DNA of 64,000 nt from Thermodesulfobacteriaceae bacterium. GTDB taxonomy: Bacteria; Desulfobacterota; Thermodesulfobacteria; Thermodesulfobacteriales; Thermodesulfobacteriaceae. The stretch covers positions 1-64,000 of the forward strand of contig JANXAD010000004.1 in NCBI GenBank assembly GCA_025062245.1, in the 5' to 3' direction. This document shows, in pieces, positions 1 through 64,000 of the stretch. The notes beneath the pieces were generated by a model. It searched no databases. It had not been told where the DNA came from and saw only the letters and a program-made list of their open reading frames with translations. Within the stretch, counting starts at the first letter, position 1, and every line of letters starts with the position of its first letter. The position numbers were made by a program, and so were the translations under genes.

Positions 1-2
1 CT

Positions 3-341
3 CATTACCTTTCTCTTGAGGGTATCAAGTCTCTTGTGAGGGTCTTTTTTAGAGTAGCAGTAAGGGATAATACAGAACTTAGGCTGGCAGGACTTTTACC
101 GGTTATGTTTAACCCTCGTCTGAATCAGCACCGCTGGGTTATAGAAGAAATAAAGAAAAACTTTGGTGAGGAAAAACTTCTTCCTTCTATCAGAACAGAC
201 ATAAAAGTAGCTGAAGCCTTTCAGGCTCATAAGCCTCTTCTTTACTATGCTCCCTATTCTAAGGCTTTAGAGGATTACAAAACCTTAGCAGATAGGTTGC
301 TTGAAATAATCCTTAGTTACAAAATTAGTAAGAATTTTTAA
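3..341 (+). CDS. ParA-family ATPase, C-terminal part (gene enters from left edge)
   Basis: Frame is open to the window edge (HYLSLEGIKSLVRVFFRVAVRDNTELRLAGLLPVMFNPRLNQHRWVIEEI...); resembles C-terminal part of ParA/Soj ATPases. Confidence 0.6.
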   Translation, partial: HYLSLEGIKSLVRVFFRVAVRDNTELRLAGLLPVMFNPRLNQHRWVIEEIKKNFGEEKLLPSIRTDIKVAEAFQAHKPLLYYAPYSKALEDYKTLADRLLEIILSYKISKNF

Positions 342-1603
342 AGAGCCTTTAACACTAAGCAGGCATTGATTCCACCAAAGCCAAAGGAGTTTTTTAAAAC
401 GGTTTTCACTTTTTTAAAGCGAGAAGCATTGGGAACATAATCTAAGTCGCACTCAGGATCCGGATTTTCTAAATTGATAGTAGGAGGAATAATTCCCTCT
501 AAAATAGTTTTTACAGAGAAAATGGTTTCAATAGTTCCTGCAGCCCCCCAAGTATGTCCAATCATAGACTTATTAGAAGAAATAGGAATCTTATAGGCGT
601 ACTCTTTGAAAATTTTCTTGATAGCTTTAGTTTCTGTAAGGTCATTTAGAGGAGTTCCTGTGCCGTGGGCATTTATATAGTCTATTTCTTCTGGTTTTAG
701 GTTGGCAGATTCTAAGGCTATTTTAATACATTCTGCTATACTTATAGCTTCTGGTTCTGGAGCTGTGGGATGATAGGCATCACAGGTAGCTCCAAAGCCG
801 GCCACTTCAGCCAAAGGTTTGGCTCCCCTCTCTAAGGCGTGTTCATAAGCTTCAAGAATAAGACATCCTGCTCCTTCAGCAGGAATAAATCCCTTTCTAA
901 GTTTGTCAAAGGGTCTGGAGGCCCTATGAGGCTCCTCATTCCATCTTTCATCTACAATAGCTCCTAAGTTTTCTAAACTGGCTATAATGGTAGGAGTTAT
1001 TCCGGCATCAGCCCCTATCACTAAAGCTATATCTATGATATTCATCTTTATAAGTTGAGCAGAAAGCCCAATAGCTTTAGTTCCTGCCGAACAGGCCTCT
1101 TGTAGAAAGAATTGAGGACCCCGAGCATTAAAAATTCTGGCTACCTCCCCAGCTGCCGTGTTTCCTGCTACATTTATCACACCAAAGGGAGAAACCTTTT
1201 TAGGTCCTGAGGAAAGATAGTTTTTATAGTTTTCTTCAAAAGTTGAAGGAGCACTCAGAGCACAAGCTCCAATAACAGAAAATCTAAAGGGATTCTTAAT
1301 TTCCTCCTTTCTAAAGTTCCAGTTTTTAGCTGTAAGAAGGGCAGAAGAGACAAAAAGATGAAACATTCGGTCATAACGCCTAATAAATTTTTTATCTAAA
1401 AAATCTTCCGGAAAAAAGGAAGTGCATTCTCCTGCCACCTTACACCTAAATTTTTCTACTTCAAAAAGACTTATCTTTTTTATTCCTGAAATTCCCTGAA
1501 TTAATTTTTTCCAACACTCTTCTATTCCTACCCCTAAGGGGCTAATCATTTCCATTCCAGTTATAACTACCTTTCTTTCTCTAAGCATGCCTACTCCAAA
1601 CAT
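338..1603 (-). CDS. beta-ketoacyl-[ACP] synthase (FabF/KAS II-like)
   Basis: Catalytic Cys region QEACSAGTKA, INAHGTGTPLND, NKSMIGHTWGAAGT motifs of ketoacyl synthases; start may be internal (MLRERKVVITGM). Confidence 0.85.
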   Translation of the reverse strand: MFGVGMLRERKVVITGMEMISPLGVGIEECWKKLIQGISGIKKISLFEVEKFRCKVAGECTSFFPEDFLDKKFIRRYDRMFHLFVSSALLTAKNWNFRKEEIKNPFRFSVIGACALSAPSTFEENYKNYLSSGPKKVSPFGVINVAGNTAAGEVARIFNARGPQFFLQEACSAGTKAIGLSAQLIKMNIIDIALVIGADAGITPTIIASLENLGAIVDERWNEEPHRASRPFDKLRKGFIPAEGAGCLILEAYEHALERGAKPLAEVAGFGATCDAYHPTAPEPEAISIAECIKIALESANLKPEEIDYINAHGTGTPLNDLTETKAIKKIFKEYAYKIPISSNKSMIGHTWGAAGTIETIFSVKTILEGIIPPTINLENPDPECDLDYVPNASRFKKVKTVLKNSFGFGGINACLVLKAL

Positions 1604-3459
1604 TTAAGAATTTCCTGTTTTATACCTTCTGAATCTAAACCATATTTTTTTCTTAAAATTCCTAACTCTCCATGTTCTATAAATTTGTCTGGAAGGGCTA
1701 TTCTTTTAAACTTTCCTTTAAAACCCCTTTCTAAAAGAAATTCTGCTACAGCTGAACCAAACCCTCCTATAAGAGTATTTTCTTCTACGGTAATTAAGCA
1801 GGGAATTTTTTTAGCTACCTCTAAAATAGTTTTTTCATCTAAGGGTTTAACAAACCTACTATTAATTACTGCTACCGATATTCCTTTCTTTTCTAATTCA
1901 TAAGCTGCCCTTAAGCAGGGATAAACTAAGTGGCCTATAGCTAAAAGAGCTATCTCTTTTCCCTCTTTTAAAATTTCTGAAATTCCTAAGGGAATTTCTT
2001 TAAATTCCCAATCTAAGCTTACTCCCTGCCCCGGTCCTCTGGGATATCTTATAGCTACTGGATTTGGATACTTTAGGGCACTATAGAGCATGTGTTGAAG
2101 CTCATTTTCGTCCTTAGGGGCCATAACTATGAGATTGGGAATTAGTCTTAAATAAGAAAGGTCTAAGGTTCCGTGATGGGTAGCTCCATCTTCTCCCACC
2201 AAACCCCCTCTATCTATGGCAAAAATAACTTTAAGATTGTTTAAGGCTACATCATGAATAATCTGATCAAAGGCTCTTTGTAAAAAGGTAGAATAGATAG
2301 CACACACTGGAATTAAACCCTCTAAAGCTAATCCAGCAGCAAAGGTCACAGCATGTTGTTCACAGATTCCTACATCAAAAAATCTTTCCGGATACTTTTC
2401 AGAAAAAGCTTTAAGTCCGGTTCCTAATCTCATAGCTGCAGTTATAGCCACTAAATGGGGTTCCATTTCAGCTAATCTTAAAAGGGTTTTCCCAAAAATT
2501 TCGGTGTAAGAAGGAGGTTCATTTAAAGATTTTATAATTTTTCCTGATTTTACTTCAAAAGGACCAACTCCGTGGAAAGTTTCAGGATCCTTTTCAGCAA
2601 AGGGATATCCCTTACCTTTTTTAGTCAAAACATGAAAAACTATAGGTCCTTCCATTTTTTTGATATTTCCTAAAATTTCAATCAAGGTTTCAAGATCGTG
2701 TCCATCAACAGGACCAATATATTCAAAATTTAAAACTGTAAAAAGAGCCCCTGGAGTTAGGGCAGATTTTAAAATATCTTCTCCTTTTTTCAAAAGATGT
2801 AAGAGATTTTCTCCTCCTGGAAACTTAGGCACAAACTTTTCAAGTTCCTTTTTAAGAAAACGGGCTAAATTTCCTGTTAGCCGTTTAGAAATGAAGGAAG
2901 AAAGGGCTCCTACATTGGGAGAAATAGACATTTCATTGTCATTTAAAATAACTATTAAATTTTCCCTCTGAAAACCTGCATTGTTTAAACCTTCAAAAGC
3001 CAGGCCAGCAGTAATAGCTCCATCCCCAATTACAGCAATAACCTTACCTTCTTTCTTTTTTAACCTTAAAGCTGTAGCTATTCCTAAACCTGCAGAAATA
3101 GAAGTACTACTGTGACCGGTATCTAAAATATCATGAATACTTTCAGCCCTCTTAGGAAAGCCTGCTAATCCTTGATAGGTTCTTAAGGTAGGGAAAAGTT
3201 CCCTTCTTCCTGTAAGGATTTTATGAGTATAGCATTGATGTCCTACATCCCAAATAATCTTATCCTTAGGAGAGTCAAATACGTAATGTAAAGCTAAGCT
3301 CAGTTCAACCACTCCAAGATTAGGAGCTAAGTGCCCTCCGTTTTTAGAAACTACCTCTGTAATTAAATCTCTTATTTCTTGAGCTAAAGCCCTAAGATGA
3401 GAAATTTTCAATTTTTTTAAATCTTGAGGAGAATTTATTTTAGAGAGAAACTTGCTCAT
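1591..3459 (-). CDS. dxs: 1-deoxy-D-xylulose-5-phosphate synthase
   Basis: Full-length DXS: GHQCYTHKILTGR, TGHSSTSISAGLG, GDGAITAGLAFE, DRGGLVGEDGATHHG. Confidence 0.95.
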   Translation of the reverse strand: MSKFLSKINSPQDLKKLKISHLRALAQEIRDLITEVVSKNGGHLAPNLGVVELSLALHYVFDSPKDKIIWDVGHQCYTHKILTGRRELFPTLRTYQGLAGFPKRAESIHDILDTGHSSTSISAGLGIATALRLKKKEGKVIAVIGDGAITAGLAFEGLNNAGFQRENLIVILNDNEMSISPNVGALSSFISKRLTGNLARFLKKELEKFVPKFPGGENLLHLLKKGEDILKSALTPGALFTVLNFEYIGPVDGHDLETLIEILGNIKKMEGPIVFHVLTKKGKGYPFAEKDPETFHGVGPFEVKSGKIIKSLNEPPSYTEIFGKTLLRLAEMEPHLVAITAAMRLGTGLKAFSEKYPERFFDVGICEQHAVTFAAGLALEGLIPVCAIYSTFLQRAFDQIIHDVALNNLKVIFAIDRGGLVGEDGATHHGTLDLSYLRLIPNLIVMAPKDENELQHMLYSALKYPNPVAIRYPRGPGQGVSLDWEFKEIPLGISEILKEGKEIALLAIGHLVYPCLRAAYELEKKGISVAVINSRFVKPLDEKTILEVAKKIPCLITVEENTLIGGFGSAVAEFLLERGFKGKFKRIALPDKFIEHGELGILRKKYGLDSEGIKQEILKCLE

Positions 3460-4387
3460 TTTGAATAGACTTAGAACTTGTAGAAATTCTATTTATAATG
3501 AAATTAGCCAAGGCTTTTAGGGGTTCTCCTCTATTTCCAAAAAATTTTAAACTTTCTATAGCCTTTTGTATGTGTTTACTTGCTAATGCTTTAGTTTTTT
3601 CTAAACCAAAAAGGGCAGGGTAGGTTAATTTTTGTTTTTTTACATCAGAAAAGGTTTTTTTGCCGATTTTTTTTTCATCTCCTATTATGTCCAAGAGGTC
3701 ATCCACAATTTGGAAGGCAAAACCTAAATTTTTTCCGTAAGAGGATAAAACTCTTAGTTCCTTAGATTGGGCTCCTCCTAAGAGGGCTCCACTTAAAAGG
3801 GAAGCTTCCATAAAACAAACGGTTTTGTGAAGATGGATCCATTTCAAAACCTTAGGATTTCCCTTCTTTCCTTCCATTAGGAGGTCAACCATTTGGCCTC
3901 CTACCATGCCTCTTAAACCTATAGCTTTTGAAACCCAATATATAGCCTTTAGAAGTCTCGTTTTATTTACTTTTTTTACTAACTCAGGATGGGTAAAAAA
4001 TTCAAAGGCCAAAGCCTGAAGTCCATCTCCAGCTAAAATAGCCGTTGCAGGATCAAAGGCTTTATGACAAGAGGGTTTTCCTCTTCTTAAGTCGTCATCG
4101 TCCATACAGGGAAGATCATCGTGTATCAGAGAATAGGTATGTAAACATTCCAGTCCTGCTGCAAAAAGAAGAATCCTTTCCCAATCTCCTCCCACAACCT
4201 CACAACCAGCTAAACACAAAATAGGTCTAAATCTTTTTCCACCAGCCAAAAGACTATATTTAGAAGCAGAAATAACCCTTTCTTCATAGCCCTTGGCCTT
4301 TGGAAAGTAGGTTTCTAAAATTTTTTCTATCCTTTGGGTTCGAAGTTCTAAGTAGGAAATAAGATCAAAATGGTTATTTTTTTCCAT
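3440..4387 (-). CDS. ispA: polyprenyl (farnesyl/geranylgeranyl) diphosphate synthase
   Basis: DDxxD motifs LIHDDLPCMDDDDLRRGKP and FQIVDDLLD; operon with dxs. Confidence 0.9.
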   Translation of the reverse strand: MEKNNHFDLISYLELRTQRIEKILETYFPKAKGYEERVISASKYSLLAGGKRFRPILCLAGCEVVGGDWERILLFAAGLECLHTYSLIHDDLPCMDDDDLRRGKPSCHKAFDPATAILAGDGLQALAFEFFTHPELVKKVNKTRLLKAIYWVSKAIGLRGMVGGQMVDLLMEGKKGNPKVLKWIHLHKTVCFMEASLLSGALLGGAQSKELRVLSSYGKNLGFAFQIVDDLLDIIGDEKKIGKKTFSDVKKQKLTYPALFGLEKTKALASKHIQKAIESLKFFGNRGEPLKALANFIINRISTSSKSIQNEQVSL

Positions 4388-4634
4388 TTTTTAAAGTCTC
4401 TAAAGCTTTTTCCAAGGATTCTATTTGATATTCCTCTTTTTCTTTTAAAATTACCTTTACTTTAACCCGAGCTTTCTTTAATTTTTCCTCACAAAGAAGA
4501 ATTAAATTCATACCTTCTTCATAAAGAGAAAGAGCTTCCTCTAACTCTAAATTGGGATTTTCTAAAAGCTTAAGAATTTCTTCAACCCTTTTTAAAGCTT
4601 TTTCTAAGGAAAGAAATTCTCTTTTTTCTTCCAA
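4374..4634 (-). CDS. xseB: exodeoxyribonuclease VII small subunit
   Basis: 86 aa, FLSLEKALKRVEEILKLLENPNLELEEALSLYEEGMNL; adjacent to xseA. Confidence 0.9.
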   Translation of the reverse strand: MEEKREFLSLEKALKRVEEILKLLENPNLELEEALSLYEEGMNLILLCEEKLKKARVKVKVILKEKEEYQIESLEKALETLKNGKK

Positions 4635-4640
4635 AACTTC

Positions 4641-5873
4641 TTACCTTAAAATTTTTTCTACCTTTACCAAAAGTTTTCCTTCGGCTAATTGAATTTCTAA
4701 GTATTCTTTTTCTCTAACCTCTTTAACACTTTTAACAATTTTACCTTCAGGATATGATTTTACTATACTATAGCCCTTTTGTAAAATATTTAGAGGAGAT
4801 AGGGAAAAAAGTAAGTTTTTAAAATTTTCCAATTTCTTTTCCTTTTGAAAGAGAAGCTTTTCTAAGTTTATTTGAAGATGCTTTTTAAAAGCTTTAAGAT
4901 TTTCTTCCCAAGAAATTAACTTTTCCTGAGGACTCCTTTTTTGGAGTCTCCATTTAAATTGATGAACTAACCTTTCCCATTTTGAAAAAAGGAGTTCTGT
5001 TTGTTTGGAAAGTCTTTCTCTATAAAAAGTTAATTTTTTAAGGATTTCTGTTTTATCTGGTAAAATCTCTTGAGCAGCAGCTGAAGGAGTAGGGCATCTT
5101 TTATCTGCAATAAGATCACAGAGGGTATAATCTATTTCATGTCCCACCGCAGAAACTATAGGTATTTTAGAATCCTTTAGACCGAGGATGATATCTTCAC
5201 TATAAAAGGGAGCTAAATCCTCAAAGGAACCTCCTCCACGAGTAATTACTATAATTTCAACTTCAGGAAAATTAAGATTTATTTCATAAACCGCTTGAAC
5301 AATTTCCTTTTCTGCACCTTCCCCTTGAACTTTTACGGGATATACTAAAATTTCCACTTCCCATTTGTCTTGAGCTATTTTAAGAAAATCCTGAAGGGCT
5401 GCTCCAAAAAGGGAAGTAATTAAAGCAATTTTTTTGGGATACTTAGGAAGTGCTCTTTTTCTACTTGGGTCAAAAAGAGATTTATATTTTTCAATCAAAG
5501 CTTCCTTTTTTAAAATTAAAGCTCCCGTTCCTAAGGGTTCTATCTTTCTTATCACTAAAAAACATTCTCCAGAACGGGAGAAAAAGGTAAGTTTACTTAA
5601 ACAAATAACTTTAAGACCGTTTCTTAAGTAAGGAACTATTTTAGAATCCCTCTGAGAATTAAAAATAATAGCTTTTAACGAGGCCTCCTCCTCTATAAGA
5701 TTGAAATAGACATTACCATTTTGACTATACCTCAGATTAGCTATTTCACCCTCTATCCACAAGAGGGGATAACTTTTTTCCATAAGATCCTTTATACTTT
5801 GGGTTATCTCTTTTACAGTATAAAAAAGTTTATTTTCTTTTTCTTCTATAGAGGATTGAAAAACTTCTATCAT
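4641..5873 (-). CDS. xseA: exodeoxyribonuclease VII large subunit
   Basis: WIEGEIANLRYSQNGNVYFNL, TRGGGSFEDLAPF, SAVGHEIDYTLCDLIADKRCPTPSAAAQ. Confidence 0.95.
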   Translation of the reverse strand: MIEVFQSSIEEKENKLFYTVKEITQSIKDLMEKSYPLLWIEGEIANLRYSQNGNVYFNLIEEEASLKAIIFNSQRDSKIVPYLRNGLKVICLSKLTFFSRSGECFLVIRKIEPLGTGALILKKEALIEKYKSLFDPSRKRALPKYPKKIALITSLFGAALQDFLKIAQDKWEVEILVYPVKVQGEGAEKEIVQAVYEINLNFPEVEIIVITRGGGSFEDLAPFYSEDIILGLKDSKIPIVSAVGHEIDYTLCDLIADKRCPTPSAAAQEILPDKTEILKKLTFYRERLSKQTELLFSKWERLVHQFKWRLQKRSPQEKLISWEENLKAFKKHLQINLEKLLFQKEKKLENFKNLLFSLSPLNILQKGYSIVKSYPEGKIVKSVKEVREKEYLEIQLAEGKLLVKVEKILR

Positions 5874-5928
5874 AGCTTAAATTTGGTAAAAATTTAAACC
5901 TATTGTATAATGTTTTTTAAAAGATACA

Positions 5929-6393
5929 ATGAAATGTCCCCGTTGTAAAGAGCCTGAAACTAAGGTTATTGACTCACGCACCATAGAAGATGGCTTTTCT
6001 ATAAGAAGAAGAAGGGAATGTTCAGTCTGTGGATACAGATTCACCACCTATGAAAAAATGGAATTAGATATAGTGGTAATAAAAAAGGATGGTAGAAGAG
6101 AGCCTTACGATAGAAACAAGTTACTTTCAGGCCTTAAAAAGGCTATCCATAAAAGACCCGTAAGTGAGGAAGTAATAAGAAATTTCGTTAAAGAATTAGA
6201 ATTAGATTTAATTCAAAAGGGAGAAATAGAGGTTCCTTCTTCTTATATTGGAGAAAAGGTTATGTCAGCTTTAAAAGAATGGGACAAAGTAGCTTACATA
6301 AGATTTGCTTCAGTTTATAGAGATTTTAAAGACCCCTTTGAATTTGTTGAACAAGTAGAGGGGCTTAAAAGGGAAAAAGGTGAAACTGATTAA
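5929..6393 (+). CDS. nrdR: transcriptional regulator NrdR
   Basis: MKCPRCKEPETKVIDSRTIEDGFSIRRRRECSVCGYRFTTYE zinc ribbon plus ATP-cone. Confidence 0.95.
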   Translation: MKCPRCKEPETKVIDSRTIEDGFSIRRRRECSVCGYRFTTYEKMELDIVVIKKDGRREPYDRNKLLSGLKKAIHKRPVSEEVIRNFVKELELDLIQKGEIEVPSSYIGEKVMSALKEWDKVAYIRFASVYRDFKDPFEFVEQVEGLKREKGETD

Positions 6394-7120
6394 GCTACCG
6401 GCAGAAGAAAGAATAATTTTTCCTTTAGATGTAAGTTCCTCTGAAGAGGCTACCCTTTGGGTAGAAAGATTAAATCCCTTTATAGGGGTTTTTAAAATAG
6501 GTTTAGAACTCTTTATTTCAGAGGGTCCTCAAATAATAGAAAAAATAAGAAATAAAACCAACAAAAAAATTTTTTTAGACTTAAAATTAAACGACATTCC
6601 CAATACGGTAAGTAAAGCGGTAAGAGTTATTTCAAATATGGGAGTAGATTGGGTTAGTGTGCATCTTTTAGCAGGAAGTTTAGCTTTACGTAAAGCTTTA
6701 GAATTGGCTTATAACAATTTAAAGATCATAGGAATTACCATTTTGACTTCCTTAGATAGAGCCGATCTTTTAGAATTAGGATTTAATGCAGAATTAGCAA
6801 AAGATCTTAAGGAATTAGTTTTAAGATTAGCTTTTTTAGCCTATCAAACAGGTTGTGAAGGTATAGTTTGTTCTGCTAAAGAGGTAGAAAAAGTTAAGGA
6901 AAACTTTCCAGAATTAATAACCATAGTTCCAGGGATAAGACTAAGTGAGGAAAGAAGAGATGACCAGTTAAGAACTGCTACTCCTTATGAGGCTATTCTC
7001 TTGGGAGCAGACTATTTGGTAATTGGAAGACCTATTAAAGAGGCCTCTTTTCCAGAGAAAGTTTGTGAAGAAATAATAGTTCAAATTAAAAGGGCTTTAG
7101 AAGAAAGAGAGGATGATTAA
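6380..7120 (+). CDS. pyrF: orotidine-5'-phosphate decarboxylase
   Basis: FPLDVSSSEEA, KIFLDLKLNDIPNTV, VPGIRL, YLVIGRPI motifs. Confidence 0.93.
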   Translation: MKLIKLPAEERIIFPLDVSSSEEATLWVERLNPFIGVFKIGLELFISEGPQIIEKIRNKTNKKIFLDLKLNDIPNTVSKAVRVISNMGVDWVSVHLLAGSLALRKALELAYNNLKIIGITILTSLDRADLLELGFNAELAKDLKELVLRLAFLAYQTGCEGIVCSAKEVEKVKENFPELITIVPGIRLSEERRDDQLRTATPYEAILLGADYLVIGRPIKEASFPEKVCEEIIVQIKRALEEREDD

Positions 7121-8192
7121 AAAAGACATCGTGGATCTTCCTCTTCATGGAGGAAAATGTCCTTCCTGGCTTTTTGAAAAAATGGTTAGACTAAGTAGAG
7201 CTATTTTACTTTTAGTTTATATGGAATTTGGAAGGGAAGAACTTTTAAGGAGAATTTCAGATCCCTTTTGGTTTCAAGCTTTGGGATGTTTGTTGGGTTT
7301 TGACTGGCACTCCTCTGGCCTTACCACTACAGTAGGAGGAGCCCTAAAAGAAGCTCTTTCTCCCTATTTTAAGGAGATAGGAATTTATCTTTGCGGAGGT
7401 AAAGGAAAAAGAGCTCTTCAAACTCCTCAAGAGATAGAATTTTGGGGTGAAAAACATGCTTTACCTTTAGAAACTCAATACTTGATAACCTTAAGCAGGT
7501 TGACAGCCAGAATTGATAATCATGCTTTACAAGATGGATTTAAACTTTATTTTCATCTCTTCATTTTTTCTAAAGAAGGAAGCTGGGCAGTTGTCCAACA
7601 GGGAATGGATGAAACCACAGCTTATGCTCGGAGATATCACTGGTATAGTAAAAATACCGTAGATCTTTGTGAAGAACCTCATACAGGAATCCTTTCTCCA
7701 ATTAAAAGAAAGGAAGTGCTGAATTTAGTTGCTAAAGAAAGCAAAGCGGTTCAGAATTCTTTGGTGGCTTTAATAAGGGAAAATCCAGCTAAAATTTTAA
7801 AAGAAGTAAGCTTGCAAAATTATTTGATATTTAAGAAAGACCATGAGCTTAGCCTGAGAGATCTTACTTATAAAAATTTAAAAAAGGTTTTAGAAATTAC
7901 TTATGAAAATCCTCCTTCAGAGTTTAAAGAACTTCTTTTAACTTCGGGCTTAGGAGCTAAGACCTTGAGAGCTCTCACTCTTACTGCTGAACTTATCTAT
8001 AATGTGAGGGCTTCTCGAGAAGATCCGGTTTGTTATGCCTATGCTCACGGTGGAAAGGATGGTCATCCCTATCGGTTAAATAGAAAACTTTATGAAACAA
8101 CCCTTAGGGAATTAGAAGAAATTATCAGTAAAGTTAAAATTTCTCATTCGGAAAAACTGGAACTTTTTAGAAAGCTTCCTTATATTTTTTAG
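7113..8192 (+). CDS. DUF763 domain-containing protein
   Basis: DLPLHGGKCPSWLFEKM, VYGGKGKRALQTPQE-like and YAYAHGGKDGHPYRLNRKLYE regions typical of DUF763. Confidence 0.8.
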   Translation: MIKKDIVDLPLHGGKCPSWLFEKMVRLSRAILLLVYMEFGREELLRRISDPFWFQALGCLLGFDWHSSGLTTTVGGALKEALSPYFKEIGIYLCGGKGKRALQTPQEIEFWGEKHALPLETQYLITLSRLTARIDNHALQDGFKLYFHLFIFSKEGSWAVVQQGMDETTAYARRYHWYSKNTVDLCEEPHTGILSPIKRKEVLNLVAKESKAVQNSLVALIRENPAKILKEVSLQNYLIFKKDHELSLRDLTYKNLKKVLEITYENPPSEFKELLLTSGLGAKTLRALTLTAELIYNVRASREDPVCYAYAHGGKDGHPYRLNRKLYETTLRELEEIISKVKISHSEKLELFRKLPYIF

Positions 8193-8470
8193 ACCTTTAC
8201 AAAATTCAAGGGTTTAAAAAAATTTAAGAATAAATTTACAGAAAAAACAAGGGGGTATCTCAAAGTTTAGAGCTTGGTGAGAAAGCGGCAAGGGAGTAAG
8301 TAAAGATAGGTAAGTCTTTAGTTAAAACCTGTTTATGAGGTATGGGCATATAAGGAGAAGGATTAAGGGGTTTGAGATGGTGGTTTAGGGGTTAAATTGG
8401 GATGACAGACAGGAGATAGCCAAGAGAGAGGCTTAGGTAGTTAAATTTAAGCCGAATTTTTCAAAGGTTT
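8191..8470. repeat. MITE-like repeat copy A (divergent member)
   Basis: Left end AGACCTTTACAAAATTC, right end GAATTTTTCAAAGGTTT (imperfect terminal inverted repeats); left ~70 bp and right ~25 bp align by eye with copies B and C. Confidence 0.6.
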
Positions 8471-8840
8471 CTTTTAATTTTATAGGTAATCCGTAGATAG
8501 CCTTTATTGTGAAAAAAATCACTAAATCTTATTTTTAATTTATTTTGTAATTTAATTTAAAAACTAATTTTTTTAAATAATTGAAAGCTTTGGGTAGTAT
8601 CTTAAAAGATGGGTATGGCGAAGGGAGGTTATAAAGGCTAAATTTTATGTTAGATTATCCTTTTTATAACTCCAACCTAAATAATCATTTTTATGATTTT
8701 AGCATGGTTTTTTCTTGGGGTGTTAGTTTAAAGGGATTTGAGTTAATTATAAGGAATAGATTTTGAAAATAAATAAGAAAAAAACTATTTTAAATTAAGA
8801 TTTTAAAGTTATAATTAGGGATATTGTTATAATTTGGCAG

Positions 8841-8868
8841 TTGACATTTTAGTTTAATAAATTATAAA
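8841..8868 (+). promoter_or_regulatory. predicted sigma70-type promoter for the dsr gene cluster
   Basis: TTGACA (8841-8846), 16 nt spacer, TATAAA (8863-8868), just upstream of ATG 8883. Confidence 0.55.
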
Positions 8869-8882
8869 AAATTAAATTAAAA

Positions 8883-9461
8883 ATGAAAAATAGAGATTCT
8901 TGGTTTTTTTCTGAAAAATTTAGGAAGTATTTAGAGGGTAAACAGGAGTACCTTTTAAAAAGGTGGAAGGATATTTTTTGGGAAAGTTTTGGAGAGGAAG
9001 CTAAAAGATTTTTTGTTAGAGAAACAGACCGTTTTCAAAATCCTGTGGGTTACCGAGTAGAGGAATGTTTTAAGGGTATAATGGAGGTTTTGTTTGGGGA
9101 GTTTAGTTGGGAGAAGGCTCAAGAGCCCTTAAAAAGGCTTATGCAAATTAGAGCGGTTCAAGAACCTGTTCCTTCTAAAGCTTTAAATTTATTTTTACAA
9201 CTTAAGACCATCTTGAGAGAGGAAATAGGGAGAGAAATTATTGATAAATTTGGAATAGAAGAATTTTTACAGTTAGAGGATAGGATTAATATTTTGACTT
9301 TGAGGGCTTTTGATTATTTTATAAAGTTTAGAGAAACTTTATATGAGATTAAGTTTAATGAATATAGGAGAAATACTTTTCTTCTTTTAAAAAGAGCAGG
9401 TTTAGTTTATGATCCTATGGAAGGTATGGTTAAAAGTATTCCAGAAGAGGAAAATTATTAA
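8883..9461 (+). CDS. RsbRD N-terminal domain-like protein, first gene of dsr cluster
   Basis: 192 aa all-helical-looking protein; proteins of this type (RsbRD_N) are known directly upstream of dsrM in sulfate reducers; position fits. Confidence 0.6.
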   Translation: MKNRDSWFFSEKFRKYLEGKQEYLLKRWKDIFWESFGEEAKRFFVRETDRFQNPVGYRVEECFKGIMEVLFGEFSWEKAQEPLKRLMQIRAVQEPVPSKALNLFLQLKTILREEIGREIIDKFGIEEFLQLEDRINILTLRAFDYFIKFRETLYEIKFNEYRRNTFLLLKRAGLVYDPMEGMVKSIPEEENY

Positions 9462-9482
9462 TAAATAGAGAGGGAGAGAGGT

Positions 9483-10544
9483 ATGGAAGCAGGAATAAGT
9501 TTAATTATAGTTATAGGTTTAATTATTATAGCCTATATAGGAACCTTACTGGGTCTTCAGGTTTTATTTGGAATTGTTATTCCCTATGTGGCCTTTTTGA
9601 TCTTAGTTTTAGGACTTATTTATAGAGTTATAAGTTGGGCTAAAGTTCCTCAACCTTTTAAAATTCCTACCACCTGTGGGCAACAAAAAAGTTTACCCTG
9701 GGTTAAACATAGTCGTCTTGAGGCTCCTTTTACTACTTGGGAAGTAGTTTTGAGAATGTTTTTTGAAATTTTCCTTTTTAGAAGTCTTTTTAGAAATTTA
9801 AGAGCAGACCTTGAGGGAAGAAGATTAATTTATGGTTCTGCTAAGTGGCTATGGTTAGGAGCTATTTTGTTTCATTTTTCTTTTTTTATAATTATGCTGA
9901 GGCACATAAGACTTTTTACTAATCCTGTTCCTGGTTTTATCGTAAGACTTGATTATATAGATAGTTTTTTCCACTTAGGAATCCCTCCTATTTATATTAC
10001 TGACCTTTTAATTTTAGCTGGCTTAATTTTTCTTCTTCTAAGAAGACTTATAGATCCTAAGGTAAATTATATTTCCTATGGTTCAGATTATTTTCCACTC
10101 TTTCTGATTTTAGGAATTGTTATAAGTGGTGTGTTAATGAGATATGCTATTAAAGTAGATGTATATGCGGTTAAGCAATTAACCTTAGGACTGGCAACCT
10201 TTACTCCCACTATTCCGAAAGCTCCTATTGGTAGTATTTTTTATATTCATCTTTTTTTAGTTTCAGTTTTAGCAGCCTATTTTCCTTTTAGCAAGTTAGT
10301 TCACATGATTGGAATCTTTTTTAGCCCAACCCGTAATATGGCTAATAATAATCGTGCTGTAAGACATGTTAATCCTTGGAATTATCCTGTAAAGCATTAT
10401 ACCTACTATGAATATCAGGAAAGATTTAGAGATAAAATGGAAAATGCAGGTATACCTATAGATGAGGAAGTGGAGCCAGAAAAAGAACATGAATGGTATA
10501 GTTTGTATGTTCCAGGTAAAGAACCACCTACCATAAAGAGTTAA
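9483..10544 (+). CDS. dsrM: DsrM, menaquinol-oxidising cytochrome b-type membrane subunit (NarI-like)
   Basis: Multi-TM protein with conserved His residues, followed by dsrKJOP. Confidence 0.9.
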   Translation: MEAGISLIIVIGLIIIAYIGTLLGLQVLFGIVIPYVAFLILVLGLIYRVISWAKVPQPFKIPTTCGQQKSLPWVKHSRLEAPFTTWEVVLRMFFEIFLFRSLFRNLRADLEGRRLIYGSAKWLWLGAILFHFSFFIIMLRHIRLFTNPVPGFIVRLDYIDSFFHLGIPPIYITDLLILAGLIFLLLRRLIDPKVNYISYGSDYFPLFLILGIVISGVLMRYAIKVDVYAVKQLTLGLATFTPTIPKAPIGSIFYIHLFLVSVLAAYFPFSKLVHMIGIFFSPTRNMANNNRAVRHVNPWNYPVKHYTYYEYQERFRDKMENAGIPIDEEVEPEKEHEWYSLYVPGKEPPTIKS

Positions 10545-10581
10545 TTATAACAAAAAAGAGGCTTAAGGGAGGTAAAAAGGT

Positions 10582-12204
10582 ATGAGTCTTCCTAAACCAG
10601 ATGCCTTGTTAAAGGATGTAGAGCTTCATAAAACTCCAGAAAGACACTGGATGGATATAGAACCTGAATTAAAAAGAGGATACTTCCTATCTATTATAGA
10701 TCCTAAGGTTTTAAAAGATTTAGACCTTCCCAGTTTGGGAACTTGGCAACCCTATGATGAAAAATGGCCCTTACCTGAAGATTGGAAGGAAAGGATAAAA
10801 AAAGAAATTTTAAGAAGAATGGAAACCTATAGATCTTTTAAGCTTTTTATGGAAATTTGTGTAAGATGTGGAGCATGTGCAGATAAATGTCACTTTTTCC
10901 TTGGGACAGGAGATCCTAAAAATATGCCTGTTTTGAGAGCTGAACTTATAAGATCTGTTATAAAAGGCGAATTTTCTATTTTTGGAAAACTTTTTGGAAG
11001 ATTTGCTGGAGCAAGGAAATTAACTGAAGAAGTAATAAAGGAGTGGTTTTATTATTTTTATCAGTGTACTGAGTGTAGAAGATGTTCTGTTTTTTGTCCT
11101 TACGGGATAGATACTGCGGAAGTAACTATGATAATGAGAGAAATTTTACTTAGTTTAGGAATTGCAACGGACTGGGGAATTAAGCCTGTACATAATTGTT
11201 ATTACATAGGTAATCATGTAGGAGTTCCGCCTCAATCTCTTAAAGAAAACTTAGAATTTTTAATATGGGATTTTGAAGAAATTGCAGGAATCCAAATTGA
11301 TTTAGAAAAATATCTTAATAGAAAGGGAGCTGAAATTTTATATGTGCCCATGTCTGGAGACTATTTTGCAGATCCAGGAATTTATACCATGTTAGGGATC
11401 CTGGTTTTATTTCATTATCTTGATTTGGATGTAACTATAAGTCCCTTTGCCTCTGAAGGTGGAAATTTTGGATTTTTCAATTCTTTTGAGATGGCTAAAA
11501 GACTTCATGCCAAAATATATGAAGAAGCTAAAAGACTTAAAGTTAAGTGGATACTTGGTGGAGAATGTGGTCACAAATGGAGAGTCTGGCATCAATTTCA
11601 TAATACCTGGTTTGGTCCTATTGATTTCTTAGAGGTTCCTAAATCTCCTATTACCGGAACGGTTTTTGAACATGCTAAGGATAATAAAATTGTTCATATT
11701 TGTGAATTTACAGCAGATTTAATTGCCCATGGGAAATTAAAATTAGATCCCTCAAGAAATGACCATTTAATAGTTACTTTTCATGATTCCTGTAATACCT
11801 CAAGAGCTATGGGATTTTTTGAGGAGCCAAGATTTATATTAAAACATGTGTGTAATAATTTCGTTGAAATGCCAGAAAATACTATTAGAGAAAAGACTTT
11901 TTGTTGTGGTTCTGGGTCTGGTCTTAACGCCGGTGAGAATATGGAAATAAGAATGAGAGGAGGTTTTCCGAGAGCTAACGCGGTAGAATATGTGCATAAA
12001 GAGTATGGAGTGAATCAAATAGCTTGCATTTGTGCTATTGATAGAGCAACCCTAAGTTCCCTTATGGAATATTGGGTTCCTGAAGTTGCAGTAAGTGGAG
12101 TTCACGAACTGGTTGCTAATGCTTTGGTCCTTGAAGGAGAGAAATCAAGAGATGTGGATTTAAGAAGAAGACCACTAAAACATCCTGTGAAAGGTGTGGA
12201 TTAA
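10582..12204 (+). CDS. dsrK: DsrK, HdrD-like iron-sulfur subunit
   Basis: CVRCGACADKCHFFLGTGDP and CTECRRCSVFCPYG 4Fe-4S motifs plus FCCGSGSGLN CCG-type motif. Confidence 0.93.
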   Translation: MSLPKPDALLKDVELHKTPERHWMDIEPELKRGYFLSIIDPKVLKDLDLPSLGTWQPYDEKWPLPEDWKERIKKEILRRMETYRSFKLFMEICVRCGACADKCHFFLGTGDPKNMPVLRAELIRSVIKGEFSIFGKLFGRFAGARKLTEEVIKEWFYYFYQCTECRRCSVFCPYGIDTAEVTMIMREILLSLGIATDWGIKPVHNCYYIGNHVGVPPQSLKENLEFLIWDFEEIAGIQIDLEKYLNRKGAEILYVPMSGDYFADPGIYTMLGILVLFHYLDLDVTISPFASEGGNFGFFNSFEMAKRLHAKIYEEAKRLKVKWILGGECGHKWRVWHQFHNTWFGPIDFLEVPKSPITGTVFEHAKDNKIVHICEFTADLIAHGKLKLDPSRNDHLIVTFHDSCNTSRAMGFFEEPRFILKHVCNNFVEMPENTIREKTFCCGSGSGLNAGENMEIRMRGGFPRANAVEYVHKEYGVNQIACICAIDRATLSSLMEYWVPEVAVSGVHELVANALVLEGEKSRDVDLRRRPLKHPVKGVD

Positions 12205-12229
12205 TTTGCAAAAGGAGGAGGGCTAAGTT

Positions 12230-12616
12230 ATGTATAATGCAGATAAGGTAATTCCAGGGATAATCATCTTAATTCTCTTTTTTACCCTTCCTATTTGGTT
12301 AAATGTTGGAAGGTTAGAAGCTGTTCCTGAGGTTGAACTTCCTAAGGAGGAAAAGAAATGTGTGGAATCTAAGGAGTTTATGAGAAGAGAACATATGAAG
12401 CTTTTAGATGATTGGAGAATTAAGGTTTTACGTGAAAATCAACATGTTTATTTATCAGGGGAGGGTAAAAATTTTAAAATAAGTTTACAAAATACTTGTA
12501 TGAAGTGTCATGAAAACAAAGAAAAATTTTGTGATAAGTGTCATAATTTTGTAGTAACCCACCCAGATTGTTGGACATGTCATATCGCACCGGAGGTGGC
12601 CAAAAAATGGAAATAA
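12230..12616 (+). CDS. dsrJ: DsrJ, triheme cytochrome c
   Basis: Three CxxCH motifs (CMKCH, CDKCH, CWTCH) in 128 aa with N-terminal TM/signal segment. Confidence 0.9.
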   Translation: MYNADKVIPGIIILILFFTLPIWLNVGRLEAVPEVELPKEEKKCVESKEFMRREHMKLLDDWRIKVLRENQHVYLSGEGKNFKISLQNTCMKCHENKEKFCDKCHNFVVTHPDCWTCHIAPEVAKKWK

Positions 12617-13386
12617 AAAGAAGGGACTTTTTAAAAATTTTAGGTTTGGGTTTAGTTGGTAGTATTACTTCTGCTAATTTCCTTTTTAGAAGGGAGGTTA
12701 AGGCTCAGAGTTATATAGCTCCACCGGAGGCTTTAAAAGCTAAAAGATGGGGAATGGTCATTGATATTAAAAAGTGTGTTAATGCTCAACCAGATTGTAA
12801 ATTAAAGTGTGTAGAGGTTTGTCATAAATTACATAATGTTCCTTCTATTCCAGACAAGAAGAAAGAAATTAAGTGGATTTGGGAGGACGAATATGAACAT
12901 GTTTTTCCTGAACAACCTAATGAATTTGTAGCTAAAATTTATGCCCACAAACCTTTTATACTTCTATGTAACCAGTGCGCCAATCCTCCTTGTGTAAGAG
13001 TTTGTCCTACTCAAGCTACCTTTAAAAGAGAAGACGGTATTGTTATGATGGATTATCATAGATGTATAGGTTGTCGTTTTTGCATGGCAGCTTGTCCTTT
13101 TGGAGCCAGAAGCTTTAACTGGGTTGATCCGCGTCCTTACCTTGCTAAGGTAAATCCAGAGTATCCTACCAGAACTAAGGGAGTGGTAGAGAAATGTACC
13201 TTTTGTTATGAAAGGTTAGCAGTAGGAAAAATTCCAGCCTGTGTGGAGTCCTGTCCAGATAAAGCTTTAATCTTTGGGGATTTAGAGGATGAACATTCTG
13301 AAATTAGTAAAATTTTGAAAGAGAGATTTTCTATAAGAAGAAAGGCCGAACTTGGAACAGATCCTTCTGTTTTTTACTTAATCTAA
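12607..13386 (+). CDS. dsrO: DsrO, Tat-exported periplasmic iron-sulfur protein
   Basis: Start chosen at ATG 12607 (MEIKRRDFLKILGLG Tat signal) inside ORF 12568-13386; several CxxCxxC..C ferredoxin motifs. Confidence 0.9.
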   Translation: MEIKRRDFLKILGLGLVGSITSANFLFRREVKAQSYIAPPEALKAKRWGMVIDIKKCVNAQPDCKLKCVEVCHKLHNVPSIPDKKKEIKWIWEDEYEHVFPEQPNEFVAKIYAHKPFILLCNQCANPPCVRVCPTQATFKREDGIVMMDYHRCIGCRFCMAACPFGARSFNWVDPRPYLAKVNPEYPTRTKGVVEKCTFCYERLAVGKIPACVESCPDKALIFGDLEDEHSEISKILKERFSIRRKAELGTDPSVFYLI

Positions 13387-13410
13387 AAAAGTTAAAGGAG
13401 AGGTGCAAAG

Positions 13411-14592
13411 ATGATTGAAAAGGCTCTAAGAGGGAGTGCCAAATATTGGCTCTGGGTGTGTTTTCTTCTATCCTGGGTGTTAATAGGATTTATCTGTTAT
13501 CTTTATCAGTTAAAAGTAGGATTAGGTATTACTGGAATGAGTAGAGATGTATCTTGGGGTTTTTACATTGCTAATTTCACCTTTTTAGTTGGAGTGGCAG
13601 CTTCTGCAGTAATGGTAGTTCTTCCCTATTACTGGCATAATTATAAAGAATTCGGGAAAATTACCATTTTGGGAGAATTTTTAGCTGTAGCTTCAGTTGC
13701 TATGTGTGTTCTTTTTATTTTGGTAGATCTTGGTCAACCTATGAGAGTTTTTAATGTTTTAAGATATCCCACTCTCAATTCAATTATGTTTTATGATGTG
13801 GTTGTTTTAAACGGATATTTATTACTAAATTTACTTTGTGGTTGGACAGTTCTTCATGCTGAATATAAAGGAACTAAATATCCCTCTTGGCTTAAACCCT
13901 TTATTTATTTAGCCATAGTTTGGGCTCCCAGCATTCATATTGTAACTGCCTTTCTTTATCAAGGGTTACCTGGACGTCATTTTTGGTTAACAGCTATTAT
14001 GGCTCCTAGATTCTTAGCTTCCGCTTTTTCTTCTGGTCCTGCTTTAATTATCATTTTAGCCCTCTTACTTAAGAAGGTAGCCAATTTTGATGCAGGAAAA
14101 AAAGCTATAGAGACCCTTTCTAAAATAGTTACTTATGCCTTTATAGTTAATGTTCTCTTTTTCCTTTTTGAGGTCTTTACAGCTTTTTATAGTGGAATTC
14201 CTGGACATAAAGCCCCTATTCAGTATCTCTTTGCAGGACTTCACGGGCATGCTGAATGGGTTCCTACCATGTGGCTTTCCTATATTTTAGCAGCTATAGC
14301 CATTATTCTTTTAGTTGTGCCCTCTACTCGTAAAAATGAAACTACCTTAGCTATCGCTTGTATAGCAGTTTTTCTTTCCTGTTGGATTGATAAGGGTATT
14401 GGGTTAATTACCGGAGGATATACTCCTACACCCTTTGAGACCATTACTCCTTATAGACCAACTTTGCCTGAAATAGGAATCACTTTAGGTGTTTGGGCAG
14501 TGGGATTTTTAATTTTGACCATCCTTTATAAAATAGCTTTAGGTGTCAAAGAGTCCCATGAGTTAGTGGTTAAGATGAAAGAAGAAGTTTAA
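13411..14592 (+). CDS. dsrP: DsrP, NrfD-like integral membrane subunit
   Basis: Multi-TM NrfD/PsrC-type protein directly after dsrO. Confidence 0.92.
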   Translation: MIEKALRGSAKYWLWVCFLLSWVLIGFICYLYQLKVGLGITGMSRDVSWGFYIANFTFLVGVAASAVMVVLPYYWHNYKEFGKITILGEFLAVASVAMCVLFILVDLGQPMRVFNVLRYPTLNSIMFYDVVVLNGYLLLNLLCGWTVLHAEYKGTKYPSWLKPFIYLAIVWAPSIHIVTAFLYQGLPGRHFWLTAIMAPRFLASAFSSGPALIIILALLLKKVANFDAGKKAIETLSKIVTYAFIVNVLFFLFEVFTAFYSGIPGHKAPIQYLFAGLHGHAEWVPTMWLSYILAAIAIILLVVPSTRKNETTLAIACIAVFLSCWIDKGIGLITGGYTPTPFETITPYRPTLPEIGITLGVWAVGFLILTILYKIALGVKESHELVVKMKEEV

Positions 14593-14600
14593 TTTTTGTT

Positions 14601-15986
14601 ATGTCTTTTAGTTATTATATTCCTCGTGTTCTTGTTTCTTCCCATAAGGGAGGTGCGGGAAAAACTCTTTTTACTTTAGGATTAGTTTCAGCCTTTAAAA
14701 ATAAAGGCTTTAAGGTTTCGGTCTTTAAAAAGGGTCCTGATTATATAGATGCTGGTTGGTTGAGTAAAATTTCTGGAACTCCCTGTAGAAATTTAGATCT
14801 CTTTCTTTTTGATACTAAAACTAATCTTTACTCTTTTTACTTAGGTTCTAAGGATTCAGATTTAGCTATCCTTGAAGGAAACAGAGGTCTTTTTGACGGT
14901 TTAGATTTAGAGGGAAGTTGTAGTACTTCTAAATTAGCTAAGATTTTGAAAACTCCTATTATATTAGTTTTAGATTGTACTAAGGTTACCAGAAGTTTAG
15001 CAGCTTTAGTTAAAGGGTTTATCTCTTTTGAAGAGGGAGTTGAAATTAGAGGGGTGGTTTTAAATCAAATTGCTCGTGTTAGACATGAAAATATTGTTAG
15101 AAGTGCTATAGAATATTATACGGATGTAAAGGTTTTAGGAGTCTTACCTAAACTAAGGAAAGTTCCTTTAGAGAGACACTTAGGTTTGATTACCTCTTTG
15201 GAGTATGATGAAAGTTTATTTTTAGAAGAACTTAGAGAGGCTATTTTGAATAATGTAGATTTAGATAGGATATTTAAAATAGCTCGAGATGTTTCTCCTA
15301 TTTTTATAGATAACCTTGAAGAAAGGAATAATAGAAAGTTTTCTGGAGTTAAAATAGGGGTTTTTAAGGATGAAGCTTTTCAATTTTATTATCCTGAAAA
15401 CTTAGATAGTTTAATAAGCTTAGGGGCAGAAATAAAATATATCAATGCTTGTCAAGATAAAGGACTTCCTTCAGATATAAGTGGACTATACTTAGGAGGA
15501 GGGTTTCCTGAAGTTAAAGCAGAATCTTTATCAGAAAATATCACCCTTTTAAAGGAAGTTAGAAAAGCTATTTTAGAGGGTATGCCTGTTTATGCAGAAT
15601 GTGGAGGATTAATGTACTTAGGAGAAAAAATTATTTGGAAAAATAAGAGTTATCCGATGGTAGGAGTTTTACCCTTTAGTTTTAAGGTGGAAAAAAAACC
15701 TCAAGGACATGGCTATGTAGTGGCTAAGGTGAAAAAGGAAAATCCCTATTTTGAAGTAGGAAGCCTGATAAAAGGTCATGAATTTCATTATTCTAAACCG
15801 GTAAACGTAAAAGAGAATAAAGACATAAAGTTTATATTTGAAATAGAAAGGGGTTATGGATTTGACGGAAGGTTTGACGGAGTATTTTATAAAAATCTAT
15901 TAGCCAGTTATACCCATATTCACATTTTTAGTGTAAAATGTTGGGTTGAAAAATTTTTGGAAAGGGCTAAACTTTTTAAAATTTAA
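14601..15986 (+). CDS. dsrN: cobyrinate a,c-diamide synthase-like / DsrN amidase
   Basis: N-terminal SSHKGGAGKTLFTLGL P-loop, glutamine amidotransferase part YLGGGFPEV...YAECGGLMYLG; position after dsrP matches dsrN. Confidence 0.8.
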   Translation: MSFSYYIPRVLVSSHKGGAGKTLFTLGLVSAFKNKGFKVSVFKKGPDYIDAGWLSKISGTPCRNLDLFLFDTKTNLYSFYLGSKDSDLAILEGNRGLFDGLDLEGSCSTSKLAKILKTPIILVLDCTKVTRSLAALVKGFISFEEGVEIRGVVLNQIARVRHENIVRSAIEYYTDVKVLGVLPKLRKVPLERHLGLITSLEYDESLFLEELREAILNNVDLDRIFKIARDVSPIFIDNLEERNNRKFSGVKIGVFKDEAFQFYYPENLDSLISLGAEIKYINACQDKGLPSDISGLYLGGGFPEVKAESLSENITLLKEVRKAILEGMPVYAECGGLMYLGEKIIWKNKSYPMVGVLPFSFKVEKKPQGHGYVVAKVKKENPYFEVGSLIKGHEFHYSKPVNVKENKDIKFIFEIERGYGFDGRFDGVFYKNLLASYTHIHIFSVKCWVEKFLERAKLFKI

Positions 15987-16006
15987 AAATAAAAAGGAGG
16001 TGCGAG

Positions 16007-16198
16007 ATGGCAGCAGAAATTACTATTAATTATGACACCTGTGATGCTTGTGGAACTTGTGTAGAATCCTGTCCTGCTCAGGTTTATGACAAAGGAGATG
16101 ATGATAAACCTGTGGTAGCAAGACTGGAAGATTGTTTAATCTGTATGACCTGTGTGGAAGTTTGTCCTACCGGTTCTATTACCGTAAAAGAGGTGTAA
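16007..16198 (+). CDS. 4Fe-4S ferredoxin
   Basis: 63 aa with CDACGTCVESCP and CLICMTCVEVCP. Confidence 0.92.
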   Translation: MAAEITINYDTCDACGTCVESCPAQVYDKGDDDKPVVARLEDCLICMTCVEVCPTGSITVKEV

Positions 16199-16210
16199 GC
16201 AGGAAAGATC

Positions 16211-16234
16211 AAGGGGGATTTTTCCCCCTTTCTA
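16211..16234 (+). terminator. rho-independent terminator after ferredoxin gene
   Basis: AAGGGGGA-TTT-TCCCCCTT perfect stem followed by T-containing tract. Confidence 0.75.
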
Positions 16235-16246
16235 ATTTTCAATTAA

Positions 16247-17164
16247 ATGTATCTTAGTAGAAAAATTGTAAATGACGGTTATGAATATTTTTTAGCTCAA
16301 TCCTATTTTGAAGCTCCCTATTGGCGTTCCAAAATAATCTATCCCTTAGGGAAATTTCCTGAACAATTTATTGAATATTATAGTGAAGTAGCCTTTTATA
16401 TCCCTTTAGAAGATGTTTTAAGAGAAAGAGGTATAGAGACCAATCAAGATGAATTAGAAGAAATTTTTTTTCGTTTTTTATCTTATGAAGCTAAGGTTTG
16501 TTTAAGGTCTCCTCTTAATCGTAAAAGAAGAAAAATAACCAAAATTGATAAAAATAATCTTAGAATTAAGGAATTACATTCCTTTGATATTATCAGGTTT
16601 TTAGTTTTAAAATTAGGGATTTCTAATCCTCAAAATTTTTTAGAAGTAGCTTTTCCTTTTTTAATTTATCTTCAGAATAAGTCTCGAGATGAGATAGAAA
16701 ATTTTTTGTGGGATATGGAGGATGAGTTAACTTACCGTGAAAAATTAAGATATATTTTTAATATTTTTAACTTAGGTTTTTCAGGGGCTTTAGAAGAAAG
16801 GGACCAAAAATTTTTAGAAGAAGTTTGTAAGATATCAGAGGATGAAAAGTATAGAATGGGGCTTTCTAAGGAAGAAGTTTTAAGTAAATACTTGTCAAGG
16901 TATATATGGTTTTATTTTGATGTTTTTAAATATAGAGAGAGACCAAAAATTTATAATCTTTTGGAGAGAGAACTTTATAAGGAATTAGCTAAAACTTTAG
17001 AAACTTCCTTAGAAAATCTGATAAACCTTTCTAAAAGAGAAGTTATAACTCTTTTTAGAAAAAAGGCCCAAAAATTACATCCTGATAAGGGAGGAAGTCA
17101 CGAAGAATTTATAAAACTTAGAAATTTATTAGAGAAATATTTAAAGGTTAGATTTGGTTCTTAA
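16247..17164 (+). CDS. protein with C-terminal DnaJ (J) domain
   Basis: C-terminus LSKREVITLFRKKAQKLHPDKGGSHEEFIKLRNLLEKYL contains HPD motif; N-terminal ~230 aa unassigned. Confidence 0.7.
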   Translation: MYLSRKIVNDGYEYFLAQSYFEAPYWRSKIIYPLGKFPEQFIEYYSEVAFYIPLEDVLRERGIETNQDELEEIFFRFLSYEAKVCLRSPLNRKRRKITKIDKNNLRIKELHSFDIIRFLVLKLGISNPQNFLEVAFPFLIYLQNKSRDEIENFLWDMEDELTYREKLRYIFNIFNLGFSGALEERDQKFLEEVCKISEDEKYRMGLSKEEVLSKYLSRYIWFYFDVFKYRERPKIYNLLERELYKELAKTLETSLENLINLSKREVITLFRKKAQKLHPDKGGSHEEFIKLRNLLEKYLKVRFGS

Positions 17165-17165
17165 T

Positions 17166-18311
17166 TTATTTAAAAACGATTTCTAAGTAATTATTATCTT
17201 TCATAGAGGCCTTAGTTACTTCTTTGTTTAATAAACTCCGAGGTAAGAAAAAGTGTTTTTTATAATTTCCAATTTTTATGATTAGGTCTTCTTCTTTTTG
17301 ATAAATTTCTAACTTTTCTTGAGGAACCTCTTTTAGGAAAAGTTTTAGAATGTAAAATCCGTTGCTCTCGGAAAGCTCAAAAGGTTTATCTTTATAAAAG
17401 ATTTCTTCTGGATTTTTATTTTGATAAATTAGTTTTCCAAATTTTTTAAGTTTTTCGTATCCCAGGATTTCTTCAAATAACTGGGGAACTAAGAAGATAG
17501 GGGTGGGTTCAAAACTTTTTATAATTCGGTCTAAATATTTTTCTTGAATTTGATAAAGTGGATTTTCCTTAGTAACTATTCGGTTAATAAATATGGCATC
17601 TACTGGAAATCCAAAGAGATGAAGATAGGTGAAAGCCTTTTCTGTTTCCTTTATGACCATTTTTTCAGGATTAATTACCAATCTTACTGAAGAGACTTGG
17701 GGATTTTGTAACAAATAATATAAATTATATACTTGATGAAATAAATCCTCTAAGGCATCATAGGTTTCTTCTTCTGGGAGGGGCATATCGGTGACTAATT
17801 TAGCTGCAGGTCTTATAAATTTCATCAGTTTTCTTTGTAAAGGCAAGATCTTGGTTATCCACCAACTTATGGCATCAGGAAGTCCTAAAAATCTTAAAGT
17901 TTCCCCTGTAGGTGCAGAATCTACTATAATTACCTCAAAATCAGCCTCTTTTACATGTTTATTTATCCAAAGAAAAGAGGAAACTTCTTCCATTCCTGGA
18001 AGTATGGACATTTCTTCAGCCATGATCTCATCCATTCCTTGCCATTTTAAAAGACTCTTAAGATATTCTTTAAGGACTCCCCAGAATTTTTCTATGGAAT
18101 AATAAACATCAATTTCTTGAGCGTAAAAATTTTTAAATATTTTTTTAGGTTCGGGTCCTATATCTATTTCTAATACATCAGAGAGGGAGTGTGCGGGATC
18201 AACTGAAACCACCAGAACCTTTTTTCCTAATTCTGAAAGATAAGCCCCTGTGGCAGCAGAAAGGGTAGTTTTACCTACTCCTCCTTTACCTGTAAAAAGA
18301 AGAATCCTCAT
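17166..18311 (-). CDS. ArsA/Get3-family ATPase with C-terminal HSP20-like domain
   Basis: FTGKGGVGKTTLSAATG deviant Walker A, VDPAHSLSDVL, DSAPTGETLRFL; C-terminal ~60 aa looks like the ArsA_HSP20 domain. Confidence 0.85.
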   Translation of the reverse strand: MRILLFTGKGGVGKTTLSAATGAYLSELGKKVLVVSVDPAHSLSDVLEIDIGPEPKKIFKNFYAQEIDVYYSIEKFWGVLKEYLKSLLKWQGMDEIMAEEMSILPGMEEVSSFLWINKHVKEADFEVIIVDSAPTGETLRFLGLPDAISWWITKILPLQRKLMKFIRPAAKLVTDMPLPEEETYDALEDLFHQVYNLYYLLQNPQVSSVRLVINPEKMVIKETEKAFTYLHLFGFPVDAIFINRIVTKENPLYQIQEKYLDRIIKSFEPTPIFLVPQLFEEILGYEKLKKFGKLIYQNKNPEEIFYKDKPFELSESNGFYILKLFLKEVPQEKLEIYQKEEDLIIKIGNYKKHFFLPRSLLNKEVTKASMKDNNYLEIVFK

Positions 18312-18324
18312 AAAGGTTAGAGGT

Positions 18325-18531
18325 TTACTCCTTTTTCACTTCAATTTTTTTAACTTTCTTAGGTTTTTCAATTTCTTCAATTTTCTGATCTAAAATACTT
18401 CTTAAGGCTAAAAGAAATTCCTTTTTAGCATTTTTTAAATGGGTTTTAGAATTTTCTGGCACAAAAGAAAAAATATCTTCTATAAAGGCATCCCAAGCAT
18501 CTAATAGATGTTCCACCCATTTGTGTTTCAA
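18325..18531 (-). CDS. small hypothetical protein co-directional with ArsA-like gene
   Basis: 68 aa ORF, 13 nt upstream of the ArsA-like gene. Confidence 0.55.
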   Translation of the reverse strand: MKHKWVEHLLDAWDAFIEDIFSFVPENSKTHLKNAKKEFLLALRSILDQKIEEIEKPKKVKKIEVKKE

Positions 18532-18576
18532 GTTTTATCCCCCCTTTTAATATACTTTTTTTAAAAAATAATATAA

Positions 18577-18935
18577 TCATTGATACAAATTTTCAAAGAA
18601 ATGTATGAGACTAACGGGTCCCCTCTTCCCATTATACCATATCAAATCATCCATTAATTCCTTATTAAAAGCCTCTAAATTTTCTAACAGCTATCCTCCC
18701 TATACTCTATAAAATTCTCCTCCAAGGTCCTTCTCTAACTTTTTACCTAACTATTCCCCTCGGAATACTCTTTTTAATTCAGTGGCATATTTATCGTGAA
18801 ACTCTATAACTTAAAGCCTAAAAAGAATCTCCTCATTTACCTTTCTCTTTCATGTGAGGTGACCTCCTTAAGGAGATTTTTTGATTTTTAATTTTATTAC
18901 TTTTCTATTTTCCCGAAAGAGACGGAGCTTATGCA
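18577..18935 (-). pseudogene. internally deleted, decayed insertion sequence (integrase-type transposase remnant)
   Basis: Minus strand reads ENLEAFNKELMDDLIWYNGKRGPVSLIHFFENLYQ* (rve-type transposase C-terminus) and N-terminal fragment VIEFHDKYATE; outer end GAGACGGAGCTTATGCA shared with 34503-34519. Confidence 0.75.
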
Positions 18936-19049
18936 AAAAAATGAAAATAGTAGAATTTTTAGTTCAATTTAAAAGATACTTTTATTTTAAAATTTTTGCA
19001 TTATATTTAAAATGCAAATTTACAAGCGCTAATTTTATTAAAAACTAAA

Positions 19050-20220
19050 ATGGAAAAGCAGAGCTTACTTCAGACTTACAAAAATGTAGATTTTGAAAAG
19101 TTGATAAGAAATTATGAGGAAGTTTTGTTAAATTTAAGGGGGTGTCTTTGACCTTCCGGTTTTACAAAATCGTCTTCAACAGATAGAAAGAGAGCTTCAA
19201 AAAAGTTCTAATTGGGATTCTACTTATTTTAAAAATCTTCTTAAAGAAAGAGCTCAAATTTCTGAGAGATTAGAATTATTTGAAGATCTGTCTAAGGAAT
19301 TTAGAGAGCTTATAGAGTGGTATAATTTTTATAAGGAAGAAAGATCGTGGGAAGTCTTAGAGGAGTTTTTATCCTTTCTTCATAGATTTGAAAGAAAGTT
19401 AAAAACTCAAGAGATGACCATTTTATTGGGTGAGGAATATGATCATTTATCAGCTATTTTAAGTCTTCATGCAGGAACTGGAGGAACGGATGCTCAAGAC
19501 TGGGCTTATATGCTTTTACGTATGTATACGAGATGGGCAGAAAAAAAGGGATACAAATTTAAAATAGTGGATATTTTACCTGGAGAAGAGGCAGGAATTA
19601 AAAGTGCTTTACTTATGGTGGAGGGTCCTTGGGCTTTTGGATATCTGAAGGGTGAAAAGGGGATTCACAGACTTATTAGGATTTCTCCCTTTGATGCTAA
19701 CTCTCGTCGTCATACCTCCTTTGCTTCTGTAACTGTTATTCCACAGATAGAGGAAGATGTAGAAGTAGAAATTCGTCCTGAAGATATAAAGATTGAGACC
19801 ATGAGAGCCAGTGGACATGGGGGTCAACATGTAAATAAAACCGAAACTGCAGTTAGAATTACTCACCTACCTACAGGTATAGTAGTAACTTGTCAAAATG
19901 AAAGGAGTCAATACTTAAATAAAATGACAGGTTTAAAAATTCTTAAAGCAAGACTTTATCAATTAGAAAAACAAAAATTAGAACAAAAGAAGGAAACCCT
20001 AATCGGAGAAAAGAAGGAGATAAGTTGGGGAAATCAAATTAGAACTTATATCCTTCATCCTTATAAGGTAGTAAAGGATCACCGAACTCAATATGAAGCT
20101 TATAAAGTTGAGGCTATTTTAGATGGAGAAATAGATGAGCTTATAAGAGAGTATCTAATTTGGTTAGCTAAGGGAAATATTAAAGAAAGGAAAGCCTTAG
20201 AGACAAAGGAGGTTAATTAA
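19050..20220 (+). CDS. prfB: peptide chain release factor 2, with programmed +1 frameshift at 19149-19151
   Basis: Frame 1 from ATG 19050 (MEKQSLLQTYKN...LNLRGCL) to AGG GGG TGT CTT TGA C; +1 frame continues DLPVLQNRLQQIERELQKSSNWD... into ORF 19414-20220 with SGHGGQHVNKTETAVRITH (GGQ). Confidence 0.92.
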
Positions 20221-20223
20221 AAA

Positions 20224-21363
20224 ATGAAAAAAGAAAAGATAAAAGCTTTGGTAATGTTGGAAGATGGAACCTATTTTTGGGGATGGTCTTTTGCTGGAAG
20301 GGGAGAAACTTTTGGTGAAATAGTTTTTAATACAGGTATGACAGGTTATCAAGAAATTCTTACAGACCCCTCTTATTATGGTCAAATTGTTACTATGACC
20401 TATCCCTTAATCGGTAATTATGGGATTAATTTTGAAGATTTAGAAAGTGAACGGATTCAAGTAGCTGGATTTATGGTTAGAGAATATCAACCCTTTTATA
20501 GTAACTGGAGGGCTACTAAATCCTTAGGTGATTGGCTTTCTGAAAACGGTATTTTAGGAATAGAGGGAATAGATACCAGAGCTCTTACAAGACACATCAG
20601 ACTTTTTGGAGCTATGAAAGGTGGGATTACTACAGAAACCTTAAACCCTAAGGAATTTTTAGAAAAAGTAAAACTTAGTCCGGATTATGTAGGAAGAGAT
20701 TTAATTCAGTATGTAACTTGTAAAGAACCTTATTATTATGGAAAAAACGGCAAGGAAATGAGAAAGCATTTTAAGGGAGAAGGAAAATATAAAATAGCGG
20801 TATTAGATTGTGGTTTAAAGTTTAATCAATTAAGACTTATGGTAGAAAGAGGTGCTGAGTGTTTGATTTTTCCTGCTTTTACTAAGGCAGAAGAAATTTT
20901 AGCTTGTAATCCTGATGGAGTTTTTTTATCTAATGGACCTGGGGATCCAGCTCCACTTAAATATGTAGTTTCTACAGTTAAGGAACTTTTGGGAAAAAAG
21001 CCTTTATTTGGAATCTGTCTTGGTCATCAAATTCTTGGACAAGCTCTGGGTGCTGAAACTTATAAGTTAAAATTTGGACATCGGGGAATTAATCATCCTG
21101 TTTTGAATTTGATTAATAAAAAAGTGGAAATAACCTCTCAAAATCACGGTTTTTGTGTAAATCCCGACAAATTACCCAAGGAAGTATGGATTACCCATCT
21201 TAATTTAAACGATAATACCTTAGAAGGAATTTATGTTCCAGAAATAAAGGCCTTCTCTGTTCAATATCATCCAGAACATGCTCCTGGTCCTCAAGACTCC
21301 GTTTATCTTTTTGATACTTTTTTCAAGTTAATGGAGGGAAGAGTTGAAAATTTATACACCTAA
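20224..21363 (+). CDS. carA: carbamoyl-phosphate synthase small subunit
   Basis: FNTGMTGYQEILTDPSYYGQIVTMTYPLIGNYG; GATase motif FGICLGHQILGQALG. Confidence 0.95.
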   Translation: MKKEKIKALVMLEDGTYFWGWSFAGRGETFGEIVFNTGMTGYQEILTDPSYYGQIVTMTYPLIGNYGINFEDLESERIQVAGFMVREYQPFYSNWRATKSLGDWLSENGILGIEGIDTRALTRHIRLFGAMKGGITTETLNPKEFLEKVKLSPDYVGRDLIQYVTCKEPYYYGKNGKEMRKHFKGEGKYKIAVLDCGLKFNQLRLMVERGAECLIFPAFTKAEEILACNPDGVFLSNGPGDPAPLKYVVSTVKELLGKKPLFGICLGHQILGQALGAETYKLKFGHRGINHPVLNLINKKVEITSQNHGFCVNPDKLPKEVWITHLNLNDNTLEGIYVPEIKAFSVQYHPEHAPGPQDSVYLFDTFFKLMEGRVENLYT

Positions 21364-22261
21364 GGATTTTCCTTTAAAGTTTGATACGGTTATAACTCTT
21401 GGAAGCTTTGATGGAGTTCATTTAGGACATCAAACCCTATTAAAGGAAACTAAAAATTTGGCTAAGAAATTAGAAGTTAAACCTTTAGTAGTCACCTTTG
21501 ACCCCCATCCTCGTCAAGTTTTACAACCCTATTCATCTTTTAAACTTTTAACTACCTTAGAAGAAAAGCTTAGTTTAATCTCAGAGTGGGGATTTGAAGA
21601 AGTTGCTATTATTCCTTTTACTAAAAGTTTAGCTGAGTGGAGTCCTGAATTTTTTGTTCAAGAATATATAGTAGATAATCTTAGAGCTAAAGGGGTGGTA
21701 GTAGGATTTAACTTTAGATTTGGTAAGCAAAGAAAGGGAGATGTAGAACTCTTAACCAACCTAGGTGAAAAATATAATTTTACAGTAAAAGTTATAGAAC
21801 CTATTTTTGTAAATGGATTTAGAATTTCAAGTTCTTTGATAAGAGGTCTTTTAGAAAAAGGTTCTATAGAATTGGCTAATAAACTTTTAGGAAGACCATA
21901 TTTTTTAACAGGAAAAGTAATAAAGGGAAAAGGAAGAGGAAGAATTTTGGGTTATCCTACAGCTAATCTTTCTATTTCATACTCTAAACTTATCCCCCTT
22001 TCCGGAGTCTATGCGGTGTGGATTACCCTTAGGGGGGAAAAGTTTAAGGGAGCTATGAATATCGGAAAAAATCCTACCTTTGATGAAAAGGACCTCTCCA
22101 TTGAGGTTTATATTTTTGATTTTAATTCGGAAATATATGGAGAAAAAATAAAAGTAGAATTAATAAATTATGTAAGAGGAGAAAAAAAATTTCCTTCACC
22201 TGAAGCTCTAAAACTTCAAATTGAAAAAGATTGTCAAAAAATTAGACAAGTTTTAGTTTAA
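21344..22261 (+). CDS. ribF: bifunctional riboflavin kinase/FAD synthetase
   Basis: LGSFDGVHLGHQTLL, VTFDPHPRQVL, GRGRILGYPTANL. Confidence 0.93.
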   Translation: MKIYTPKDFPLKFDTVITLGSFDGVHLGHQTLLKETKNLAKKLEVKPLVVTFDPHPRQVLQPYSSFKLLTTLEEKLSLISEWGFEEVAIIPFTKSLAEWSPEFFVQEYIVDNLRAKGVVVGFNFRFGKQRKGDVELLTNLGEKYNFTVKVIEPIFVNGFRISSSLIRGLLEKGSIELANKLLGRPYFLTGKVIKGKGRGRILGYPTANLSISYSKLIPLSGVYAVWITLRGEKFKGAMNIGKNPTFDEKDLSIEVYIFDFNSEIYGEKIKVELINYVRGEKKFPSPEALKLQIEKDCQKIRQVLV

Positions 22262-22491
22262 AGTTTCCCTTCTTTCTTAAGTTCCTCTATAAATAAATCA
22301 TAAACATTAACTTTTTTTCCTATCTTTTTAGGAATATTAACTCCTCTTTTACGCAATTCATTTACAATTTTATTTACTTGAAATTTACTAATTCCTAACT
22401 TTTCTGCAATTTCAGAGGCACTCATATTAGCATAACTTTCATAAACAAATTTTACATCTTCTAAAGTTAAAGTCCTACTTCTTTTTCTCAT
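22258..22491 (-). CDS. small helix-turn-helix DNA-binding protein
   Basis: 77 aa: SASEIAEKLGISKFQVNKIVNELRKRGVNIP HTH. Confidence 0.65.
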   Translation of the reverse strand: MRKRSRTLTLEDVKFVYESYANMSASEIAEKLGISKFQVNKIVNELRKRGVNIPKKIGKKVNVYDLFIEELKKEGKL

Positions 22492-22602
22492 AGAGATTCC
22501 TCCCCCTTTTTATTTTTCAAAAAATATAAACTCTAAAAGTTAAATATCAAGTATATTTCTTGTTGATTTTTGTTGATTTTTTTATAAAAAATTTAGATCT
22601 AA

Positions 22603-23367
22603 CTAAAAGTTTATAACCATGCTATGAAAAAATTCTTTTAATTTTTCTAAATCTGAATAATTGGTTAAATCAAATTGAATGGGTGTAATAGTAATATAAC
22701 CATTTTTTAAGGCAACTACATCTGTTTCAGGATCAGTTTCTGTATATTCTTCTGCACCTTGCCAATAATAAATTTTACCATGTAAATCTAATCTTTTCTC
22801 AAAAATTTCTTTTAATTTAGCCTTAGATTGTCTTACCACTTTTATTCCCTTTATTTGATAAGGATTTAAATTAGGAATATTAATGTTTAAACAAAAGAGA
22901 TTGCCTAAGGGTAGATTAGAAATTTTATTTAAAAAAGAACTTATAAAATGGGCACAAAAACAGTAATCAATATTTTCGTAAGCGTCTACAGAAATTGCTA
23001 TAGCTGGATAACCTAAAATTTTAGCCTCTGTAGCTGCAGAAACCGTTCCAGAGTATAAAACATTTATCCCTACATTAGCTCCTCTATTAATTCCAGAAAT
23101 TACTAAATCTATTGGACCAATGAGTTCATAAATAGCCAATTTTACACAATCGGCAGGTGTTCCACTTATGGCATATCCCCAGAAGAATTTTCCCTTTCTG
23201 ATTTCTCTTACTCTTAAAGGATAGTGAATAGTGATAGCATGACCTACCGCACTTCTTTCAGCCTCTGGAGCTACAATGTAAACTTCATGTTCTAAACTTA
23301 GAGTTTTATAAAGGGCACAAAGGCCATCTGCATAAATACCATCATCATTAGTAAGAAGGATTTTCAT
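22603..23367 (-). CDS. surE: 5'/3'-nucleotidase SurE
   Basis: MKILLTNDDGIYADGL, SGINRGANVGINVLYSGTVSAATEA. Confidence 0.95.
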   Translation of the reverse strand: MKILLTNDDGIYADGLCALYKTLSLEHEVYIVAPEAERSAVGHAITIHYPLRVREIRKGKFFWGYAISGTPADCVKLAIYELIGPIDLVISGINRGANVGINVLYSGTVSAATEAKILGYPAIAISVDAYENIDYCFCAHFISSFLNKISNLPLGNLFCLNINIPNLNPYQIKGIKVVRQSKAKLKEIFEKRLDLHGKIYYWQGAEEYTETDPETDVVALKNGYITITPIQFDLTNYSDLEKLKEFFHSMVINF

Positions 23368-23369
23368 CC

Positions 23370-23555
23370 CTACACCTCTTTAACTGTAGAATAAAAATAA
23401 ATTAAACATTGATTTCTATAAGGACAGTATTCCCTTAAATTTTTACAACCATCTTTTAAGGTTTTCCACTCTTGAAAGTATTCACAATATAACTTAACTT
23501 CTTCTGTTTGATTATTAGATAAATTTTCTTTTGTTTTTTCTTTATACTTTTTCAT
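23370..23555 (-). CDS. small cysteine-rich hypothetical protein
   Basis: 61 aa, five Cys (YCEYFQEWKTLKDGCKNLREYCPYRNQC), packed between surE and argJ with 2-4 nt gaps. Confidence 0.55.
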   Translation of the reverse strand: MKKYKEKTKENLSNNQTEEVKLYCEYFQEWKTLKDGCKNLREYCPYRNQCLIYFYSTVKEV

Positions 23556-23559
23556 TTAA

Positions 23560-24708
23560 TCAACTCCTATACTGAGCATTTATCTTAATATATTCTTCAG
23601 TTAAATCACAGGTTACTAATTCGTAACTTACTTTTCCCATTTTAAGTTTAACTAAAAGTTCTAATTTATATTTTTTCATTTCTTCTTTTATAACACTTTC
23701 TTTATTAATTACTTTAAAATTTTTAATCCAGGGTATTCCATTTAAATAAATTTCTACTTTTTCAGGATCGAATCTAACTTCAGTTTTACCTAAGGCAGCC
23801 AAAATTCTTCCCCAGTTAGGATCTTCTCCATAAAAGGCTGTTTTTACTAAAGGAGAATTAGCTACAGCTTGAGCTAATTTTTTAGCTTCTTTTTTACTTT
23901 TACTACCCTTAATTTTAATTTTTATAATTTTACTGGCTCCCTCTCCATCTCTTACTATTAAATGAGCTAACTCCTTAGCCACCTCTAAACATAGGTTTTC
24001 AAAATTTTTCCAGTTTTTAATATTTTTTAAATTGCTGGAAAGTATATATACTGTGTCATTAGTACTCATATCACCGTCTACAGTAATAGTATTAAAGCTT
24101 TGGTCTACTATTTTAGGAAGAAGTTTTTTAAATTGATTTTTAGGAACCTCTCCATCTGTAAGAATAAAGGCTAACATAGTAGCCATATTAGGAGCTATCA
24201 TGCCAGCTCCTTTAGCTATTCCTAAAATCCTAATTCCCTCTTTAGTTTCCTTGCTAACAATTTTAGGAAAAGTATCGGTAGTCATAATGGCTTGCGAAAA
24301 TAAAAGAGGATTTTCACTTGAAAGATTAGCTATTAGTTCTGGAATTTTAGGAAGTATCTTTTCTAAAGGTAGTTGGTCACCTATTATACCCGTTGAAGCT
24401 GGAAGGAGTTGTTTTTCAGAGATTCCTAAAAATTTAGAAGTTTCAGAAAGTAATTTTTGAGCTCTTTTTAAACCCTCCTCACCAGTGCAAGCATTAGCAA
24501 CTCCACTGTTAACTAAAATTCCCTTAGTAATGGGTTCTTTAATCAATTTTTTTCCTAAAATTACCGGAGCAGCCTTAACCACATTTTTAGTGAACACTCC
24601 CCAAGAGGTTCCTTCAGCGTTACAAAAAATTAAACCTAAATCTAACTTACCTTCCTTTTTTATCCCACAACTTACAGCTGAAAATAAAAAACCCTCAGGA
24701 ACTAACAT
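23560..24708 (-). CDS. argJ: bifunctional glutamate N-acetyltransferase/amino-acid acetyltransferase
   Basis: VNSGVANACTGEEG, ASTGIIGDQLP, AKGAGMIAPNMATMLAFILTD, ANSPLVKTAFYGEDPNWGR. Confidence 0.95.
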   Translation of the reverse strand: MLVPEGFLFSAVSCGIKKEGKLDLGLIFCNAEGTSWGVFTKNVVKAAPVILGKKLIKEPITKGILVNSGVANACTGEEGLKRAQKLLSETSKFLGISEKQLLPASTGIIGDQLPLEKILPKIPELIANLSSENPLLFSQAIMTTDTFPKIVSKETKEGIRILGIAKGAGMIAPNMATMLAFILTDGEVPKNQFKKLLPKIVDQSFNTITVDGDMSTNDTVYILSSNLKNIKNWKNFENLCLEVAKELAHLIVRDGEGASKIIKIKIKGSKSKKEAKKLAQAVANSPLVKTAFYGEDPNWGRILAALGKTEVRFDPEKVEIYLNGIPWIKNFKVINKESVIKEEMKKYKLELLVKLKMGKVSYELVTCDLTEEYIKINAQYRS

Positions 24709-24747
24709 AAATCGACTCCTTTTTAATTCTAAAATTAAAGAATAATT

Positions 24748-25728
24748 TTAAGAAGAACTACTTTTAAGTTGATTATATCTTTCTATAATTTCTTTTAAAG
24801 TAAAAAAAGACTCTAAGTGGTAACCTAATTCTTTAAGATTTTCTTTCCCCCCTTCCTCTCTATCAATTAGGGCTAAAATTTTAACAATTTGAAGTTCTGC
24901 CTCTTTACAAGCAGAAATAGCTTTAATTAAAGAGCTACCTGTAGTTACTACATCTTCTACTAAAACCACTATCATTCCTTTTTTAAAATTACCTTCTATT
25001 TGTTTTTGAGTCCCATATGGCTTAGGTTCCTTTCTTATTAAGAGACCTTCTAAGGGGATATTCTCACTGGATGCTTGAGCTAAAACGGCACTAACAATAG
25101 GATCTGCCCCCATACTCATTCCTGCAACTCCATCTATTTTTAAATACTTTATTTCGTTCCAAAAAAGTGCTCCAATTAAATTGAAAGTGTTAGAAAATAA
25201 GGTAATTTTTCTACAGTCTAAATAATAGGGACTTTCTTTTCCACTGGCTAAAAGAAAGGGTTTATTAGGACTATAAAGAAAAGCCCGTTCTAATATATAG
25301 GGAAATAGTTCTTCTTTCAAAAACTCCTTTTGCAAAACTTTGACTAATTCTACCCAAAGAGAAGTTTCTCTTAAAAATTGTTTCAGTTCTTTTTCAGCTT
25401 CCTCAGGTCCTTTGATACAGGCTAAATTATAATAGATCAAGTCTCTCATATAGGTATAACTTTCAGGAGATATCCAAATAATTTTAATTCCAAAACCATG
25501 ATTATGACCCCATACCACTTCTCCTCTAATTTCTAATTTTATAGGCGGGTCACAGCCTTCTAAATAGATAATTAAGTAAATTTCCTCTCCTACTTCAAGA
25601 GGATCTTTAGTTTTTAAAAATAGCCCTTCATAACTTATATTTTCTACTTCTCCTTCTCCCACTTTATTTTTACAGATATACTTAACTTTAGAAGAAAAGG
25701 GAGTCCTAAAATATTTTCTTCTTTCCAT
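24748..25728 (-). CDS. pyrE: PilZ domain-orotate phosphoribosyltransferase fusion
   Basis: N-terminus MERRKYFRTPF (RxxxR) and VENISYEGLFL (NxSxxG) = PilZ c-di-GMP motifs; C-terminus LASGKESPYYLDCRKIT and IVVLVEDVVTTGSSLIKAI = OPRTase with PRPP loop. Confidence 0.9.
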   Translation of the reverse strand: MERRKYFRTPFSSKVKYICKNKVGEGEVENISYEGLFLKTKDPLEVGEEIYLIIYLEGCDPPIKLEIRGEVVWGHNHGFGIKIIWISPESYTYMRDLIYYNLACIKGPEEAEKELKQFLRETSLWVELVKVLQKEFLKEELFPYILERAFLYSPNKPFLLASGKESPYYLDCRKITLFSNTFNLIGALFWNEIKYLKIDGVAGMSMGADPIVSAVLAQASSENIPLEGLLIRKEPKPYGTQKQIEGNFKKGMIVVLVEDVVTTGSSLIKAISACKEAELQIVKILALIDREEGGKENLKELGYHLESFFTLKEIIERYNQLKSSSS

Positions 25729-25738
25729 AAAAAGTTTT

Positions 25739-27628
25739 TTAATTTAATCTTTTGGTTTTTTTTAAATAAAATCTTCTTAACTCATCAATATCGTAGATTA
25801 AACTTTGGGTAAAGTTTTCATTTTCGGTATGTATGATATAGTTAAAAAATTTATCCCAACCCTTTTGAATTTTAATGTGAACTAAAACTACAATTCTATT
25901 TTTAAATCTATTTTCTATACTTTTCATTTTTTCTTTTTCATAGGTATCTTCTGGAATACCATCGGTAATAAAAAGTAAATCTCCTTTAAAGTTTTCTTTT
26001 TCCATAATATTATTTATAAAAGATAAAGGTTTATAATAATTTGTACCTCCCCCTGCACCTACTCTACTTACAGCTTCTAAAAAACGTTTCATTTGTTCCA
26101 AAAAGTTTCCTTTTAACTTTTGTTTTTTACCTCCTTTTTTGACTAAATAAAAATTTCTTTTATAATACAAAAATCCAAAATCAGATTGAACATTAAAAAA
26201 GGTTAGAATAAAAGGAATATTTTTATGAATAGCTTGTATAAGATAAAAGAGAGCGATGGCTTTAGCTTTACTTATGTTATCATTTTCTAACATAGAAGCA
26301 GAAACATCAATACACATAACAAAAGCACCATATCCAGCTTTTTCCTTAATTATATCTGGATATACTTTTAAGTTTCTTTCATAAAAATCTTTAACAAAAA
26401 GTTTTTTTTGATAGGTCATTTTAAGAAATTCATCTGAATAAAGTCTTTCTAAGTCATCTGAAAAGGTTATTCCAAATCTTGCAGGAGTTATTAATCTAAA
26501 TCTTTTAGCTTTCCAAAATTTCAACATATCTCCTAATAAAGAAAGAACTTTTTGTTTTTTAAGTTCTTTATAAATCATTATTCCCATAGCCTTCTCAGTA
26601 AGTTTTATTTCCTTATACTCCTTACCTGACAAAGTTACTAAAAACTCTTTTATTTCTTCTTTAGTTTTTTCAATATTTTCTAAATTTTTATCTAATTCTA
26701 AACCTAAATTTTCCTTGAGAAATTGTAAATCAGCTTTATAAATTTTTTCATTAAATGATTCGTATAAGTTTTCAACTATATATATAATATCTGAAGTTTT
26801 CTTTAAAAGATTTTCAATATTTTGTTCTCTTTTGTAATTTTTTAAAATTTCTTTAAACTTTTTTATAGTTTTTTCAAAGACAAATATATATTCTTTTATA
26901 TCTTTTAATTTTTTTATGGTTTTTTCCTTTTCAAGATATAAAATTTCATCAAGATTTAAATTATTATCAATTGCTTCAAATATTTTGTCAAAAAATCTTT
27001 CATTTACATCTTTCAATTCTTTTAAATTTTTTTCTATTAAACAAAAAATACTTAACATTTTTTCAAAAATTTCTTTTAGTTCTTCAGCATTAAAATTTAA
27101 AATTTCTTTGCCTATACTTTTAATAAGTTCTACAATTTGATTTTGAAACCCTTTTTCTTCTTCTTCAATTAAGAAGTAAAAATATAATAATTCTATAAGT
27201 TTATTATAAACATATTCGTGATAATATAAACTTATATTAAAATCTCCTTCTGTATAATCTTTAAACTTTTCAGTAAATTTAAGAATTAAAAGAGTAATGG
27301 TATTTTCTAAAGGATTTAAATCAAGTCTTTTTTTTACTTTACTATGATTATATAAAGCTTCAAAGGTTTCTAAAAATAGATCTGTTTTTATCTTATTTAA
27401 AACAAATTCTTTTTTAGTCTTTAGATCAGAAAAGTATTTTAAATCTCTCTCTGTATCGGCAAAGGAGGTGAGAATAAGAGGAGATTCAAAATCTTCGTGA
27501 AAGGTAGCATATTTTTCATAATCTTCAGAGGGATTAAAAAGTTTTATATAATCAATAGCCAGTCTTATGAGAGGGGGTATAATAAAGAATTCCCTTTCTA
27601 CCTTAGGTTTAAATTTAGCAAAAATCAT
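25739..27628 (-). CDS. von Willebrand factor A domain protein (ViaA/CoxE-like)
   Basis: MIDAS motif FVMCIDVSASM, GGGTNYYKPL, FITDGIPED; paired with AAA ATPase. Confidence 0.8.
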   Translation of the reverse strand: MIFAKFKPKVEREFFIIPPLIRLAIDYIKLFNPSEDYEKYATFHEDFESPLILTSFADTERDLKYFSDLKTKKEFVLNKIKTDLFLETFEALYNHSKVKKRLDLNPLENTITLLILKFTEKFKDYTEGDFNISLYYHEYVYNKLIELLYFYFLIEEEEKGFQNQIVELIKSIGKEILNFNAEELKEIFEKMLSIFCLIEKNLKELKDVNERFFDKIFEAIDNNLNLDEILYLEKEKTIKKLKDIKEYIFVFEKTIKKFKEILKNYKREQNIENLLKKTSDIIYIVENLYESFNEKIYKADLQFLKENLGLELDKNLENIEKTKEEIKEFLVTLSGKEYKEIKLTEKAMGIMIYKELKKQKVLSLLGDMLKFWKAKRFRLITPARFGITFSDDLERLYSDEFLKMTYQKKLFVKDFYERNLKVYPDIIKEKAGYGAFVMCIDVSASMLENDNISKAKAIALFYLIQAIHKNIPFILTFFNVQSDFGFLYYKRNFYLVKKGGKKQKLKGNFLEQMKRFLEAVSRVGAGGGTNYYKPLSFINNIMEKENFKGDLLFITDGIPEDTYEKEKMKSIENRFKNRIVVLVHIKIQKGWDKFFNYIIHTENENFTQSLIYDIDELRRFYLKKTKRLN

Positions 27629-29153
27629 TCATTCTCTCTTTAAATTTATTAGTCCAATCTTTAAAATCTTCCTTAGGTTTAAGGGTATCAGCAACTAAAT
27701 CGGGAAGGGAATCCCAATGAATTTTAGGTTCAAAAAGGGATAGAAAGTATCTAATAGCATACAGAACACGAGCTTCATCTATAATTTCTGAGGGAATTTC
27801 TTTACATAACTCCTTAATCTTTTCTATATCCCTATAGAGTTCATAATAGTAATTGAGTTCTTCTTCCATTTCTAAGAAAACCTTTAAAAGTTCTCTTTCT
27901 TTCTTTTCAATCCAATTTTGTATTTCTTCTATTTTAATACTTTCTATATCTACATGTTTTTCATTATCCTTAAAAAGCCGTGCCAGTATCAATCCTAAGG
28001 TAGTGTTAAAAAAATCCATAACAAAGTTAAAGGCCTCTAAATTTTCATTTAATCGGTTTTGCCTCTTAGCCCTTTCTAAAAGGTCATCTAAAACCTCAGT
28101 AAGGGATTTTTTATAGCTTAGATAAAGATAATTAGGAGGTAAATCCAAATTAAAACTGTTTATGACAGTTTCCAAAATTTGAATCTTATTTAAAATCACA
28201 TCCTTCATAGAAACCACTAAATTAATAATCCTTTTAGCCTTTTGTTTTATGTCTTCTCTATCAGTATAAATGGCATTTTCTACTAAGAATCCTACATCTT
28301 CATGGGTTACAAAAATTCTATTTTCTAAAACAGCTAAAATTTGAGCATAAGACAAAATATTGGCATATTTTCTTAAAGAGATTACAGCAGCATCAGGAAG
28401 TTCCTCATAAAGATACTCCCAGAGAGGAATTCCTGCATAAGAAATGATAGCTGGAATTTTAACCTTTTTAGCTATTTCCTTAATTTGGTCTAAAATTTCA
28501 GGAGAAGCAATAGGAGTTTCAAAGTCAAATTGTCTCATCTTTTCTTCATCATCAGTTAAAACATTGATAATAGAAAAATAGGGAGGCCTATCCATGTAAG
28601 GAACCAATTCACATCTATCTACTACAGCAATCATACCATTTTGTTTAGCATATATATCCTCAAGTTCTTCATATACATTTCCAGTAAGAAAGATAGCTCT
28701 GGTTTTTCCTTTAAGCACTTGGTCCTCTGGAGTAATAATTCTTTCTAACATATAAGTAGTTAGAATAGCTTTGATTTTTACATCTAAGTAGGCAAATTCG
28801 TCATAAATGTGAACTAAGGTATTTAAAAATCTTTCAGTTTTTCTTTGAAGTTTATTTTCCTTAAGAAGTTTTTCTGGGTCAAAATGTCCAATAATATCTT
28901 CTTTAGAGGTTCCTACATCCATATTTTTGTAAAAAACCTTATCCTTTCCGTAAAAAGCTGAAGCAGCCAGTCTTATCAAACGAGTCTTTGAAATTCCAGC
29001 AGGACCTATTAAATACATTACACCACCCTTTATTAAATTTAAAAGAACTAAGTCTATGATATGAGGTTGCCCCTTTACATAATCTCTAAGAATTTTTCTC
29101 ACCCTGTTTATTTCTTCTATAGCATAGTTCAAGGTCAATTCTATTTTTTCCAA
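27615..29153 (-). CDS. MoxR/RavA-type AAA+ ATPase
   Basis: MYLIGPAGISKTRLIRL Walker A variant as in RavA (GPPGIAKS), VHIYDEFAY Walker B, overlaps VWA gene. Confidence 0.75.
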   Translation of the reverse strand: MEKIELTLNYAIEEINRVRKILRDYVKGQPHIIDLVLLNLIKGGVMYLIGPAGISKTRLIRLAASAFYGKDKVFYKNMDVGTSKEDIIGHFDPEKLLKENKLQRKTERFLNTLVHIYDEFAYLDVKIKAILTTYMLERIITPEDQVLKGKTRAIFLTGNVYEELEDIYAKQNGMIAVVDRCELVPYMDRPPYFSIINVLTDDEEKMRQFDFETPIASPEILDQIKEIAKKVKIPAIISYAGIPLWEYLYEELPDAAVISLRKYANILSYAQILAVLENRIFVTHEDVGFLVENAIYTDREDIKQKAKRIINLVVSMKDVILNKIQILETVINSFNLDLPPNYLYLSYKKSLTEVLDDLLERAKRQNRLNENLEAFNFVMDFFNTTLGLILARLFKDNEKHVDIESIKIEEIQNWIEKKERELLKVFLEMEEELNYYYELYRDIEKIKELCKEIPSEIIDEARVLYAIRYFLSLFEPKIHWDSLPDLVADTLKPKEDFKDWTNKFKERMNDFC

Positions 29154-29324
29154 CTTTAATTCACCCCTTTAGAAAAAAATTATTTTCTTTTTTAGTTTAG
29201 ACATTATTTATAAAAAATCAAGTAAAATGAAGAATTGTTTGTATCCCTTCTTTATACCTTGGCTATCTTTGAAATTTAAAGGTATATTTTTTTGGGTTTA
29301 AATTTATAAACTTTCTCTTTAAGG

Positions 29325-30113
29325 TTATCCCTTGGAGATGGGTTTTATTTGAGTGTGTATAAAAAGAATAATTCCAAAAATTATCATACCAAGACAAAGA
29401 AGTTGACCCATGGTCATCCATCCAAAAATTAAAGATATACTTTGAGCAGGTTCTCTAAGAAATTCAAAGAAAAATCTAAGAATTCCATAGGAAATTAGGA
29501 AAAAAATAAGCTTAGTGCCCTCTTTCCAAGATTTTTTTCTTAAATTCCACATAATTAAAAATAAAAGTAAACCGGTTACTAATCCTTCATAAAGTTGAAC
29601 AGGATGTCGGGGAATAGGTCCACCATCAGGAAATATCATAGCCCAGGGAAGGTTACTTGGTTTTCCAAAGAGTTCTCCATTTATAAAATTTCCAATTCTT
29701 CCAAAAAAAAGTCCTATGGGAGCCACAACTGCCACTAAATCTGCCCACCACAGAAAGGATTGTTTGTGTTTTTTAAGATATAGATATCCTGATAAAATTG
29801 CTCCTATCATTCCTCCATGAAAGGACATTCCACCCTTCCAAATAGCTACCATTTCAAAAGGATTCCTTAAAAAATAATCTGGATAGTAAAAAAAACAAAA
29901 TCCTAATCTTGCTCCTACTATTAAGCCTAAAAAACTTATAAAGAGAGTATTCTCTAAAGTAGGAATTAAATGAAGAGAATTTTTTTCTTTGAGCTGATAT
30001 CGACACAAAAAGAGAACACCAAAAAAACTTATAATATACATCAAGCCATACCAACGAATAGCTAAAGGTCCTATCTGAAAAATAACTGGATCAATTTGAG
30101 GATAGGTAAGCAT
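29325..30113 (-). CDS. lgt: prolipoprotein diacylglyceryl transferase
   Basis: IGPLAIRWYGLMYI, GRIGNFINGELFGKPS, RHPVQLYEG. Confidence 0.95.
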   Translation of the reverse strand: MLTYPQIDPVIFQIGPLAIRWYGLMYIISFFGVLFLCRYQLKEKNSLHLIPTLENTLFISFLGLIVGARLGFCFFYYPDYFLRNPFEMVAIWKGGMSFHGGMIGAILSGYLYLKKHKQSFLWWADLVAVVAPIGLFFGRIGNFINGELFGKPSNLPWAMIFPDGGPIPRHPVQLYEGLVTGLLLFLIMWNLRKKSWKEGTKLIFFLISYGILRFFFEFLREPAQSISLIFGWMTMGQLLCLGMIIFGIILFIHTQIKPISKG

Positions 30114-30729
30114 CGCAAAGATCTTTTAAAAAACACTCTTGACACTTAGGTTTTCTTCCTAAGCATATTTTTCTTCCGTGAGCTTGAACAAGATAGGGAA
30201 AAATAAACCAATCTTCTCTTTCAATTAAATTCATAAGCTCTTTCTCTATTTTTTCTGGTTGATTAGAATTTATGAGCCCCAATCTTTTACAAACCTTTCT
30301 TACATGGGTATCAACTGGAATCCCTTCTACGATTCCATAAGCATTAGCTAATACTATATTAGCGGTTTTTCTTGCTACTCCCGGAAGTTCTAAGAGGGCT
30401 CCCATACTTTTAGGAACTTCTCCTTGGTATTTTTTTAGCAGTATTTCACAGGCAGATTTTATGTATTGGGCCTTCTGTTTATAAAATCCTGTACTTTTAA
30501 TATCCTCTTCCAGTTCCTCTAATTCCACCTTAATAAAGTCTTCAGCAGTTTTATACTTTTTAAAAAGATTTTTGGTAACCGAATTTACTCTTTCATCGGT
30601 GCACTGAGCAGAAAGAATGGTGGCAATTAAAAGTTGAAGAGGATTTTCAAATTTTAAAGCAATTTTAGCTTCCGGATAGGCTTTTTTTAAACGCTTTACC
30701 ACTTCTTGGGCTTTTTCTTTTAATTTCAT
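30091..30729 (-). CDS. nth: endonuclease III
   Basis: LIATILSAQCTDERVN, ELPGVARKTANIVL, C-terminal Cys cluster CLGRKPKCQECFLKDLC. Confidence 0.95.
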   Translation of the reverse strand: MKLKEKAQEVVKRLKKAYPEAKIALKFENPLQLLIATILSAQCTDERVNSVTKNLFKKYKTAEDFIKVELEELEEDIKSTGFYKQKAQYIKSACEILLKKYQGEVPKSMGALLELPGVARKTANIVLANAYGIVEGIPVDTHVRKVCKRLGLINSNQPEKIEKELMNLIEREDWFIFPYLVQAHGRKICLGRKPKCQECFLKDLCDAYLSSN

Positions 30730-30733
30730 GACC

Positions 30734-31405
30734 TCATAATTCTAAACTCATACTTATTTTTCTTTTTAATTCTTCCTTTAAATTTTGTTTAAAGGTTTCT
30801 TCCTTAGTTAAATAGGTCTTGTTAAAAAATTCAACTCTTTCAGGATAGGCTTTTTCTACCAATTCTTTAGCTCTATTGACTAATCGGGAACATAAAGATT
30901 CTTGAAAATTTTCTACCCAATCAAAAAATTTAAGAATTCTAAAAAATACCTTCTCATGATCCTTAGAGAGGACTTTTCCACTTTCTATTTGGTCTTCAAG
31001 TTCATAATTAAGATTTTTTATATGATTAAGAAGGGGAATTTGAATTTGTTTTCTAAGTTGTTCTTCTAAAAGTAAAAACTCCCTGGCTAAGGTTTCATAA
31101 GTTTCTTCAGAAAAGTCTCTGGAAATAAGAAGATCTCTAAACCAAGAGGCAAATTCTTTTCTCAAGAGATCTACTAAGTGCATAAAATCAAATAAACTTC
31201 TTTGATAAAGAATATCTTCCTTTTTTATGGAAAGGAATTCAGAAAGGTCTTCTAAAGAAAGGTGTTTCTTTTGATAAAGATGTAACAAAGCTAAAAGGAA
31301 AAATTTAGGCTTAAAGGATACCTGTTTTTTTTCTATATAAAAAATCTTTTTGGTTTGATATACCTTAAAAACAGAAAAAATCCACTCTAAGGTATAATAT
31401 TTCAT
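30734..31405 (-). CDS. hypothetical protein
   Basis: 223 aa ORF in operon between alaS and nth; no recognised motif. Confidence 0.6.
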   Translation of the reverse strand: MKYYTLEWIFSVFKVYQTKKIFYIEKKQVSFKPKFFLLALLHLYQKKHLSLEDLSEFLSIKKEDILYQRSLFDFMHLVDLLRKEFASWFRDLLISRDFSEETYETLAREFLLLEEQLRKQIQIPLLNHIKNLNYELEDQIESGKVLSKDHEKVFFRILKFFDWVENFQESLCSRLVNRAKELVEKAYPERVEFFNKTYLTKEETFKQNLKEELKRKISMSLEL

Positions 31406-34006
31406 TTATAAGCTCAAAAGTATTTTTTTAAAGGCTTCTTTTATTTCTGAGAAAGGTCTTTTTTCTTTAAAACTTCCTTGGGCCAGTTCTGCCTTTCCTC
31501 CTCCTTTTAAGCCTAAAGCTTCCATACCTTTTAAAAGAGTGTGGGCTAAATATTTTTGAGTTAAATCCTTAGAAACCATACAAACCGCTAAAAGATCCTC
31601 CTTTCTCTCCCCTAAGAGAAAGAAAATTCCAGAACCAATTTTGTTTTTAAAATAATCTCCCAATTCCCTTAATTCTTCCAAACTTTCACTCTTAAAGGAG
31701 GTAATTAAAACCTTTATTCCTTTAATTTCTTCTACTTCCTTTAGTTTATTTTCTAATTCCTCCTTAAGATTAATACTTTTAAGTTTTTTAACTTCCTGTT
31801 TTAAAGTTTCTAATTCTTTTATGAGGGAGTTTAACTTCTTTTCTATTTCTGAAGGGGAGGTTTTTAGGGTTTGAGCAAGATTAAACAATCTTTCTTCTAA
31901 TTCTATTACTTTTTCAAAGGCTTTTAAACCAGCCAAAGCTTCTATTCTTCTAATTCCACTGGCTACACTTCCTTCACTTACAATTTTAAATAAACCAATT
32001 TCTCCAGTTGCTTTTACATGGGTTCCTCCACAGAGTTCAATTGAAATTCCATCAATTTTAATAACTCTAACTAAATCTTCATATTTTTCCTCAAAAATAG
32101 CTAAAGCTCCTAATTTTTCAGCTTCCTCTTTTTTCATCCAAAAATCTTCTACAGAATGATTCTCTAAAATCCACTGATTAACTTGTTCTTCTATAGTTTT
32201 AATCTCCTTAGGAGATAGACTTTGAAAGTGAGTAAAGTCGAATCTTAATCTATTTTCATCTACTAAAGAACCTGACTGACGCACATGGGACCCTAAGATT
32301 TTTCTTAAAGCTGCTTGCAAAAGATGGGTAGCTGTGTGATGTCGAGCAATATGGAATCTTCTGTCTTGATCTACTTTTAAGATAACCTCCTCTTTTTCTT
32401 GTAAAAGTCCATCTATTTTTCTTACCCTATGGTAAATTAAATTTCCTAACTTTTCTACAGATTCTACTAAAGCCTTTCCACTTTTTCCAATTATCCATCC
32501 AGTATCACCAACCTGTCCTCCTCCTTCAGGATAGAAAGGAGTTATTTCAGTAATTACATAAAGATTTTCCTTTTCTTTGATAAGACCTATTATTTTACTT
32601 TTAGCTTCTAAGGTTTCATAACCCACAAAATTAGTTTCTATTCCCTCTTCTAAAAGATTTTTGATTCCAGAGGGAATTTTTTCCAGAACTCCCTTCCAAG
32701 TCTTTCTACTTTCTTCTCGAGCTTTAGCTCTTAAGGTTTCAAAGCCTTCTAAATCTAAGGAAAAACCTAAGGGTAAAACATAGTCCCTTACCAAGTCGTA
32801 AGGGAATCCATAGGTGTCGTAGAGTTTAAAAAGAAGTTCTCCAGGTATAATTTTTACCTTTTTTTCTCTTAACTTTTCTACTTCCCTTTCTAAGATTTCC
32901 ATTCCAAAGTTTAGAGTTTCTAAAAATTTTTTTTCTTCAAACTTTAAAAGAGTTTGAGCTAATTCCTTATTCTCCTTTACCTCGGGATAAACCTCCTGGT
33001 ATTCCTTTGCCACAGGTTCAACTAATTTATAAAGAAAGGGTTCTTTTAACCCTAAGATTCTTCCAAATCTTTCTGCCCTTCTTATGATTCTTCTTAAAAC
33101 ATAACCTCTTCCCTCATTAGAAGGAACTATTCCTTCTGCTAAGAGAAAAGTTGAAGCTCTTATGTGATCAGCAATAACTCTAAAGGCTACTTCGGTTTCT
33201 TTATTTTCTTTAAATTTATGTTGACTTAATTCTTCAATTTCAGATATTATTCCTTTAAAAAGGTCTATTTCATAATTAGAAGAGACCTTTTGAACTACTG
33301 CTGTAACTCTTTCAAGCCCCATTCCTGTATCTATACAAGGCTTAGGTAAGAGTTTTAGTTCTCCAGTTTCAGTTTTTTCATACTGCATAAAAACTAAATT
33401 CCAGATTTCCAAAAATCTATCACAATCACATCCTGGTCCACAATTAGGACTTCCACATCCCAAATGCTCCCCTTGATCAAAAACAATTTCTGAACAAGGA
33501 CCACAGGGACCAACCTCTCCCATAGCCCAAAAGTTGTCCTTTTCTCCAAGCCTAGCTATTCTCTCCTCAGAAAAATTAGCTATTTTTTTCCATAAGTTAA
33601 CTGCTTCTTCATCCTCCTTAAAAACAGTTACATAAAGTTTATCCTTAGGAAGGTTAAGATATTTCGTAATAAATTCCCAAGCAAAAAAGATAGCTTCCTC
33701 TTTAAAATAATCTCCAAAGGAGAAATTTCCTAACATTTCAAAGAAAGTGTGATGTCTCGGAGTATACCCCACATTATCTAAGTCGTTGTGTTTTCCTCCT
33801 GCACGCATACACTTTTGACAGCTTACCGCTCGAGTATAAGACCTAATTTCCTCTCCTAAAAAGACCTTTTTAAATTGAACCATACCAGCATTAGTAAAAA
33901 GTAAAGTAGGATCTTCATGGGGTATAAGGGAAGAACTTGGAACAACCTCATGCCCCAGGTTTTTAAAATAATTAATAAATAATTCTCTTATCTCTTGAAG
34001 TTTCAT
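31406..34006 (-). CDS. alaS: alanyl-tRNA synthetase
   Basis: HEDPTLLFTNAGMVQFKKVFLG, GRGYVLRRIIRRAER, HTATHLLQAALR, ELCGGTHV. Confidence 0.97.
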   Translation of the reverse strand: MKLQEIRELFINYFKNLGHEVVPSSSLIPHEDPTLLFTNAGMVQFKKVFLGEEIRSYTRAVSCQKCMRAGGKHNDLDNVGYTPRHHTFFEMLGNFSFGDYFKEEAIFFAWEFITKYLNLPKDKLYVTVFKEDEEAVNLWKKIANFSEERIARLGEKDNFWAMGEVGPCGPCSEIVFDQGEHLGCGSPNCGPGCDCDRFLEIWNLVFMQYEKTETGELKLLPKPCIDTGMGLERVTAVVQKVSSNYEIDLFKGIISEIEELSQHKFKENKETEVAFRVIADHIRASTFLLAEGIVPSNEGRGYVLRRIIRRAERFGRILGLKEPFLYKLVEPVAKEYQEVYPEVKENKELAQTLLKFEEKKFLETLNFGMEILEREVEKLREKKVKIIPGELLFKLYDTYGFPYDLVRDYVLPLGFSLDLEGFETLRAKAREESRKTWKGVLEKIPSGIKNLLEEGIETNFVGYETLEAKSKIIGLIKEKENLYVITEITPFYPEGGGQVGDTGWIIGKSGKALVESVEKLGNLIYHRVRKIDGLLQEKEEVILKVDQDRRFHIARHHTATHLLQAALRKILGSHVRQSGSLVDENRLRFDFTHFQSLSPKEIKTIEEQVNQWILENHSVEDFWMKKEEAEKLGALAIFEEKYEDLVRVIKIDGISIELCGGTHVKATGEIGLFKIVSEGSVASGIRRIEALAGLKAFEKVIELEERLFNLAQTLKTSPSEIEKKLNSLIKELETLKQEVKKLKSINLKEELENKLKEVEEIKGIKVLITSFKSESLEELRELGDYFKNKIGSGIFFLLGERKEDLLAVCMVSKDLTQKYLAHTLLKGMEALGLKGGGKAELAQGSFKEKRPFSEIKEAFKKILLSL

Positions 34007-34069
34007 ATTCCTTTTTACCTTTTGAAATTTTATAATTTTTCTTTGGATAAAATTTATTTTAAGAGATTT

Positions 34070-34519
34070 TCAAATTTTAGCAAGAAAATGTAATAATAAA
34101 TTATTTTCTTCAGTCTTTTCCCTCGAAGTGACCCCCTTTCTTTTCCTCTTTAGTGCCTTTAACTTAGATATAGCTGACTTAAGCTTACCACCACTATCTT
34201 TTAAGGTTTTTTCTTCTATATATAGTGGTCTTTGAAACTCCCAAGGCAGCTTTAGTAGCTTCAGTGCCATATTTATCGTGAAACTCTATAACTTTAGGCT
34301 TAGAGAGAACCTCTTGTTGGCAAGAGGTTTCTCTTATAAAGTTTAGCCTTTTTAACCTTTTAGCCTCTTTGGTAAGATTAGGTGAGATAAAGAAAGAGGA
34401 CCTGGAGATCCCATACTTGCTCTTTCTATTCTTTTTCATGAATAGATCTTTCTGAAAATAATTTTTTGATTTTTAATTTTACAACTTTTTATTTTCCCTA
34501 AGGAGACGGAGCTTATGCA
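34070..34519 (-). pseudogene. frameshifted, 3'-truncated transposase remnant (same IS family as 18577-18935)
   Basis: ORFs 34194-34439 and 34070-34270 join by frameshift: KPKVIEFHDKYGTEATKAALGVSKTTIYRRK + KTLKDSGGKLKSAISKLKALKRKRKG (HTH of integrase-type transposases); end GAGACGGAGCTTATGCA. Confidence 0.75.
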
Positions 34520-34589
34520 CCAAAAGTTTTAAAGACATAACCTAAAAATTAAACTTTTCAAAATTTATTAAAAGATATGAAAGGTTTAA

Positions 34590-35333
34590 TTATTTAAGAA
34601 TTTCTAAAAGAAAATAGTCCACCTTAGCCTCAGCTTTTCCTAATCCTCCTACAAAATTGGTATAAATTCCGACTAAACCTTTCTTAATCCTCGAGACATC
34701 TAATACCCCTTCAAGTTTTCTGTCATTCCAATAAAAGATAGCTTTACCTTTTTTAACCCTTAACCCCATTTTTTGCCAACCAGATTCCTTAGGAAATTGG
34801 TTAGAAATATCGGTTTCTTTCCAAAATTTTAAATAAACTGGAAAATGCCTTGTATCCTTACCTACATAAGCAAGGTTTAAAGAGGGAGATTTTTTATTAA
34901 AATCGCAAACAAACCTATAAAACCTTCCCTCTATCGGGTCAATTAAAAAGGCCAGCCCAACTAAAGGTCCTTTATCTCCCTCTGATACAGGGCAGTAAAC
35001 CATAGCTTCAAGATAAAAATCACTAACTTCAGGTGTTATAGCATAACTAAGAGCTGCAAATCCCCCTACCTTAGAGTTAGTTAAAATTCCAATACCCCTA
35101 TCTCCTTCTGGAGCAGTAGGATCTTTCACAGCCTCTAAGTTATCGAGAAAATAATGAGGAAAAAACATCCATTGCAATTGAGCCTTTCCTTCAGTAAAGG
35201 AATCCTTAAAAATTTCTGCTGACCAAAGATTAAAACTAAAAAACCAAAATAAAAGCATCAAAAGTAAAAAAACTTTAAAAGAAAGCTTTGAAAAATTCGG
35301 TCTAAAAATTCTTCTAGTGTATCTAAATTTCAT
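34590..35333 (-). CDS. exported protein, LamG/DUF1080-like fold suspected
   Basis: N-terminal RxxR-rich then hydrophobic KVFLLLMLLFWFFSFNLWSAEIF signal segment; start codon lies within repeat copy B. Confidence 0.6.
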   Translation of the reverse strand: MKFRYTRRIFRPNFSKLSFKVFLLLMLLFWFFSFNLWSAEIFKDSFTEGKAQLQWMFFPHYFLDNLEAVKDPTAPEGDRGIGILTNSKVGGFAALSYAITPEVSDFYLEAMVYCPVSEGDKGPLVGLAFLIDPIEGRFYRFVCDFNKKSPSLNLAYVGKDTRHFPVYLKFWKETDISNQFPKESGWQKMGLRVKKGKAIFYWNDRKLEGVLDVSRIKKGLVGIYTNFVGGLGKAEAKVDYFLLEILK

Positions 35334-35585
35334 TCTTAGATATTAATCAAACCTCCTAAGAGTTCTTTAACCCCTCTCTTAACTCCCTACTAACTTGAGA
35401 TTTACTCCCTAAACTTCTCTCTTTGCTATATCATAAATGAAGCTAGATAGGAAGCTCCTGATAGAGAGGATTTTCTTTTATTAACCATTAAGTAACCTTT
35501 TTTCTATACCCTTGAGAAACCTCCTTGTCTTTTTTGTAATTCTATCTTAAAATCTTCTTTAAACCATTGAATTTTACAAAGGTCT
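35282..35585. repeat. MITE-like repeat copy B (inverted relative to copies A and C)
   Basis: Ends AAAGCTTTGAAAAATTC / GAATTTTACAAAGGTCT; reverse complement aligns along its length with 49313-49630; possible TTAAAA flank duplication. Confidence 0.8.
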
Positions 35586-35618
35586 CTTAAAAGAGATTTT
35601 TTCATGTTTTGGTAAATT

Positions 35619-36470
35619 TTAATAAAAATTATTTAATAAATCTTTTATTTTTTCGATCTTAGGTTTTTGTTTTACCAGAGGTTCCTTTTTTAAAACAGGA
35701 ATTTGTTCCTCCAAAGTAGGTCTATTTATCCTATAAATTATTCCGAGAGGAATTTTATCACCCCATTCCAAGGCCTTTTGAAAGGCAAGTTTTCTGTCTT
35801 CAGGATTATAACTATCATCGAGTTGATATACTCTTTTTTGATACCACTGATAGGTATTTACTTTATTGAAGCTTACGCAGGGTTGCAAAATGTCTATTAA
35901 AGCAAACCCTTTATGTTTCACTGCTTCTTTTATAAGCCATTTAAGATGGGTAACTTCTCCTGCAAATCCTCTGGCCACAAAACTACAATCAAGGGCTACA
36001 GCTAAGGCTAAAGGATTTAAAGGTTCGGACATAACACCAAAGGGTTGAGTTTTAGTTAAGACCCCCCTTAAAGTTGTAGGAGAGGCTTGTCCCTTAGTAA
36101 GTCCATAGATTTGGTTGTTATGCACTAAAAGTTTAAAATCGGGATTTCTTCTTATAGTATGAAGTAGATGATTCCCTCCCTCTCCATAACAATCTCCATC
36201 TCCTGCAATAGCAAAAACCTTTAACTGATGATTAGAAAGTTTAATACCTGTAGCTACAGGTAAAGTTCTGCCGTGAAGTCCATTAAAGGTATTACAACGG
36301 GTATAATGGGGAAATTTTCCTGCTTGACCAATACCAGAGACTATAATAATTTCGTGAGGTGCAAGCTCAAGTTCAACCATAGCTTCATTAAAAGCTCTAA
36401 GTATAGAAAAATTCCCACAACCAGGGCACCAAGCGGGTTTTTGGCCTTTAAAATCTTTCAAGGTAAGCAT
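35619..36470 (-). CDS. 2-oxoacid:ferredoxin oxidoreductase beta subunit
   Basis: WCPGCGNFSILRAF, GRTLPVATGIKLS, AIAGDGDCYGEGGNHLLH (TPP-binding). Confidence 0.92.
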   Translation of the reverse strand: MLTLKDFKGQKPAWCPGCGNFSILRAFNEAMVELELAPHEIIIVSGIGQAGKFPHYTRCNTFNGLHGRTLPVATGIKLSNHQLKVFAIAGDGDCYGEGGNHLLHTIRRNPDFKLLVHNNQIYGLTKGQASPTTLRGVLTKTQPFGVMSEPLNPLALAVALDCSFVARGFAGEVTHLKWLIKEAVKHKGFALIDILQPCVSFNKVNTYQWYQKRVYQLDDSYNPEDRKLAFQKALEWGDKIPLGIIYRINRPTLEEQIPVLKKEPLVKQKPKIEKIKDLLNNFY

Positions 36471-38187
36471 AATTTACCCTCTCCTTAAGTTCATCCACTG
36501 TAAAAGGTCTTCCGTCAAATCTATTAATGTGTTTTTTAATTCTCACTCCTGTTTCCAATTGCAAAAGTTTAGCAAATTGACTGGTAGCATTTTGCTCAAT
36601 ATTTATTACAATTTTAGCCTCTTTAATAAGGTTTACCCAACTTACCTCTTCTGAAAAGGGAAAAATTTCGCTAAAATGGAGCATAGCAACTTTAAAATCC
36701 TTAGATAGTTCATCAACTACCTCTTTCACTATTCCGTATAAAGAACCCCAGCAAATTAAGAGAAGATCAGGTTTTTTTTCTCCATATAAGGTGGGAGGTT
36801 CAATTTCTTTTTTAAGAAGAGGAATCTTTTGAAAAAGTCTCTTTTGGACCATTTTTACCCTTATTTCCGCATCCTCTATGAGATGGCCCTCTTCATCATG
36901 TTCATCGCTGTCTGTTATAATAAGATGGGAAGAGTCCCCGGGTATTCCAAGAGGAGAAACTCCTGTATCAGTAAAGGCATGACGCTTATATCCACTTAAG
37001 TTTTTTAATGAGTCTCCTCTTAATCTGTAGTCTACATATTTAAGTTTAGTTAGGTCAAAACTCTGATAACTCCATTGAGAGTCTGCCAGATATTGGTCAG
37101 TTAGAATAATAGCTGGGACTTGAAATTTTTCAGCTAAATCAAAGGCTTTGTTAGTTAAATAAAAGGCTTGTTCTGGGTTGCCCGGAGCAAAGAGAATTTT
37201 GGGAAATTCCCCATGTCCAGCATATAATGCAAAAAGAAGATCTGCTGCTTCAGTTCTGGTAGGAAGTCCAGTAGCAGGACCTGGTCTTTGAGCAAGAGCA
37301 ACCACAATGGGAGTTTCTGTCATACCTGCTAAAGAAAGACCCTCTACCATCAAAGCAAAACCTCCTCCTGAAGTGCCTGTCATAGCTCTAACCCCTGCAA
37401 AAGAGGCTCCTATTATCATATTTATAGCCGATATTTCATCTTCTGCCTGTTCTACCACTATATCAAAATCTTTAGCCTGTTCAGCAATAAAGTTAAATAT
37501 TCCCGTTGAAGGAGTCATAGGATAGGCTGAATAAAACTTTACTCCAGAAGCAATAGCTCCCAACCCTATAGCTTCATTTCCTGAAATAAGCATTTTAGGC
37601 TCTGTAAATTCTGAAAGCCTAAAGGAACACCTAAGACACTCCTTACGTGCTAATTCATAACCAGCTTTGGCTGCCTTCAAATTGGCCTCAACTAAGTCAA
37701 TTCCCTTTTTAATAAAAGTTTTTTTAATAAGTTCAAACATAATCTCAGGATCCATCCCAAGCATACCAATAATAGCTCCAATGGCTACAGTATTAACCAT
37801 AATTTTGTCTCCTCCAAATTCCAGGGCAAGTTTAAGCAAAGGAAGATCAAGGAAATTTTCTTTTTCAAACCTTTCTCTTAAAAGAGAAGAGTCATAAAGT
37901 ACTTGGCCTTCTTCAACTAATTCTCTTTCGTGTAAAAAAATACTTTCCCTATCAAGGGCTACAAGAATATGTACTCTATTTCTTGAAGCTGTAATAGGTC
38001 TATCGGAAATTCTTATTTGATAGAAATTATGCCCCCCTCTTATGCGAGATTCATAATCTTGATGGGAAAAAACATAGAATCCTGCACGGGTAAAAATATG
38101 GGCTAAAGCATCTCCTATAGTTTGAATTCCTTGCCCAGCCTCTCCACCTATTTTAATAGAATAATCCATTAAAGTTTCCTCCACCAA
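36448..38187 (-). CDS. 2-oxoacid:ferredoxin oxidoreductase, fused gamma-alpha subunit
   Basis: N-terminal IKIGGEAGQGIQTIGDALA (gamma) followed by GNEAIGLGAIASGVKFYSAYPMTPSTG (alpha). Confidence 0.92.
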   Translation of the reverse strand: MVEETLMDYSIKIGGEAGQGIQTIGDALAHIFTRAGFYVFSHQDYESRIRGGHNFYQIRISDRPITASRNRVHILVALDRESIFLHERELVEEGQVLYDSSLLRERFEKENFLDLPLLKLALEFGGDKIMVNTVAIGAIIGMLGMDPEIMFELIKKTFIKKGIDLVEANLKAAKAGYELARKECLRCSFRLSEFTEPKMLISGNEAIGLGAIASGVKFYSAYPMTPSTGIFNFIAEQAKDFDIVVEQAEDEISAINMIIGASFAGVRAMTGTSGGGFALMVEGLSLAGMTETPIVVALAQRPGPATGLPTRTEAADLLFALYAGHGEFPKILFAPGNPEQAFYLTNKAFDLAEKFQVPAIILTDQYLADSQWSYQSFDLTKLKYVDYRLRGDSLKNLSGYKRHAFTDTGVSPLGIPGDSSHLIITDSDEHDEEGHLIEDAEIRVKMVQKRLFQKIPLLKKEIEPPTLYGEKKPDLLLICWGSLYGIVKEVVDELSKDFKVAMLHFSEIFPFSEEVSWVNLIKEAKIVINIEQNATSQFAKLLQLETGVRIKKHINRFDGRPFTVDELKERVNYAYLERF

Positions 38188-38293
38188 ATTTGGTGATTCT
38201 TTCTTTTATTATATCACTTTTTAAAGAGTAAAGCTTCTATTTTAAATGTCAAGAAAAAGTAAAAAAAATTTTAATTAAAGTAAATTTGAAAAT

Positions 38294-38740
38294 TCATATT
38301 CCTATCCTATTTAACCAACTTAAGATCTCCTCCATCACCTTAGAGGTTTCGTTTAAAACTCTTTTTCTTTTTACTAAAAAAACTTCTACCCTTTTTATTC
38401 TTTGAGAGGCTAATTTTTTATAAAATTTTGCATATTTCTTTTCTCCCCACCCTCCAAAGGTAATAATCATAAAGAGATTTTCACAACTTATTTTTTTTAG
38501 GAAATAGGTAATGGGAGGACAGTTGAAAGTCCACTTGGGAAAGCATAAAACTAAAGTAGAGGAAGAGGGTTTTTCAAAGTAAGCTTTAAAAGATAAATAG
38601 GGTATAAAAGAAAGTAAGAGCCAAAAAAAATAGGATTTTTTAGAGGTTTTAATTTCCTTAGGCCTTAAGTTTAAGCATTCTCCTAGTAATTCAGCTAATT
38701 TTTTAGAGATTCCCGTAAAAGAATAATAATAAATTTCCAA
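38294..38740 (-). CDS. flavodoxin-like protein
   Basis: MEIYYYSFTGISKKLAELLG FMN-phosphate-loop-like start; 148 aa. Confidence 0.5.
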   Translation of the reverse strand: MEIYYYSFTGISKKLAELLGECLNLRPKEIKTSKKSYFFWLLLSFIPYLSFKAYFEKPSSSTLVLCFPKWTFNCPPITYFLKKISCENLFMIITFGGWGEKKYAKFYKKLASQRIKRVEVFLVKRKRVLNETSKVMEEILSWLNRIGI

Positions 38741-38741
38741 C

Positions 38742-39170
38742 TTAAAGAGTTTCTAAAAGAGCTTCTACTCTTTTTTTTATTTCGTCCCTTATTTTTCTGA
38801 AAATTTGTAATCTTTCTTCTTCTGAACCTCTAAAAATAACTGGATCAGAAATGTTCCAGTGCTCTATTTTAACTCCCGGAAGATAGGGGCATCTTTCAGC
38901 TGCATCTCCACAAAGAGTAATAAGATAGTCCAATTCTCTATAGGGTATATCTTCTAAACCTTTAGAATACTGATCTGAAAGATCAATACCTTCCTCAAGC
39001 ATAACCTTTATAACCAAAGGATGAATATATCCCGTAGGAGAGGCCCCTGCCGAATAAAATTCTAAATCCTTTCTGTCCTTTAAAAGAGCTAAATACTTGG
39101 CATATCCCTCGGCTATTTGACTTCTGGCTGAATTTCCCGTACAGATAAAACCTATTTTTTTCTTTTTCAT
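38742..39170 (-). CDS. arsenate reductase / low-molecular-weight protein tyrosine phosphatase family
   Basis: GFICTGNSARSQIAEGYA (Cx5R), YLITLCGDAAERCPYLPG. Confidence 0.85.
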   Translation of the reverse strand: MKKKKIGFICTGNSARSQIAEGYAKYLALLKDRKDLEFYSAGASPTGYIHPLVIKVMLEEGIDLSDQYSKGLEDIPYRELDYLITLCGDAAERCPYLPGVKIEHWNISDPVIFRGSEEERLQIFRKIRDEIKKRVEALLETL

Positions 39171-39190
39171 ATTTTAAACCCCTAACTCTT

Positions 39191-39874
39191 TTAGATTTTA
39201 ATTTTTACTTCGATTTGGTTTATTTTTTCTGGAACTTTTTTCAAGGCCTTTAAAAAACCCTCCAAGGTAGATTTAAGAATACTTTGGACAAAGGAATTTA
39301 AGGGTACTTTATAGTTATTTACTAAAAGCAAAACTTCGCAATTTTGGGAAAGAAAGTTTTCTTCTATAAACTTCAGAAGCTCTTTTCCTTCTTCAAGACT
39401 AAAGAATCTCTCATCAGGAAAGAGACCTTTCCAACTTTTAAGGTCCTTTTTAACTACAAAGCCTAATAGGTTTTTAAGGTTTCTTTTAATTTCTTTTGGA
39501 TTTTCCTCCTCTTTTAAACACCAGAATTTAGAAATCCCATCTAAGTTTTTAAAACCTTCAAGTAAGACTAAATCACAGTTCCAAAAAAGACTTTCCCAGA
39601 GAGAAAGTAAATTCTTCTCTGAATAGGAAGTTAAAAAAGATTGGTCAAAGTATAAAGTAAAAAAAGAAGCTTGAAAAAGGGAAGTTAAGAAAGCTCCTTT
39701 TTCACGGTAAAGCCAGGTATCCTTAGAAGGAGAATCTGTAACTATTTCTTCATGATGGGAAGATTTAATAACTCCAACTTTTAGCCCTTTTTTAGAAAGG
39801 GTTTCCACTATCCAAGTTCCTAAGGAAGTTTTGCCAGAATTTTTATGGCCGCAGATAGCTAAAAAGGTTGGCAA
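39191..39874 (-). CDS. molybdopterin-guanine dinucleotide biosynthesis adaptor MobB-like
   Basis: FLAICGHKNSGKTSLGTWIVETL P-loop, VGVIKSSHHEE, LVLLEGFK. Confidence 0.8.
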   Translation of the reverse strand: MPTFLAICGHKNSGKTSLGTWIVETLSKKGLKVGVIKSSHHEEIVTDSPSKDTWLYREKGAFLTSLFQASFFTLYFDQSFLTSYSEKNLLSLWESLFWNCDLVLLEGFKNLDGISKFWCLKEEENPKEIKRNLKNLLGFVVKKDLKSWKGLFPDERFFSLEEGKELLKFIEENFLSQNCEVLLLVNNYKVPLNSFVQSILKSTLEGFLKALKKVPEKINQIEVKIKI

Positions 39875-39876
39875 TT

Positions 39877-40563
39877 TTAGAAATTAAAAGTTTCTCCAGG
39901 TTTTAATATTAAAACTTGAGGAATAAAGGAATATTTACTTAATTCTTCCTTGAAGTCTTCCACGGTGCCTGTTAAAAGAGGAAAGGTTTTATAATGCATA
40001 GGGATAACTATTTCAGGTCGAATAAGGTCACAGGCTTTAGCTGCTTCCTTAGGTCCCATCACATAATGACTCCCGATAGGTAGAAAGACTATTTTAGGTT
40101 GATAAAGTTCTCCTATAAGTTTCATATCGTAAAAAAGACCTGTATCTCCTGTATGATAAAGGGTTAAACCATTTTCTAAGGTAATTACAAAGCCACAGGC
40201 TTCTCCTCCGTAGCTTCCATCAGGAAGGGAGGAACTATGCCAGGCAGGAACCATAATAAAGGTGAGTTCCTCTACTTTATAACTACCTCCTATATTCATA
40301 CCTGTAGTTTTTGGAACACCAGACTTTAACAAGTACTGCTGAATCTCATGGATAGCAATAACTTCTGTAATGTTAGTTCTGGCTAATTTAACAACTTCCC
40401 CTAAGTGATCTCCGTGAGCATGAGTGATAAGGATGAAATCATAGGGACCTAAATCTACTTGGGTAGGGGCTAAAGGATTACTAACCCAAGGATCTATAAG
40501 AATTTTTTTCCCTTTAGGTGAAACTATTTTAAAACAGGAATGTCCGTAATAGGTTATTTGCAT
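39877..40563 (-). CDS. UPF0173 metal-dependent hydrolase (MBL fold)
   Basis: YYGHSCFKI, ILITHAHGDHLG, HTGDTGLFYDM, PIGSHYVMGPKEA. Confidence 0.9.
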   Translation of the reverse strand: MQITYYGHSCFKIVSPKGKKILIDPWVSNPLAPTQVDLGPYDFILITHAHGDHLGEVVKLARTNITEVIAIHEIQQYLLKSGVPKTTGMNIGGSYKVEELTFIMVPAWHSSSLPDGSYGGEACGFVITLENGLTLYHTGDTGLFYDMKLIGELYQPKIVFLPIGSHYVMGPKEAAKACDLIRPEIVIPMHYKTFPLLTGTVEDFKEELSKYSFIPQVLILKPGETFNF

Positions 40564-40587
40564 AATTTACAAGTATAAAGAAATAAA

Positions 40588-40660
40588 GCGGGCGACGGGA
40601 TTCGAACCCGCGACCTACAGCATGGCAAGCTGTCGCTCTACCAGGCTGAGCTACACCCGC
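40588..40660 (-). tRNA. tRNA-Gly (anticodon GCC)
   Basis: Minus strand GCGGGTGTAGCTCAGCCTGGTAGAGCGACAGCTTGCCATGCTGTAGGTCGCGGGTTCGAATCCCGTCGCCCGC folds as cloverleaf; anticodon loop TTGCCAT. Confidence 0.95.
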
Positions 40661-40770
40661 ACTCTTTTTAAAAAATATATTAAAAAACAAACTTGTCAAG
40701 AGTTAAAATTTATATATAATTTCTATTACATTAAAAATTTTAAATTTTTTAAGAGGAAAAATCCTTTATT

Positions 40771-42036
40771 ATGAGAAGATTTAGCCCTTTTTATTTTATA
40801 TTTATTTTTTTATGGTGTTTATTCCTTTTAGGTTGTGGAGTTGATAAAAACTATTCCCTTTCTCTTATTTCCATAGAAAGGGAAATTGAGTTAGGCAAAC
40901 TTTACACTCCCTCTTCTATTGATGAATTTGAAGGTTTATATCCTGAAAAAGAGATTCAAGAATATGTAAGTTATATAGGAAACAGATTAGCTAAGGAAGC
41001 AGAAAGAAAGGTTCCCTATAAGTTTTGGGTGGTTAACTCAAATGTAGTTAATGCTTTTGCTTTACCTGGGGGTCCGGTGATTATTACTCGGGGACTTCTT
41101 CTTCAACTGGATAAAGAAAGTCAGTTAGCTGGGGTTTTAGCTCACGAGATAGGACACATCAATGCCCGACATCATGTAAGATTTTTAGAAAAAACCTTAG
41201 CTTTAAATCTTATCCTTCAAGTAGGTTCTCTTTTTTTACCTCAAAATCTTACCGGAGAGATTCTTTTTAGATTAGGGGAGATTTCAGCAGGACTCCTTTC
41301 TCTTAAATTTAGCCGAGACCAAGAAAGAGAAGCAGATAAATATGGATTTTTGTTTACTTTAAAAGCTGGATATTCTCCCCAAGGAATGATAGAAGTATTT
41401 GAAAAGTTTAAAGCTTTGGAAAGGGAAAGACCACCTGAGTGGTTATCTACCCATCCACTTCCTGAAACGCGTATTAAAGAAGCTAAGGATTATATAAAAA
41501 CTTTTAAACCTACAGGAAGTTTAATTTCCGATACCTCAAATTTTCAAAGAATCAAAAGTCAAATTCTTTTAACTAAAGAGTCCTATGATTATGTAGAAAG
41601 GGGTAAGCAAGCTTATAAGAAAAAGGAGCTAACCCAAGCTGAAAATTATTTTAAAAGGGCCTTGGAACTTTATCCTCAGAATACAGTAGCTTTGATTTAC
41701 CTAACTTATATAAATTTAGAGAAAAATCGTTTTTCTGAAGCCTTAGAAATGGCTTCTCAGGCAGTAAAGATAGATCCTCAGTTTTTTAGAGCTCAGCTTT
41801 TAGCTGGAATTACCTATTTTAAAGTGAGAAATTTTGAGAAAGCCCTTTTTCACTTAAATGAAGCTCAAAAGCTTATACCCTTTAATGGAATTTCCTATTA
41901 TTACAAAGGACGGGTTTATGAAGAAGAAAATAAACTGAATGAGGCAGCTAAAAATTACAAAAAAGCTTTAGAGATTGGACCTAAAGATGCTTCTTGGTAT
42001 AAAGATTGTTATGCCAGGTATCAAAAAATAAGTTAA
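40771..42036 (+). CDS. M48-family metalloprotease lipoprotein with C-terminal TPRs
   Basis: LLGCGVDKN lipobox, LAHEIGHINARHH zinc site, TPR repeats near C-terminus. Confidence 0.88.
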   Translation: MRRFSPFYFIFIFLWCLFLLGCGVDKNYSLSLISIEREIELGKLYTPSSIDEFEGLYPEKEIQEYVSYIGNRLAKEAERKVPYKFWVVNSNVVNAFALPGGPVIITRGLLLQLDKESQLAGVLAHEIGHINARHHVRFLEKTLALNLILQVGSLFLPQNLTGEILFRLGEISAGLLSLKFSRDQEREADKYGFLFTLKAGYSPQGMIEVFEKFKALERERPPEWLSTHPLPETRIKEAKDYIKTFKPTGSLISDTSNFQRIKSQILLTKESYDYVERGKQAYKKKELTQAENYFKRALELYPQNTVALIYLTYINLEKNRFSEALEMASQAVKIDPQFFRAQLLAGITYFKVRNFEKALFHLNEAQKLIPFNGISYYYKGRVYEEENKLNEAAKNYKKALEIGPKDASWYKDCYARYQKIS

Positions 42037-42059
42037 TTATAAGGGAGGATAAAGAAGGC

Positions 42060-42938
42060 ATGATTACTTTACCCTGGGTCTTAACCTTTAAAACTTCAGG
42101 AGTTACTACTTCACTTTTAATTCCTCCCTTGGTTTCCTTTATAATTTCCTTTTTTTGTGCCTCAGGGGGAGTAAGTGGGGCTTTCTTACTTTTACCCTTT
42201 CAAGTAAGTATTCTTAAATTTACAGCCCCTGCGGTTAGTGCTACTAATCATCTTTATAATGTTTTTGCTATTCCCTTTGGAGTATATACCTACTGGAAAG
42301 AAAAAAGATTTTTCTATCCTTTAACTCTAATTATTACCATAGGAACCTTTCCGGGGGTAATTCTGGGATACTTTTTAAGAATTAGTTTTTTTCAGGAACT
42401 GGCTAAGTTCAAATTACTTGTGGGTTTAGTGCTTTTGGTCATAAGTTTAAGGCTTGTTCAGGATTTATTTTTTTCCAAAAAGGAAACCTCCTTTTCTCCG
42501 GTGCCTCCTAAGGTTTTGACCTTTAATTGGAAGGTTTTAGAATTTGTTTATAGTAAGCAAAACTTTAAGGTAAATTCCTTTTTAATTTCCTTAATTGCCT
42601 TCATAATAGGTATCATAGGAGGTATTTATGGGATAGGGGGAGGAGCACTTATGGCTCCTATTTTACTTGCTTTTTTTCATTTACCTCCTTATGTTTTTGC
42701 TGGAGCTACCCTTTTTGGAACCTGTCTAACTTCTGTTTTGGGAGTTCTTATTTTTACCTTAGGTGGAAATGGTCCTGATTGGCTTTTAGGGTTCCTTTTT
42801 GGAATAGGAGGAGCAGCTGGACTTTATTTAGGAGCTAAAGTTCAAAAACATATGCCTCAAAAATTAATAAAAATTATTCTTACAATTTTAATACTTTTTA
42901 TTTCTATAAGATATATTTACTCTTACTTCAATCCTTAA
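42060..42938 (+). CDS. TauE/SafE-family membrane permease
   Basis: Start set at ATG 42060; GGVSGAFLLLPF and GIIGGIYGIGGGALMAPILL duplicated motifs. Confidence 0.85.
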   Translation: MITLPWVLTFKTSGVTTSLLIPPLVSFIISFFCASGGVSGAFLLLPFQVSILKFTAPAVSATNHLYNVFAIPFGVYTYWKEKRFFYPLTLIITIGTFPGVILGYFLRISFFQELAKFKLLVGLVLLVISLRLVQDLFFSKKETSFSPVPPKVLTFNWKVLEFVYSKQNFKVNSFLISLIAFIIGIIGGIYGIGGGALMAPILLAFFHLPPYVFAGATLFGTCLTSVLGVLIFTLGGNGPDWLLGFLFGIGGAAGLYLGAKVQKHMPQKLIKIILTILILFISIRYIYSYFNP

Positions 42939-43025
42939 AAAGATATAGCACAATGTAGATTGCATAATGTAGAGACCTATGGGAGGTCTTGACTCCATGT
43001 AAAATTAAGAGAAAATTATAATTTA

Positions 43026-44213
43026 ATGAAAATTTTTACTTTTGGTTGGGAAAATTTTTCTGAAATAAATCCAGAAGTTTTACTGGAAATTTTTAAGAAA
43101 GGTTTAAGATTTGATTCAAATCCTGATTTAATCTTAATTTTTGCTCCCCCTAAATTTCTTAATCTAAACTTAAGTGAAAAACTAAAAAGAGAGTTTCCTT
43201 CTACTTCAGTGGTAGGAGTGTCAGCTTATGGAGTTATCAGTAATGAAAAGCTCTTTTATAATGGGATAACAGGTTTAATGTTAAAGTTTACTAAGGGTGG
43301 TTCCTTAAAAGTTTCCTATGAAAATAACATTTCTAATAAGGTGGAAGAGATAAAAGAGAAATTTAAGAAGATTTATTTAAATCCAGAGTATCCCTCCCAT
43401 TTAATATGGACCTCAGCTCCTAATAGCGTAATTAACGAGGTTTTGGATGGTCTTTACGAATTACCTTCCTATCCTTTTAGTTTGTGGGGAGGAGTAGCTT
43501 CCTTTTCCCATCCCCATGGAAAAGCAAGAATTCTTTATGAAGATCAGATAATAGAAGACGGATTTTTAGTTCTAAGTTTTCAAAAGGTGCAAATATATTC
43601 TTCCATTTCCTTAGGATTTTTGCCCTTAGGTTTAAGTTATAAGATAACTAAGGCTAAAGAAAACAAAGTTTATGAAATAGAAAATGTTTCGGCAGAAAAA
43701 TTTTTAGAAAAACTTTTTAAAGGAACTACATTAAAGCTTGAAGATTTGAAAAACAAAGAGGTAGTTAAAGATACTTTGTGGGCTTTTCCTATTGTTCTTT
43801 TAAATAGGGAAGAGGGGTATGTCTCGGTTCTAAGAACTTTTAAAAACTTTAATTTAAAAGAGGGCTGTATGGAATTTTATGGAAACCTTAGGGTTGGAGA
43901 TAGAATAAAATTTTGTATAGGAGATCCCAAGCTTATTTTAGAGGATGTTAAGAAGCGCTTTAATAAATTTAGAGGGGAAGTAAATAAAAATAGTTTAGAG
44001 GTTTTGATTTATGTTTCCTGTGTGGCGAGAAATTATATCATGGCTAAAGAAGGACATTCCTATGAGGAATTTAGTTTGTGTAAATCCCTGTTTCCTGAAC
44101 AGGAGATAGTAGGTTTTCTAAGTTTTGGAGAGATAGGACATGATAAAAGAAACCGACCTGGTATGTTTTATAATGAAACCTCTATTTTAATAGGATTAAA
44201 GGAAGATGGATGA
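43026..44213 (+). CDS. FIST-domain sensory protein
   Basis: FIST_N/FIST_C-like organisation (VVGVSAYGVISNEKLFYNGITGLML; EIVGFLSFGEIGHDKRNRPGMFYNETSILIGL); overlaps GGDEF-EAL gene. Confidence 0.75.
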   Translation: MKIFTFGWENFSEINPEVLLEIFKKGLRFDSNPDLILIFAPPKFLNLNLSEKLKREFPSTSVVGVSAYGVISNEKLFYNGITGLMLKFTKGGSLKVSYENNISNKVEEIKEKFKKIYLNPEYPSHLIWTSAPNSVINEVLDGLYELPSYPFSLWGGVASFSHPHGKARILYEDQIIEDGFLVLSFQKVQIYSSISLGFLPLGLSYKITKAKENKVYEIENVSAEKFLEKLFKGTTLKLEDLKNKEVVKDTLWAFPIVLLNREEGYVSVLRTFKNFNLKEGCMEFYGNLRVGDRIKFCIGDPKLILEDVKKRFNKFRGEVNKNSLEVLIYVSCVARNYIMAKEGHSYEEFSLCKSLFPEQEIVGFLSFGEIGHDKRNRPGMFYNETSILIGLKEDG

Positions 44214-45594
44214 AGAGAAAATTTATTACCAAACTAAGTCTAAAATTTTAGAAAACCTGCTTTTGGAATTAAGTTACAGGTATGATAATTTTATAGACCT
44301 ATTAGAGGAGGAAAAAGCAAGATTAAAACATTTAGATTTTTTGACTGGACTTTTATCCAGAGATAGCTTTTTTGAGACCCTTTCTTACTTTGTTAAAAAA
44401 TCTAATTTAGAAAATAGAAAATTTTTTCTCATAATTTTAGATTTAGATAATTTTAAATTTATAAATAATACCTATGGAAGAGAAATAGGAGATTTCGTTT
44501 TAAAAGCCTTTGCGGATTTCTTGAAAGATCTTTTCGAGGATGAGGAGATTTTTATAGGAAGAACAGGAGAGGATGAATTTTCTATTCTTTTATGGGAAAT
44601 GGAAAACTTAAATTCTTTTTTAGAATTTTTAGGAGAGAAAATAAAGACCTTCTATTTAATAATTGACCATATTAAATTGGGGGTTACTGTTTCAGCAGGA
44701 ATAGCTTCTTTTCCGCAGGATGCGTGTTCTTCCCAAGAACTTTACCAAAAAGCTTCCCAAGCTCTTTGTGTATCTAAAAATAGGGGAAAAAGTACCTTTA
44801 CTTGTTATCATCCCCACATATTAGATTATTTCAAAGATGTAAGCCAAATCAAAAACCTTTTAGATAGAGCTCTTTCTTTAAAAGAAGTATATCCCTTTAT
44901 TCAACCTATTTATAATCTCAAAAAAATGGAACCGGTAGGAGGAGAAATCTTACTGAGAATTAGGAGTGAAAATCGATTCATTGTAGCTTCTTCTTTTATA
45001 GATGTAGCCATTAAATACGGTTATATAGAAGAAATGGAAAGGATCCTTATAAAAAAAATTATCCAGTTTGAAGAATTTTTAAAAACCTTAAGGGGAAAGG
45101 CTCTTTTTATTAATAAAGTAATAAATTCAGAAAAAAGAGCTGAGGAATTAAAAGAGGTAATTCCTATTTTTCAGGAATTTAAAAAATCTTACGATATAGA
45201 GGTAGTTTTAGAAATAACAGAAAGTTCCTTTGTAGAATATTTTGAACTTATTTCTGAACCTATTATTACTCTTAGAAAAAGTGGAATACTTTTTGCCTTA
45301 GATGATTTTGGAGGAGGTTATACTTCTCTTAAATATCTTTTAAATTTTGATTTAGATTTTTTAAAAATTGAAGGAAGTTTTATAAAATCTATTTTTGAAA
45401 ATGATAAAGCTAAATTGATTTTAAAAAATATAGTTAATTTAGCCAAGGAATTAAATATTAAGGTGGTTGCAGAATGTATAGAGAATAAAGAAATGTTAGA
45501 TTTATTAAAGAGATTAGAAATAGATTACGCCCAAGGTTATTACTTAGGGGAACCTATCTCCTTAGAAGAATTTATAAATATTTTTAAGAAGTAG
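44206..45594 (+). CDS. GGDEF-EAL domain protein
   Basis: IGRTGEDEFSILL (GEDEF), GGEILLRI at EAL position, LDDFGGGYTSLKYLLNFDLDFLKIEG. Confidence 0.9.
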   Translation: MDEEKIYYQTKSKILENLLLELSYRYDNFIDLLEEEKARLKHLDFLTGLLSRDSFFETLSYFVKKSNLENRKFFLIILDLDNFKFINNTYGREIGDFVLKAFADFLKDLFEDEEIFIGRTGEDEFSILLWEMENLNSFLEFLGEKIKTFYLIIDHIKLGVTVSAGIASFPQDACSSQELYQKASQALCVSKNRGKSTFTCYHPHILDYFKDVSQIKNLLDRALSLKEVYPFIQPIYNLKKMEPVGGEILLRIRSENRFIVASSFIDVAIKYGYIEEMERILIKKIIQFEEFLKTLRGKALFINKVINSEKRAEELKEVIPIFQEFKKSYDIEVVLEITESSFVEYFELISEPIITLRKSGILFALDDFGGGYTSLKYLLNFDLDFLKIEGSFIKSIFENDKAKLILKNIVNLAKELNIKVVAECIENKEMLDLLKRLEIDYAQGYYLGEPISLEEFINIFKK

Positions 45595-45863
45595 GATATT
45601 TTAGAAATTCCTATTTTTAAAAACCTTCTTTGATTTTAGCTTCTCCTTTTCTTTCCATAAATAATTTTTTGGGACTAAAACTTTGATTTTACTTTCAGTG
45701 ATAATTCACAAACTTTAAGGGGCAGCTAAAGATTTTAGAATTTTACCTTTTTCAAAGCTTTTTTAAGGTTAAAATTTTTGATAGTGGGAGTTACTTTAGT
45801 TTAATTATCTTTTACTCTTTAATTTTTAGACTTTTTGAATTAAATTAAAAAATTATTCTATTT

Positions 45864-46583
45864 ATGCTTAAAAAAATTTTAATAGAAATTGATAGTAAAA
45901 TTACTTCAGAATTTTTGTACCATTATGCTTTAAAATATGCCAAAATAACTAAGGCTGAGCTTTGGCTTGGTTTATTTCATAAGAAAGGTAAGCCTTTTCA
46001 AAAAGCTGAGTCTATATTAAAAAAATTATTTTTAGAAGCAGAAAAATTAAATATTGAAGTTCAAGGTTTTATAAAAGAGGGAGATAGACTAAAGGAACTG
46101 AAAAATATTATTAATAAAGAAAAAATTGATTTAGCCTTTTTAAGTATGGAAAATCTTAATAAGCTTTTAAAGCTTCCTTGTTCTATTGTAACTTCAAAAA
46201 TAATAAATATAGGCAAAATTTATCCTAAACGGATTCTTTTTATTTTAAAAGGACCGATAACCCATTTAAAAGAAAAAATTCAATTTATTGAAAATCTTTC
46301 TGAAATTTTTCAGGCTAAAATTTATTTTAATTACTTTGGAGGGGATAAAAAAATTGAAGATTTTATTTCCCTTCTTAAAAAACAAGATTTAAGATTTGAA
46401 TTAGAAATTTTTTCTAAATTCTCTTATAAATTGGTAATATTTCAAGTTTTATCTAAAAAAATTGAACTTCTTGTCACTGAAACAAAGGAAAGAACCTTTT
46501 TGGAAATATTTAAAGGTACTGAGATGGAAAAACTTATTAAAAATCCACCTTGTAATATAATCCTTTTTAAAGCCCATCCTTAA
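45864..46583 (+). CDS. universal stress protein-like protein
   Basis: C-terminus GTEMEKLIKNPPCNIILFK resembles UspA C-terminus; 2 nt upstream of P-type ATPase. Confidence 0.55.
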   Translation: MLKKILIEIDSKITSEFLYHYALKYAKITKAELWLGLFHKKGKPFQKAESILKKLFLEAEKLNIEVQGFIKEGDRLKELKNIINKEKIDLAFLSMENLNKLLKLPCSIVTSKIINIGKIYPKRILFILKGPITHLKEKIQFIENLSEIFQAKIYFNYFGGDKKIEDFISLLKKQDLRFELEIFSKFSYKLVIFQVLSKKIELLVTETKERTFLEIFKGTEMEKLIKNPPCNIILFKAHP

Positions 46584-46585
46584 GA

Positions 46586-49174
46586 ATGAAAATAAATGAA
46601 GCTAAGATTGAAGAAGTTTTAAGATTACTTGATACCTCTTTTAATGGACTTGAAGAGGAGGAAGCTCAAAGAAGGCTTTCTTATTTTGGCTATAATGAAA
46701 TTAAGGAAATAAAGAAAGTTTCTTTAATTTTTAAGTTTTTTACGCAGTTAACTCACTTTCTTGCTATAATATTGTGGATAGCTGCAGCTTTAGCCTTTAT
46801 TTCAAATTATCTCAATCCTCACGAGGGAATGCTTAACCTTGGTTTCGCAATTATAGGAGTAATATTTATAAATGCTATTTTTGCTTTTATTCAAGAATAT
46901 AAGGCAGAAAGAGCTATAGAAAAATTAAAAGAGATGTTGCCTTTTTATGTCAAAGTTATACGAAATGGAAAAGAAAAACAGATTTATGCAAGAGAACTTG
47001 TTCCTGGCGATTTAATCATTTTATCGGAGGGAGATAGGGTTCCAGCTGATTCAAGAATTATACAATCCTATTCTTTAACAGTTAACAATGCCTCTTTAAC
47101 AGGCGAGTCCCTTCCTATTACACTCACTCAAGAACCCCAATCAGGTGAATTAATGGAAAGTAAAAACCTTGCTTTTGCTGGAGCTACGGTGGTAGCAGGG
47201 CATGGTAAAGCTATTGTATTTGCTACAGGAATGGCAACTGAATTTGGAAGAATTGCCCATCTTACCTCCGCCATTCATATAGAAAAGACTCCTCTTCAAA
47301 AAGAAATTGCCCAAACTTCCAAAGTCATAGCTTTAATAGCCTTTTTAATAGGTTTAATTTTTTTCATCATAGGAATTTTTATTGGAAGAGCTTTCTGGGA
47401 AAATTTTATTTTTGCCATAGGTGTAATGGTAGCTTTAGTGCCTGAGGGAATGCTTCCTACAGTAACTCTTTCTTTAGCTATCGCAAGTCAAAGAATGGTG
47501 AAAAGGAAAGCTTTAGTTAAAACTCTTACTTCAGTTGAAGCCCTTGGTGCCGTCACTGTAATATGTACAGATAAAACAGGGACCATTACTCAAAATAAAA
47601 TGGAAGTTAAAAAACTTTGGACCTTAGATAATCATCCCCAAACTATAAAAAGACTTTTAGAAATTGCCTATTTATGCAATAATGCAATTTTTTTAGAAAA
47701 TCAGTATAAGGGTGACCCTACTGAAATTGCACTTTTAAAGTATGCTAAAGAAAAACTTGGAGATTTTCAATCTCAGAGAATTTCTGAAATTCCTTTTGAT
47801 TATGAAAGAAAAAGAATGACAACCATAAATCTAATTAACCATCAAAAACTTTCACTTACTAAGGGTGCCACTGAAGTTATATTATCTTTATGTAATTTTA
47901 TCTTACTAAATGAACAAAAAATACCTCTTGATGATGAATTAAAAGGGAAAATTATTGAAGCCTATCATTCATTGATGGATGAGGGACTTAGAGTTTTAGG
48001 TTTTGCCTATTCAGAAAACGAGCCTGAAAAAGAAATGATATTTGTAGGTCTCATAGGTCTTAAAGATCCACCTCGTCCAGAAGTTTTTGAGGCGATTAAA
48101 AAATGTCAAAGGGCTGGGATTAAAATAATTTTGATAACTGGAGATGCCACTAAAACTGCCTTGGCTATCTCCAAAGAAATAGGTTTAGTAAAAGAAAATC
48201 CTGTTATCATTGAGGGAGAAGAATTCCATAAAATGAGTGATAGGGAATTAAAAGAAAAACTTTCTTATAAAGAAATACTTTTTACCAGAATGACCCCTAA
48301 AGATAAATTAAGAATTGTTACAGTTCTTCAAGAAAGAGGGGAAAGGGTGGCTGTTACAGGTGATGGAGTAAATGATGCACCAGCACTTAAAAAAGCAGAT
48401 ATTGGAATTGCTATGGGTAGCGGAACGGAAGTAGCTAAAGAAGCAAGTAAAATGATCCTTTTAGATGATAACTTTGCTACTATAATAACAGCTATTGAAG
48501 AAGGAAGAACTATTTATGAAAATATAAGAAAATTTATTTCCTATTTTTTTACTTCAAATATAGCTGAACTTATTCCTTATATTGGTTATGCCATATTTAA
48601 AATTCCTTTACCTTTAACTCTTATGCAAATTTTAGCTATTGATTTAGGAAGTGACATTTTACCTGGTCTTGCTCTTGGAATGGAAAAACCTACTAAGGAA
48701 GTTATGAATCAACCTCCAAGAACTCCTCAAGAACATCTTTTAAATTTAAAGCTTTTAGGAAGGGTATTTTTTCTTCTTGGTCCACTTGAAACCCTTGCAG
48801 GACTTTTTGGCTTTTTTTATGTTTTAAAGTCTGGTGGTTGGGAATGGAATAAGTCTCTTTCCCCTTTTCATCCTCTTTATCTTCAAGCAACTACCGCTTG
48901 TCTTACAGGTATTGTTATTACTCAAGTGGGGAATGCCTTAGCCTGCAGATCCTTTAAGGAATCTCTTTTAACTATGGGAATATTTTCTAATAAATTTCTA
49001 TTAATAGGAATTTTTTTTCAAATATATTTTCAACTTTTTATTGTATACCATCCTGTAGGAAATTATATATTTTGCACCTATCCTCTTCCTTTTAGAGTAT
49101 GGCTTATATTAATTCCTTTTCCAATTTTTCTTATAATTTCAGAGGAATTAAGAAAAAAGTTGTTTAAAATATAA
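46586..49174 (+). CDS. cation-transporting P-type ATPase (P2-type)
   Basis: ICTDKTGTITQNKM, LTGESLP, VPEGMLPTVTLSLA, GDGVNDAPALKKADIGIAMG. Confidence 0.93.
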   Translation: MKINEAKIEEVLRLLDTSFNGLEEEEAQRRLSYFGYNEIKEIKKVSLIFKFFTQLTHFLAIILWIAAALAFISNYLNPHEGMLNLGFAIIGVIFINAIFAFIQEYKAERAIEKLKEMLPFYVKVIRNGKEKQIYARELVPGDLIILSEGDRVPADSRIIQSYSLTVNNASLTGESLPITLTQEPQSGELMESKNLAFAGATVVAGHGKAIVFATGMATEFGRIAHLTSAIHIEKTPLQKEIAQTSKVIALIAFLIGLIFFIIGIFIGRAFWENFIFAIGVMVALVPEGMLPTVTLSLAIASQRMVKRKALVKTLTSVEALGAVTVICTDKTGTITQNKMEVKKLWTLDNHPQTIKRLLEIAYLCNNAIFLENQYKGDPTEIALLKYAKEKLGDFQSQRISEIPFDYERKRMTTINLINHQKLSLTKGATEVILSLCNFILLNEQKIPLDDELKGKIIEAYHSLMDEGLRVLGFAYSENEPEKEMIFVGLIGLKDPPRPEVFEAIKKCQRAGIKIILITGDATKTALAISKEIGLVKENPVIIEGEEFHKMSDRELKEKLSYKEILFTRMTPKDKLRIVTVLQERGERVAVTGDGVNDAPALKKADIGIAMGSGTEVAKEASKMILLDDNFATIITAIEEGRTIYENIRKFISYFFTSNIAELIPYIGYAIFKIPLPLTLMQILAIDLGSDILPGLALGMEKPTKEVMNQPPRTPQEHLLNLKLLGRVFFLLGPLETLAGLFGFFYVLKSGGWEWNKSLSPFHPLYLQATTACLTGIVITQVGNALACRSFKESLLTMGIFSNKFLLIGIFFQIYFQLFIVYHPVGNYIFCTYPLPFRVWLILIPFPIFLIISEELRKKLFKI

Positions 49175-49312
49175 TGAAATGTCACTTAAAGGTCTAATCT
49201 TTTCTCTTTGGTATTTTAATAAGAAAAAAGATCTTAAAAACTAATCTTTGGTTTTAGATAATAAATTCCTTTTGAACGGCAATTTTTTAAAGTAAAAAAT
49301 TTTTATAAAAGT

Positions 49313-49630
49313 AGACCTTTGCAAAATTCAATTGTCTAACAAAGATTTTAAAATAGAATTACAGAAAAAAGGAGGTTTCTCAAGTGTATAGAAAAAAGAC
49401 TTCTTAATTATCAATTGGAGAAAATCTTATCTATCAGGAGCTTTTTGCCTAGCTTTATTTAGGAATATAGCAAATAAAGAGGCTTAAGGGAGTAAGAAAG
49501 GATATCAAGTAGTGGGGAGTTAAAAGAGGAGTTAAAGGAATTTTAAAAGGTTTGATTAATATTTAAGAGGATTTTTTAATGAAATTTAGATATACCAGAA
49601 GAATTTTTAGACCGAATTTTTCAAAGGTCT
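49313..49630. repeat. MITE-like repeat copy C
   Basis: Ends AGACCTTTGCAAAATTC / GAATTTTTCAAAGGTCT (inverted repeats); possible AAAAG flanking duplication; aligns with reverse complement of copy B. Confidence 0.8.
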
Positions 49631-49683
49631 CAAAAGATTAATCTATCCTAAGTTAGAAAAAAGTGATATAATTAACTTTTAAA

Positions 49684-51450
49684 ATGGAGGAAATTTTTAA
49701 AAAAATCTTAGATGAAATAGACTGTGCTGTATTTCTTATAGATAATTTTTACCATATCCTATTTTTTAATCATCAAGCTCAAAAATTTTTAGCTAAATTT
49801 TCTTATGAAGAAAAATTAAAATGTTTTCAAATTTTTTATAATCAAGATTTTCCTTGTAAAAATTGTCCTCTTAAATATTTAAATGAGGAAAATAAAAAAA
49901 TTTCCTTTAATCTTCTTTCTAAAGAAGAACCATACCTTCTTTTTGAATATATTTATATAGAAACTAATAAGTTCTTAGTATTAGTAAGGGAAGTTAGAAA
50001 AGAAATACCTTTTTGGGAAAAATTTCAAAGAATTTTAGATAATTTAATTAATATAGTTTTGATCCTTAAAAATCGTAAGATTTTTTATGCTAATCCATCT
50101 TTAGAAAAATCCTTAGGATTTCATCCTACCGAATTAAAAAAGCTTGATTTTATAGAAACTTTAGTTTTGGAGGAAGAAAGACCTATTGTAGAATTACATT
50201 ACAAAAGAGCTCTGATAGGGATTAAAGAGGAAAAAGTCCTTTTTTCTTTATATACTAAAGAAAAAAAAATTAAAAATTTTATGTGGAATATCTTTTTGTT
50301 AAGAGAAGAAGATTTAGTAATATTTACGGGAATAGATATTACTGAATTTTTACAAATAAAAACAAAATTAGAAGAACTGCATAAAAACCAAACCTTTTCA
50401 AACTTTTTAAAAAGTTTAGTTCATGATTTTAATAATATTTTACAGAATACTAATACCTACCTTTTAAAAATTAGAGAAAGTTTAGATTGTCCAGAAAAAG
50501 TAAATGAATATATAGATTTAATAGAAAGACTTCTTTCTTCTTGGATAGAGTTAAACAAGATTCTTTTAGACTATTTAAAAGAAATAAAAGACTTAAAGTC
50601 TAAATATATAGAAATAGTTTCCTTTCTTAAGGAAAACTTAGAATTGTTTCAATTAATTGCTGGGGAAAAAATAAGTTTAAATTTAGATTTAGACTATCTT
50701 TCCTCTGCTTGGATACCAGGAGATGTTTTTTTATGGAGATATATTTTCTTAAATTTTATAACCAATGCTAAAGATGCTATAGGTTATGAAGGAGAAATTT
50801 TTATTAATCTTAGAACAGTCTTTGATGAAAAAAAAGCTTTGAATTATTTAGTTATCTCTATAAGAGATACAGGGACCGGAATAGCTCCAGAAAATCTTAA
50901 AAAAATTTTTACCCCCTTTTTTACTACTAAAGAAAGGGGAAGTGGCTTAGGGCTATTTTTAGTAAACAGCCATATTAAAAATTTAGGAGGATTTATAGAG
51001 TTAGAAAGTGAGTTAGGAAAGGGTTCCACTTTTAGAATTTATATTCCTCTTATAGAAGAAAAAAGTATTAGTGAAAAGAAAATTAAAAAGTTATCTAAAG
51101 ATAGAAAAGTAAAGATTCTTATAGTGGAAGATGAGGAAGAAATAAAAAATTTTTTGGAAATTCTTATAAAACAAAAAAGATACGAAGTGATAAGTTATTC
51201 AAATGCAGAAGAAGTTTTACAAAATCTTGATCAACTTAAAGAAATTGATCTTTTAGTGGTAGATTTAAACTTAAAAGATTTTTCAGGAAAAAAACTTTAT
51301 GAAATATTAAAGGAACACATTTCTGATTTGAAGGTGCTTTACCTTTCTGGAGATATCTTTTCCTTAGTAGAAATTCCTGAAGAACAAATTCTTTTAAAAC
51401 CTTTTAATATTGAAGATTTCTATTATAAAATAGAAAGACTTTTGGTTTAA
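49684..51450 (+). CDS. PAS-containing hybrid histidine kinase with C-terminal receiver domain
   Basis: LVHDFNNILQNT H-box, NAKDAIG N-box, DTGTGIAPENLKKIFTPFFTTKERGSGLGL; receiver ILIVEDEEE...LLVVDLNLKDFSG. Confidence 0.9.
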   Translation: MEEIFKKILDEIDCAVFLIDNFYHILFFNHQAQKFLAKFSYEEKLKCFQIFYNQDFPCKNCPLKYLNEENKKISFNLLSKEEPYLLFEYIYIETNKFLVLVREVRKEIPFWEKFQRILDNLINIVLILKNRKIFYANPSLEKSLGFHPTELKKLDFIETLVLEEERPIVELHYKRALIGIKEEKVLFSLYTKEKKIKNFMWNIFLLREEDLVIFTGIDITEFLQIKTKLEELHKNQTFSNFLKSLVHDFNNILQNTNTYLLKIRESLDCPEKVNEYIDLIERLLSSWIELNKILLDYLKEIKDLKSKYIEIVSFLKENLELFQLIAGEKISLNLDLDYLSSAWIPGDVFLWRYIFLNFITNAKDAIGYEGEIFINLRTVFDEKKALNYLVISIRDTGTGIAPENLKKIFTPFFTTKERGSGLGLFLVNSHIKNLGGFIELESELGKGSTFRIYIPLIEEKSISEKKIKKLSKDRKVKILIVEDEEEIKNFLEILIKQKRYEVISYSNAEEVLQNLDQLKEIDLLVVDLNLKDFSGKKLYEILKEHISDLKVLYLSGDIFSLVEIPEEQILLKPFNIEDFYYKIERLLV

Positions 51451-51465
51451 TGAATTTATAATAAA

Positions 51466-52374
51466 ATGTTAGAATTATCAAGGGAGATAGAAGATTTTTT
51501 AAAATATATTCAAAATGAAAAAGGTTATTCTCTTCATACCTTAAAGGCCTATCAAAAGGACCTTAGAGAATTTTTACTTTTTATTCAAAAAAATTATCCA
51601 GAATTCAGTTTATCTCAATTTAATTCTCAACTTATCAAGAAGTTTATCTTCGAAATCAAAAATCAAGGTAAAGCTTCAGCCACTATAGCCAGAAAAATAG
51701 GTTCTTTAAGAAGTTTTTTAAAATTTCTATTGAAGAAAAATAAAATAGAGGGAGGTTTGTATTTCAAATTGCCCTTTCCTAAGAAAGAAAAACGTATCCC
51801 CAATGTTCCCACAGAAGAGGAGATAAATTTATTTATAGAAAATTTAGAAGAAAAAGATTTTTTAGCTTTAAGAGATAAAACCATTTTAGAGATTTTTTAT
51901 AGTTCAGGGTTAAGAGTAAGTGAGCTATCTAATTTAACCTTAGATCAAATTTTACTTTCTTCTAAATTTATAAAAGTTTTAGGAAAGGGGAAGAAAGCCA
52001 GGATAGTCCCTTTTGGAGATAAAGCTTATATAGTTTTAAAAAAATACTTAAAATATCGAGAAATTCTTTTAAATAGGCTACAAAAATCAAATAATTTTGT
52101 ATTTTTAAACTTTAGAGGCGAAAGGTTAAGTGAAAGAGGCCTAAGGTATATTTTAAAAAAGAAGGGCTTAAAGGGAAATCTTCCCTATTTACATCCTCAC
52201 CTCTTAAGACATAGCTTTGCTACCCATCTTTTAAATGCTGGAGCCGATTTAAGAAGTATTCAAGAAATGTTGGGTCATAGCTCTTTAGCTACCACAGAGA
52301 GATATACCCAAATCCATTATGAATTTCTTTTAAAAAATTATTTAAAAGCCCATCCCAAGGCTAAAAAGGATTAA
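51466..52374 (+). CDS. tyrosine recombinase XerC/XerD
   Basis: YSSGLRVSELSNL, HPHLLRHSFATHLLNAGADLRSIQEMLGHSSLATTERYTQ. Confidence 0.92.
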   Translation: MLELSREIEDFLKYIQNEKGYSLHTLKAYQKDLREFLLFIQKNYPEFSLSQFNSQLIKKFIFEIKNQGKASATIARKIGSLRSFLKFLLKKNKIEGGLYFKLPFPKKEKRIPNVPTEEEINLFIENLEEKDFLALRDKTILEIFYSSGLRVSELSNLTLDQILLSSKFIKVLGKGKKARIVPFGDKAYIVLKKYLKYREILLNRLQKSNNFVFLNFRGERLSERGLRYILKKKGLKGNLPYLHPHLLRHSFATHLLNAGADLRSIQEMLGHSSLATTERYTQIHYEFLLKNYLKAHPKAKKD

Positions 52375-52464
52375 ATTTTTAAAACTGGTTGGAAAAAGTA
52401 AAATTCGTTATAAAATAGCTAAAATTTAATAATCAGAACTAAAATTATCTAAAAAGAGGGGCTC

Positions 52465-53958
52465 ATGGGGGAGGAATCTCAGATAATAAAAGTGCGTTTG
52501 GAAAAATTGCAAAAAATTGAAAAAGAAGGAATAAAAGCCTATCCTAACGATTTCCGACCCAAAGATAAGGCTAAATTTCTTTTAGATAGGTATCAGAACC
52601 TATCTTCAGAAGAAATAGAAAATATAAAGGCAGAATTTAGTTTAGCCGGAAGAATTATGTCTAAAAGAGAAATGGGGAAAATTGTTTTTGCCCATCTTCA
52701 AGATGAAACGGATAGAATTCAAATTTTAGTTGCTAAATCTGAAGTATCTCCTGAAACCTTTGAATTTTTTAAAAAGTATTTAGATATCGGAGATATTATC
52801 GGAGTTACTGGAAGGTTAATAAAAACTAAAACAGGAGAGGTTACTCTTTTAGTTAAGTCTCTCAAGCTTCTTACCAAATCCTTGAGACCCTTACCTGAAA
52901 AGTATCATGGCCTGAGAGATGTGGAACTTAGATACCGTAGAAGATATTTAGACTTAATTATGAATCCTAAAGTAAAAGAAGTTTTTAAAACTCGAACTCG
53001 AATTATTCAATACATCAGAGATTATTTTATTTCGGAGGGTTTTTTAGAGGTGGAAACTCCTATGATGCAGTCTATAGTAGGAGGAGCCTCTGCTAAGCCT
53101 TTTATAACCTATCATAACGCTTTAGATATGAATTTTTACCTAAGAATTGCTCCAGAACTTTATTTAAAAAGACTGTTAGTGGGAGGTTTTGAAAGAGTTT
53201 TTGAATTAAATCGCAACTTTAGAAATGAGGGGGTTTCAAGCAAACATAATCCAGAATTTACCATGTTAGAATTTTATGAAGCCTATGCCACCTATGAGGA
53301 TCTAATGAAAAGAACGGAAGAACTTTTTTATGGCTTAGCCTTAGAAATTAAAGGGACTCCAAAGATAACTTATCAAGAACAAGAGATAGACCTTACTCCT
53401 CCCTGGAGACGCCTAAGGTTTTTAGAAGCCTTAGTTCATTTAGGAGGTGTTCCAGAAGAAATTTTAAGGGACCGAGCTAAACTTTTAGAATTTGCAAAGA
53501 AAAAGAATATAGAATTAAATATAAAAGATCCCAGAATAGGAAAGTGGTGGACTAAACTTTTTGAAGAATTGGTTGAACCTAAGCTTATTCAACCTACCTT
53601 TGTAGTAGAATTCCCTGTAGAAATTTCTCCCTTAGCAAGAAGAAATGACCTAAATCCTGAATTGGCAGACAGATTTGAACTTTATATGGCTGGAAAGGAA
53701 ATAGCTAACGCTTTTTCGGAGTTAAATGACCCACGAGATCAAAGAAAAAGATTTGAAGAACAAATAGCCTTAAGAGAAATTGACGAAGAAATCCCTCCAG
53801 AAATAGATGAAGACTTTTTAATGGCTTTAGAATATGGGATGCCACCTTGTGCAGGAGAGGGCATCGGAATTGATAGAGTAATTATGATTTTTACCGATAG
53901 CCCTTCTATAAGAGAGGTTATTTTGTTTCCCCATTTAAGAAAAAAAGAAGAAACTTAA
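52465..53958 (+). CDS. lysS: lysyl-tRNA synthetase, class II
   Basis: RYLDLIMNPKVKEVFKTR, ETPMMQSIVGGASAKPF, RNFRNEGVSSKHNPEFTMLEFYEAY, GIGIDRVIMIFTD. Confidence 0.97.
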   Translation: MGEESQIIKVRLEKLQKIEKEGIKAYPNDFRPKDKAKFLLDRYQNLSSEEIENIKAEFSLAGRIMSKREMGKIVFAHLQDETDRIQILVAKSEVSPETFEFFKKYLDIGDIIGVTGRLIKTKTGEVTLLVKSLKLLTKSLRPLPEKYHGLRDVELRYRRRYLDLIMNPKVKEVFKTRTRIIQYIRDYFISEGFLEVETPMMQSIVGGASAKPFITYHNALDMNFYLRIAPELYLKRLLVGGFERVFELNRNFRNEGVSSKHNPEFTMLEFYEAYATYEDLMKRTEELFYGLALEIKGTPKITYQEQEIDLTPPWRRLRFLEALVHLGGVPEEILRDRAKLLEFAKKKNIELNIKDPRIGKWWTKLFEELVEPKLIQPTFVVEFPVEISPLARRNDLNPELADRFELYMAGKEIANAFSELNDPRDQRKRFEEQIALREIDEEIPPEIDEDFLMALEYGMPPCAGEGIGIDRVIMIFTDSPSIREVILFPHLRKKEET

Positions 53959-55182
53959 ATGAAAAGGATTCTAAATTGGGAAATCTTTATAGCCTTTAAA
54001 TATATTTTTTCTCCTAAAAGGGAAAGATTTACAGGGATTATCTCTACGGTGGCTGTTATTGGTGTGGCCTTAAGTGTCTGTGCTCTAACGGTGGTAAATG
54101 CTGTAATTACGGGATTTAAAGAAGCCTTAACGGAAAAAATCTTAAGTTTAAATCCCCATTTAAGTATCACCTTTTATAATCCCCAATTTAAGACTAAAAT
54201 CTTAGAAATTATTCAAGCCGAGATCCCCTCTAAGGAACTTTTTAGTTTGCAAGAAAGTTCCTCCCTTCAAGGGTTAATAATTAAAGAAGGACAACCTATA
54301 GGTATAATCCTAAAGGCTGTAAATTTGGAAAATTTTAAAAAAGAAAAGGGATTTAAAAAATTTGAATTAATTATAAAAGAAGGCTTCTTGAAACATGAAG
54401 TTCCCATAATAATAGGAGAAAAGTTAAAGCAAAAATTAGGCTTAAAAACAGGAGATGAACTTAAATTTATCACTATAGAAGGAGTTTTTACTCCCTTCGG
54501 ATTTTTTCCTAAGTTTTTTACCTTCAAAGTTGCTGGTTCCTTTGAAACTGGAGTTTACGATTATGACTTAAATTTGGTCTTTGTAGATTATTCCTCTTTT
54601 ATTCGTAAATTCAAACCTTTGAATTTCTCTTTGGAGATCAAACTTAAAGATCCCTTTAAATCTCAACTTTATAAAGAAAGACTTTTGACCCATTTGGGAT
54701 TTCAGGTTTCTCTTTTAGATTGGCAAGAGTGGAATCGGAATCTATTTGCAGCCCTTCAAATGGAAAAAATAGGACTTTTTATAGTGTTAACTCTCATGGT
54801 AATGGTTTCTCTTTTTACTATCTTAGCAGCTATGATCATGTTAGTTAATGAAAAAAAAATAGATATAGCTATTTTAAGAGCCTTAGGGGCAAACTTTAAA
54901 AGTATTTTGAAAATTTTCTTTTTTTGTGGATTTATTCTGTCTTTTATAGGGGTTATTTTAGGACTACTTTTGGGAGTATCTCTATGTATTTTCCTATCCC
55001 ATTACCCTATTATTAAACTTCCTACCGAGGTTTATCCAGTGGAATATATGCCTGTCAAATTACAAATTTTAGATCTCCTTTTAGTGAGCTTGGTGGCTAT
55101 CATAATAAGCGTTTTAGCTTGTTTGTATCCTGCTAAAAAGGCAACCCAAATTATTCCTGCTGAAATCTTAAGACATGGCTGA
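53959..55182 (+). CDS. lipoprotein-releasing ABC transporter permease LolC/LolE
   Basis: FTGIISTVAVIGVALSVCALTVVNAVITGF; FtsX-like C-terminus; followed by LolD. Confidence 0.9.
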   Translation: MKRILNWEIFIAFKYIFSPKRERFTGIISTVAVIGVALSVCALTVVNAVITGFKEALTEKILSLNPHLSITFYNPQFKTKILEIIQAEIPSKELFSLQESSSLQGLIIKEGQPIGIILKAVNLENFKKEKGFKKFELIIKEGFLKHEVPIIIGEKLKQKLGLKTGDELKFITIEGVFTPFGFFPKFFTFKVAGSFETGVYDYDLNLVFVDYSSFIRKFKPLNFSLEIKLKDPFKSQLYKERLLTHLGFQVSLLDWQEWNRNLFAALQMEKIGLFIVLTLMVMVSLFTILAAMIMLVNEKKIDIAILRALGANFKSILKIFFFCGFILSFIGVILGLLLGVSLCIFLSHYPIIKLPTEVYPVEYMPVKLQILDLLLVSLVAIIISVLACLYPAKKATQIIPAEILRHG

Positions 55183-55879
55183 AATCCTTTTAGAATTAAG
55201 AGAAATTACTAAAAGTTTTGAAACTTCCCAAGGTAAACTTGAGATCCTAAAAAAGATAAACTTGAAAATCCAAAAGGGGGAAAAAATTTCTATTGTAGGT
55301 CCCTCTGGAGTTGGAAAAACTACCCTTTTAAATATTATAGGAACCTTAGATTATCCATCTTCAGGAGAGATTCTCTTCTTAGGAGAAAAAATAAATTTTT
55401 CAGATGAAGAAAAGCTTTCTCAATTAAGAAAGGAGAAAATAGGTTTTATTTTCCAACTTCACTATCTTATACCTGAGTTTACGGTGGTAGAAAATATAAT
55501 TTTACCAGGGCTTATTTCTAATTTTAAAAAGGAGGATTGTGAAAGGAGGGCTGAAGAATTGCTAAGAAGGTTTAACCTTTTAAAAAGAAAAGAACACAAA
55601 CCCTCTCAACTTTCTGGTGGAGAAAGACAGAAAGTTGCTATAGCCAGAGCTCTTTTCTTAAATCCTCCCCTTCTATTAGCAGATGAACCGACAGGTAATT
55701 TGGACCCCGAAAGTGCTAAAGAGGTGGCTGAAGTTTTTTTAAAAGTAAATGAAGAGTTAAATACTACTATAATACTTGTTACTCATAACTTAGAACTGGC
55801 TCAAAAGATGGATAAAATTTTTTTGCTAAAAAATGGTTTTTTGGTAGAATTAGAAGAGAAAAAAATAAAAGGTTTATAG
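55175..55879 (+). CDS. lolD: lipoprotein-releasing ABC transporter ATP-binding protein
   Basis: [55 protein letters not shown]. Confidence 0.92.
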
Positions 55880-58534
55880 GTGAGATACAACTTTTCTTTT
55901 CTTAAAATATTTTTAATTATCTTCCTTTTACTATTTTTCCCCTTCTTTTCTAAAGCTCAGGAAAATAGAATTCTTCTTTATTCTATTAAAACTTACTGGG
56001 ACTATCCTCAAGAGAGAGCCTTGGAAGAGTTTTTAAAAGAACTTAAGGATACTTTACAAAAGAATAATTACCTTTTAGAAATCAGAAATTTAGAAGAAAA
56101 AACCGCTTTATCCTTGCTAAATACTGGAGAATACTTGGGAATCGCGGAAATAAAATTAATAGGATTAAAATCCAAGGTAAGTTTAGAGTGGAAAATTTAT
56201 TCCTTAGGTCAAGTTGGTCCTCATTATTTTTATACTGTAGAAAATTGGGAAAGAATAAAAGGTTTAACTGAAGAAAGTGTTAAATTCGTAAAGAGTGTTT
56301 TAGAAGCCAAAACCTTGGTAGAAAAGGTAGTTATAACTGGCAATTTAAAAATTAGTGAAGATGCTATTTTAGCTAAAATTAAAACCAGGGCTAAGGAAAT
56401 TTTAGACCCAAGAGTTTTAAATGAAGATTTAAAAAATCTCTATAAAATGGGTTACTTTGAAAATGTATGGATAAAAATAGACCAGGGAGAAAGGGGACCG
56501 GTAGTTATTTTCGAAGTAAAGGAAAGACCTTCTATAAAGGAGATAATTTTTAAGGGAATTAAAGAGGCTAAAAAGGAAGATCTTTTAAAAATTTCTGAAT
56601 TAAAGGAGGGACAGATTGTAACTCCCAAAGACTTAGATAAGGCTTTGGAAAATTTGAAAGCCTATTATGAACAATTAGGCTATCATGGAACTTTACTAAA
56701 TGTGGAAACTGAAAAAATTTCTCCCACCCAAGTTAGTGTGATTTTTTATATAAAGGAAGGGCATAAAAAGTATATTAAAAAAATAGAGTTTATAGGAAAT
56801 AAGGCTCTTTCAGAGAAGGAATTGCGAAAATATCTTTCTCTTTCCGAAAAGAGTGTCTTTTCCCCTGTAAAGAAAATTACCCAGTATGTAAGAACTTTCT
56901 TGCAGCCTGAACCCTTAGCTGAACCAGGTGTATACAATATAGCCTTTCTTTATAGAGATTTAGGGAAGATGGAGACAGCTTATAAAAATAAAGGATATCT
57001 GGATATAAAAATAGGGGAACCCATAATAAGAGAAGAGCAAGAAGGAGTTATTATTGTTATACCTATTGATGAGGGTCCTCAGTATAGAATAGGTAGTTTA
57101 GAAATTCATCAAGACTTAATTCCTAAGGAGATTCTTTTTAAAAAGATAAAAAGTAAACCTGGAGAGGTTTTTAGTCTCCAAACTTTAAAAGAAGATGAAA
57201 ATCTTCTTATCCATATGTTTTCTGATTATGGATATGCCTATACTAAGGTGGATACGGAAGTCAAAAGGGAACCTGAAAAAAGGTTAATAAATCTTACTTT
57301 TAAGATAGATAAAGGTCCTGTAGTTTTTATTAACAGAATCGAAATTGAAGGTAATACTAAAACTCGAGATAAGGTCATAAGAAGAGAGCTTTTATTAGCT
57401 GAAGGTTGGCCCTTTAGTGCCACCCGTTTAGAAAAAAGTGAAGAACGCTTAAGAAGGTTAGGATTTTTTGAAGAAGTTAAGATTGAAAAGGAAAAAGCAG
57501 TTAAGGAAGAAGAGCTTAACTTAAAAGTAAAAGTAAAGGAAATGCTTACGGGAACTTTTTCTGTAGGAGGTGGTTATAGTTCTGCTGAAGGATTAATCTT
57601 TATGACTGAAGTTACAGAAAGAAATTTTTTAGGAAAAGGGCAAAGGGTTAGTATAGCTGCCAAAATTGGAACTAAAACTACTAAATATTCTATCAACTTT
57701 TTTGAACCCTATTTTATGGATTCTCGCTACTCCTTAGGTTTTTCTCTTTTAAATTATGAAATAGAATATGAAGATTTTACTAAGGACACTAAGGGAGGCT
57801 CTCTTAAAGTAGGATACTTTTTCACTTCCAATCTTTCAGGTTATGTAGGATATCGCTATGAAGATACTCAGCTGGAAGATTTAAGAGAAAAGGTTTCTAA
57901 GGTTATTTTAGAATCAAAGGATATTCATATAACCAGTGCGGTAAATATAGGTTTAAACTATGATTCCAGAAATAGATACTTTTTACCTACCAAAGGGTGG
58001 ATCCACAGATTAGAATTGGAACATGCAGGAGGTTTTTTAGGAGGGGACAGTAATTTTATAAAATTTACAGGTGAACATCAAGTTTATTTTCCCATTTTTT
58101 TAAATATTACGGGACACATAAATTTTGGATATGGTTATATTACTGAAGGTTCAGGAAGAAGGGTTCCGGTTTTTGAAAGGTTCTTTTTAGGAGGAATTGA
58201 CTCTATAAGAGGCTACAAATATGGAGATGTTTCCCCACGTGATCCAGAAACTGAAGAAAGAATAGGTGGGACTCGTATGTTTTATCTGCAACTAGAAAAT
58301 ATCTTTCCTTTAATAAGGAGTATAAACTTAAATGGAGTAGTCTTTTTGGATATGGGTTCGGTTTGGGATATGAAAACAGGATTTAAAAGTTCTGAAATAA
58401 GAAAAAGTATAGGATTAGGGATAAGGTGGATTTCTCCCTTAGGACCTCTAAGAATTGAATGGGGATATAATTTAGATAAAAAACCTAAGGAAGATAGTAG
58501 TAACTTTAACTTCCAAGTAGGTGGAAGTTTTTAG
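55880..58534 (+). CDS. bamA: outer membrane protein assembly factor BamA (GTG start)
   Basis: Signal peptide, POTRA-like repeats (FKGIKEAKKEDLLKISELKEGQ; IEGNTKTRDKVIRREL), C-terminal FFLGGIDSIRGY and beta-barrel ending in F. Confidence 0.92.
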   Translation: MRYNFSFLKIFLIIFLLLFFPFFSKAQENRILLYSIKTYWDYPQERALEEFLKELKDTLQKNNYLLEIRNLEEKTALSLLNTGEYLGIAEIKLIGLKSKVSLEWKIYSLGQVGPHYFYTVENWERIKGLTEESVKFVKSVLEAKTLVEKVVITGNLKISEDAILAKIKTRAKEILDPRVLNEDLKNLYKMGYFENVWIKIDQGERGPVVIFEVKERPSIKEIIFKGIKEAKKEDLLKISELKEGQIVTPKDLDKALENLKAYYEQLGYHGTLLNVETEKISPTQVSVIFYIKEGHKKYIKKIEFIGNKALSEKELRKYLSLSEKSVFSPVKKITQYVRTFLQPEPLAEPGVYNIAFLYRDLGKMETAYKNKGYLDIKIGEPIIREEQEGVIIVIPIDEGPQYRIGSLEIHQDLIPKEILFKKIKSKPGEVFSLQTLKEDENLLIHMFSDYGYAYTKVDTEVKREPEKRLINLTFKIDKGPVVFINRIEIEGNTKTRDKVIRRELLLAEGWPFSATRLEKSEERLRRLGFFEEVKIEKEKAVKEEELNLKVKVKEMLTGTFSVGGGYSSAEGLIFMTEVTERNFLGKGQRVSIAAKIGTKTTKYSINFFEPYFMDSRYSLGFSLLNYEIEYEDFTKDTKGGSLKVGYFFTSNLSGYVGYRYEDTQLEDLREKVSKVILESKDIHITSAVNIGLNYDSRNRYFLPTKGWIHRLELEHAGGFLGGDSNFIKFTGEHQVYFPIFLNITGHINFGYGYITEGSGRRVPVFERFFLGGIDSIRGYKYGDVSPRDPETEERIGGTRMFYLQLENIFPLIRSINLNGVVFLDMGSVWDMKTGFKSSEIRKSIGLGIRWISPLGPLRIEWGYNLDKKPKEDSSNFNFQVGGSF

Positions 58535-58602
58535 TTCCTTTGCAATCCTTTGGAAATGTGATATAATATTTTCTTTATCAAGAAAAAGGGAGGTAAAGTT
58601 TT

Positions 58603-58968
58603 ATGTTTTCCCAGATAAGAGAAGTTGAAAAGAAATATCTTAGAGAGGATCTTCCCAAATTTAACCCAGGAGATACGATAAGAATTCATTATAAGCTAAG
58701 GGAAGGAGAAGAAAAGGAAAGGATACAGGTTTTTGAAGGAGTGGTCATAAGAAGAAGAGGTTCTGGGACAGGAGCTACCTTTACCGTAAGAAAGGTATCC
58801 TTTGGAATAGGAGTTGAAAGAACCTTTCCTTTACATTCTCCCAATATTCAAAAAATAGAAATTGTAAAAAGAGGAAAGGTTAGAAGAGCAAGGCTTTATT
58901 ATCTTAGAACTCGTTCTGGAAAATCTGCCCGTATTAAGGAAAGGTTTGATAACAAAATTATGGAATAA
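58603..58968 (+). CDS. rplS: 50S ribosomal protein L19
   Basis: [57 protein letters not shown]. Confidence 0.97.
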
Positions 58969-58987
58969 TTCTTTTTAGAAATTAAGT

Positions 58988-59602
58988 TTGAAAGAATTCT
59001 ATTTTAGAAACTTAGGTTTTCAATATATTGCTGGAATTGATGAAGCAGGGCGGGGGGCTATTGCGGGTCCAATATTTGCTTCAGCTGTAATCCTTCCCTG
59101 GGAGTTTTTTTCTTTAGAAATTAAGGATTCTAAACTTTTATCTACTAAAAAAAGGGAGAAACTTTTTAAAAAGATTTGTAAAGAAGCTTTAAGTTTTTCT
59201 ATAGCTAAAGCTGAAGTAGAAGAAATAAATCAATTAGGAGTATTAAAGGCTACCTTTTTAGCTATGAAAAGAAGCTTAGAAGGATTAGATTTAAAGCCTG
59301 ACTTAGTGCTTATTGATGGACCTTTTACTATTCCAGATTATAGAGGAAAACAAAAGGCTTTAGTAAAGGGAGATAAAATTTATCTTTCCATTTCTGCAGC
59401 TTCTATTTTAGCGAAAGTAGCCAGAGATAAATATATGGAAAATTTAAGTTTCTTGTATCCTGAATATCAGTTTGATAAACATAAAGGTTATCCTACGAAA
59501 GATCATCTTAAAAAAATTGAAAAATATGGGGTTTCAGAAGTTCACCGTAAAAATTTTAAAATTTTTATAAATTTTTTGAAAAAGCCTGATCTAAGTGAAT
59601 AA
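58988..59602 (+). CDS. rnhB: ribonuclease HII
   Basis: IAGIDEAGRGAIAGPIFASAVIL, DSKLLSTKKREKLF, SAASILAKVARDKYM. Confidence 0.95.
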   Translation: MKEFYFRNLGFQYIAGIDEAGRGAIAGPIFASAVILPWEFFSLEIKDSKLLSTKKREKLFKKICKEALSFSIAKAEVEEINQLGVLKATFLAMKRSLEGLDLKPDLVLIDGPFTIPDYRGKQKALVKGDKIYLSISAASILAKVARDKYMENLSFLYPEYQFDKHKGYPTKDHLKKIEKYGVSEVHRKNFKIFINFLKKPDLSE

Positions 59603-59981
59603 TAAAATTTCTAAAAAAGAAAAGGGAAAAAGAGCAGAAGCTTTGGCTGAGAAATATTTTATTTCTAAAGGTTTTGAAATAGTGGAACGAAATTTTAGAA
59701 CTAAGACAGGAGAAATAGATCTAATTCTCAAAAGAGAAAGTCTTTTAGTTTTTGTAGAAGTAAAAAGCACCTTTGGGTCTCAAAACTTTATTTCTGAAGA
59801 AAAGGTTGACCGAATTAAACAGAAAAAAATTTTAACTTCAGCTAAATTTTTTTGGCTTAAAAATTATCAAAAATTTAGTAAAATTAGAGAAATAAGATTT
59901 GATGTAGTGGTAATAAATTTAAAAAATGGAGAACTTAAACATTACGAATCCGCTTTTAGCGAAGAAATTAGTTTCTACTAA
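59595..59981 (+). CDS. YraN/UPF0102 family endonuclease-like protein
   Basis: GKRAEALAEKYFISKGFEIVERNFRTKTGEIDLILKRESLLVFVEVKS. Confidence 0.92.
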   Translation: MNNKISKKEKGKRAEALAEKYFISKGFEIVERNFRTKTGEIDLILKRESLLVFVEVKSTFGSQNFISEEKVDRIKQKKILTSAKFFWLKNYQKFSKIREIRFDVVVINLKNGELKHYESAFSEEISFY

Positions 59982-61734
59982 ATTTGATTTAGAATATCTC
60001 TTAAATCTATCTGAAAAGGAAATAGAAAAATTTTTAGCTACCCTTAATTTTTACGATTCCTTAGATTTAATCTTAAGTACTCCTTGGGAAAAAAGAGCTA
60101 AATTAATTCTTCTATCTCCTTTTTCTGAAGCCTTAGTTAAAAACCTTTCTAATCAAGAACTTTTTTTAACTTTAAAAGCTTCTTCTTTAGACTTAGTAGT
60201 TGAACTTTTATCCTATGCTAAGGGGACTCAAATTCAATTTCTCTTGGATTTGGATACTTGGTATAAAGACAGAATTAAACCTGAGAGGGTTCTTTCTTGG
60301 ATTTATCTTCTTTTCCATGCAGGAGAAGATAAAGTTTTAGAATGGTTAAAGGTTGCTGATTGGGATTATTTAATAGCTATTTTTCAAAAATTTATCAAAG
60401 TTTATAAACGACCAGATGAAGTAGATCTTTTAGAGGCTATGGATTTTCTTCCTCCCTATACTTTGGATGATTTTTATTTTATAGATTTTAAAAACCCTGA
60501 GTATGAGTTTTACTTTAGAAGGATGATTGAAATTATAAGAGAGGAAATGTCAGAGACTTATTTTTCCCTTATGGAATCTATTATATGGGAACTCCCCTTA
60601 GAAGTAGAAGAAAGAGCTTATAGGTGGAGAAACTCCAGATTAGCTGATGAAGGAATTTTAGACTATTTTGAAGCTTTAGAGATTTATTCTTATCTTCATC
60701 CCAAAAGTCTTAAAAAAATAGAAATAAACTTATTACCCTATGAAGAAGAAAAAATAGAACTTTCTCCTACTAATATAGTCCTTTATGCTGGAGAAGAGGA
60801 TCTTTTTATTTTTAGAGTATTAACCTCTATAGAGGAGACCTTTCAACTTGAAAGAATAAAAAGAGAACTTGCTTGGTTAGTAAGTAAAGTAATCATAGTG
60901 GATCACATAGTTATTGATGAAATAGAACAAGTTAAAGAGAGTTTAGAAAAGGTCTGGGGTTCTTTAAATTTAGGTTTAGAGTATCTTTCTTCTGAAAATT
61001 TAGAACTTGCTAAAAGGTTTCTAAAAAATCATTTTTTAGAGGATATTTTTAAAGTTGGACAAACAGCTTTAAGAGAATTGAGAAAGTTAGCTATAAATAT
61101 AGCTGAGGGGAAAGAATTTGATCCTACTATTTTAAAATATTTAGATCAGCCATATCAGGGTTATTTACAAGGAGTCTTAACCAAGAAGCTTAATAGGATT
61201 AAACTTTTTCAACCTAAGAAAATAGGGACCTTAAGGGAATATACTTACTTTAAACGAGTTTCAGAGGTAAGATTAGTCAGAAGATATTTAGAAGAGGTGG
61301 GCTACATAGCTCCTCTTTTACAAAAGACCTTGGGAACTCCTTCAGATTGGATAAAAGAAATAACTCAGCCTGGGAGAAATTTTGATTCTAATTTTTTGAG
61401 CTGGAGTTCCTTAATTTTAACAGCCTTAGCTAACTGGATTAATGAAAGGGATTTCAGATTTAAAGCTTTACCTAAGAGTTCCTGGGACAAAGTTTTTAAA
61501 AATATGATTGAAAAAAGGGAAGGATTAGGTTTAATGAAAGAGGAAATTAAAACCGCCCTTTTTGAAAATTTTAAGAAATTTGCTCAAAATTATTGGTATT
61601 TAGAACCTGAATTATTGAGTTCTTTTTTAAATTTTGTAATTCAAAAGTGGGAAGAAGAATTCAAATATAGTGATCCAGATAATCCTCCCGATAGTTTATA
61701 TCAAACTTTAGTATTAATAGATTTAAAAAAATGA
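59926..61734 (+). CDS. DUF6178-like protein
   Basis: 602 aa, LLNLSEKEIEKFLATLNFYDSLDLILSTPWEKRAKLILLSP resembles DUF6178 proteins of related anaerobes; start may be further downstream. Confidence 0.65.
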   Translation: MENLNITNPLLAKKLVSTKFDLEYLLNLSEKEIEKFLATLNFYDSLDLILSTPWEKRAKLILLSPFSEALVKNLSNQELFLTLKASSLDLVVELLSYAKGTQIQFLLDLDTWYKDRIKPERVLSWIYLLFHAGEDKVLEWLKVADWDYLIAIFQKFIKVYKRPDEVDLLEAMDFLPPYTLDDFYFIDFKNPEYEFYFRRMIEIIREEMSETYFSLMESIIWELPLEVEERAYRWRNSRLADEGILDYFEALEIYSYLHPKSLKKIEINLLPYEEEKIELSPTNIVLYAGEEDLFIFRVLTSIEETFQLERIKRELAWLVSKVIIVDHIVIDEIEQVKESLEKVWGSLNLGLEYLSSENLELAKRFLKNHFLEDIFKVGQTALRELRKLAINIAEGKEFDPTILKYLDQPYQGYLQGVLTKKLNRIKLFQPKKIGTLREYTYFKRVSEVRLVRRYLEEVGYIAPLLQKTLGTPSDWIKEITQPGRNFDSNFLSWSSLILTALANWINERDFRFKALPKSSWDKVFKNMIEKREGLGLMKEEIKTALFENFKKFAQNYWYLEPELLSSFLNFVIQKWEEEFKYSDPDNPPDSLYQTLVLIDLKK

Positions 61735-63506
61735 AAAAAAGATCTTTACTAAATTTAAGAGAAACAGCCTATACTATTTTATCCCAAAGATACCTATTAA
61801 AAAATGAAAAGGGTGAAATTATTGAAACTCCTGAAGAGCTTTTTGAAAGAGTGGCTAAAGCAGTAGCTTCAGCAGAAAGGAATTTCTCTAAGAATTCAGG
61901 GTTAGAAACCTTTTATGCTGAAAAATTTTATGAAATGATGGTAAGTTTTGACTTTCTTCCTAATTCTCCGACCTTAATGAATGCTGGTTATCCTTTAGGA
62001 CAGCTTTCGGCTTGTTTTGTATTACCTATTGAAGATTCTTTAGATTCTATCTTTGATACTTTAAAGTATGCAGCCCTGATTCATAAATCTGGTGGAGGAA
62101 CAGGCTTTTGTTTTTCAAAACTTCGACCTAAAGGAGATATAGTGGGATCAACCCAAGGAATAGCTAGTGGACCAGTTTCCTTTATAAAAGTTTTTGATGC
62201 AGCAACTGAAGCCATAAAACAGGGTGGTAAAAGAAGAGGAGCTAATATGGGAATTTTAAGGATAGACCACCCTGATATTGAGGAATTTATAACCCTTAAG
62301 AGAAATTCCTCAGTTCTTAAAAATTTTAACCTTTCCGTGGCTATCACAGATGCTTTCATGGAAGCCTTAAAAAAAGGGGAAAAATTCCCTCTGATAAATC
62401 CCAGAAATAAGAAAATAGTTAGATATGTAGATCCTGAGAATTTATTTTTTTTAATTGCTGAAAGTGCTTGGTTAGGTGGAGATCCGGGAGTAATTTTTAT
62501 TGATACTATTAACCTATACAATCCCACTCCTCAGCTCGGAAAAATATATGCTACTAATCCTTGCGGAGAACAACCTCTCCTTCCTTATGAATCTTGCAAC
62601 TTAGGTTCTATAAACTTAGCTAATTTTGTAGAAAACGGTAAAATTGATTGGGAGAGACTTAAAGAAATTATTCATTTAGCAGTAAGATTTTTAGATAATG
62701 TTATAGAGATTAATCACTTTCCTCTTTCTCAAATTGCTAAAATTACAAGACTTACCAGAAAGATAGGACTTGGAGTTATGGGATTTGCTGATTTTCTTAT
62801 AAAGTTAGGAATTTCTTATGCTGAACCTAAGGCTATAGAAATGGCAGAAAAGGTTATGCAATTTATAAATGAAGAATCAGTTAAAGCTTCAGAAGCTCTT
62901 GCTAAAGAACGAAAAAACTTTCCCGCATATCCAGGAAGTATTTGGGATAAAAAGGGACTTACCTATATGAGAAACGCCACCACCACTACTATTGCTCCTA
63001 CAGGAAGTATCTCCTTAATTGCTGGGGTATCCTCTGGAATAGAACCTCTTTTTGGAGTTTACTATGAACGAAAAACTTTGAATAATCTTCTTTTAAGGGA
63101 ATTTCATCCCCTCTTTTTAACCTTTTTAGAAAAAGAAGGATTTTCTTTAGGTTTTATAGAGGAAATTTTGGAGGAAGTAAGAGAAAAGGGTCTTCTAAGT
63201 AAGACCAAACTTCCAGAAAAAATCAAAAAACTTTTTATTACTACCTATGAGATAGATGGGCTTCAACATCTTCTTATTCAACAGGCTTTTCAAAAATGGA
63301 CCCATAATGCAGTTTCCAAAACTATTAACCTACCTAAAAATTCTACGGTAGAAGAAATTAAAAACCTTTATTTAAAAGCTTATAAATTAGGATTAAAAGG
63401 GGTTACAGTATACCGATATGGTTCTAAAGAAGAACAGGTAATTTATATTAAATCCCATCCTGAGGAAGAGGCCACTTGTCCGATATGTATTTTTTCTTTA
63501 ATGTAA
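61731..63506 (+). CDS. nrdJ: adenosylcobalamin-dependent (class II) ribonucleotide reductase
   Basis: NSPTLMNAGYPLGQLSACFVLPIEDS, KSGGGTGFCFSKLRP, NPCGEQPLLPYESCNLGSINL, ATTTTIAPTGSISLIAG; C-terminal CPIC. Confidence 0.93.
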   Translation: MKKRSLLNLRETAYTILSQRYLLKNEKGEIIETPEELFERVAKAVASAERNFSKNSGLETFYAEKFYEMMVSFDFLPNSPTLMNAGYPLGQLSACFVLPIEDSLDSIFDTLKYAALIHKSGGGTGFCFSKLRPKGDIVGSTQGIASGPVSFIKVFDAATEAIKQGGKRRGANMGILRIDHPDIEEFITLKRNSSVLKNFNLSVAITDAFMEALKKGEKFPLINPRNKKIVRYVDPENLFFLIAESAWLGGDPGVIFIDTINLYNPTPQLGKIYATNPCGEQPLLPYESCNLGSINLANFVENGKIDWERLKEIIHLAVRFLDNVIEINHFPLSQIAKITRLTRKIGLGVMGFADFLIKLGISYAEPKAIEMAEKVMQFINEESVKASEALAKERKNFPAYPGSIWDKKGLTYMRNATTTTIAPTGSISLIAGVSSGIEPLFGVYYERKTLNNLLLREFHPLFLTFLEKEGFSLGFIEEILEEVREKGLLSKTKLPEKIKKLFITTYEIDGLQHLLIQQAFQKWTHNAVSKTINLPKNSTVEEIKNLYLKAYKLGLKGVTVYRYGSKEEQVIYIKSHPEEEATCPICIFSLM

Positions 63507-63534
63507 AATTAATGTAAATTAGGAGAGGTATGAA

Positions 63535-64000
63535 ATGAAAGAAGTAAATATAGCTCTTTTAGGTTTTGGAACTGTAGGAAAGGGGGTTTACGAACTTTTA
63601 GAAAAAAACGCCCCTTTAATTTATCAAAAAACTGGGCTTTATCCCCGAATAAAAAAAATTTTAGTAAGAGACCTAAATAAAATAAGAGAGAAAAATGTGC
63701 CTTCCAATTTATTTACTTTAAATATAGAGGAAATCTTAGAAGATGATAGTCTTCCTGTGGTTTGTGAATTGATAGGTGGGATTAATCCTGCTAAGGAATA
63801 TGTTTTAAGGTCTTTGCAAAAGGGAAAACATGTAATCACAGCTAATAAAGCTATTTTAGCTGAATTTGGAGATGAAATTTGGAAAGAGGCCTCTCAACAA
63901 AAAAGTTATTTAGGTTTTGAAGCCTCTGTGGGAGGAGGAATTCCCATAATAAAAACTCTTAAAGAAGCCCTTATAGGAAATAAAATTAAATCTATAGTAG
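63535..64000 (+). CDS. hom: homoserine dehydrogenase, N-terminal part (runs off right edge)
   Basis: MKEVNIALLGFGTVGKGVYELL...CELIGGINPAKEYVLRSLQKGKHVITANKAILA; no stop before window end. Confidence 0.92.
   Translation, partial: MKEVNIALLGFGTVGKGVYELLEKNAPLIYQKTGLYPRIKKILVRDLNKIREKNVPSNLFTLNIEEILEDDSLPVVCELIGGINPAKEYVLRSLQKGKHVITANKAILAEFGDEIWKEASQQKSYLGFEASVGGGIPIIKTLKEALIGNKIKSIV

Follow-up and report, generated by a model that had tools for sequence, protein, structure and literature searches.

PilZ domains typically act as sensors of c-di-GMP, a bacterial signal best known as a switch for motility, adhesion, and polysaccharide secretion. The action of PilZ domains on enzymes to which they are fused is an established theme (PMC10333796). 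For example, in the cellulose synthase BcsA (PMC10333796) and in Alg44, a PilZ domain with both binding motifs lies in the same chain as its effector, which in both cases serves exopolysaccharide production at the membrane. By contrast, MapZ (PA4608) of Pseudomonas aeruginosa, a PilZ fold with C-terminal helices and both binding motifs, is a separate protein that acts in trans on a chemotaxis enzyme; c-di-GMP-bound MapZ inhibits the methyltransferase CheR1, whereas MapZ alone does not (PMC6370697). As for the enzymes of UMP synthesis, ordinary orotate phosphoribosyltransferase (OPRT, PyrE) is about 180–210 amino acids long and has no sensor domain, while bifunctional UMP synthases (PyrE-PyrF fusions, e.g., Leishmania UMP synthase) contain a fused OPRT domain whose partner is the next enzyme of the pathway. 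To our knowledge, the links between c-di-GMP and pyrimidine metabolism have so far been indirect. In E. coli, blocked UMP synthesis changes the production of curli and cellulose (PMC3281075).

Here, we analyzed a stretch of DNA of 64,000 nucleotides (the window; contig JANXAD010000004.1) from a Thermodesulfobacteriaceae bacterium, in which a single gene encodes a PilZ domain followed by an OPRT domain (Table 1). The hosts of this fusion are heat-loving, sulfate-metabolising bacteria. Similar to BcsA and Alg44, the protein combines both c-di-GMP motifs with an effector in one chain, but this effector is a soluble enzyme that serves UMP synthesis; similar to MapZ, its PilZ part has C-terminal helices, but it is tethered to a biosynthetic enzyme. 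It shares with ordinary PyrE (TIGR00336) the whole catalytic domain and the active-site residues, and it differs from UMP synthase in that OPRT is joined to a signal-binding domain, with pyrF encoded separately. We refer to MapZ as an analogy for the PilZ part and do not claim that the fusion is a MapZ. While PilZ-enzyme fusions are already known, the type of effector, a core biosynthetic enzyme, appears to be new, and no description of a PilZ-OPRT protein was found in titles and abstracts of the open-licence literature on PilZ and phosphoribosyltransferase.

Table 1. Coordinates of the PilZ-PyrE fusion, its parts, and other genes discussed in the text (positions in the window).
Feature	Position	Strand	Basis and remarks
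PilZ-PyrE fusion protein	24748..25728	-	326 aa; ATG at 25728, stop at 24748; single open frame, both families above curated cut-offs, 22 full-length homologues
MapZ-like PilZ module, residues 1-124	25357..25728	-	Six-stranded barrel and two C-terminal helices; AlphaFold model, Foldseek best matches MapZ 5y4r/5xly, PA4608 profile match
RxxxR motif RKYFR, residues 4-8	25705..25719	-	Arginines invariant in 23/23 fusions
(D/N)xSxxG motif NISYEG, residues 30-35	25624..25641	-	Intact in 18/23 fusions
Interdomain helix, residues 124-149	25282..25359	-	AlphaFold model; continuous with the N-terminal helix of OPRT
OPRT (PyrE) catalytic domain, residues 156-314	24787..25263	-	TIGR00336; catalytic loop RKEPK at residues 232-236, PRPP motif VLVEDVVTTGSS
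MoxR-like AAA ATPase and VWA-domain protein	25739-29153	-	Two genes
pyrF, orotidine-5'-phosphate decarboxylase	6380..7120	+	NCBIfam NF001273, 231.6 bits, cut-off 193; next pathway enzyme
carA, carbamoyl-phosphate synthase small chain	20224..21363	+	Pfam; first pathway step
FIST-domain protein and GGDEF-EAL protein	43026-45594	+	Two genes
GGDEF-EAL protein	44206..45594	+	Pfam; GGDEF signature reads GEDEF

A preliminary description of this locus, made from the DNA letters, had proposed one uninterrupted ORF joining PilZ to OPRT, and this was confirmed by the single frame together with the matches to Pfam PilZ (residues 2–99, 48.8 bits, cut-off 22.5) and NCBIfam pyrE TIGR00336 (residues 156–314, 130.7–132.6 bits, cut-off 106.8). 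It had also warned that an assembly error might have joined two genes. This concern is ruled out by full-length homologues in 22 further genomes, which share 49–79% identity with the window protein and include closed chromosomes, such as one of 1,634,377 bp (G005:C1), and the probability that an assembly or frame artefact accounts for the fusion is therefore vanishingly small. An internal start that would yield a separate OPRT was also rejected, as a conserved ribosome-binding site for such a start was looked for and not found.

The same description had suggested searching for the two-domain architecture across genomes. Full-length fusions were found in 23 genomes from three genera of Thermodesulfobacteriaceae, with 15 in g1 (the window's genus, its own genome counted), seven in g6, and one in g2, which is every sampled genome of these genera; Thermodesulfobacteriaceae UBA6232 (L045) is among the matches listed. 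Among 396 genomes sampled from the phylum, the fusion was confined to members of g1, g2, and g6, and it was not seen in samples of 121 Aquificota and 118 Nitrospirota genomes, so that a widespread or convergent fusion was rejected within these samples. Each fused genome has the fusion as its sole PyrE above the TIGR00336 cut-off, other matches being weak, and hence no second, ordinary PyrE above the cut-off makes it dispensable.

In the tree of OPRT domains, the fused PyrEs form a clade of their own (support 99/99), while the PilZ-domain tree is poorly resolved and does not help to decide if the PilZ parts likewise group together. The sister genera g4 and g5 have an ordinary pyrE, which adjoins argB in the three genomes with the neighbourhood read. 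They also have a separate gene for a PilZ protein of the same type (123 amino acids), located beside radA in the genomes inspected for gene order. A homologue search of the fused genomes found no matching standalone copy of this PilZ type, and weak second PilZ matches in two of them (G005 and G009) belong to a different PilZ paralogue. The simplest reading is a single fusion event in the ancestor of part of the Thermodesulfobacteriaceae.

Two further arrangements were seen outside the fused genera. The g3 genome G016, which is incomplete and has no PyrE above the cut-off, contains an open frame of 661 amino acids with a stretch that weakly matches the PilZ part (G016:C59:1016-1345). G032, which belongs to another family within the order, has an ordinary pyrE separated by a single gene from a PilZ gene of another kind, which is encoded on the other strand (L133 6320-7950).

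The PilZ part of the fusion resembles MapZ in both predicted fold and sequence profile. Modelled alone, it forms a six-stranded barrel (pLDDT 80.7), for which Foldseek returned MapZ as the best match, including MapZ with c-di-GMP and CheR1 (5xly), followed by Alg44 with c-di-GMP. Further, a profile of the fused PilZ domains matched MapZ/PA4608 over residues 2–117 (E 4.6e-7), compared with an E of 0.017 for the next distinct protein, PlzA. These matches indicate that a complete MapZ-like protein, its predicted helices included, precedes the enzyme. The whole-protein AlphaFold model has a mean pLDDT of 85.5 and a pTM of 0.69, and its OPRT part matches solved OPRTs. A structure prediction of the interdomain contact had been proposed earlier, and its outcome is mixed: a long helix is predicted to lead from PilZ into OPRT, but at this pTM, and with a helix of moderate confidence, the model does not demonstrate that the PilZ site touches the OPRT active site. 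Because the pLDDT is about 65 at residues 101–130, the relative placement of the domains in the model is not established. Confidence is lowest in the N-terminal arm that carries R4 and R8, and the linker region is where the sequences diverge most (43% mean pairwise identity).

Both c-di-GMP contact motifs claimed for the PilZ domain are present, as R4-KYF-R8 and N30-I-S32-Y-E-G35. R4 and R8 are among the five PilZ-domain columns that are invariant in the 23 sequences. The second motif is intact in 15/15 fusions from g1, 3/7 from g6, and 0/1 from g2, and its changes are of one residue each: S to G (L015, L024), S to A (L027), and G to S (L020, L025). The preliminary description had considered that poor conservation of the motifs in homologues would count against its reading; this is true of (D/N)xSxxG, which is changed in five of the eight fusions outside the window's genus, but not of RxxxR. 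In the standalone PilZ relatives from g4 and g5, the serine is replaced by alanine in all four sequences read, and a more distant standalone relative (G032) retains it. The varied one-residue changes in g6 and g2 look like repeated loss of the second motif, with the fusion retained.

The pairwise dN/dS values are 0.06–0.24 for the PilZ domain and 0.03–0.18 for the OPRT domain. Therefore, both domains are under purifying selection, and a decaying, unconstrained PilZ domain is ruled out. Taken together, the invariant RxxxR, the pattern of the second motif, and purifying selection suggest that the g1 proteins are likely to bind c-di-GMP, and that binding by those of g6 and g2 is uncertain; for the window protein itself, we consider binding quite probable. 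In PilZ structures, a basic residue before RxxxR favours binding of a c-di-GMP dimer, and K or R directly precedes this motif in 22 of the 23 sequences.

The OPRT domain had been described as intact, and the alignment bears this out for its catalytic-loop and PRPP-binding residues, with R173, R232, K233, K236, E258, and D259 invariant in all 23 fusions. Position 238 is a tyrosine in all but one of them, as in human UMP synthase. Based on these residues, the fusion is expected to have OPRT activity. Of four genomes tested for an ordinary uracil phosphoribosyltransferase, three, the window's included, had none above the cut-off. However, PyrR is encoded elsewhere in the window's genome, and PyrR-type proteins can have uracil phosphoribosyltransferase activity, and therefore the missing ordinary enzyme is no proof that the fusion is essential.

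The neighbouring genes, named from their sequences (argJ and surE Pfam-confirmed), include argJ and genes of phosphate uptake and iron regulation, not of motility, and they differ between genera. The gene order is fusion-argJ-surE in the window, fur-feoA-fusion-pstS in several congeners, and fusion-permease-argJ in g6. At L137, L138, L141, and L142, the fusion is flanked by fur/feoA-type genes on one side and by pstS (phosphate transport) on the other, which suggests co-regulation with phosphate or iron status in those congeners. Directly upstream of the fusion in the window, the MoxR-like and VWA-domain genes lie in the same orientation across a gap of 10 bases and are possibly co-transcribed with it; a VWA gene is also upstream of the fusion in the close relative G006 (L147).

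From these observations we infer a regulatory reading, in which ligand binding, its stoichiometry, the allosteric coupling, and the sign of the effect are each a step beyond the presence of the motifs. A MapZ-like PilZ protein would have been fused once to the N-terminus of the cell's OPRT, and the fused gene would have become the sole PyrE. For the window's genus, we consider it most likely that the PilZ barrel binds c-di-GMP, the ligand probably being a c-di-GMP dimer given the basic residue before RxxxR. Binding would order the N-terminal RxxxR arm and alter the packing of the barrel on the C-terminal helices, which in the model connect through a single long helix to the initial helix of the OPRT domain, and thereby ligand binding would alter OPRT activity in cis. 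The likeliest sign would be inhibition, as for MapZ acting on CheR1, and UMP supply would be coupled to the decision between motile and sessile life.

By this analogy, allosteric control of OPRT by c-di-GMP is plausible, with chances that we put at about even and with inhibition slightly favoured, while the changes in the second motif outside the genus, the S-to-A replacement in the standalone relatives of sister genera, the moderate confidence of the interdomain helix, and the non-motility gene context argue against it. The wider claim, that the phosphoribosylation step of UMP synthesis is under direct allosteric control by c-di-GMP throughout the genus, via a PilZ domain on its sole PyrE, is more tentative and falls a little short of an even chance. 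As a whole, the best explanation, which we hold with evenly balanced confidence, is that a MapZ-like PilZ domain, fused once to the sole PyrE, lets c-di-GMP alter OPRT activity. If true, a sensor on the sole PyrE would constitute a direct link in the reverse direction, from the signal to nucleotide supply, and this could be tested on one soluble, probably thermostable protein, which both a cultured species and the window provide.

Alternatively, the PilZ module may be independent of c-di-GMP and play a structural role in folding, dimer or tetramer formation, or thermostability, its motif residues being kept structurally or by recent ancestry. Such a role would agree with the altered second motif in fusions that were never lost and with the standalone relatives in sister genera that also lack the serine. 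However, the expected ligand contacts R4 and R8, on the arm of lowest model confidence, are invariant, and the second motif is intact throughout the window's genus, which makes a purely structural module rather unlikely. It is also conceivable that PilZ binds c-di-GMP but is a docking or localisation module that recruits OPRT to another protein, with little direct effect on catalysis. No partner is apparent, and the neighbour genes differ between genera; although MapZ, the closest relative of the PilZ module, works through c-di-GMP-dependent protein contact, and the poor conservation of the linker also counts in favour of docking, we regard it as unlikely.

The fusion might even be accidental, a PilZ gene having been captured upstream of pyrE without selected coupling, so that the two parts work independently and PilZ remains a tethered c-di-GMP adaptor. 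This would accord with the standalone relative encoded by a separate gene beside radA in sister genera, and as the search of the fused genomes found no matching standalone copy, the tethered one may fulfil the original function. However, the fusion is retained without re-splitting in 23/23 genomes, and no ribosome-binding site is conserved that would give a separate OPRT start; an accident of this kind thus appears quite unlikely.

With respect to c-di-GMP turnover, the GGDEF-EAL protein noted earlier in the window is real, but its GEDEF signature makes it a weaker argument for c-di-GMP signalling than had been supposed. The broader claim that the organism has such signalling genes holds, as its genome contains 15 GGDEF matches, and the eight GGDEF domains inspected all have a canonical GGDEF/GGEEF signature. 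Several GGDEF domains were found in each of 32/32 genomes of the family. The GGDEF-EAL gene of the window follows a gene for a FIST-domain protein with an overlap of eight bases, and together they may form a sensor pair whose cyclase site is non-canonical.

Follow-up and report, generated by a model that had tools for sequence, protein, structure and literature searches.

In Yersinia pestis, the first 30 residues of the putative exported protein YPO1552, including part of the signal peptide predicted for it, are encoded by the small MITE-like repeat RU-2 (YPAL), and the homologues of this protein have unrelated signal peptides (Delihas 2007; PMC2759123, PMC2229807). In Coxiella burnetii, the MITEs QMITE1 and QMITE2 overlap gene ends and change protein termini (PMC5896051). 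The Rickettsia palindromic elements are described as short in-frame insertions in protein genes that are tolerated (Ogata et al. 2000, via PMC10969869 and PMC2229807). For the Rpn proteins of E. coli, the passages searched report no inverted repeats or transposition and leave autonomous movement possible (PMC5350276).

The stretch of DNA analysed here (the window) comprises 64,000 nt of a draft genome, 93% complete, of one strain. As claimed in the original prediction, which was made from the sequence alone, the ORF at 34590-35333 starts within a repeat element, copy B; the element end indeed lies inside the ORF, with its terminus at 35281 and not 35282. The initial 53 nt of the ORF (35281-35333) are the terminal part of copy B, and residues 1-17 of the protein plus two bases of codon 18 are element-derived. 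The features of the window are as follows.

8190-8471, plus strand: third element copy, 282 bp, whose right end lacks the ATG segment
34590-35333, minus strand: fused gene for an exported protein of 247 aa (ORF, ATG at 35331-35333)
35275-35280, minus strand: TTTTAA target-site duplication, gene side
35281-35333, minus strand: element-encoded ATG and first 17.7 codons of the fused gene (MKFRYTRRIFRPNFSKL)
35281-35586, minus strand: copy B of the element (306 bp), with GAGACCTTTGTAAAATTC as its left end (35586) and ..TTAGACCGAATTTTTCAAAGCTTTC as its right end (35281)
35587-35592, minus strand: TTTTAA target-site duplication, far side
35587-35605, minus strand: putative native gene-start stub (ATGAAAAAATCTCTTTTAA), ATG at 35603-35605, 13 nt past the korB stop codon
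35619-36470, minus strand: korB, 2-oxoacid:ferredoxin oxidoreductase beta subunit, upstream operon gene
36448-38187, minus strand: korA, 2-oxoacid:ferredoxin oxidoreductase alpha/gamma-like subunit, homologous neighbour in L213
49312-49631, plus strand: element copy C, 320 bp, same ATG-led end, unfused
49579-49641, plus strand: ATG-led segment of copy C (MKFRYTRRIFRPNFSKVSKD, then stop at 49639-49641)

Read along the minus strand, the korB stop is followed by 13 nt, ATGAAAAAATCTC, TTTTAA, the element, TTTTAA and AGTTTTTTTACTTTTGATGC... The exported protein had no Pfam match and no PDB match, and its predicted structure was of low confidence (pLDDT 46.6). The gene start inside the element is not a chance observation, because the element belongs to a family with dozens of genome matches, paired inverted ends and target duplications well above the shuffled expectation.

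This family has about 40 dispersed copies in the genome (25 to 57 matches per query), which are 209-439 bp long, contain no gene and end in imperfect terminal inverted repeats (GAGACCTTTGCAAAATTC / GAATTTTTCAAAGGTCTC). AT-rich target duplications of 5-8 bp were found in 11 of 19 paired copies, compared with 2.6 of at least 5 bp expected with shuffled pairs, and none of 2000 shuffles reached the mean duplication observed in these 19 copies with both ends clear. The family thus shows the hallmarks of bacterial MITEs, being short and dispersed, with no transposase gene, with inverted ends and with target-site duplication. Copy C carries the same ATG-led segment as copy B, ended by its stop codon, as had been predicted. 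When the full-length element was compared with 13 genus mates, no family copy was detected, and the only matches were one short one each in G005 and G013 (40 and 28 bp, E about 1e-4). The exact 21-base end pattern had no match in the other genomes or viral contigs searched, Rfam found only a tRNA in the window, the folding energy of the element RNA was not below that of shuffles (z -0.71), and promoter signals within the element were at chance level. Our search for a published description of this element family found none.

Three further observations concern the element and its surroundings. At C8:22603-23006 (minus strand; L137), the ATG-led ORF of the element, MKFKDTKRIFRPNFSKVSLNL, stops at a TGA overlapping the ATG of the next gene (ATGA), which is nucleotide-sugar epimerase-like, an arrangement that might let the element end serve as a coupled leader. 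Left element ends give upstream ORFs their last few codons and a stop, e.g. ..KPLKNSTV followed by stop (L132, C26:12250; L137, C8:23006; L134, C77:16233), so judging from these ORFs protein C-termini may be edited by the element as well. A small ORF in the window (34194-34439, minus strand) has a helix-turn-helix-like tail, about 20 mostly broken relatives elsewhere in the genome and no confident Pfam match, and is probably the remains of another mobile family.

What the gene looked like before the insertion can be judged from an element-free relative. A phylum-wide search returned one clear ortholog of the window gene, in another genus (G387, contig C35), located directly downstream of the korA-korB counterpart and free of the element; no ortholog was found in the genus, family or order, and a scan of contigs with the protein also gave none. 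The ortholog is 58% identical to the window protein, and 56% over the 225 residues aligned gap-free (BLASTP); the alignment begins only at window residue 21 and ortholog residue 9. It starts with MNSLRKCVLYVFLSLVFIVLIESSLHA, its ATG overlaps the korB stop (TGATG), and it has an ordinary signal peptide, signal peptides being judged here from charge and hydropathy alone. The comparison with an element-free ortholog returned a different, repeat-free N-terminus, and it supports a reading in which the element replaced the n-region of a pre-existing signal peptide and did not create a signal peptide. The original prediction that an element end was captured as start and basic n-region appears to stand as to the capture; the signal peptide itself would be older than the element.

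The ATG at 35603-35605 is best read as the remains of the native start. It now translates MKKSLL, continues into the element and terminates after 33 codons. When the window flanks were joined exactly, the frame was off by one; with the A6 tract of the stub lengthened to seven A, the join gives MKKISFKVFLLLMLLFWFFSFNLWSAEIFKDSFT, which looks like a normal signal peptide and has a length near that of the G387 ortholog. The ancestral empty site would accordingly be expected to carry a single TTTTAA and an A7 tract (MKKISFKVFLLL..). A one-base slip in a tract that would no longer be coding is modest, yet it is an assumption. As a separate observation, korB has no close ortholog in the 13 genus mates (best about 37%), yet the pair and the exported gene are syntenic in G387, which by sequence comparison suggests transfer or differential loss of the whole korA-korB operon.

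That an element end elsewhere is fused to a different protein was borne out, for one further copy, when all copies of the end were translated from the ATG. At C36:11209 (minus strand), downstream of Rieske and cytochrome b genes, the element end opens into a multihaem cytochrome gene (MKFKDTKGIFRPKFSRVSLILFCFSLLGIGF..) with the same fusion as in the window gene (MKFKDTKGIFRPKFSRVS). The ortholog in G005 has no element; identity is 80% once residue 16 is reached, but its N-terminus is MFKNKKSW (start MFKNKKSWIVFLIFLLGI.., versus MKFKDTKGIFRPKFSRVSLILFCF.. in C36). The C36 flank past the element holds GTGTTGAAAACCGAAAAAAATTTTTATTTT, and the exact join of the flanks is again off by one frame; taking away one A gives VLKTEKIFILFCFSLLGI (VLKTEKIFILFCFSLLGIGFILLSERFFKSYEVV), gap-free against G005. 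In two genes of one genome, the same element end thus appears to have taken the place of the n-region in a signal or anchor sequence. The capture is supported by the element-free ortholog, by the native-start remains with the target duplication, and by this second, independent case with its own ortholog.

We propose that a gene for an exported protein, the third gene of a korA-korB operon, was hit at about codon 7 by the transposition of a non-autonomous 306-bp element with inverted ends, and that this insertion would have severed the native ATG and n-region from the gene. A gene that receives an insertion in its first codons is normally lost. The ATG subfamily of this element has an ATG and an open basic stretch running out through the inverted repeat (MKFRxTKxIFRPNFSKxS), and in the right orientation and frame it would restore a start and a positive n-region before the remaining hydrophobic core, so that the protein could still be exported. 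An independent second insertion would have had the same effect on the multihaem cytochrome gene. Insertions at 5' ends that fail to restore a start would be lost, and the observed set would therefore be filtered for survivors. Since positive charge is nearly all that the n-region of a signal peptide requires, survival is likeliest in genes of exported proteins; both survivors fit this bias, as two cases that suit the explanation rather than an enrichment. We put the probability that insertions of this element replaced the native start and n-region of two genes in this genome, with the window protein still exportable, at about 0.83. Against this reading, both exact flank joins are off by one, so that a single base must have slipped in an A tract of each stub. 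In addition, the window copy has a 10-nt deletion removing the TAAGGA ribosome-binding site that other copies carry, and its only GGAGG, 18 nt upstream of the ATG, exceeds the usual spacing.

It is distinctly unlikely that the insertion simply inactivated the gene, leaving the long ORF as a recent, undecayed pseudogene with an ATG in frame by coincidence. The window copy does lack a ribosome-binding site at normal distance, and the frame would match by chance one time in three, but the 230-codon body is intact and its codon statistics are normal (0.449, against 0.36-0.50 for reference genes and 0.08 for the element part). Several window genes likewise have no clear ribosome-binding site. Moreover, in C36 the element supplies a good TAAGGA site 7 nt ahead of the ATG, and the C36 fusion is intact despite diverged element ends, which argues for age. 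On these sequence features the window gene is probably translated from the element ATG, an assignment that is safer for C36 than for the window gene.

A stronger version of the capture, in which the element encodes a conserved, selected peptide serving as a portable export leader, is very unlikely. It would agree with the finding, first made in the original prediction and reproduced here, that the first 48 nt of copies B and C show just two differences, the synonymous changes TAC/TAT and ACT/ACC, with a pairwise pN/pS of 0.38 among the six intact ends (pairs that are not independent), and with the fact that both fusions, two of two, involve exported or membrane-anchored proteins. However, among the 12 copies of the ATG-segment subfamily (other element ends have no ATG segment), the ATG and frame are intact to the end in only six (B, C, C33, C36, C46 and C8), of which two are fused to genes; the ATG or the frame is lost in the other six. 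The six intact ends differ at many non-synonymous sites, 3, 4 and 6 of their 13 variable columns are at codon positions 1, 2 and 3, a spread not distinguishable from chance, and the inverted repeat itself limits variation in part of the ATG-led segment. The two synonymous differences therefore carry little weight, and the suggestion that the coding content itself matters is not supported.

Also very unlikely is initiation at the internal TTG/ATG (codons 25-26) with the element part untranslated: both codons are present in frame, but their position is midway through the hydrophobic core with no ribosome-binding site seen, the ortholog retains the full n-region and core, and such a start would leave a 14-residue segment without the charged n-region that the fused start provides (charge +7 before the hydrophobic core).

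The origin of the element appears to lie in a longer unit. An Rpn/YhgA-like gene (PF04754, E 6e-29) is present in many copies in the genome, mostly at contig ends. In eight of the nine close copies examined, the left end of the element was found 3' of the rpn gene with unrelated sequence beyond, and the distance from gene to end was about 110-170 nt in the five measured. The rpn unit loci are as follows.

L111:1085-2707 (C55:9584-11206): rpn unit with both ends on one contig
L233, L146, L122 and L253: further rpn unit loci

In typical copies of 280 bp, the first ~103 bp correspond to the 3' end of the unit and the last ~220 bp to its 5' end. Because both element ends match the ends of the rpn unit, the small elements appear to be internal-deletion derivatives of this ~1.5-kb rpn-encoding unit. 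C55:9584-11206, on the sole contig holding both ends, has no target duplication. Separately, the outer flanks of the rpn half-units in L146 (end of C20) and L253 (end of C88) both show the 7-mer TTTTATA where they meet the element, so that, by their sequence, the two halves may be one unit spanning two contigs. DDE_Tnp_1 transposases (PF01609), the one transposase family searched, are absent from this 93% complete genome, which speaks against them as the autonomous partner. We regard it as rather unlikely, if conceivable, that Rpn (PF04754) is the mobility protein and that the deletion derivatives are moving translation-start modules which repeatedly re-start exported-protein genes; such a module would comprise a ribosome-binding site, the ATG and the basic leader. 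Rpn may instead be cargo of the unit.

These results provide a clean, twice-repeated example in which transposition appears to have replaced the first piece of a bacterial protein, and the donor element can be studied together with the native remains, the target duplication and orthologs free of the element. They suggest that arbitrary basic sequence is tolerated as the n-region of a signal peptide, and they caution that an annotated N-terminus can derive from a mobile element. The link between a MITE family and an Rpn-encoding unit also bears on the question whether PF04754 proteins move DNA, the ends of the element being the ends of a unit that encodes a protein of the PF04754 Rpn/YhgA-like/Transposase_31 kind. 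Compared with the described systems, the Coxiella QMITEs alter functional genes at the C-terminus, whereas the present element acts at the N-terminus. The Rickettsia elements insert inside ORFs and encode a conserved peptide, whereas here only the element end would be translated, and a peptide conserved in most copies was not found. The closest likeness is to YPO1552, where a small MITE-like repeat also forms part of the predicted signal peptide of a putative exported protein: in both, the repeat would give the start codon and part of the signal peptide, and the orthologs are repeat-free with unrelated signal peptides. In YPO1552 the repeat adds hydrophobic residues, whereas here it adds the ATG and the basic n-region only; and unlike in YPO1552, the putative native start is visible beside the element and a single genome holds two affected genes. 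A MITE as part of a signal peptide has thus already been published, and the present case adds the native remains and the target duplication at the DNA level, and it clearly illustrates a route, known but seldom documented, by which mobile DNA edits proteins.
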